From: Bacillota bacterium
GTDB taxonomy: Bacteria; Bacillota; Sulfobacillia; JAJZYS01; JAJZLH01
Assembly (NCBI GenBank): GCA_021803575.1
Contig: JAJZLH010000057.1
Span: forward strand, 1-33,450
Direction: 5' to 3'
Length of the DNA: 33,450 nt
The notes under the pieces were generated by a model, which worked only from the letters and a program-made list of their open reading frames with translations, was not told the DNA's origin and did no database searches. This document shows positions 1 to 33,450 of the stretch, piece after piece; within the stretch, counting starts at the first letter, position 1; each line of letters starts with the position of its first letter. Both the position numbers and the translations under genes were made by a program.

Positions 1-500
1 GCCACGCCGCTGTCGGCGTCCAGCCCGGACGGCAGGTCGCAGGCGATGGTCGGCAGCTGCCACACCGCCGCCTGCTCCAGGTAGGCCCGCATGTCGGAGC
101 GGAGCGGGGCGCTCAGGCCGGTCCCGAGCAGCCCGTCAATCAGGCCGCAGTCCGGGCCTGGCCGCTCGTGCCAGGGCGCAAGGCGGGTGCCGGGCAGGGC
201 GAGCAGGGCCTGAAGCCGCGCCTCCACCAGGGCGCTGCGCTGGCTCGTGCCGAGGTAGACCGCCACCGGCATGCCGCCTCTGGCCAGGATGGCACCGGCG
301 GTGAGGGCGTCGCCGCCGTTATTGCCGCCTCCTGCCAAGAGCGCCGCCTGGCGGGCGACCGGCAGGTGGCGACGAAACGAGGCGGCGATGTCCCGGCCCG
401 CCTGGTCCATCAGGTCCTCCACCAAAAGCCGGCGCTGGCTGATCACGCGCGCTTCACCCGCTCGCATCTCGGCTGCGAGAAGGACCGGCCGGCCGCTCAC
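1..500 (-). CDS. nnr: NAD(P)H-hydrate epimerase, N-terminal part (truncated by window edge)
   Basis: The first 166 codons of a YjeF_N-type NAD(P)HX epimerase, which repairs hydrated NADH/NADPH by interconverting the R and S epimers. Seen: a glycine-rich loop GGGNNGGDAL around residues 56-65, the characteristic nucleotide-side motif of this family, then a segment reading IDGLLGTGLSAPLR and, at the edge, CDLPSGLDADSG, which matches the conserved PSGL(D/N)xxxG block. The chosen start is GTG at 500-498; its GTGA overlaps the acpS stop by four bases, suggesting translational coupling. An in-frame ATG lies at codon 12. The family is often fused to an ADP-dependent dehydratase domain; that part would lie outside the window. 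The acpS-nnr pairing is common in Gram-positive genomes. Confidence 0.9.
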   Translation of the reverse strand, partial: MSGRPVLLAAEMRAGEARVISQRRLLVEDLMDQAGRDIAASFRRHLPVARQAALLAGGGNNGGDALTAGAILARGGMPVAVYLGTSQRSALVEARLQALLALPGTRLAPWHERPGPDCGLIDGLLGTGLSAPLRSDMRAYLEQAAVWQLPTIACDLPSGLDADSGV

Positions 501-862
501 GCCTCCACCACCACCACCGCCATCGCCACGTCCCTGCCATGGCTGAAGGAGAGGTGCAGGCGGCGGCCGCCCAGGGCCCGAAAGCGCTCCTCCAGGCTCC
601 CGGTCAGGACCAAGGACACCCCGCTCGCCCCCCGCACCACCTCGGCCTCCTGCCAGCGCTGCCTGGAGGCGCCGACGCCCAGGGCCTTGAAGGCCGCCTC
701 CTTGGCCGCGAAGCGGGCGGCCAGCCGGCGCGCCAGCTCCGGCCCGCTGCCGGCGTAGGAGCGCTCGCCCGGCGTGAAGCAGCGGAGCTGGAATCGAGCC
801 CGCCGCATGGCGCGGGCGATGCGGTCGACCTCGGTCAGGTCGACGCCGACTGCCAGGATCAC
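497..862 (-). CDS. acpS: Holo-[acyl-carrier-protein] synthase
   Basis: Transfers 4'-phosphopantetheine from coenzyme A to the serine of acyl carrier protein, activating it for fatty acid synthesis. The 121-residue product is the normal AcpS length. Seen: the N-terminal VGVDLTEVDRI block carrying the metal-binding Asp, and the second signature RFAAKEAAFKALG carrying the Lys-Glu pair. I chose the GTG at 862-860 because a GAGAGGGGG ribosome binding site lies just upstream and the product then begins directly with the first family motif; the open frame extends to 931 but those residues match nothing. The stop overlaps the nnr start. The gene is divergent from the ABC transporter at 1088. Confidence is high. 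Confidence 0.95.
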   Translation of the reverse strand: MILAVGVDLTEVDRIARAMRRARFQLRCFTPGERSYAGSGPELARRLAARFAAKEAAFKALGVGASRQRWQEAEVVRGASGVSLVLTGSLEERFRALGGRRLHLSFSHGRDVAMAVVVVEA

Positions 863-1087
863 GGCCGTCCCCCTCTCCGTCCCCTTGCTGGCGATTCCAC
901 AGGCCACGCCCTGTCCCCTGTGCCAGGCCACACGGCTGGCGGACCTCGAGCGTGCAGCCTTCGCACCGTTCCTCCCGGCGCCGGGGGTGAAGAGGTATCA
1001 GCGTTTGGCCGGTGGAAGTCGGATCTTCCCGCAGGCGGCCTGGTCGCCGGGGGTGATTTTTTGCGCTGAGAGAGGGGTCGGGCACAG
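863..1087. promoter_or_regulatory. Divergent intergenic region with a 12-base direct repeat
   Basis: This 225-base gap separates acpS (leftward) from the ABC transporter (rightward) and should hold promoters for both. I see no convincing -35/-10 pair. It does contain the 12-mer CGCCGGGGGTGA twice in the same orientation (979-990 and 1045-1056, 66 bases apart). The first copy overlaps a perfect 12-base palindrome CCCGGCGCCGGG (974-985). A T6 tract follows the second copy. A strong GAGAGGGG ribosome binding site precedes the ATG at 1088. A regulatory role for the repeats is inference only. Confidence 0.4.
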
Positions 1088-1995
<908 letters not shown>

Positions 1996-1999
<4 letters not shown>

Positions 2000-3072
2000 C
2001 GGCCACCCTGGCCCTGGTGCGGGCCCTGTTTCGCACCTACACCCGCAACCGGCAGGGTCTGTTCTGGAGTCTCTTCTTCCCGGTTGTCCTGATGCTGGTG
2101 TTCGGCCTGCTCGGCAACTCCAAGGCCATCTCCATCAATCTGGCGGTGGCTGGCGGCTCCCCAGCCTTCCAGCATGAGATCAGCACCGCCCTGGCGCACA
2201 GCACCATCTTCAAGGTGAAGGAGATGACGCCCACCGCCGCCAGGGCGGCGGTGCGCGCCGGCAGCGAGGACGCCGAACTGCTCCTGCCGGCGATCCTGAC
2301 GCCTGGACAACCGGCCGCCATCACCCTCTACTACAACAACGCCAACCAGGTCGCCGCCGGACAGACGGTGGGCGCCGTGCAACAGGCGGTCGGCGCCATC
2401 AACCTCGCCCTCTCCGGCCGTCCGCCAGCCCTGACCGTCTCGCCCCAGCCTGTCTCCGGCAGCCGCAGCTTCTCCTACCTCGACTTTCTGCTCCCCGGTC
2501 TGCTCGCCCTCACCATCATGCAGGGCTGCCTGTTCGGCCTCGCCACCGGCCTCACTCGCTGGAAGGAGCAGGGGGTGCTCCGGCGGTTTTTGGCCACGCC
2601 GTTGCGCCCGGTCCAGTTCCTGGGCGCCACCGTCATCAACTACATCCTGACCAACATGGTGAGTGTCGTGATCATCCTGATCATTGGCGTCGATTTCCTG
2701 CACGCCACCGTCCAGCTGCCGATCCTGCCGCTGCTATTGGCGGTGGTGCTTGGCCTCGCCGCCTTCATCAGCATCGGCTTCCTGATCGCCGGCCAGGCGA
2801 AGAGCCAGGAGGCGGTGGTGCCCTTGGTCAACCTGATCTCCTTCCCCATGATGTTCCTGTCTGGAGTCTTCTTCTCACCGGCATCGCTGCCGCCGTTTCT
2901 GGCCACGGTGGTCAGCTTCTTCCCGCTCACCTACCTCGCCAACGCCCTGCGCGGCCTGATGTCCGGTCAGCTGGTCGGCCTGGCCCCAGCGCTGTGGGGA
3001 GACCTGGCCGGGCTTGCCGCGTGGACGGCGCTGGGTGCTCTGATCGCCGGCCGCACCTGGCGCTGGGAGTAG
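1996..3072 (+). CDS. ABC-2 type transporter permease (DrrB-like)
   Basis: The 358-residue membrane subunit partnering the preceding ATPase. Seen: one hydrophobic segment near residues 22-40, a large outward loop of roughly 120 residues, then a cluster of five further membrane segments from about residue 165 to the end. The segment reading PMMFLSGVFFSPASLP is the conserved ABC-2 permease motif that precedes the last external loop. The cytoplasmic helix TRWKEQGVLRRFLATPL between the second and third segments fits the coupling helix region that contacts the ATPase. Start overlaps the upstream stop by four bases. No terminator is visible after the stop; the leuS promoter follows within 25 bases. 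Confidence 0.92.
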
Positions 3073-3092
3073 GCGGCGGCGCACCCCTCTCG

Positions 3093-3122
3093 TTGACCCG
3101 GCCGCCCTGGTCAGCCTAGAAT
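3093..3122 (+). promoter_or_regulatory. Probable sigma-A type promoter of leuS
   Basis: TTGACC (3093-3098) and TAGAAT (3117-3122) each match the sigma-70/sigma-A consensus at five of six positions and are separated by 18 bases. Transcription would begin near 3129, giving a leader of only about 36 bases before the leuS GTG. This leaves no room for a T-box leader of the kind that often controls aminoacyl-tRNA synthetase genes in Bacillota. Confidence 0.7.
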
Positions 3123-3132
3123 CATCCCCATA

Positions 3133-3148
3133 CCCGCCGCCTGGCGGG
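3133..3148 (+). other. Short hairpin in the leuS leader
   Basis: CCCGCC (3133-3138), loop GCCT, GGCGGG (3143-3148): a perfect six-pair stem with a four-base loop located between the predicted transcription start and the ribosome binding site AGGGGAGGA (3151-3159). It has no T tract and so does not look like a terminator. It may stabilise the 5' end of the message or modulate ribosome access; that role is inferred. Confidence 0.45.
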
Positions 3149-3165
3149 CCAGGGGAGGATCGGCC

Positions 3166-5589
3166 GTGGACGAGACCTACCGGCCCCAGGAGATCGAGCC
3201 GCGCTGGCAGGCGCGCTGGCGGGCGGCCAAAGTGGGCGAAGTGGATCTCCACGGCGCCCAGCGCCCCTATTACAACCTGATGATGTTTCCCTACCCATCG
3301 GCCGAGGGGCTGCATGTCGGCAACGTGTTCGCCTTCACCGGCGCCGACATCCACGGCCGGCTGAGGGCGATGCAGGGATACGACGTGTTCGAGCCGATGG
3401 GCTTCGACGCCTTCGGCATCCACAGCGAGAACACGGCGATCCGGCTGGGCATCCACCCCAAAGAGCTGGTTGCCCAGAACACCCAGAACTTCCGCCGCCA
3501 GCTGGAGCGGCTGGGCGGCCGCTTCGCCTGGTCGCACGTGCTGGACTCCACCGACCCGGCCTACTACCGCTGGACGCAGTGGATCTTCCTCAAGCTGTTC
3601 GAGGCGGGACTGGCCTACCGCAAGGAGGCGCCGGTCAACTGGTGCCCCTCCTGCCGCACCGTGCTCGCCGACGAGCAGGTCATCTCCGGCCGCTGCGAAC
3701 GGTGCGATACGGTGGTCGAGCAGCGCAACCTGGAGCAGTGGTTCTTCAAGATCACCGCCTACGCCGACCAGCTGTTGGACGACCTGGCCGACCTGGACTG
3801 GTCGGAGGTGATCAAGACCGCCCAGACCAACTGGATCGGACGGAGCCAGGGCACAGCTCTCACCTTCTCGGTGCTGGAACCGGCCCACGGCCAGATCGAG
3901 GTGTTCACCACCCGGCCAGACACCCTGTACGGCGTCACCTTCCTCACCCTTGCCCCCAGCCACCCGCTGGCCCTGGCCATCGCTAGCGCCCAGTGCCGGC
4001 CGGAGGTGGAGCGCTACATCGCCGAGGCCGCCCGCCGAGAGGAGGCCGGGAGCGGCGAGCGGGCCAAGACCGGCGTCCAGACCGGCGCCTTCGCCCGCCA
4101 CCCCCTCACCCAGGCCCCACTTCCCATCCTGGTCGCCGACTACGTGCTGGCCGGCTACGGCACCGGCGCCGTGATGGGCGTGCCCGGCCACGATCAGCGC
4201 GACTTCGCCTTCGCCCAGGCCATGGGCCTGCCGGTGACCCGGGTGGTGGCCGCCTCCCCCCCGGACCAGGGGCCGCTCCTCGAGGCCTACACGGACGAGG
4301 CGGGCGTGCTGGTGAACTCCGGACCGTACGACGGCATGCGCGTCGCCGACGCCAAGCAGGCGATCACCGCTCGGGCGGAGGAGGACGGATTCGGCCGGGC
4401 CGAGACCACCTACCACCTCCGGGACTGGCTGATCTCCCGCCAGCGCTACTGGGGCCCGCCCATCCCCGTCGTTTACTGCGAGGCGTGCGGCGTGGTCGGC
4501 GTGCCAGAGGCGGAGCTGCCCGTATTGCTCCCGGAGAGTGAGGACTTCGTGCCCCAGGGCACCGGTGCATCGCCCTTGGCGTCCATCCCGGATTTCGTGA
4601 ACACGCGCTGCCCCCGCTGCGGCGGGCCTGCTCGCCGCGAGACCGACGTCTCCGACAACTTCCTGTGCTCGTCCTGGTACTTCCTGCGCTACCCCTCCCA
4701 CCCCGCGGTCACCGACCGGCCCTTCGACCCGGACCTCGTCGCCAAGTGGCTGCCGGTGGACAGCTACATCGGCGGCAGGGAGCACGCCGTGCTGCACCTG
4801 CTCTACACCCGCTTCATCTGCTTCGCCCTGCACGACCTGGGCTGGCTGCCCTTCGCCGAGCCGTTCCGCCGCTTTCGGGCGCACGGCACCATCACCAAGG
4901 GCGGCGCCAAGATGTCCAAGTCGCGCGGCAACGTGGTCACCCCCGACGCCCTGTTCGACCGTTACGGCGCCGACGTGACGCGCCTCTACCTGATGTTCCT
5001 CGGCCCCTACCAGGAGGGCGGCGACTACTCCGACCGCAACATCGAGGGTGTGTGGCGCTTCCTGCAGCGCCTCTACCAGCTGGTCACGGCCAGCCGGGGC
5101 GGGGTGGAGAACTGCCAGCCCCAGCACCTCGCCGACCTCCACCGGGTGGTGAAGCGGGTGGGCGACGACCTGGAGGCCCTCAAGTACAACACCGCCATCG
5201 CCGCCCTGATGGAGTACACCACCTACCTGCGCCAGCGCCAGGAGCCAGCCTCCCAGCAGGAGCTGCGCACCCTCACCCTGCTCCTGGCGCCGCTCGCCCC
5301 GCACCTGGCCGAGGAGCTCTGGGCCAAGCTGGGCGGTGCCTTCTCCGTGCACAGCCAGGCCTTCCCCACCTACGACCCCGCCCAGCTGGTGGCAAGGACC
5401 GCCACCGTGGTGGTGCAGGTGGACGGCCGGGTGAGGGACCGCCTGACCGTGCCGGCCGGCAGCGGGCAACAGGAGGTGGCCGACCGGGCGATGGCGCTGC
5501 CCTCGGTCCAGAAGCACCTGCAAGGAGCTCAGGTGGAACGCGTCGTATTCGTACCCGATCGGCTCTTGAACATCGTCAGCGCCAGCTGA
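3166..5589 (+). CDS. leuS: Leucyl-tRNA synthetase
   Basis: Charges tRNA-Leu with leucine (class Ia synthetase). The 807 residues span the whole family architecture. Seen: the HIGH-equivalent motif reads HVGN (residues 50-53), a CxxC...CxxC zinc site (Cys160, 163, 177, 180), a CP1 editing domain from about residue 225 with TTRPDTLYG and GTGAVMGVPGHDQRDF, a second Cys-rich insert (YCEAC...RCPRC), and KMSKS at 582-586, followed by the helical anticodon-binding domain. The start is GTG after a strong AGGGGAGGA site. The gene stands alone behind its own promoter. The HVGN motif and the neighbouring FDAFGIHSEN block differ from the HMGH and WDAFGLPAE forms of well-studied bacterial enzymes, so this belongs to a divergent LeuRS branch. 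The editing residues appear intact. Confidence 0.97.
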   Translation: MDETYRPQEIEPRWQARWRAAKVGEVDLHGAQRPYYNLMMFPYPSAEGLHVGNVFAFTGADIHGRLRAMQGYDVFEPMGFDAFGIHSENTAIRLGIHPKELVAQNTQNFRRQLERLGGRFAWSHVLDSTDPAYYRWTQWIFLKLFEAGLAYRKEAPVNWCPSCRTVLADEQVISGRCERCDTVVEQRNLEQWFFKITAYADQLLDDLADLDWSEVIKTAQTNWIGRSQGTALTFSVLEPAHGQIEVFTTRPDTLYGVTFLTLAPSHPLALAIASAQCRPEVERYIAEAARREEAGSGERAKTGVQTGAFARHPLTQAPLPILVADYVLAGYGTGAVMGVPGHDQRDFAFAQAMGLPVTRVVAASPPDQGPLLEAYTDEAGVLVNSGPYDGMRVADAKQAITARAEEDGFGRAETTYHLRDWLISRQRYWGPPIPVVYCEACGVVGVPEAELPVLLPESEDFVPQGTGASPLASIPDFVNTRCPRCGGPARRETDVSDNFLCSSWYFLRYPSHPAVTDRPFDPDLVAKWLPVDSYIGGREHAVLHLLYTRFICFALHDLGWLPFAEPFRRFRAHGTITKGGAKMSKSRGNVVTPDALFDRYGADVTRLYLMFLGPYQEGGDYSDRNIEGVWRFLQRLYQLVTASRGGVENCQPQHLADLHRVVKRVGDDLEALKYNTAIAALMEYTTYLRQRQEPASQQELRTLTLLLAPLAPHLAEELWAKLGGAFSVHSQAFPTYDPAQLVARTATVVVQVDGRVRDRLTVPAGSGQQEVADRAMALPSVQKHLQGAQVERVVFVPDRLLNIVSAS

Positions 5590-5615
5590 CGGGTCTACTG
5601 CGAGGGGGATGGGCG

Positions 5616-6059
5616 ATGGCCAGCCGGGCGCTACGCGCTGCCGCTGCCTCCATGGTCGGCGTCCTGTTCTTGCAGTTCGCCCTCGGCATCTACGTCAACC
5701 TGTTCAGCACCCTGCCCACGCCATCGCCGCTGGGCGGCATGATGGGCATGGGTGGCATGATGGCGCTGATGACGCCGGCGGTGATGGCACACATGCTGGT
5801 CGGCTTCCTGCTCGTGGCCGGGGCGGTGGTGACCATCCCGTTGGCATCTCGCTGCGGGTCTCGCCCCGCCCTCCTGGCGGCGCTTGGCCTCGCCTTCATC
5901 CTGGTGGCCGGATACGGCGGCGTGCGGTTCCTGATGTTCGGCCAGCACGGCGCCGACTCATTCCTGATGGCGATGGCCTGGCTGGGAGCGGTGGGCGCCT
6001 TCTTGTCGCTGTGGCTGGGGGGCCTCCGCCAGGAGAGCCGGCCGCCAGCCGCCGGCTAA
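5616..6059 (+). CDS. Small Met-rich integral membrane protein, unknown function
   Basis: A 147-residue protein with about four hydrophobic segments (roughly 8-28, 52-75, 82-105 and 112-135). I do not recognise a characterised family. Seen: a QFALGIYVNLF motif at the end of the first segment, and a methionine- and glycine-rich stretch (GGMMGMGGMMALM, then MAHM) between the first and second segments. The ATG at 5616 is chosen because GAGGGGGAT lies just before it and the membrane segment begins soon after; the reading frame is open much further upstream, but only as a shadow of leuS. It starts 26 bases after the leuS stop, so it could be cotranscribed with leuS. It converges on glmS with a gap of only seven bases. 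Confidence 0.72.
   Translation: MASRALRAAAASMVGVLFLQFALGIYVNLFSTLPTPSPLGGMMGMGGMMALMTPAVMAHMLVGFLLVAGAVVTIPLASRCGSRPALLAALGLAFILVAGYGGVRFLMFGQHGADSFLMAMAWLGAVGAFLSLWLGGLRQESRPPAAG
6036..6057. repeat. Inverted repeat at the convergent junction
   Basis: AGCCGGC (6036-6042) and GCCGGCT (6051-6057) form a seven-pair stem with an eight-base loop, inside the last codons of the small membrane protein and just before the glmS stop on the other strand. Neither side has a T tract, so it is at best a weak bidirectional stop signal. Confidence 0.35.
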
Positions 6060-6066
6060 AGGCAGC

Positions 6067-7875
6067 CTATTCGACGGTCACCGACTTGGCCAGGTTGCGC
6101 GGCTTGTCGATGTCGGTCTGACGGAGGAGCGCCACGTAGTAGGCGAGCAACTGCAGGGGCAGGGCCGCCAGCACCGGCGCCAGTTCGTCGCGGCCAGCCG
6201 GCAGGACGAAGACGTGGTCCAGTTCCTGGCGGTCAAGCAGGTCATGGCTGGTGATGGCGTAGACCCAGCCGCCGCGGGCCTTGATCTCCGCCAGGTTGGA
6301 GAGCGTCTTGTCGATCAGGTCACCCTGGGTAAGCAGCGCCACCACCGGCACCCCCGCCTCGATCAGGGCCAGGGTGCCGTGCTTCAGTTCGCCGGCGGCC
6401 AGCGCCTCGGCGTGCAGGTAGGAGATCTCCTTCAGCTTGAGCTGCCCCTCCATCGCCACCGCGTAGTCGGTGCCCCGGCCGACGTAGAAGACGTCTTGGG
6501 CCTGGCTGAGCCGGGCGGCCACCGCCTCGATCTCCTGCTCCTTCTGCAGGACCAGTTCCGCTTTCTCCGGCAACGCCCACAGCTCTTTGGCCCACGCCTG
6601 CTCCTGGGCGGCGGTGAGGCGGCCGGACGCCTTGGCGTAGGCCAGCACCAGGAAGGTGAGGGCCAGGATCTGCGTGGTGTAGGCCTTGGAGGAGGCGACG
6701 GCGATTTCCGGTCCGGCCAGGGTCGGCACGTTCAGTTCCGCCTCCCGGCTGATCGAACTGCCGATCACATTGGTGACGCCGATCACCCGCGCTCCCATCG
6801 CCTTGGCCTGGCGCATGGCGGACAGGGTGTCCAGGGTCTCTCCGGACTGCGAGACGGCAACCACCGTATCCTCCCCGCCCAGGGCCAGGTGGCGGTAGCG
6901 GAACTCGCTAGCCAGCTCTGCCTCGGCCGGGATGGCGAGCACGTCCTCGGCCAGGCGGCGGGCCACCAGCGAGGCGTGGTAGCTGGTGCCGCAGGCCACA
7001 AACCACAGTTTGCGGGGCAGGGGGCCGGGGTCGATCTCCAGCTGGAGTTGGCTGAGATCTTCGCTGAGGCGGCCGGCCATGGTCTGGCGGAGTGCGCGGG
7101 GCTGCTCCCGAATCTCCTTGATCATGAAGTGGGGCAGACCCCCGCGCTCGGCCTCTTCCAGGTTCCAGCCCACCTCCAGGGGTGTGCGCTCGACCTCTCC
7201 CTCCTGGTTGTAGATGTGGGCCGCCTCGGCGCTCAGCACCACCACCTCGCCGTCCTCCACCACCACCACCCGCCGGGTGTGGCTGATCAGGGCCGGGATG
7301 TCCGAGGCCAGCATGTTCTCGCCCTCGCCCAGCCCGATCAGGAGCGGCGAGTCCTGGCGGGCGGCGCCGACGGCGTTCGGGTCCTGGGTTCTCACCACCG
7401 CCAGGGCGTAGGTGCCGCGCAGGCGGGCGGTCACGGCCTGGAGGGCCTGGCGCAGGTCTCTGTCGGAGTACTCCTCCAGGAGGTGGACCACCACCTCGGA
7501 GTCGGTCTCGGAACGAAAGCGGTGCCCCCGGGCCTCCAGTTCCCGGCGCAGGGCGGCGTGGTTTTCGATGATGCCGTTATGGGCCACGGCGACGTCGCCG
7601 TGGCAGCCGAGGTGCGGGTGGGCGTTCTGTTGATTGGGGCGGCCGTGGGTGGCCCAGCGGGTGTGGCCGACGCCCACCCGGCCCGAGAGCCCCCGGCCGG
7701 CCAGCACCTCTTCCAGCTCGGCGATCCGCCCTGCCGTCTTGACGAAGCTGAGCTGGCCCCCGTCCATCACCGCCACCCCGGCCGAGTCGTAGCCGCGGTA
7801 TTCCAGCCGGTTGAGACCGGCCAGTAGGAACGGCACGGCCTGGCCTTGTCCCGTGTATCCAACGATGCCGCACAT
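6067..7875 (-). CDS. glmS: Glutamine--fructose-6-phosphate aminotransferase (isomerizing)
   Basis: Makes glucosamine-6-phosphate from fructose-6-phosphate and glutamine, the committing step of UDP-GlcNAc and peptidoglycan precursor synthesis. The product is 602 residues, the normal length. The start is fixed by chemistry: the ATG at 7875 puts Cys second, to be exposed as the catalytic N-terminal nucleophile (MCGIVGYTG). Seen: the glutaminase loop HTRWATHGRPN, two SIS isomerase domains (VACGTSYHASLVAR and, later, YVGRGTDYAVAMEGQLKLKE), and the conserved C-terminus PRNLAKSVTVE. An AGAGAGGA ribosome binding site precedes the ATG. The approximately 170-base leader is a glmS ribozyme, so expression is predicted to fall when GlcN6P accumulates. 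glmM lies upstream on the same strand. Confidence 0.98.
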   Translation of the reverse strand: MCGIVGYTGQGQAVPFLLAGLNRLEYRGYDSAGVAVMDGGQLSFVKTAGRIAELEEVLAGRGLSGRVGVGHTRWATHGRPNQQNAHPHLGCHGDVAVAHNGIIENHAALRRELEARGHRFRSETDSEVVVHLLEEYSDRDLRQALQAVTARLRGTYALAVVRTQDPNAVGAARQDSPLLIGLGEGENMLASDIPALISHTRRVVVVEDGEVVVLSAEAAHIYNQEGEVERTPLEVGWNLEEAERGGLPHFMIKEIREQPRALRQTMAGRLSEDLSQLQLEIDPGPLPRKLWFVACGTSYHASLVARRLAEDVLAIPAEAELASEFRYRHLALGGEDTVVAVSQSGETLDTLSAMRQAKAMGARVIGVTNVIGSSISREAELNVPTLAGPEIAVASSKAYTTQILALTFLVLAYAKASGRLTAAQEQAWAKELWALPEKAELVLQKEQEIEAVAARLSQAQDVFYVGRGTDYAVAMEGQLKLKEISYLHAEALAAGELKHGTLALIEAGVPVVALLTQGDLIDKTLSNLAEIKARGGWVYAITSHDLLDRQELDHVFVLPAGRDELAPVLAALPLQLLAYYVALLRQTDIDKPRNLAKSVTVE

Positions 7876-7910
7876 ATGCATTTGTCCTCTCTTGGCTGTC
7901 TGGTGGCAGG

Positions 7911-8081
7911 CGTAAGGTGGCCACCTGTCTGTGCAGGTTGCCTTAGCGGGGGTGTCCAGTCTGTCCCGTCCGTCACCGTCCGGATTTCTGGGCACCTATC
8001 GGCACCGCCGTGCCGCGGGGTATCCGCCGAAACCTTCGATAAACCCCGACCTCGTCCACTCGCCAGGCGAGTGCAGGCGCT
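7911..8081 (-). ncRNA. glmS ribozyme (GlcN6P-activated self-cleaving riboswitch)
   Basis: The leader of glmS on the minus strand matches the glmS ribozyme core. Reading 5' to 3': the cleavage site A|GCGCC, with the cut predicted between 8081 and 8080; a P1-like hairpin CACTCGC/GCGAGTG (8073-8067 with 8063-8057); GACGAGG; GGGG (8047-8044), which can pair with CCCC (8020-8017); the invariant GTTTATCGA; and TTTCGGCGGAT (8032-8022). A six-pair stem CGGCAC/GTGCCG (8015-8010 with 8005-8000) follows, then a nested 3' hairpin with outer stem TAAGG/CCTTA (7945-7941 with 7917-7913) and inner stem ACCTG/CAGGT. Known of the family: GlcN6P acts as cofactor for cleavage, which exposes the glmS message to degradation. 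Order, spacing, core bases and position directly upstream of glmS all agree. The 3' boundary is approximate. Confidence 0.93.
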
Positions 8082-8121
8082 TTGAGACGAATCGATGCTG
8101 TTGTGCCGCCCTCCTTGCCGG

Positions 8122-9465
8122 CTACCCCCCCTCTCGGTCCAGCCGCCCGATCAACGCCATCAGATTGTCCCGAATGGCAGCACAGATTGCAAGGTCCGGC
8201 CCCTCCACCATCACCCGGATCAGGGGCTCGGTGCCGGACGGCCGGATGCTGACCCGGCCGCTCGGTCCCAGCCGGGCCTGCTCCGCCTCCTGGGCCGAAA
8301 GCAGCCGCGGGTCTTTGGCCAGGCGCGCCTTGTCGCCCACCGGCCGGGCGGCCTCCAGGTGCGGGTAGGGCTCAAAGCAGGCCTTGGCCTCGGCCAGGCT
8401 CTGCCCCGTCTCCCCGAGCAGCCAGAGCAACAGCACGGCGGTCAGGAGCCCGTCGCCGGTCGTGCTGAAGTCCAGCGCCAGGAGGTGTCCGGACGGCTCA
8501 CCGGCCAGGCGGTAACCCGTCTGGCGCAGGCTCTCCAGGAGGTAGCGGTCGCCGACCGCCGTCTCGGCCACGCGCACGCCCCGCTCGGCCAGCATGGCCC
8601 GGAGGGCGCCGTTGGCCAGCACGGTGAGGGCGACCCCGTCTCTCTTGAGCCAGCCGTGACGGCGGAACCAGGGTGCGAACATGCCGATCAGGTGGTCCCC
8701 GCTCACCGCCTCACCATGCTCGTCCACCGCCAGCGCTCGGTCGGCGTCGCCATCGAAGGCGATGCCGATGCTGCCCTGGCCCCTGGCCCGCACCGCCCGG
8801 GCGAGTGAGCTGAGGTCGGTCGAGCCGCAGCGGACGTTGATGCGCCGCCCGTCCGGCCGCCCGTGCAAGAGGGTGACCTGGGCGCCAGTCGCCGCCAGCA
8901 CCTGACGGGCCACCGGCGCCGCGGCCCCCCAGGCGCAGTCCACCACCACCTGGCGGCGGGTGAGGGGGCAGCCCAGCTCGCCGAGGTGGCGCACGTAGGC
9001 CTGGCGGAGGGCACCGGCTGCCCGACGGCGGCCGACGCCCGGCCCGAGCGGGCGGGGGGCGCCAGGCCCTCGGATCGCCGCCTCCAGCCGCTCCTCCTCC
9101 CGGTCGCTCAGCTTGAAGCCGTCCGGCCCGAAGATCTTGATGCCGTTGTCCTCGACCGGGTTGTGGCTGGCGGAGATCATGACGCCGGCACTGGCGCCGT
9201 GTGCCTTGGTGGCCCAGGCCACGGCGGGCGTCGGCAGGACGCCCAGCTCAAGGACGTCCGCCCCGGTCGCCATCAGTCCGGCGCCGACCGCCGCCTCCAG
9301 GAGGTCACCGGACAGCCGTCCATCCTGGCCGATCAGCACCTCGGGCCGGCTTCCCTTCCGCCCCAGGTCCTCACCCAGGGCCAGACCGATGGCGAAGGCC
9401 AGCTCAGGGCTGAGCTCGGCGTTGGCCACGCCGCGCACACCGTCGGTGCCGAAATACTGCCGCAA
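8122..9465 (-). CDS. glmM: Phosphoglucosamine mutase
   Basis: Converts glucosamine-6-phosphate to glucosamine-1-phosphate, the step after GlmS. The 447-residue length is typical. Seen: N-terminal FGTDGVRG, the phosphoserine loop MISASHNPVEDNGIKIFG, the metal-binding loop FDGDADRAL, and the C-terminal phosphate-binding RPSGTEPLIRVM. The start is TTG at 9465-9463: AGGGAGGA lies seven bases upstream and the product then begins MRQYFGTDG as family members do. It follows cdaR by 13 bases, giving the cdaA-cdaR-glmM order conserved in Bacillota, where CdaA and GlmM are known to interact. The glmS ribozyme starts about 40 bases after the stop, with no clear terminator or promoter between. Confidence 0.97.
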   Translation of the reverse strand: MRQYFGTDGVRGVANAELSPELAFAIGLALGEDLGRKGSRPEVLIGQDGRLSGDLLEAAVGAGLMATGADVLELGVLPTPAVAWATKAHGASAGVMISASHNPVEDNGIKIFGPDGFKLSDREEERLEAAIRGPGAPRPLGPGVGRRRAAGALRQAYVRHLGELGCPLTRRQVVVDCAWGAAAPVARQVLAATGAQVTLLHGRPDGRRINVRCGSTDLSSLARAVRARGQGSIGIAFDGDADRALAVDEHGEAVSGDHLIGMFAPWFRRHGWLKRDGVALTVLANGALRAMLAERGVRVAETAVGDRYLLESLRQTGYRLAGEPSGHLLALDFSTTGDGLLTAVLLLWLLGETGQSLAEAKACFEPYPHLEAARPVGDKARLAKDPRLLSAQEAEQARLGPSGRVSIRPSGTEPLIRVMVEGPDLAICAAIRDNLMALIGRLDREGG

Positions 9466-9478
9466 TGGGCTGTCCTCC

Positions 9479-9829
9479 CTAGGGTGTGATCCGCACCTGG
9501 GCCGGTTCCGACTCCACCAGCGCCGTGCCGGCCGGGCCCACCAGCCGGACTGGGGCCAGCCCGCCCCGGGGGCCGGGGTCGGTGGCCGTGGCCTGGAGCG
9601 CGCCGGGACTGAGCGCGGAGAGGAGCGAGCTCGGGCCTTCCACCACCAAGGTCACCGTACCCGGCACCGCCCGGACGCCCACGCCGCCGCCCACCACCCG
9701 CACCGGCACAGCGGCGAAGCTCTTCTCCACAATCGGGTCGGACTGCGAGATGACCGCCGCCCACACCGCCCCGGCCAGGAGCAAGGAGACCACCGCCAGC
9801 ACCCAGCGCCGGCCCAGCCACCTATCCAC
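9479..9829 (-). CDS. cdaR: Minimal YbbR-domain protein (CdaR-like)
   Basis: Membrane-anchored partner of the c-di-AMP cyclase CdaA, judged by position and architecture. The protein is about 116 residues: an N-terminal membrane segment (WVLAVVSLLLAGAVWAAVI) and one outward-facing YbbR-like domain in which ISQSDPIVEKSFAAVPV followed by a beta-rich segment ending VRITP fits the family pattern. Well-studied CdaR proteins carry three or four YbbR domains, so this is an unusually short form. I chose the GTG at 9829 because AGGGAGG sits eight bases upstream; another GTG at 9838 is too close to that site. The start overlaps the cdaA stop by eight bases. The gene lies between cdaA and glmM, the usual place. 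Confidence 0.82.
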   Translation of the reverse strand: MDRWLGRRWVLAVVSLLLAGAVWAAVISQSDPIVEKSFAAVPVRVVGGGVGVRAVPGTVTLVVEGPSSLLSALSPGALQATATDPGPRGGLAPVRLVGPAGTALVESEPAQVRITP

Positions 9830-10628
9830 GGGCCCCACCTCCCTGCCAGCGCTGGGCCAGGTGCGACTCCAGCAAAGACCTCAGCCGCCGCTCATCCAGA
9901 TAGCGGACCAGGCGGCCGCCGCTGGCCACGCTGATGGCGCCCGTCTCCTCGGAGACCACGATCACGGTGGCGTCCGACACCTCGCTTACGCCAATCGCCG
10001 CCCGGTGCCTGGTGCCGAGGTCGCTCGGCACCAGCGAGGTGGCGGCCAGCGGCAAGAAACAGGCGGCGGCCAGCACCCGGTCGCGGCGCACGATCACGGC
10101 ACCGTCGTGCAGGGGCGTGTTGGGGGCGAAGATGTTGCACAGAAGCTGCCAGGACACCCTGGCCCCCAGCCAGGTGCCAGCCGCCGCCAGGTCGGCCAGC
10201 CCGGTCTGCCCCTCCAGCACGATCAGGGCGCCGATGCGCTGCCTGGAAAGCCGGAGCGACGCCTGGACCACGCCCTCCACGGCGGCGGTCATATTGGGCT
10301 GGCCGTCATCGCGGCCGACCAGTCCGTCCAGGAAGCGGGCCCGGCCCAGCCGCTCCAGGGCGCTCCTGAGCTCGGGCTGGAAGACGACCGGAATCGCCAC
10401 CAAAAGCCCGACCAGGGCCGTCTCCAGGACGACGTGCAGTGCCTCCAGCCCAACCAGAGCCGACAGTTCGGTGCCGACCGCCACCACCACGATGCCCTTC
10501 ATCAGCTGGAAGGCGCGGGTGCCGCGGATGGCCAGCAGGATGCGGTAGAAGAGGTAGGCGACGATCAGGATGTCGAGCGCATTCTGGGCGAGGGTGAGGG
10601 GGCTCATGGCCAGGACCCTAAGCCACAC
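9822..10628 (-). CDS. cdaA: Diadenylate cyclase (c-di-AMP synthase)
   Basis: Makes cyclic di-AMP from two ATP; in Bacillota this messenger controls potassium and osmolyte balance and wall homeostasis. The 268 residues consist of three N-terminal membrane segments (about 15-85) and a cytoplasmic DAC domain. Seen: the catalytic DGA motif at 175-177 (TPLHDGAVIV) and the RHR motif at 207-209 (GTRHRAAIG), both intact, plus the VSEETGAIS block. The GTG start at 10628 is preceded by GGGAGGAG; an ATG at codon 8 is an alternative with less support. The gene overlaps cdaR by eight bases and follows a GNAT-like gene by 19 bases. The GNAT and rex genes directly upstream are in the same transcription direction. 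Confidence 0.96.
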   Translation of the reverse strand: MWLRVLAMSPLTLAQNALDILIVAYLFYRILLAIRGTRAFQLMKGIVVVAVGTELSALVGLEALHVVLETALVGLLVAIPVVFQPELRSALERLGRARFLDGLVGRDDGQPNMTAAVEGVVQASLRLSRQRIGALIVLEGQTGLADLAAAGTWLGARVSWQLLCNIFAPNTPLHDGAVIVRRDRVLAAACFLPLAATSLVPSDLGTRHRAAIGVSEVSDATVIVVSEETGAISVASGGRLVRYLDERRLRSLLESHLAQRWQGGGARG

Positions 10629-10647
10629 GGCCGCTCCTCCCGTCCTC

Positions 10648-11124
10648 CTAGCCCTGGGCCGTCCTGCGCAGAATCAGGCGGTGGGTGCGCCGGATGCCAA
10701 GGTAGCCCTGGCCGCCGTCCCCCTCCACCGCCCGCACCTCGCTCAGCGAAAAGCCCTGCACCTGCAGATAGTGCAGAGGCACCACGTCGGCGTTGGAGAT
10801 CTCCACCAAGAGACCCGCCCGCTCAGCGCGGGCTCTAAGCGCCTCCGCCTCCGCCAATAGGCGGTCGGCGGCCGGGCCCTGGCACAGGTCCGGCTGCAGC
10901 TCGAAGCCGGCCAGGCCCAGGTCGTCCCCCACCAAGAGCAGGAGCAGCAGGTAGCTGGCCCGGCCCTGGCTTGCCACCAAGGCCGGCAGGGCCTCGGCCT
11001 CCTGGCGGACGTCGGCCACGGTCACCGGAGTGCGGCCACCGATGGCACACCAGGCCTCGGCCGTGGCAGGGCCCGGCGGCTGGTGAAGGACGGTCACCAG
11101 CGGGCTAGGCGTCTGGGCGCTCAC
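10648..11124 (-). CDS. Putative GNAT-family acetyltransferase
   Basis: A 158-residue protein resembling the GCN5-related N-acetyltransferase fold in its C-terminal half: a helix rich in Ala and Arg (LLAEAEALRARAERAG), the strand LLVEIS, then NADVVPLHYLQVQGFSLSEVR, which fits the GNAT pattern SNDNxxALxFYxxxGFxLxxV. The usual acetyl-CoA pyrophosphate loop (Q/R-x-x-G-x-G/A) is not obvious, so activity is uncertain. The substrate is unknown. The start is GTG at 11124 with GGGAGG nine bases upstream; it overlaps the end of rex by 20 bases, so the two are probably translationally coupled. cdaA follows 19 bases downstream. A link to redox or c-di-AMP control is suggested only by position. Confidence 0.65.
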   Translation of the reverse strand: MSAQTPSPLVTVLHQPPGPATAEAWCAIGGRTPVTVADVRQEAEALPALVASQGRASYLLLLLLVGDDLGLAGFELQPDLCQGPAADRLLAEAEALRARAERAGLLVEISNADVVPLHYLQVQGFSLSEVRAVEGDGGQGYLGIRRTHRLILRRTAQG

Positions 11125-11761
11125 GTCCGGTGCCTCCCTTCGCCTGACCGTAGTAGGCCAGGGCCTGCAACTCGGTGGCCAGGTCCAGGTTGTGCACGAA
11201 CACGCTGGGGTGTTTCAGCTTGACCGGTGCGAAGTTGAGCACCGCCTGCACGCCGCCCTCGACCAGGGCGGCGAACACCTCCTGGGCGGCAGTGGCCGGC
11301 ACCGTGATGGCAGCCAGGCGGATTTTCCGCTGGCGCACCTCCTCGGCGATGGCGCTGGCCGGCAGCACCCGGTGGCCCTCGACCTGGCCCATCGACTTCC
11401 CGGGGTCCGAGTCGAACACGGCGCCCACGCTCAGCCCGGCGTGCCGGCGGCCCAGGTAGCGGAGCAGCGCCGTGCCCAGGCGGCCTGCCCCGACCAGGGC
11501 CAGCTCAGGCTCCTCGGCGATGCCCAGGATGCGCCGGATGGCGGCCGCCAGGTGGCCCACCGAGTAGCCGATGCCGCGGCGGCCGAAGGCCCCGAAGTAG
11601 GCCAGATCCTTCCGGATCTGCTCCGAACTGAACTGGGTGAGCTCGGACAGGACCCGCGACGACACCACGTCCTGGCCCGCCTCGCCCAGCTCCTCCAGTT
11701 CACGAAGATACAGCGGCAGGCGGGCGATGGTGGCGGGAGGGATGCGCCGGGGCTCCCTCAC
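11105..11761 (-). CDS. rex: Redox-sensing transcriptional repressor Rex
   Basis: Senses the NADH/NAD+ ratio and represses fermentative and respiratory genes when NAD+ is high. The 218-residue length is typical. Seen: an N-terminal winged-helix domain with FSSEQIRKDLAYFGAFGRRGIGY, the highly conserved recognition and hinge region of Rex, then a Rossmann fold with GAGRLG at 91-96, the acidic end of the second strand (VFDSDPGK), and the C-terminal segment VHNLDLATELQALAYY, which forms the domain-swapped helix. The GTG start overlaps the stop of the upstream prenyl synthase by four bases (GTGA) and has GGGAGG in front. I find no clear Rex operator palindrome in the window. Confidence 0.96.
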   Translation of the reverse strand: MREPRRIPPATIARLPLYLRELEELGEAGQDVVSSRVLSELTQFSSEQIRKDLAYFGAFGRRGIGYSVGHLAAAIRRILGIAEEPELALVGAGRLGTALLRYLGRRHAGLSVGAVFDSDPGKSMGQVEGHRVLPASAIAEEVRQRKIRLAAITVPATAAQEVFAALVEGGVQAVLNFAPVKLKHPSVFVHNLDLATELQALAYYGQAKGGTGRERPDA

Positions 11762-12783
11762 GCCTCCCGCTCCACCACGTACGAGGCCATCGACAACAGC
11801 GCCTCCTTCGCCTCATTGGCAGGCAACACGCCCAGTGAGTCGACCGCTTCCGTCACCAGGCGCTGGGCCACGTTCTGGGCATAGGCGAAGGAGCCGGAGC
11901 GGCCCAGGATGCTCTGCAGCTCGCTCCACTCGCTCTGGCCGCCGCCGCGGCTTTGCGCCAGCTTGGCCAGGCGCGTCTTCTCCGGTTCCTCCGAGTTGAG
12001 CAGGGCGTGGATCAGCGGCAGGGTGAGCACGCCGGCCCGCAGGTCGACGCCGACCACCTTGCCGAAGGCGACCGAGGTGGCGGTGAAGTCCAAGAGGTCG
12101 TCCACGATCTGAAAGCCGAGCCCCATGCTCCAGCCGAAGGTGTAGAGCACGCGCTGCTTCCACTCCTCGGCGCCGGCCATCAGAGCGCCCAGCCGGCAGC
12201 TCTCCGCCAGGAACAGGGCGGTCTTCTTGCCGATGCGGTCCAGGTAGTCGGCCTCGGTCGGCAGGTCGCCGGACATGGCCGCCACGTTCTGCTGGATCTC
12301 GCCGTCGCACATCTGGCGGACCACCGAGGACATGATCAAGGTCGCCTCCGGCTGGCGGGTCTCGGCCAGAAGGCCGAGCGCCCTGGCGAACAGGTAGTCG
12401 CCGGCCAGGATGGCAACCCGCCGGTTCCAGACGGTGTGCACGGTGGCGACACCGCGCCGGAGCAGGGCCTCGTCCAGGATGTCGTCGTGGATCAAGGTCG
12501 CCATGTGGATCATCTCGGTGGCAGCTGCCACTTTCATGATCTGAGGCGACTGGGCGTCCTTGCCGAAGCGGGCGGCCAGGAAGACCAGAGCCGGGCGCAC
12601 CCGCTTGCCGCCGCCTGCCAGGAGGTGGCTGACCACCTCCCTCACACCCTCCCGAGCCTCCTGGAGATCATCGTGGAGATAGGTTTCCAGCGCGTTCAAC
12701 TCAGGCCTGACCACCTGGAACAGGTTGGGAAATTCCACCTTGACCATCCTCAGCTCCGCCATCTCTGGGCTCGGGCGGAGCAC
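11758..12783 (-). CDS. Polyprenyl (heptaprenyl/octaprenyl-type) diphosphate synthase
   Basis: A trans-prenyltransferase that elongates farnesyl diphosphate with isopentenyl diphosphate to make the side chain of menaquinone. Seen: GGGKRVRPAL (isopentenyl diphosphate binding), the first Asp-rich motif HDDILDE (100-104) followed by RRG, GKKTA (185-189), and the second motif GFQIVDDLLDF (228-232). The residues just before the first motif (MIHMATLIHDD) are small, as in long-chain synthases, so a C30-C40 product is likely; the exact length cannot be read off. The start is uncertain: GTG at 12783, ATG at 12762, or ATG at 12747 (GGAG six bases upstream). The stop overlaps rex by four bases, coupling quinone synthesis with a redox sensor. 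Confidence 0.92.
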   Translation of the reverse strand: MLRPSPEMAELRMVKVEFPNLFQVVRPELNALETYLHDDLQEAREGVREVVSHLLAGGGKRVRPALVFLAARFGKDAQSPQIMKVAAATEMIHMATLIHDDILDEALLRRGVATVHTVWNRRVAILAGDYLFARALGLLAETRQPEATLIMSSVVRQMCDGEIQQNVAAMSGDLPTEADYLDRIGKKTALFLAESCRLGALMAGAEEWKQRVLYTFGWSMGLGFQIVDDLLDFTATSVAFGKVVGVDLRAGVLTLPLIHALLNSEEPEKTRLAKLAQSRGGGQSEWSELQSILGRSGSFAYAQNVAQRLVTEAVDSLGVLPANEAKEALLSMASYVVEREA

Positions 12784-12791
12784 GCCTAAGC

Positions 12792-13712
12792 TTACCTGTT
12801 CTCGTCCCAGCGCTCCAGCCCTGCCGCCCTGGTCAGCCGCGCCAGGCGGGCGGCGGTGGCCGGCTTGCTGATGCCCAGCCGCTCTCCGAGCTGGGCCAGA
12901 GTCGCCTCCGGATCAGCCAGGCGGGCCGCCGCCGCCTCTCGCACCGGGGAAGAGAAGCGGTCCAGGCGGCCCTTTGCCGTCAGCTCCTGGATGGCCAAGA
13001 GCTGGCGGGAGGCCGCCCGGGCAGCCCGCTCCACGTTCGCCGTCTCGGCGTTGACCTGGCGGTTGACGCGGTCTTTCAGCTCCCTGAGCGCCCAGGCGTC
13101 CTCGAAGGCGAACAGCGCCCGCTTGGCGCCGATGGCGGCCAGTAGCGCGGTGATCTGCCGCCGGCTCTTCAGGTAGACGATCACGCTGCCCCGCCGCTCC
13201 GCCACCTTGGGCACAGCGCCCAGGCGGGTGACCGCCCTCGCCACCTCGGCCGCCAGCTCCGGCCTCCGGGAGGCGAACTCCAGGTGCGGCTCCTTATGCG
13301 GGTCGTTGACCGAGGCCGTGGCCAGGAAATAGCCCCGGACCAAAGCCCGCCTGCGGGCCGGTGTGGCCGCCAGCGGGGCGGGCAGAGGGGCGCCCCCGAC
13401 CGCCATACCGAGGGCGCCCAGCCAGGCGCACCCCTCGAGATCGGCCAGATGCAGGGCGAAGCGGCCGTGGCGGCGGCCGGCCTGCCGCAGCAGTTCGGGC
13501 CTGGGCACACCCGCCTCATGCAGGAGGTGCACCGCCAGCCTGGCCACCGCCGGATGGTCGAAGGAGGTGAGTAAAATCGCTCCCCGCTCGCCTTCCCGGA
13601 TCAGGGTGCCGGGGCGGAAGAGACCGGCCAGAAGCGCCTGGCGGGGACCGGCGCGCGCCGGCACATCCTGCGCTACCTCCGCCTTCAGGCGCCGGGTGAA
13701 GGAATCTGCCAC
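12792..13712 (-). CDS. whiA: WhiA-family DNA-binding protein
   Basis: A LAGLIDADG-like plus helix-turn-helix protein. In Streptomyces WhiA drives sporulation division genes; in Bacillus it affects division and chromosome segregation without a clear regulon. The chosen product is 306 residues. Seen: start SFTRRLKAEVAQ, the central domain with LVRGYFLATASVNDPHKEPHLEF (the conserved GxFLxxGSVxxPxxxYHLE block), and the C-terminal HTH with PEATLAQLGERLGISKPATAARLARL. The GTG at 13712 has AGAGGAG in front and gives the family N-terminus; the frame is open to 13781. It overlaps the yvcK end by 28 bases. The last step of the uvrC-rapZ-yvcK-whiA order is typical of Gram-positive bacteria. Confidence 0.95.
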   Translation of the reverse strand: MADSFTRRLKAEVAQDVPARAGPRQALLAGLFRPGTLIREGERGAILLTSFDHPAVARLAVHLLHEAGVPRPELLRQAGRRHGRFALHLADLEGCAWLGALGMAVGGAPLPAPLAATPARRRALVRGYFLATASVNDPHKEPHLEFASRRPELAAEVARAVTRLGAVPKVAERRGSVIVYLKSRRQITALLAAIGAKRALFAFEDAWALRELKDRVNRQVNAETANVERAARAASRQLLAIQELTAKGRLDRFSSPVREAAAARLADPEATLAQLGERLGISKPATAARLARLTRAAGLERWDENR

Positions 13713-14998
13713 GGGCTCTCCTCTGACCGTCTCAGCCGCTCCGCCAGAGCCAGAAAGTCCATCCGCCGGCGCGGCTCCCATGCCGCCGAGGCATCCAGCA
13801 CGATCTCCAGCACCGCTCGGGCCAGCTTGCCGGAGTCGTGACGAATCAGGGGGCCGGGGGCCAGGAGGTCACGGCGTCGCACCCGCTTGCCGGCCTCGAT
13901 CAGACCCTGGGTGTCCGCCGCCACCGGCTCGGCGCCGACGGTGGCGTAGCGGGCGAGCAGGGCCGGGTCGATCGCACCGTCGTGCACCACCACCCACCCC
14001 ACCGCACCGGGCAGGTGGCGCTCAATTGCCCGCAGGTGGTCGCCTAGGCCCATGCCGGTGGTCTCTCCGGGCTGGGTCATCAGGTTCTGCACATAGATCA
14101 CGGCCGCCCGGGTGGTGCGTATCGCCTCGGCCACACCCGGCGCCAGGAGCACGGGCAGGATGCTGGTCCACAGGCTGCCCGGCGCGATCACCACCGCCTC
14201 GGCAGCCAGGATGGCATCGGCCACCGCCGGATCCACCTTTGGTTCAGCCGGCTCCAGGCGCACGTCCTGGATGGTGCGGCCGTGGCCGGAAATCTTGGAC
14301 TCGCCGCGGATCCACTCGCCGTCCGAGGTCTGGGCCCACAGTACCACCGGCTCGGCGGTGGCCATCAGCACCCGGCCCTGGACGGCCAGCACCCGGCTGG
14401 AGGCCGTGATGGCGGTCTGAAAGTCCCCAGTGGTGCGCTCCATGGCGGTCAGAAACAGGTTGCCGAAGGCGTGCCCGGAGAGGTCCCCGCCCTCCTCAAA
14501 ACGGTACTGGAAGAGCTGCTCCAAAAGCGGCTCCGCCTCCGACAGGGCGACCAGGCAGTTGCGCACGTCGCCCGGCGGCTGGATGTTGAAGCCGGCCCGG
14601 AGCCGGCCGGTGGAACCCCCGTCGTCGGCCGAGGTGACGATGGCGGTGAGGTGGGCGGTGTAGGACTTGAGGCCGCGCAACAGGATCGGCATGCCGGTGC
14701 CGCCGCCCAGCACCACGATCTTCGGCCCGCGGCGGAGCGCATGGCCGGTGACCACCGCCGCCGCCAGCTCGTCCGGGGCGTTGGGGGCCACCACCGCCAC
14801 CACCGACCGGATCAGGCCGCGCACGCCGAACCAGCCCAGGCCGGCACCCACCACCAGCGCCGACAGGTCGATGGCGGGGTCCGGACTGGGCCCGCCTGGG
14901 TTCCAGATCAGCCGGAGGAGCGGGGCCAGGCCAAACAGGGCCAACACGAAGCCGAGCGCCATCACGGCCACCCAGCGCTTCAGGCGCAGCCCCGGCAC
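13685..14998 (-). CDS. yvcK: YvcK/CofD-like gluconeogenesis and wall factor with N-terminal membrane segments
   Basis: A UDP-sugar-binding protein (also called GlmR in Bacillus, CuvA in Mycobacterium) needed for growth on gluconeogenic carbon and for normal peptidoglycan synthesis; in Bacillus it stimulates GlmS. The 437 residues comprise an extension of about 90 residues with two hydrophobic segments (about 10-30 and 47-70) and a CofD-like core. Seen: the Rossmann-type VVLGGGTGMP (98-102 for GGGTG), TSADDGGSTGRLR, PGDVRNCLVAL, GHAFGNLFL and IAPGSLWTSILPVL. Cytoplasmic Bacillus YvcK is about 320 residues and lacks the extension. The GTG start at 14998 has only a weak site upstream. Neighbours glmS and glmM fit the known role. 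Confidence 0.94.
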   Translation of the reverse strand: MPGLRLKRWVAVMALGFVLALFGLAPLLRLIWNPGGPSPDPAIDLSALVVGAGLGWFGVRGLIRSVVAVVAPNAPDELAAAVVTGHALRRGPKIVVLGGGTGMPILLRGLKSYTAHLTAIVTSADDGGSTGRLRAGFNIQPPGDVRNCLVALSEAEPLLEQLFQYRFEEGGDLSGHAFGNLFLTAMERTTGDFQTAITASSRVLAVQGRVLMATAEPVVLWAQTSDGEWIRGESKISGHGRTIQDVRLEPAEPKVDPAVADAILAAEAVVIAPGSLWTSILPVLLAPGVAEAIRTTRAAVIYVQNLMTQPGETTGMGLGDHLRAIERHLPGAVGWVVVHDGAIDPALLARYATVGAEPVAADTQGLIEAGKRVRRRDLLAPGPLIRHDSGKLARAVLEIVLDASAAWEPRRRMDFLALAERLRRSEESPWQIPSPGA

Positions 14999-15009
14999 CA
15001 GCCAGGAGG

Positions 15010-15888
15010 TTAGGTCTCGGACGATGACTCCTCCTTCCCCAGGTCGCGGTGGTCCACCACCAGCGGCGCGTAGTCGGCGCTGAGGCGAGACGCCAGATGC
15101 TCCACCACCGCCACGGAGCGGTGGCGTCCGCCGGTGCAGCCGATGGCCACGGTGAAGTCGGCGCGGCCGTCGTCCTCCAGGTGGCCGAGGTAGTCGCGGA
15201 TCAGGGCCTCGAAGCGGCCAATCAGCCGCCTCGAGCTCTGGTCGTGCAGCACGAAGGCCATCACCCGGCTGTCGGTGCCAGGCAGGTCGACCAGGTCCGG
15301 GTGGTAGTGCGGATTGGGCAGGCTGCGCACGTCCAGGACCACATCCGCCTCCGCCGGCGCCCCGTGCTTGAAGCCGAAGCTGACCAGGCGCAGCGGCGGG
15401 TGAGCGGGCGCGTCCTTCAGAAACTCCTGGCTGAGCGTGCGGCGCAGGCGGTAGAGGGTCAGGTTCGAGGTGTCCAGCACCAGTGTGGCCTGCCGGCGGA
15501 TCGGCTCCAAGAGCCCCCGCTCCACGGCAATTCCCTCCGCCACCGAACCCCTGGGCGCCATCGGGTGCTGGCGGCGGGTCTCCTTGTAGCGGCGGATCAG
15601 GGTGGCGTCATCCGCTTCCAGGTAGAGCACGGCGTAGGGAGTGTCCACCTCGGCCAGCACCCGCAGCGCCTCTTCGATGCCGCCGAAGAAGCCCTCCTGC
15701 CTGCAGTCCACGACCAGGGCCGTGCCGCGCAAGGCCGGCTCGCGACCCAAGAGCTCGACCAGGCGCGGGATGAGGGCCGGCGGGATGTTGTCCACGGCGA
15801 AAAAACCGAGGTCTTCGAAGATGTGCAGGGCATTGGTCTTGCCGGCCCCCGACAGGCCGGTCACCAGCACCACCAGGCTCTTGGCCAC
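15010..15888 (-). CDS. rapZ: RapZ/YvcJ family nucleotide-binding protein
   Basis: An ATP/GTP-binding protein of 292 residues. In E. coli RapZ senses GlcN6P and directs decay of the sRNA that controls glmS; in Bacillus YvcJ affects competence. Seen: Walker A GLSGAGKT near the N-terminus, the conserved EDLGFFAVDNIPPAL, VVDCR, RRYKETRRQHP, and the C-terminal domain with SFGFKHG, DVRSLPNPHY and AIGCTGGRHRSV, the metabolite-binding region. The GTG start at 15888 follows the holin-like gene by seven bases without an obvious ribosome binding site of its own, so it probably depends on coupling. No GlmZ-type sRNA is expected here, since glmS has a ribozyme. Confidence 0.96.
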   Translation of the reverse strand: MAKSLVVLVTGLSGAGKTNALHIFEDLGFFAVDNIPPALIPRLVELLGREPALRGTALVVDCRQEGFFGGIEEALRVLAEVDTPYAVLYLEADDATLIRRYKETRRQHPMAPRGSVAEGIAVERGLLEPIRRQATLVLDTSNLTLYRLRRTLSQEFLKDAPAHPPLRLVSFGFKHGAPAEADVVLDVRSLPNPHYHPDLVDLPGTDSRVMAFVLHDQSSRRLIGRFEALIRDYLGHLEDDGRADFTVAIGCTGGRHRSVAVVEHLASRLSADYAPLVVDHRDLGKEESSSET

Positions 15889-15895
15889 GTCCGGA

Positions 15896-16267
15896 CTAGA
15901 GGGCGCCGAAGAGGCGAGAGAGGCCCCAGCTGATGAAGCCGACCAGGAGCGATCCGACCAGGGCGGCCAGGAAGCCGGTCACAGCCAGGCCCGGGATGAT
16001 GCCGCTGAAGACCAGCCAGAAGAGCAAGGCGTTGATCACCACCGTGAACAGACCCAGCGTCAGCACCTGCAGCGGCAGGGTGAGCAGGACCAAGACCGGC
16101 TTCACAAAGCCGTTCAGCACCCCCAGCAAGATGGCGCCCACGATCACCGGCTCGAAGCCGGAAGCCTGGACACCGACGTGCAGGGCGGCCACCACCAGGA
16201 ATCCGATCGCGGCAGCCAGCACCCTGAGCAAGAACAGCATCAAGGGGCTCTGTCTACGCTTGAACAC
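15896..16267 (-). CDS. Phage-holin-like four-TM membrane protein (YvlD type)
   Basis: A 123-residue hydrophobic protein with four membrane segments, matching the 'mycobacterial 4 TMS phage holin' family (bacterial YvlD-like). Seen: LLRVLAAAIGFLVVAAL, then VGAILLGVLNGFVKPVL, where the (A/G)xLNxxVKPxL pattern is the family hallmark, followed by LPLQVLTLGLFTVVINALLFWL and a last segment ending GLSRLFGAL. The name reflects sequence similarity; there is no phage context and no evidence of lysis function. The GTG start has GGAGG eight bases upstream and overlaps the end of uvrC by 14 bases. Its place between uvrC and rapZ suggests an envelope role, which is inference. Confidence 0.88.
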   Translation of the reverse strand: MFKRRQSPLMLFLLRVLAAAIGFLVVAALHVGVQASGFEPVIVGAILLGVLNGFVKPVLVLLTLPLQVLTLGLFTVVINALLFWLVFSGIIPGLAVTGFLAALVGSLLVGFISWGLSRLFGAL

Positions 16268-18053
16268 CGTTGGCAGCCTCCTTCAGCGCCGACGCCAGCC
16301 TGGCTGGCAGGCCGGCCTGAATCAGGTCTTCGACAGAAGCTGCCTGAATCTTCCTGGGCGAGCCGAAGGTCTTGAGCAGGAGGCGCTTGCGCTTGGGCCC
16401 GATGCCAGCCACCGTGTCCAGCCAGGAGCTGGTCATGGCCCGGCTGCGCCGGTTGCCGTGGGCGGTGTTGGCGAAGCGGTGGGCCTCGTCGCGCAGGTGC
16501 TGCAGGAGCTGCAGCCCGGGGTCGTGGCGGGGCAGCACCAGGGGCTCCGTACCTTCTGGCAGGTAGAGCCACTCCTCGCGCTTGGCCAGTCCCACCACCG
16601 ACAGGTCCTCGCCCAAGGCCGCCAGTGTCTCCGCCACCGCCGCCACCTGGCCCTGGCCGCCGTCGATCAGGAGGAGGTCCGGCCGGTTCCGAAACGAGCT
16701 GTCGCGACGGTCGTCCAGCCGGCCCAGGCGGCGGGACACCGCCTCCTGGAGCGAGGCGAAGTCATTGGCCCCGGAGACGGTCCGGATCGAAAACTGCCGG
16801 TAGTGGGACGGCCTGAGGGCGCCGTCCTCTGCCACTGTCATCGAGGCCACGGACAGCGTGCCCTGTGTGTTGGAGATGTCGTAGGCCTCAATGCGGCGGG
16901 GTGGCACCGGCAAGGAGAGGGCGTCCGCCAGGTGGGCCAGTGCCACCTGGGCGCGCTCGGTCGCCCCGGCCTCCTGGCGGAGACCCTCGGCCGCATTCTG
17001 CTCGGCCATCTGCACCATCCGCCGTCCATCCCCGCGCTGAGGCACGCTCAGTGTGACGGCGCCGCTCCGCCGCTCCCGGATCCAGGCCCGCAGCGCCGTC
17101 ACGTCCTCAGGCAGCGCCGACAGCCAGACGGTGCGGGGAGGCCGCTCCCGGCCGTAGTGGGTGCGCAGCGCCGCACCGAGCACGGAGCCCTCGGCCTCAC
17201 CCTCCGGCACCTGGAAGGTGTAGCGCTTGCGGCCGGTCAGCTTGCCGTGGCGCACCAGGAGGATATCCACCACCGCCAGCTGGCGGCTCACCTTCACCGC
17301 CAACACGTCCGCCTCCCGGCCCTCCGCAACCACCACCGTCTGGGCGGCGGTCACCGCCTCCACCGCCTGCAGCCGGTCCCGAAGCCGGGCCGCCTCCTCG
17401 TAGCGGAGGCCCGCCGCCGCCTCGGCCATCTCCTGGCGAAGGGCGCGCATCACCTCTTCGTGGCGGCCCTCCAGCAAGGTGGCGGCCTGGGCCACCGTGT
17501 GCTGGTAGTCCTCCTGGCTGACCAGCCCGACGCAGGGCGCCGGGCAGCGCTTGATGTGGTAGAGCAGGCACGGCCGGTCCACCGTCTTAAACTTGTGGTC
17601 GGAGCAGCTCCGCATCGGGAACAGCCGGGCCATCAGGCGCAGCGTCTCGTGCACGGCGCCGCCTCCCGGGTAGGGCCCGAAGTAGCGCGCCTGGTCTGGC
17701 CGGCGCTGGCGGACGATCTCCAGGCGGGGAAACGGCTCGTCAGCCAGGCGCAGGTACGGGTAGTGCTTGTCGTCGCGCAGCACCACGTTGTACCTGGGCC
17801 GGTGCAGCTTGATCAAGGTCTCCTCGAGCAACAGCGCCTCGGCCTCGGTCTGGGTCAGAATCACCTCGATCGACGCACCGAGCCGGCGCAGCGCCGTGGT
17901 CTTGGCGTCGGCGGCCCGGCCCCGGAAGTAGGAGGTGACCCGGTCTCGCAGCCGCACCGCCTTGCCGACGTAGAGCACCTGGTCGGCCTTGTCCCGGAAC
18001 AGGTAACAGCCAGGCTGGCGGGGCAGTTCCTCGGCCTGGGCCAGAAGGTCCAT
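16254..18053 (-). CDS. uvrC: Excinuclease ABC subunit C
   Basis: The nuclease of nucleotide excision repair, cutting on both sides of the lesion marked by UvrAB. The 599 residues contain the full domain set: GIY-YIG nuclease at the N-terminus (GCYLFRDKADQVLYVGKA, with the later EE-TLIKLHRPRYNVVLRDDKHYPY), a Cys-rich region (CSDH...RPCLLYHIKRCPAPC) matching the four cysteines that hold an Fe-S cluster in E. coli UvrC, the UVR motif that contacts UvrB, the RNase H-like domain with YDISNTQG and LLLIDGGQGQ, and C-terminal helix-hairpin-helix repeats (GIGPKRKRLLLKTFGS). The ATG begins one base after the uvrA stop, with GGAG six bases upstream. Nothing appears missing. Confidence 0.97.
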   Translation of the reverse strand: MDLLAQAEELPRQPGCYLFRDKADQVLYVGKAVRLRDRVTSYFRGRAADAKTTALRRLGASIEVILTQTEAEALLLEETLIKLHRPRYNVVLRDDKHYPYLRLADEPFPRLEIVRQRRPDQARYFGPYPGGGAVHETLRLMARLFPMRSCSDHKFKTVDRPCLLYHIKRCPAPCVGLVSQEDYQHTVAQAATLLEGRHEEVMRALRQEMAEAAAGLRYEEAARLRDRLQAVEAVTAAQTVVVAEGREADVLAVKVSRQLAVVDILLVRHGKLTGRKRYTFQVPEGEAEGSVLGAALRTHYGRERPPRTVWLSALPEDVTALRAWIRERRSGAVTLSVPQRGDGRRMVQMAEQNAAEGLRQEAGATERAQVALAHLADALSLPVPPRRIEAYDISNTQGTLSVASMTVAEDGALRPSHYRQFSIRTVSGANDFASLQEAVSRRLGRLDDRRDSSFRNRPDLLLIDGGQGQVAAVAETLAALGEDLSVVGLAKREEWLYLPEGTEPLVLPRHDPGLQLLQHLRDEAHRFANTAHGNRRSRAMTSSWLDTVAGIGPKRKRLLLKTFGSPRKIQAASVEDLIQAGLPARLASALKEAANGVQA

Positions 18054-18054
18054 C

Positions 18055-20886
<2,832 letters not shown>

Positions 20887-20932
20887 CGCACGGTACGTCC
20901 TTTCGCCAGGGTGTGGTGAGTGTAGCACAGGC

Positions 20933-22936
20933 TCAGCGCGCGCTCTGACGCGCCAGCGCCCGCACCGTGATCGAGGCCTCCATCTCCACGATCACGTCGC
21001 GCAGCTGCGCCGCCCGCTCGAACTCCAGGAGCTTGGCCGCCTCCCGCATCTGCCGCCTCAGCCGCTCCACCATCTTCAACTTCTCCTTGTTGGAGAGCGC
21101 CGCCAGATCCAGGACCTGGCCCTGGGCCTGGGTGCCGAAGTGGGTGGCCTCCAGCACGTCCAGCACGCTCTTCACCACGGTGGTCGGCGTGATGTGGTGG
21201 CGGAGGTTGTAAGCAACCTGCATCTCCCGCCGGCGCCGGGTCTCGTCCATCGCCTGCTGCATGGAGGGGGTGATGCGGTCGGCGTACATGATCACCCGGC
21301 CGAACAGGTTGCGGGAGGCGCGGCCGATGGTCTGGATCAGAGAGGTGACGGAGCGCAGGTAGCCCTCCTTGTCGGCGTCCAGGATCGCCACCAGGGACAC
21401 CTCCGGCAGGTCCAGCCCCTCCCGCAGCAGGTTGATACCGACCAGCACGTCAAAGTTGCCGAGGCGCAGGTCGCGGATGATCTGCATGCGCTCCAGGGTG
21501 ACGATGTCGGAGTGCATGTACCGGACCCGCACCCCGCACTCCCGAAAGTACTCGGTGAGGTCCTCGGCCATCTTCTTGGTGAGGGTGGTGACGAGGACCC
21601 GCTCCTGGCGGGCGGCCCGGGCCTGGATCTCGGCCAGGAGGTCGTCCACCTGATGGGTGGTGGGCCGCACCTCGACCTCGGGGTCGACCAGGCCGGTGGG
21701 CCGCACGATCTGCTCGACCAGCCGCTGGGAGGTGGCCATCTCCCAGGGACCGGGCGTGGCCGAGACCGCCACCATGGTGCCGACTCTGGCCAGGAACTCA
21801 TCGAAGTTGAGCGGCCGGTTGTCCAGGGCCGAGGGCAGCCGGAAGCCGTACTCGACCAAGGTCTTCTTCCGCTCCTGGTCGCCGGCGTACATGCCCCGCA
21901 CCTGCGGGATCGAGATGTGGGACTCGTCCACGAACAGGAGGTAGTCCTTGGGAAAGAAGTCGAGCAGGGTGTAGGGCGGCTCGCCGGGGGCTCTCCCGCT
22001 CAGGTGGCGCGAGTAGTTCTCGATGCCGGAGCAATACCCCACCTCGCGCAGCATCTCCAGATCGTACCTGGTGCGCTGCTCCAGCCGCTGCGCCTCCAAT
22101 AGCCGGCCTCGGCGGGCAAGTTCGTCCAGGCGGCTTTTGAGCTCGGCCTCGATGGTGACGATGGCCGCTTCCCGTCTCTCCAGAGGCGTCACGTAGTGCG
22201 ACGCCGGGTAGATCGCCACGTGGTCGCGCTCGCCGTAGACCTCCCCGGTCAGGGCGTCGAGCTCGCAGAGCCGCTCGATGGTGTCGCCGAAGTACTCGAC
22301 CCGTACCACCCGCTCCGAAGAGCCGGCCGGAAAGATCTCCAGCACATCACCGCGCACCCGGAAGTGGCCGCGGGTCAGGTTCTGATCGTTGCGCTGGTAC
22401 TGGTTGTCCACCAGCTGGCGGAGCACCGCCTGGCGCGGCCGCTCGCTGCCCTTGCGCAGGGAGACGCACAGTTCGCGGTAGTCCTCCGGCGAGCCCAGCC
22501 CGTAGATGCAGCTGACCGAGGCCACGATCAGCACGTCGCGCCGCTCGAACAGGGCGGTGGTGGCGGCGTGGCGCAGCTTGTCGATCTCGTCGTTGATGGA
22601 GGCGTCCTTCTCGATGTAGGTGTCCGACTGCGGCACGTAGGCCTCGGGCTGGAAGTAGTCATAGTAGGAGACGAAGTACTCGACGGCATTGTCGGGGAAG
22701 AACTGCTTGAACTCACCGGCCAGCTGGGCGGCCAGCGTCTTGTTGGGCGCCAGCACCAAGGTCGGGCGCTGCAGCCGCTCCACCGTACAGGCCATGGTGT
22801 AGGTCTTGCCCGATCCGGTCACGCCCAGGAGCACCTGGTGGGAGAGCCCTGCCTCCACGCCGCTCACCAGCTGGGCGATGGCCTGGGGCTGGTCGCCCTT
22901 GGGGCTGAAGTCTCCCGCCAGCACGAACTGGTCCAT
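20933..22936 (-). CDS. uvrB: Excinuclease ABC subunit B
   Basis: The damage-verifying helicase-like subunit that loads at lesions with UvrA and recruits UvrC. The 667-residue length is normal. Seen: Walker A GVTGSGKT (38-45), the beta-hairpin region [21 protein letters not shown] that inserts between DNA strands, [13 protein letters not shown], the helicase motifs SATPGPWE and QTIGRASRN, and the C-terminal UVR motif [22 protein letters not shown]. The ATG has GAGGAGG directly upstream. A strong GC hairpin with a short T tract (22972-23001) separates it from the bactofilin gene, suggesting a fresh transcription unit begins here, though I see no clear promoter. Confidence 0.98.
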
Positions 22937-22971
22937 GTGGTCCTCCTCGCATCGTGGGCCCCCGGGGGTGC

Positions 22972-23001
22972 AAAGGGCGGGGCACCGGAGGCGCCCCGCC
23001 C
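22972..23001 (-). terminator. Terminator-like hairpin after the bactofilin gene
   Basis: On the minus strand GGGCGGGGC (23001-22993) and GCCCCGCCC (22983-22975) form a perfect nine-pair stem with a nine-base loop, followed by TTT. It lies 20 bases after the bactofilin stop and ahead of uvrB. The T tract is short, so termination may be partial. A separate CCCCCGGGGG palindrome lies just beyond it (22959-22968). Confidence 0.6.
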
Positions 23002-23020
23002 AGATGTTGGCCCCGCTGGT

Positions 23021-23449
23021 TCAGGCTGGTGTGGTCGGCTCCTCGCTGGCAGGCGGCTCGTCGTCGGCGGCGACCGCCACCTCGCAGGCACCGACCAGGC
23101 TGGCGCCCTCCTCCACGGTCAGGCGGCGGGCCTTCACATTGCCGACCACCCGGGCGGTCGGCTTCAGTTCCAGGCGCCGCATGGCCGTGATATCGCCCTC
23201 GACCAGACCCATCACGATCACTTCCTGACCCTCGACCGTGGCGTTGACAACCGCCGTCTCGGCGATGATCAGCTGCCCCTCGTGCCGGATCTTGCCCTTG
23301 AAATGGCCCTCCAGACGGATCAGGCCGCGACCGGTGCCGACCAGGGTCCCATCGAAGGACACGTTCCGGGAAAGGAGGGCCGTCCCCTCCTGCGTGCTGG
23401 GCAGCCCCAGGTCGCCCCGGCTCTTGCCCATCTGCACCACCATCGCCAC
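23021..23449 (-). CDS. Bactofilin (polymer-forming cytoskeletal protein)
   Basis: A 142-residue protein of the bactofilin (DUF583) family, which forms nucleotide-free filaments of stacked beta-helices at the membrane. Seen: repeated short beta-helix rungs such as GLIRLEGHFKGKIRHEGQLIIA, ATVEGQEVIVMGLVEGDITA and LELKPTARVVGNVKARRLTVEEGA, with a disordered acidic tail (DDEPPASEEPTTPA). The GTG at 23449 has AAGGGG six bases upstream; an ATG two codons later (23443) is equally possible. The frame is open to 23494. Bactofilins commonly sit beside M23-family genes and position them; here the upstream neighbour is a membrane-anchored, apparently inactive LytM protein. Confidence 0.92.
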   Translation of the reverse strand: MAMVVQMGKSRGDLGLPSTQEGTALLSRNVSFDGTLVGTGRGLIRLEGHFKGKIRHEGQLIIAETAVVNATVEGQEVIVMGLVEGDITAMRRLELKPTARVVGNVKARRLTVEEGASLVGACEVAVAADDEPPASEEPTTPA

Positions 23450-23539
23450 AGATCCCCTTCCCAGCCATCCCGACTCGGGTCGTTCCGGGAGCATTCTTTC
23501 ATGACGAGCCGATTCCTACCGGAGCCGGCGGCGGGGTGC

Positions 23540-24373
23540 CTAGAGTCCGCTGGCGAGGGGAGAGCCGTGGGTGATGAGGAGCGGGTTCTGGGCAACCCCC
23601 CACAACCACACCGTGAAGCCCACCGGCGCCTGGCCGGCCTTGCCCAGAGCGGTGCCGCTGTGCACCGTCTGGCCGGCGGCGACCAAGGGGTCCATCACCT
23701 GGCTGTACGAGATCTGGAGGCCGGCCGCACTGTCGATCAGGATGGTGTCACCGCCCTGGGGCGAGGGCTGGACGGCGTGCACCGTCCCCGCTGCCACGGC
23801 GCTGACCGTGGCGCCTGCCTCGGCTGTGATCAGGATGCCACTGTTGAAGTGGCTCGCCCCGCTCATGCCCTGCCAGCCGTAGGCGGCGCTCAGCCGTCCC
23901 GCCACCGGCAACCGGTTCGGCCAGGAGATGGCGGCGGCGGGACCGGAGCTGGCATTCAGCTGGCCGCTCAGCTGCTCGAGGGCGCCGACCAGGCTCTGAA
24001 AGCCGGCCAGGGCCGGCGTGCTGTAGCCGTCGATCGCCGACACCCGGCTCTCGGCGGCGCTCACCGCCTGCTCCAGAGTGGCCAGCTTGGCGGCGATGGC
24101 GCTCACCGACTGTTGATCGGCCAGGTAGCTGCTCTTTTGCTGCTGCTCGGTGGCCACCAGACGGTGCAACTGGGCGATGTGGGCGCTGGCCAGGCGGCTG
24201 GCGCGGACGGTGCCGAGGTAGGACGCGAAGAACAACAGCGCCACCGAGACGGCGACCGCCGCCGCCACCGCGGCAGCGATCAGGAGCCGTTGCAGGCCGA
24301 TGCCGAAGGAGATCTCCTGAGCGGTGCCGTCCTTCTCAGAGACGACGACCAGCCGGTAGGTGTGGTCTGCCAA
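23540..24373 (-). CDS. Membrane-anchored, catalytically degenerate M23/LytM-like protein
   Basis: A 277-residue type II membrane protein: short cytoplasmic tail, one membrane segment (about 30-53), a coiled-coil stalk (about 57-115) and a C-terminal LytM fold (about 150-277). The LytM region aligns with the active neighbour, but all four zinc ligands are gone: the HxGxD site reads NSGIL (Asn177, Leu181) and the HxH site reads Val251 and Phe253. The accessory YAH also reads YSQ. The fold-preserving glycines and TVSAVAAGTVHAV strand remain. The TTG start at 24373 has GGGAGG six bases upstream. By analogy with EnvC-like activators, it may recruit or activate another hydrolase rather than cut; that is inference. 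The bactofilin follows 90 bases later. Confidence 0.85.
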   Translation of the reverse strand: MADHTYRLVVVSEKDGTAQEISFGIGLQRLLIAAAVAAAVAVSVALLFFASYLGTVRASRLASAHIAQLHRLVATEQQQKSSYLADQQSVSAIAAKLATLEQAVSAAESRVSAIDGYSTPALAGFQSLVGALEQLSGQLNASSGPAAAISWPNRLPVAGRLSAAYGWQGMSGASHFNSGILITAEAGATVSAVAAGTVHAVQPSPQGGDTILIDSAAGLQISYSQVMDPLVAAGQTVHSGTALGKAGQAPVGFTVWLWGVAQNPLLITHGSPLASGL

Positions 24374-24446
24374 TTCGTGCCTCCCCAGTCGACCTGTGCG
24401 ACCACGAACCGTATGCGCAATCAGCCGTGAAACTTTGCACGAAGTG

Positions 24447-24475
24447 AGCTTACAGACCTGGCGGCCGGCGGTCAA
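24447..24475 (-). promoter_or_regulatory. Possible promoter for the degenerate LytM-bactofilin pair
   Basis: On the minus strand TTGACC (24475-24470) and TAAGCT (24452-24447) are separated by 17 bases in the 122-base gap after the M23 peptidase gene. The -35 is good (five of six), but the -10 is poor (three of six). The gap is also less GC-rich than its surroundings. This is only a candidate. Confidence 0.3.
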
Positions 24476-24495
24476 GTCGGCCCAGGGCAGGGGGC

Positions 24496-25674
24496 CTACC
24501 GCTTTGGCAGGTACAGCACCGGGTTTTTGGGGACGCCGTCCACCCGGATCTCGAAGTGGACGTGCGGGCCGGTCGCCCAGCCGGTCATCCCCACCAGGCC
24601 GATCACCTGTCCCTGGGTGACGGTCTCGCCGACGTGTACCTCGATCCGGCTCTGGTGGGCGTAGAGGGTGGAGACGCCGCCGCCGTTGTCCAGCACCACT
24701 ACGTTGCCGTAGCCGTTGATCCAGCCGGCGATGATCACCGTGCCGGCCGCTGCGGCGTGGATCGGCGTGTACATCGGCACGCCGATGTCGATGCCGGTGT
24801 GTAGCTCCCACTTGTGGGCGAAGGGGTCGTACCAGTAGGCGAAGGGGTTGGTGATCGGCCCGTTGACCGGCCAGATGAAGTGGATGGAGTTGATCCCTTG
24901 GCCGGTGCCCGGCCCCTCCAGGGCGGTGATGGCGGCGGTCACCGCCGCCTGGTTGGCCTCGTCGGCGCCGACCACCCGCTGCTGCTGACCCTGGGCCTGG
25001 ATCAGTGCGCTGACCTGCACCTGGACCTGGCCCTGTTCCTGGGCGAGCTGGGTCTCCTGGGCCGAGGCCTCCTGCAAGAGGGACGTCAGCTGTTGCTTCT
25101 GGGCGGTGAGCTGGCTGCCGAGCATGGCCAGGTTCTCCTCAGCGATGCGCATCTGGTTGATCACTCCGAGGTCGGCCTGAATCAGGGTTTGCACTTCCTG
25201 AAGCCTGGTCAGGAAGTCCGAAAAGCTCTGGGCCTGGAGCAGCACCGACAGAAAGCCGCCCATCCCCTGCTCCTGGAGGCTCTGCAGGGCGGTGGTGACC
25301 TGGGCCCGCCCTGACGCCAGCTTGGCCTTGGTGGCCTGATATTTGGCCTGGGTCACGACCAGGGCGCCCTCTGTGGCCGTGACCTCAGCGCTGAGGTAGG
25401 TGATGTGGGAGCGGGTGGTGTTCAGCTCCGCCTCCAGCACGTAGAGCTGCTGCTTGGCGCGTTGGTAGGCGCCGTGAATCTGGCTGAGCCGACTCTTGGC
25501 CTGGTTGAGGGCCTGCTGGTCCTGGTTCAGCTCCTGCTGCAGCTGGCTGAGGCTCTGCCCTCCCCCGGCGGCACGGGCCGGCAGGGCTCCCCCCAGTCCT
25601 CCCACCAGGGTGAGGGCCAGGACAGCCGTGAGCAAGGCCCGGACCGGCCCATGGGCGCGTCCGGGTCCCTGCAT
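24496..25674 (-). CDS. Secreted coiled-coil M23 peptidase (murein hydrolase, PcsB/EnvC-like architecture)
   Basis: A 392-residue exported peptidoglycan hydrolase. Seen: a signal peptide (Arg, hydrophobic 13-30, cleavage near ARA-A at 34-36), a long Gln/Ala-rich coiled coil (about 38-255), and an M23 zinc endopeptidase domain with intact ligands: HTGID (His292, Asp296), YAH (His340) and PHVHFEI (His371, His373). The ATG overlaps the ftsX stop by one base (TGATG). Known: FtsEX controls coiled-coil hydrolases or activators (PcsB, CwlO, EnvC, RipC) across the membrane. Position and architecture strongly suggest this is the FtsEX client. It does not have the NlpC/P60 or CHAP domain of CwlO and PcsB, but carries an M23 domain instead, as in many Clostridia. 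Confidence 0.94.
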   Translation of the reverse strand: MQGPGRAHGPVRALLTAVLALTLVGGLGGALPARAAGGGQSLSQLQQELNQDQQALNQAKSRLSQIHGAYQRAKQQLYVLEAELNTTRSHITYLSAEVTATEGALVVTQAKYQATKAKLASGRAQVTTALQSLQEQGMGGFLSVLLQAQSFSDFLTRLQEVQTLIQADLGVINQMRIAEENLAMLGSQLTAQKQQLTSLLQEASAQETQLAQEQGQVQVQVSALIQAQGQQQRVVGADEANQAAVTAAITALEGPGTGQGINSIHFIWPVNGPITNPFAYWYDPFAHKWELHTGIDIGVPMYTPIHAAAAGTVIIAGWINGYGNVVVLDNGGGVSTLYAHQSRIEVHVGETVTQGQVIGLVGMTGWATGPHVHFEIRVDGVPKNPVLYLPKR

Positions 25675-26558
25675 CAGATGCGGCCCCGGCGTATGGACAG
25701 CTGGCTGGCAACCAGTCCGATGACGACTCCCAAGGCCAGGGTCAAAGGCAGGATGGTGCGGTCAGCCGTGGCCTCGCCCACCACCGGCAAGAACGGCAGG
25801 TCGAGGTGGACGGTGGAGGCGTAGAGGTGGTAGAGGCCAGCGGTGAGCAGGGTCGCCAACAGGGCGCCCATCAGGCCCAGCAGCATGCCCTCCAGCAAGA
25901 ACGGCAGCCGGATGAAGCCCTCGGTGGCACCGACCAGGCGCATGATGTGGATCTCGCGGCGGCGGGCAAAGATGCCGGTGCGGATGGCATTCTGGATCAC
26001 CAAGAGGGTACCGAGCGCGAGCAGGATGCCCATGGCCAGACCAACCAGGCGCACGATGCTGACCGCCTTCAAGAGCCTTTCCACCACCGGCGCCTGATAG
26101 TTGACGGTCTGTACCTCGGGCAGCTTCTGGAGGCGGGCGGCTAGTGGCGCCACCGCCTGGGCGGTGGTGGCCTTGACGTAGATGGCGTCGAGCAAGGGGT
26201 TCTGGCTGCCCAGCGGCTTAAAGGCCTGGCCCGACGACCCGAAGTCCTTCTCCAGCTGAGCCAGGGCCTGTTGCTTGGAGACGAAGACGGCGCTTTGCAC
26301 CTGAGACCAGCTGCGCACCGAGGTGGCGATCTGGGCGCCCTGGGCACTGGTCACGCTGGGCTTCAGAAAGGCCTCGATGCCGACCTGCCCCTCCATCGAG
26401 TTGGCGAGCCGGCCCACGTTCAGGGACATGGCGGCGAACACAGCCAGGACCAAAAGCGCCACCGCCGCCGAGGTGATGGAGGCGAAGGTGAGCACCGGGT
26501 TCTGCCGCATGTTCTGCCAGACTTCGGAGAAGTAGAAGCGCCAGCTGTGGATGTTCAA
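25674..26558 (-). CDS. ftsX: Cell division protein FtsX
   Basis: Membrane subunit of the FtsEX complex, which uses ATP binding to switch on wall hydrolases outside the cell. The 294 residues show the family layout: cytoplasmic N-tail with FYFSEVWQNMRQNP, first membrane segment, an outer domain of about 130 residues (about 45-170) holding client-binding loops, then three membrane segments with LLVIQNAIRTGIFARRREIHIMRLVGAT, the strongest family motif. The start is TTG at 26558, overlapping the ftsE stop by four bases (TTGA). The stop overlaps the M23 peptidase start by one base. The tight ftsE-ftsX-hydrolase coupling supports a functional trio. Confidence 0.96.
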   Translation of the reverse strand: MNIHSWRFYFSEVWQNMRQNPVLTFASITSAAVALLVLAVFAAMSLNVGRLANSMEGQVGIEAFLKPSVTSAQGAQIATSVRSWSQVQSAVFVSKQQALAQLEKDFGSSGQAFKPLGSQNPLLDAIYVKATTAQAVAPLAARLQKLPEVQTVNYQAPVVERLLKAVSIVRLVGLAMGILLALGTLLVIQNAIRTGIFARRREIHIMRLVGATEGFIRLPFLLEGMLLGLMGALLATLLTAGLYHLYASTVHLDLPFLPVVGEATADRTILPLTLALGVVIGLVASQLSIRRGRI

Positions 26559-27292
26559 CGGCCGACCGCTCCCTCGCTGTGAGGCTCCGACTGCGCCGCG
26601 GTGGTGCCGGTGGGCTGGAAGTAGGCGCCGGACAGTTCGTCGCGCACGATCCGGCCCTGGTCGATGCCGATCACGCGCTGGCGGAAGTTGTCCACCAGGG
26701 CCACGGCGTGGGTGGCCATCAGCACGGTGGTGCCCATCCGGTTCACATCCAGAAAGCAGCGCAGGATATCCTCGGAGGTCTTGGGGTCGAGGTTGCCGGT
26801 CGGCTCGTCGCCGAGCAGCACCAGCGGCCTGCCCACGATCGCCCGGGCGATGCCGATCCGCTGCTGCTCACCGGCCGACAGCTGGTGGGGGTACTTGTGG
26901 GCCATCTGCGCCAGGCCGACGATCTCCAGAGCCTCCATCACCCGGCGCTTGAGGTCGCGGTGCACCTCCTCGGTCACCCTCAGGTTGAAGGCGATGTTGT
27001 CGAAGACGGTGCGCTGGGAGAGGAGCAGGAAGTCCTGGAACACGATGCCGATCTCCCGGCGCAGAAAGGGCACCTTGCGCATCGGCAGGCGCCCCACGTC
27101 CCAGCCGTTGACCACCACCGAGCCGCTGGTCGGGGTGTCGCCCCGGTAGATCATCCGCATCAAGGTCGTCTTGCCGGCACCGCTCGGTCCGACCACAAAG
27201 ACGAACTCGCCCTTGCCGACTTCGAGGTCGACGTGGTCGAGCGCCAGAGTGTCCGTTCCGTATTTCTTGGTGACAGAACGAAAGCTGATCAA
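26555..27292 (-). CDS. ftsE: Cell division ATP-binding protein FtsE
   Basis: ATPase of the FtsEX complex. The 245-residue protein has Walker A GPSGAGKTT (35-43), the Q-loop VFQDFLLL, signature LSAGEQQRIGIARA (Ala where LSGGE is most common, a tolerated variant), Walker B LVLLGDEPTGNLD and switch ATHAVALV. The C-terminus carries about 25 extra residues (YFQPTGTTAAQSEPHSEG) beyond the core. The start is TTG at 27292 with GGGGAGG seven bases upstream. It lies 29 bases after the wecG/tagA gene; a TAGAAT box in that gap lacks a partner -35, so a separate promoter is uncertain. Confidence 0.96.
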   Translation of the reverse strand: MISFRSVTKKYGTDTLALDHVDLEVGKGEFVFVVGPSGAGKTTLMRMIYRGDTPTSGSVVVNGWDVGRLPMRKVPFLRREIGIVFQDFLLLSQRTVFDNIAFNLRVTEEVHRDLKRRVMEALEIVGLAQMAHKYPHQLSAGEQQRIGIARAIVGRPLVLLGDEPTGNLDPKTSEDILRCFLDVNRMGTTVLMATHAVALVDNFRQRVIGIDQGRIVRDELSGAYFQPTGTTAAQSEPHSEGAVGR

Positions 27293-27321
27293 TCTCTTGC
27301 CTCCCCGGGCGCAACGGCCGT

Positions 27322-28077
27322 CTATTCTAGAGGGTCCGTTGTCTCTCCTGCCGGATCCGATCCATTATGTCCCCTTCTAAACGCCATCGTCCAGACAAAT
27401 CCGACCAGTGCGACCAGCCGGAGCAGACGGCGCGGCTCGTGCATGGTGCGCCACACCCACTCGATGCCCAGCCGGCGGACGAGGCGGGGCGCCCGCTTCT
27501 TATCGCCGGCCCAGACGTCGAACGACCCTCCCACCACCATGGTCAGCGGCACCTCGAGGCGGCCCCGCATCAGGCCTAAAAATGCCTCCTGGCGGGGCGA
27601 GCCCAGCGCCACCAACAGGAGCTGGGGCCGGGCCCGGTTCACCTCTTCCGCCACCTGGTCGGTCTCATCGTCTGGAAAGTAGCCGTGACGGGCTCCCACC
27701 ACCTGGGCGCCCCACGCTTCCATCACCGTCCCGGCCCGGCGCGCCACGCCGGGTCTGGCGCCGAGCAGAAAGACCTTTGGCTTCAGCTGGCGTACCAGGG
27801 CTTCGGCCAGCTCAATGCCAGGCAGGCGGTGCACGTCCTTCTCGCCCTGCAGGCGGGCGGCCAGCACGATGCCGATCCCATCCGGCACCAGGAGGTCCCC
27901 GGCCAAGAGCGCCCGCCGCACCACCTGGTCGCGGCGGGCGTTCCACAGGATCTCCGGATTCGGCGTGTAGATGGTGTGGCGCCCCTCCGGCTCGGCCAGC
28001 CAGCGGCCAGCCATGGTCAGGGCCTCCGCCTCGGAGACGGAGTGAATGGGGACGCCCATCAGCCGAAAGGTCCTCAC
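27322..28077 (-). CDS. WecG/TagA/CpsF family glycosyltransferase
   Basis: A membrane-associated glycosyltransferase of about 251 residues that in relatives adds N-acetylmannosamine (TagA) or ManNAcA (WecG) to an undecaprenyl-linked GlcNAc. Seen: TIYTPNPEILWNARRD (usually TxNxExxxxA), LVPDGIGIV, RLPGIEL, VFLLGARPGVARRA, LLLVALGSPRQEAFL and GVGGxFDxxAG-like VVGGSFDVWAGDKKRAP with the basic C-terminal segment RLGIEWVWRTMHEPRR. I chose the GTG at 28077, whose GTGA overlaps the csaB stop; a GTG at 28092 is possible but has no ribosome binding site. Paired with csaB, it likely builds a secondary wall polymer. Confidence 0.92.
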   Translation of the reverse strand: MRTFRLMGVPIHSVSEAEALTMAGRWLAEPEGRHTIYTPNPEILWNARRDQVVRRALLAGDLLVPDGIGIVLAARLQGEKDVHRLPGIELAEALVRQLKPKVFLLGARPGVARRAGTVMEAWGAQVVGARHGYFPDDETDQVAEEVNRARPQLLLVALGSPRQEAFLGLMRGRLEVPLTMVVGGSFDVWAGDKKRAPRLVRRLGIEWVWRTMHEPRRLLRLVALVGFVWTMAFRRGHNGSDPAGETTDPLE

Positions 28078-29090
28078 GCCAGCGCCTGCCACATCTGACT
28101 GAAGGCGGCGGCCGCCAGCTCACGGCGCGCCGCCACCACCGCCCCGAGCGGCTCGTGGCCGAGGTGCGGCGGGGTATCGGACTCATCCGTCCATTCGCTC
28201 CAGAGGGGCATGCCGAGCAGTCGCGCCTCCCGCTCCACCTTGGGGTCATAGGCCACCGCCACGCCAGGCACCCCGGCCAAGGCGGCCAGGATCAGGGCGT
28301 GCAGTCGCACCGCCACCACATAATCGAGTTCCGAGAAGACGGCGGGGATTCCTTCGGGTGCCTCCGGCAGGGCGGCGAACTCGGCCCACGGTGCGAGCGT
28401 CTGGGCCAGCTGCCTGGCCAGGGCCAGGTCCTCCCTCTGGTCCATGGCAACGATGCGCACCCGCCGCCCGCTTCGCCTGGCGCGCTCAACCACTCTGGCG
28501 GCGATGGCCGCCACATCCACCCCCGGTGCCGAGCGCGGTGCGAAGCCGATCCAGCCGCCGGCTCTCTTTCTGGCCGCCCGAGGCGTGAGGGCGTAGGCGG
28601 CGTCGGCGCCGCGGACCAAGCGGTCGGGCGGCAGGCCGGCCCGGCGGAGGATGGCGAGTGTGTCCTCTTCCCGCCCGACCGCCACGGCGGGCCAGGGGGC
28701 CTGGCGCAGCATCCACTGGCCGATGGCGCTGAGCGGTCCGGCGCCGATCGCCCAGTAGCCGACCGGGCAGCGGCGGCCAGCGGCGGCCGCTGCCTTCAGG
28801 TAATAGGCCAGGGATCCGGCCGAGGTGGCGTCCTGGAGAAGACCGCCGCCGCCCAAGAGGAAGCGGTCGTCTGGGCCGAGCGAGCGGAGAAGGGCCAGAA
28901 GCCTCCGCCGGGGCCAGGCCACCACCTGGTGGCGGCGCTCGGTGTCGGCGGCGTCGAGGGAGACGACGACCGGAGTGCAGGGCTCCGCCCGGGCCCTCAA
29001 GAGGGCCAGCGTGCCGGCCAGGATCGCCTCATCGCCGAGGTTTTGGCCACCGGCATAGCCGAACAGCACCACCCGGCGGTCGGCTGCCAT
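28074..29090 (-). CDS. csaB: Polysaccharide pyruvyl transferase CsaB
   Basis: Adds pyruvate ketals to a wall polysaccharide, creating the anchor for SLH-domain surface proteins. The 338-residue protein has the CsaB N-terminus GYAGGQNLGDEAIL, LLGGGGLLQDATS, YWAIGAGPLS, AVGREEDT, and the C-terminal region SELDYVVAVRLHALILAALAGVPGVAVAYDPKV, which matches the family's RLHxLIxAxxxxVPxxxIxYDPKV core. The ATG has GGAGG seven bases upstream. It overlaps the tagA-like gene by four bases, and the two are often adjacent in Bacillota. This implies, but does not prove, an S-layer or other SLH-anchored proteins in the organism. Confidence 0.94.
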   Translation of the reverse strand: MAADRRVVLFGYAGGQNLGDEAILAGTLALLRARAEPCTPVVVSLDAADTERRHQVVAWPRRRLLALLRSLGPDDRFLLGGGGLLQDATSAGSLAYYLKAAAAAGRRCPVGYWAIGAGPLSAIGQWMLRQAPWPAVAVGREEDTLAILRRAGLPPDRLVRGADAAYALTPRAARKRAGGWIGFAPRSAPGVDVAAIAARVVERARRSGRRVRIVAMDQREDLALARQLAQTLAPWAEFAALPEAPEGIPAVFSELDYVVAVRLHALILAALAGVPGVAVAYDPKVEREARLLGMPLWSEWTDESDTPPHLGHEPLGAVVAARRELAAAAFSQMWQALA

Positions 29091-29123
29091 CAGGCGGCCT
29101 CCGGGGCACGTGCCGGCACCGGC

Positions 29124-30249
29124 CTAGGATCCTGGCGCCGAGTCAAGCTCGTGGGCCGACTGACGCTGCGCCTCGTACTCCAGATAGGCGCGGATGAAGG
29201 GGGCAAGCTCTCCGTCCATCACCGCCTGCACGTCTCCGGTCTCGTAGTTGGTGCGGTGATCCTTGACCATGGTGAAGGGCTGAAAGACGTAGGAGCGGAT
29301 CTGGCTGCCCCAGCTGATCTCCTGCTGGACGCCGCGCAGGCGGCTCATCTCCTCGAGCTGGTCGCGCTCCTTCTTCTCCAGCAGCTTGGCGCGCAGGATG
29401 CGCATCGCCGTCTCCCGGTTGGAGTGCTGGGAGCGCTCGTTCTGGCAGGCCACCACGATGCCGGTGGCGAGATGGGTGATGCGCACCGCCGACTCGGTCT
29501 TGTTGACGTGCTGACCACCGGCGCCGCTGGAGCGGTAGGTGTCGATTCGGATCTCCTCCGGTGCGATTGGCACCTCCTCCTCACTCTCGATCACCGGCAG
29601 CACGTCCAGCGAGGCGAACGAGGTGTGGCGGCGGCCGCTGGCATCGAAGGGCGACATCCGGACCAGCCGGTGCACCCCGCGCTCGGCCTTCAAAAAGCCG
29701 TAGCCCATGGCGCCGGTGATCTGAAAGGTCACGCTCTTGATGCCGGCCTCCTCTCCGGGCAGGAAGTCCAGCACTTCCACCTGATAGCCCTGGCGCTCGC
29801 AGTAGCGGGTGTACATGCGGTACAGCATCTGCGCCCAGTCCATGGCGTCCACGCCGCCGGCGCCGGAATGGATCGACAAGATGGCGTCGTGGGAGTCATA
29901 GGGTCCAGACAGCAGCACCGACAGGTCCAATGTCTCCATCCGCCGCTCCAGCTCGCCGATCAGCTGCTGGGCCTCTTCGCTGACGCTGGCCTCGGAGGTC
30001 TCCTCGGCCAACTCCAAGAGTACGCCCACATCCTCAGCCGAATGCTCCAGGGCCACAAGCTCGTCGATCGGCGTCTTCAGCCGGCGCAGGGCATGCACCG
30101 CCTGTTGGGCCGCCTTGCCGTCCGCCCAGATCGCCGGATCCTCTAGCTTCTTTTCCCAGGCGTCGATCGCCGCCTTGCGCGAATCCGGGTCAAAGAGACC
30201 TCCTGATGCGGTCTAGGCGGGCCAATAGCTGACGCAGACGCTCTTCCAT
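29124..30249 (-). CDS. prfB: Peptide chain release factor 2 (programmed +1 frameshift)
   Basis: Recognises UGA and UAA stops and releases the finished protein. The gene is read in two frames: 19 codons from the ATG at 30249 end in CTT TGA C, and a +1 shift onto TTT GAC continues to 29124, giving 374 residues. The span of 1126 bases is one more than a multiple of three, as expected. Seen: the tripeptide anticodon-like SPF (in RMSPFDASGRRHTSF) and GGQ (in SSGAGGQHVNKTESAVR). An AGGAGGG site precedes the ATG; the AGGAGG inside the frameshift site is separate. The gene lies 27 bases after secA, the usual order in Bacillota. Ignoring the shift would wrongly truncate the protein to a start near 30098. 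Confidence 0.97.
30189..30204 (-). promoter_or_regulatory. Programmed +1 frameshift site of prfB
   Basis: On the minus strand AGGAGG (30204-30199) acts as an internal Shine-Dalgarno-like stimulator, three bases before the slippery CTT (30195-30193). This is followed by the in-frame TGA (30192-30190) and C (30189). Low RF2 causes a pause at UGA and slippage to TTT GAC, so RF2 controls its own synthesis. The elements and spacing match the classical site. Confidence 0.95.
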
Positions 30250-30276
30250 CTCGATCTGCCCTCCTCGGGTTCTAGC

Positions 30277-32850
<2,574 letters not shown>

Positions 32851-32946
32851 GGTGCACCTCGCCGACTGTGGGGTCAGCCCAAGGGCGGCCTCAGGCTTGC
32901 CCTCAAGTCTAGCATCCGCCGCCGGCGGGAGCCACCGCCGCCCTCC

Positions 32947-33450
32947 CTAGCCGGTCGCTTCGACCTTGTCCAGTTCCTTCTGGACGTGCTCTTGCAATCG
33001 ATCGTCCAGCTCTGCCTTCTTCATCTCCAGGTACGCCTTGGCCACCCTGGGGTCGAACTGGGTGCCCGCGGAGCGGGCGATCTCCTGGTAGGCGAGCTCG
33101 GGCGCCGCACCCTTGCGGTACGGGCGGTCCGAGGTCATGGCGTCGTATGTGTCGACCACGCTGATCAGCCGGGCTCCGTACGGGATCTCCTCGCCGCTGA
33201 TCCGGTCCGGGAAGCCCTGCCCGTCCCAGCGCTCGTGGTGGGCGCCGACCCAGCGGATGCCGGGCCCCAGGAAGCGGAGATGGCTGAGGATGCGCTCGCC
33301 GATCGGGGCGTGCTGCTGCATGATCAGGTACTCGCGCAGGATGAAGGCGCCCTGCTTGTTCAGGATTTCATCCGGGATGGCGATCTTGCCCACGTCGTGC
33401 AGGATGGCGCTGAAGTACAGCGTGTCCAGATCCTTGTCCGACATCTTCAG
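32947..33450 (-). CDS. HD-GYP domain protein, C-terminal part (truncated by window edge)
   Basis: The last 168 codons of a larger protein whose start lies outside the window; the frame is open to the edge, and the internal ATG at 33444 falls in the middle of the domain. Seen: the HD metal-binding motif LHDVGKIAIPDEIL, HAPIGERIL, HHERWDGQGFP (GYP signature as GFP), ISVVDTYDAMTSDRPYRK and the terminal GTQFDPRVAKAYL. HD-GYP proteins of this type hydrolyse cyclic di-GMP; in proteins with sensor or response-regulator N-termini the activity is signal-controlled. The N-terminal domain and therefore the signal are unknown here. The following 96-base gap before secA holds GC-rich sequence with no clear terminator. 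Confidence 0.92.
   Translation of the reverse strand: MKMSDKDLDTLYFSAILHDVGKIAIPDEILNKQGAFILREYLIMQQHAPIGERILSHLRFLGPGIRWVGAHHERWDGQGFPDRISGEEIPYGARLISVVDTYDAMTSDRPYRKGAAPELAYQEIARSAGTQFDPRVAKAYLEMKKAELDDRLQEHVQKELDKVEATG

Follow-up and report, generated by a model that had tools for sequence, protein, structure and literature searches.

A complete glmS ribozyme in the glmM-glmS interval of an uncultured Bacillota bacterium

Introduction

The leader of glmS in a GC-rich genome of an uncultured Bacillota bacterium raises the question of whether it carries a complete and ordinary glmS ribozyme, or one whose stems have been rebuilt for a special purpose. A preliminary description of this DNA had claimed a full glmS ribozyme, and had taken stems rebuilt with G-C pairs as the mark of a special, possibly heat-stable variant. 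Crystal structures of the Thermoanaerobacter tengcongensis glmS ribozyme are cited in two of the papers used here (PMC7125110, PMC11602151). In the published mechanism GlcN6P binds the folded RNA and joins in acid/base catalysis, and in B. subtilis RNase J1 degrades the cleaved mRNA, which carries a 5'-OH (PMC11602151, PMC3997798; the mechanism also in PMC7125110). Here we analysed the whole stretch of 33,450 nucleotides that contains the leader, referred to below as the window, together with the rest of the assembly and genomes of the same class. With a probability of about 0.95, we consider this an orthodox glmS ribozyme, one that would give product feedback on GlcN6P synthase; cleavage and mRNA decay are expected from what is established for the family.

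Results

Identification and extent of the ribozyme

Based on a search of the 33 kb window with the Rfam covariance models, we found a full-length match to RF00234 on the minus strand at 8092-7942, which scored 94.2 bits (gathering score 37; E 6.6e-21) and covered model positions 1-167 of 167. No other Rfam family exceeded any cut-off in the window, and RF00234 was present as a single copy in the whole 1.52 Mb assembly (E 7.0e-23). The full ribozyme that had been proposed is thus borne out by the very covariance-model search suggested for it on the minus strand. The motifs listed for it, including A|GCGCC, were all found in the order given, and the cut proposed between 8081 and 8080 is correct, since AGCGCC at 8081-8076 aligns with the Rfam consensus AGCGCC. 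The span of 8081-7911 was shifted, as the family match starts 11 nt before the cut (at 8092) and ends at 7942, which leaves 7941-7911 as leader past the ribozyme end, outside the RF00234 match. Judged from its sequence, the element is a complete, ordinary glmS ribozyme between glmM and glmS, with predicted activity. It adds one member to an established family and calls for no new mechanism.

Genes around the ribozyme

The ribozyme and the neighbouring genes all lie on one strand:

6067-7875, minus strand: glmS, the regulated gene, beginning MCGIVGYTG with Cys at position 2 (TIGR01135, 743.6 bits)
7942-8092, minus strand: glmS ribozyme (GlcN6P riboswitch), full length (RF00234, 94.2 bits, E 6.6e-21)
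8122-9465, minus strand: glmM, 29 nt upstream of the RF00234 match (TIGR01455, 460.7 bits over cut-off)
9479-9838, minus strand: short CdaR-like open reading frame of 119 amino acids with a single membrane segment and a single YbbR-like domain (PF07949)
9822-10628, minus strand: cdaA, diadenylate cyclase (TIGR00159, 236 bits over cut-off)

The order is cdaA-(cdaR-like)-glmM-ribozyme-glmS, and the order cdaA-cdaR-glmM-glmS has been described in B. subtilis (PMC6171935). The ribozyme sits in the 5' leader of glmS, the start codon of which lies 66 nt past the RF00234 match. The ATG at 7875, which puts the predicted Cys next to the initiator, is the most probable start, because the genus relatives do not share the other candidate, an ATG at 7881. 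The PF07949 (YbbR) match of the CdaR-like frame was weak (E 0.04, under the Pfam cut-off). A homologue with about 62-63% identity occurs in both genus relatives, and as the short frame is kept there, a reduced CdaR seems to be the rule in this genus.

A scan of 7800-9700, limited to sigma-70-type promoters and terminators, returned no promoter-like or terminator-like site, and a promoter or terminator proper to the ribozyme was rejected on this ground. Transcription from glmM into the ribozyme is therefore plausible. The leader past the ribozyme (7941-7876) folded no better than its shuffles. A short hairpin, ACCUG...CAGGU, was seen just past the ribozyme at 7940-7918 (minus strand), and it recurs in two genus relatives with its inner pairs changed.

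Anatomy of the RNA

The elements of the RNA were assigned as follows:

8080-8081, minus strand: predicted cleavage site A(-1)|G(+1), within the aligned AGCGCC
8057-8073, minus strand: P1 hairpin, 7 bp CACUCGC/GCGAGUG with a 3-nt loop CUG, read from the sequence
8025-8079, minus strand: P2.2 pseudoknot, read against the P2.2 pairs in PMC7125110
8037-8054, minus strand: P2.1, CGA 8054-8052 with UCG 8039-8037, read from the sequence
8016-8048, minus strand: P2, CGGGGU 8048-8043 with ACCCCG 8021-8016, from the strand-swap test (55 genomes)
8000-8015, minus strand: P3, CGGCA/UGCCG (8015-8011/8004-8000), with L3 being CGGCGG 8010-8005, from the RF00234 match and genus comparison
7945-8009, minus strand: P3.1 pseudoknot, GGCGG 8009-8005 with CCGCU 7949-7945, from the class-wide strand-swap test and genus comparison
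7951-7996, minus strand: P4 (GGUG/CACC and CCAG/CUGG around a C-A mismatch), the P4 purine loop IL4, and P4.1, from the sequence and genus alignment

The P2.2 pairs are C8079-G8025, G8078-C8026, C8077-G8027, C8076-G8028 and G8074-C8029, with U8075 bulged; the pairs named in the literature are C2-G56, 5-53 and 7-52, and P2.1 is described there as residues 28-30/43-45 (PMC7125110). The conserved strings GACGAGG, AUCGA and UCGGCGG are unaltered. The core helices P1, P2, P2.1 and P2.2 can be drawn, as can the pseudoknot of P3 and P3.1, the GNRA loop that caps P4.1 and the greater part of the purine loop in P4. The P1 segment, at 19 nt, is among the shortest in the class but not unique.

Both pairings singled out in the preliminary description are present, and both needed reassignment: GGGG/CCCC belongs to helix P2, and CGGCAC/GTGCCG is P3 (8015-8010 with 8005-8000), the inner part of which doubles as the L3 strand of P3.1. 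P2 closes with a U-A pair, and many class members have U-G there. The IL4 purines are AAA 7987-7985 and ACAGA 7964-7960, with one A to G change. P4.1 is capped by a GUGA tetraloop of the GNRA type (7976-7973). It also contains a tandem G-A/A-G (7980-7979/7970-7969), and the alignment shows normal pairing at this step in one of the genus relatives (G002).

A nested minimum-energy fold of the ribozyme was no more stable than its shuffles (z -1.1, with a program that does not model pseudoknots), and such single-strand folding is uninformative here because pseudoknots are excluded.

Conserved pairing in P2 and P3.1

We compared the pairing of each strand with its own partner to that obtained when partners were swapped among genomes, in 500 shuffles. 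For P2 the mean was 15.64 with own partners against 13.24 with swapped ones (sd 0.25; 55 genomes), and for P3.1 it was 14.34 against 12.05 (sd 0.30; class-wide); in both tests 0/500 shuffles reached the observed value. As the swaps ignore relatedness, these figures measure conserved pairing and not the number of independent events.

Members of the genus have GGCGG in L3 where GCCAC is usual, with matching alterations in the 3' strand (CCGCU, CCGCC). The sequences of P2 and P3.1 have thus changed relative to the class with their pairing retained, and these natural re-pairings are consistent with published mutation maps. In this copy P3.1 has four Watson-Crick pairs and one G-U, which is weaker than in the genus relatives; taken alone, its L3 pairs equally well with 11 of the 53 tails from outside the genus.

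One reading that departs from an ordinary ribozyme is genus-specific: P3.1 would have been rewired throughout, and the P2 closing pair (U-G to U-A) and the purine loop (ACAA to ACAG) would have changed together, perhaps adjusting how IL4 packs against the core. We regard this as unlikely. The coupling of ACAG with the U-A pair of P2 was rejected as inconsistent over the class, in which there are other members with only one of the two changes.

Base composition and the question of heat stability

Adaptation to heat through GC-rich peripheral stems, a possibility raised in the preliminary description, is quite unlikely, even though P1 and P3 of this copy are mostly G-C. Ribozyme GC followed flanking GC in a regression over 56 genomes of the class (r = 0.865), and this copy fell under the line: the ribozyme has 64% GC in surroundings of 72%, its residual of -0.056 (z -1.9) is the third lowest, and by ribozyme GC it takes 35th place. 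Neither of the two genus relatives keeps the CAC/GTG pairs in the inner part of the P3 hairpin CGGCAC/GTGCCG. A crude amino-acid index of six proteins of the window, used without a control, would suggest a thermophile at ~71 C. We set this estimate aside because the GlmS control gave equally high values in gut bacteria; the index of GlmS itself (0.450) was ordinary, being inside the range of the other compared GlmS proteins, gut bacteria included. A search of the genome gave no full-length reverse gyrase over cut-off, and a 16S rRNA for a temperature estimate was not found in the assembly. The claim of a special, heat-stable variant is accordingly unsupported, and the high GC of the stems is best explained by base composition, which follows that of a GC-rich genome.

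Distribution across the class

Among the 61 genomes (this one and relatives throughout the class), 57 had a glmS ribozyme at E <= 0.001, and 56 were over the Rfam cut-off. The glmS gene was found downstream in 53 of 58 places and glmM upstream in 44 of 58; the exceptions to the glmM-ribozyme-glmS placement are mostly one family of the same order and contig ends. Since the ribozyme is present in 57/61 genomes, this copy is, from the sequence comparison, an inherited ortholog. The other glmS ribozymes of the class are orthologs of it, mostly in the same place.

The exceptional same-order family (G005-G014) differs in its core and P4 variant, GGGGAAAA, and lacks glmM in the 900 nt upstream. Its members (L118, L121, L122, L123, L125, L127, L128, L130, L131 and L133) carry the variant core UGGGGGAU CUCGG, their P4 purine loop has GGGGAAAA replacing ACAA, and their P3.1 is GCCUG/CAGGC. 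One further genome (G039) had two glmS-ribozyme matches (L116 and L134), and GlmS was not found within 700 nt after the second of these.

Discussion

The glmS ribozyme is a standing part of this Bacillota class, usually between glmM and glmS. In the proposed function, plentiful GlcN6P would bind a pocket already formed in the double-pseudoknot core and serve as the acid/base cofactor. The RNA would then cut itself between A8081 and G8080, leaving the glmS part with a 5'-OH, and the glmM part of a shared transcript would be set free by the cut. The glmS part would be degraded by RNase J, so that GlmS synthesis would drop. The genome encodes an RNase J (TIGR00649, 651 bits, cut-off 400), and together with the family mechanism this makes feedback repression of glmS the likely function.

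The ribozyme might still be a decayed one, in which the fold was kept and cleavage was lost or slowed through the change of ACAA to ACAG and a short P3.1. In the P4 purine loop this copy has ACAG for the conserved ACAA, and ACAG is uncommon, being found in 7/56 class sequences. The mutation map of the B. subtilis ribozyme shows sensitivity to change at the run of adenines in IL4, and functional roles are described for IL4 and L4 (PMC11602151). Because these adenines were mapped as sensitive, slower cutting is conceivable, and this copy might cut more slowly; yet ACAG is common to all three genus members. Furthermore, the reactive core is intact, and the matched changes in P2 and P3.1 suggest that selection has continued; this speaks against decay, which we consider very unlikely. 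The idea that the likeness arose by chance, or that the glmS leader holds some other RNA, is refuted by a full-length match of E 6.6e-21 at the expected genomic place that is repeated in relatives.

On the preferred reading, that of an orthodox glmS ribozyme, this copy contributes a natural example rich in GC to a ribozyme family that has been very well studied. The B. subtilis system is alike in family, target gene, gene order and the place between glmM and glmS, as well as in the P4.1 GNRA loop, the P3/P3.1 pseudoknot and the double pseudoknot of the core. This copy differs from it in the GC-rich P1 with a 3-nt loop, in the P3.1 strands GGCGG/CCGCU, in one base of the P4 purine loop (G for A) and in the short cdaR-like gene. 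P1 of this copy is shorter than in the T. tengcongensis glmS ribozyme. With that ribozyme it shares the core strings GACGAGG, AUCGA and UCGGCGG and the arrangement of P2, P2.1 and P2.2, whereas P2 closes with U-A in this copy and with U-G in T. tengcongensis.
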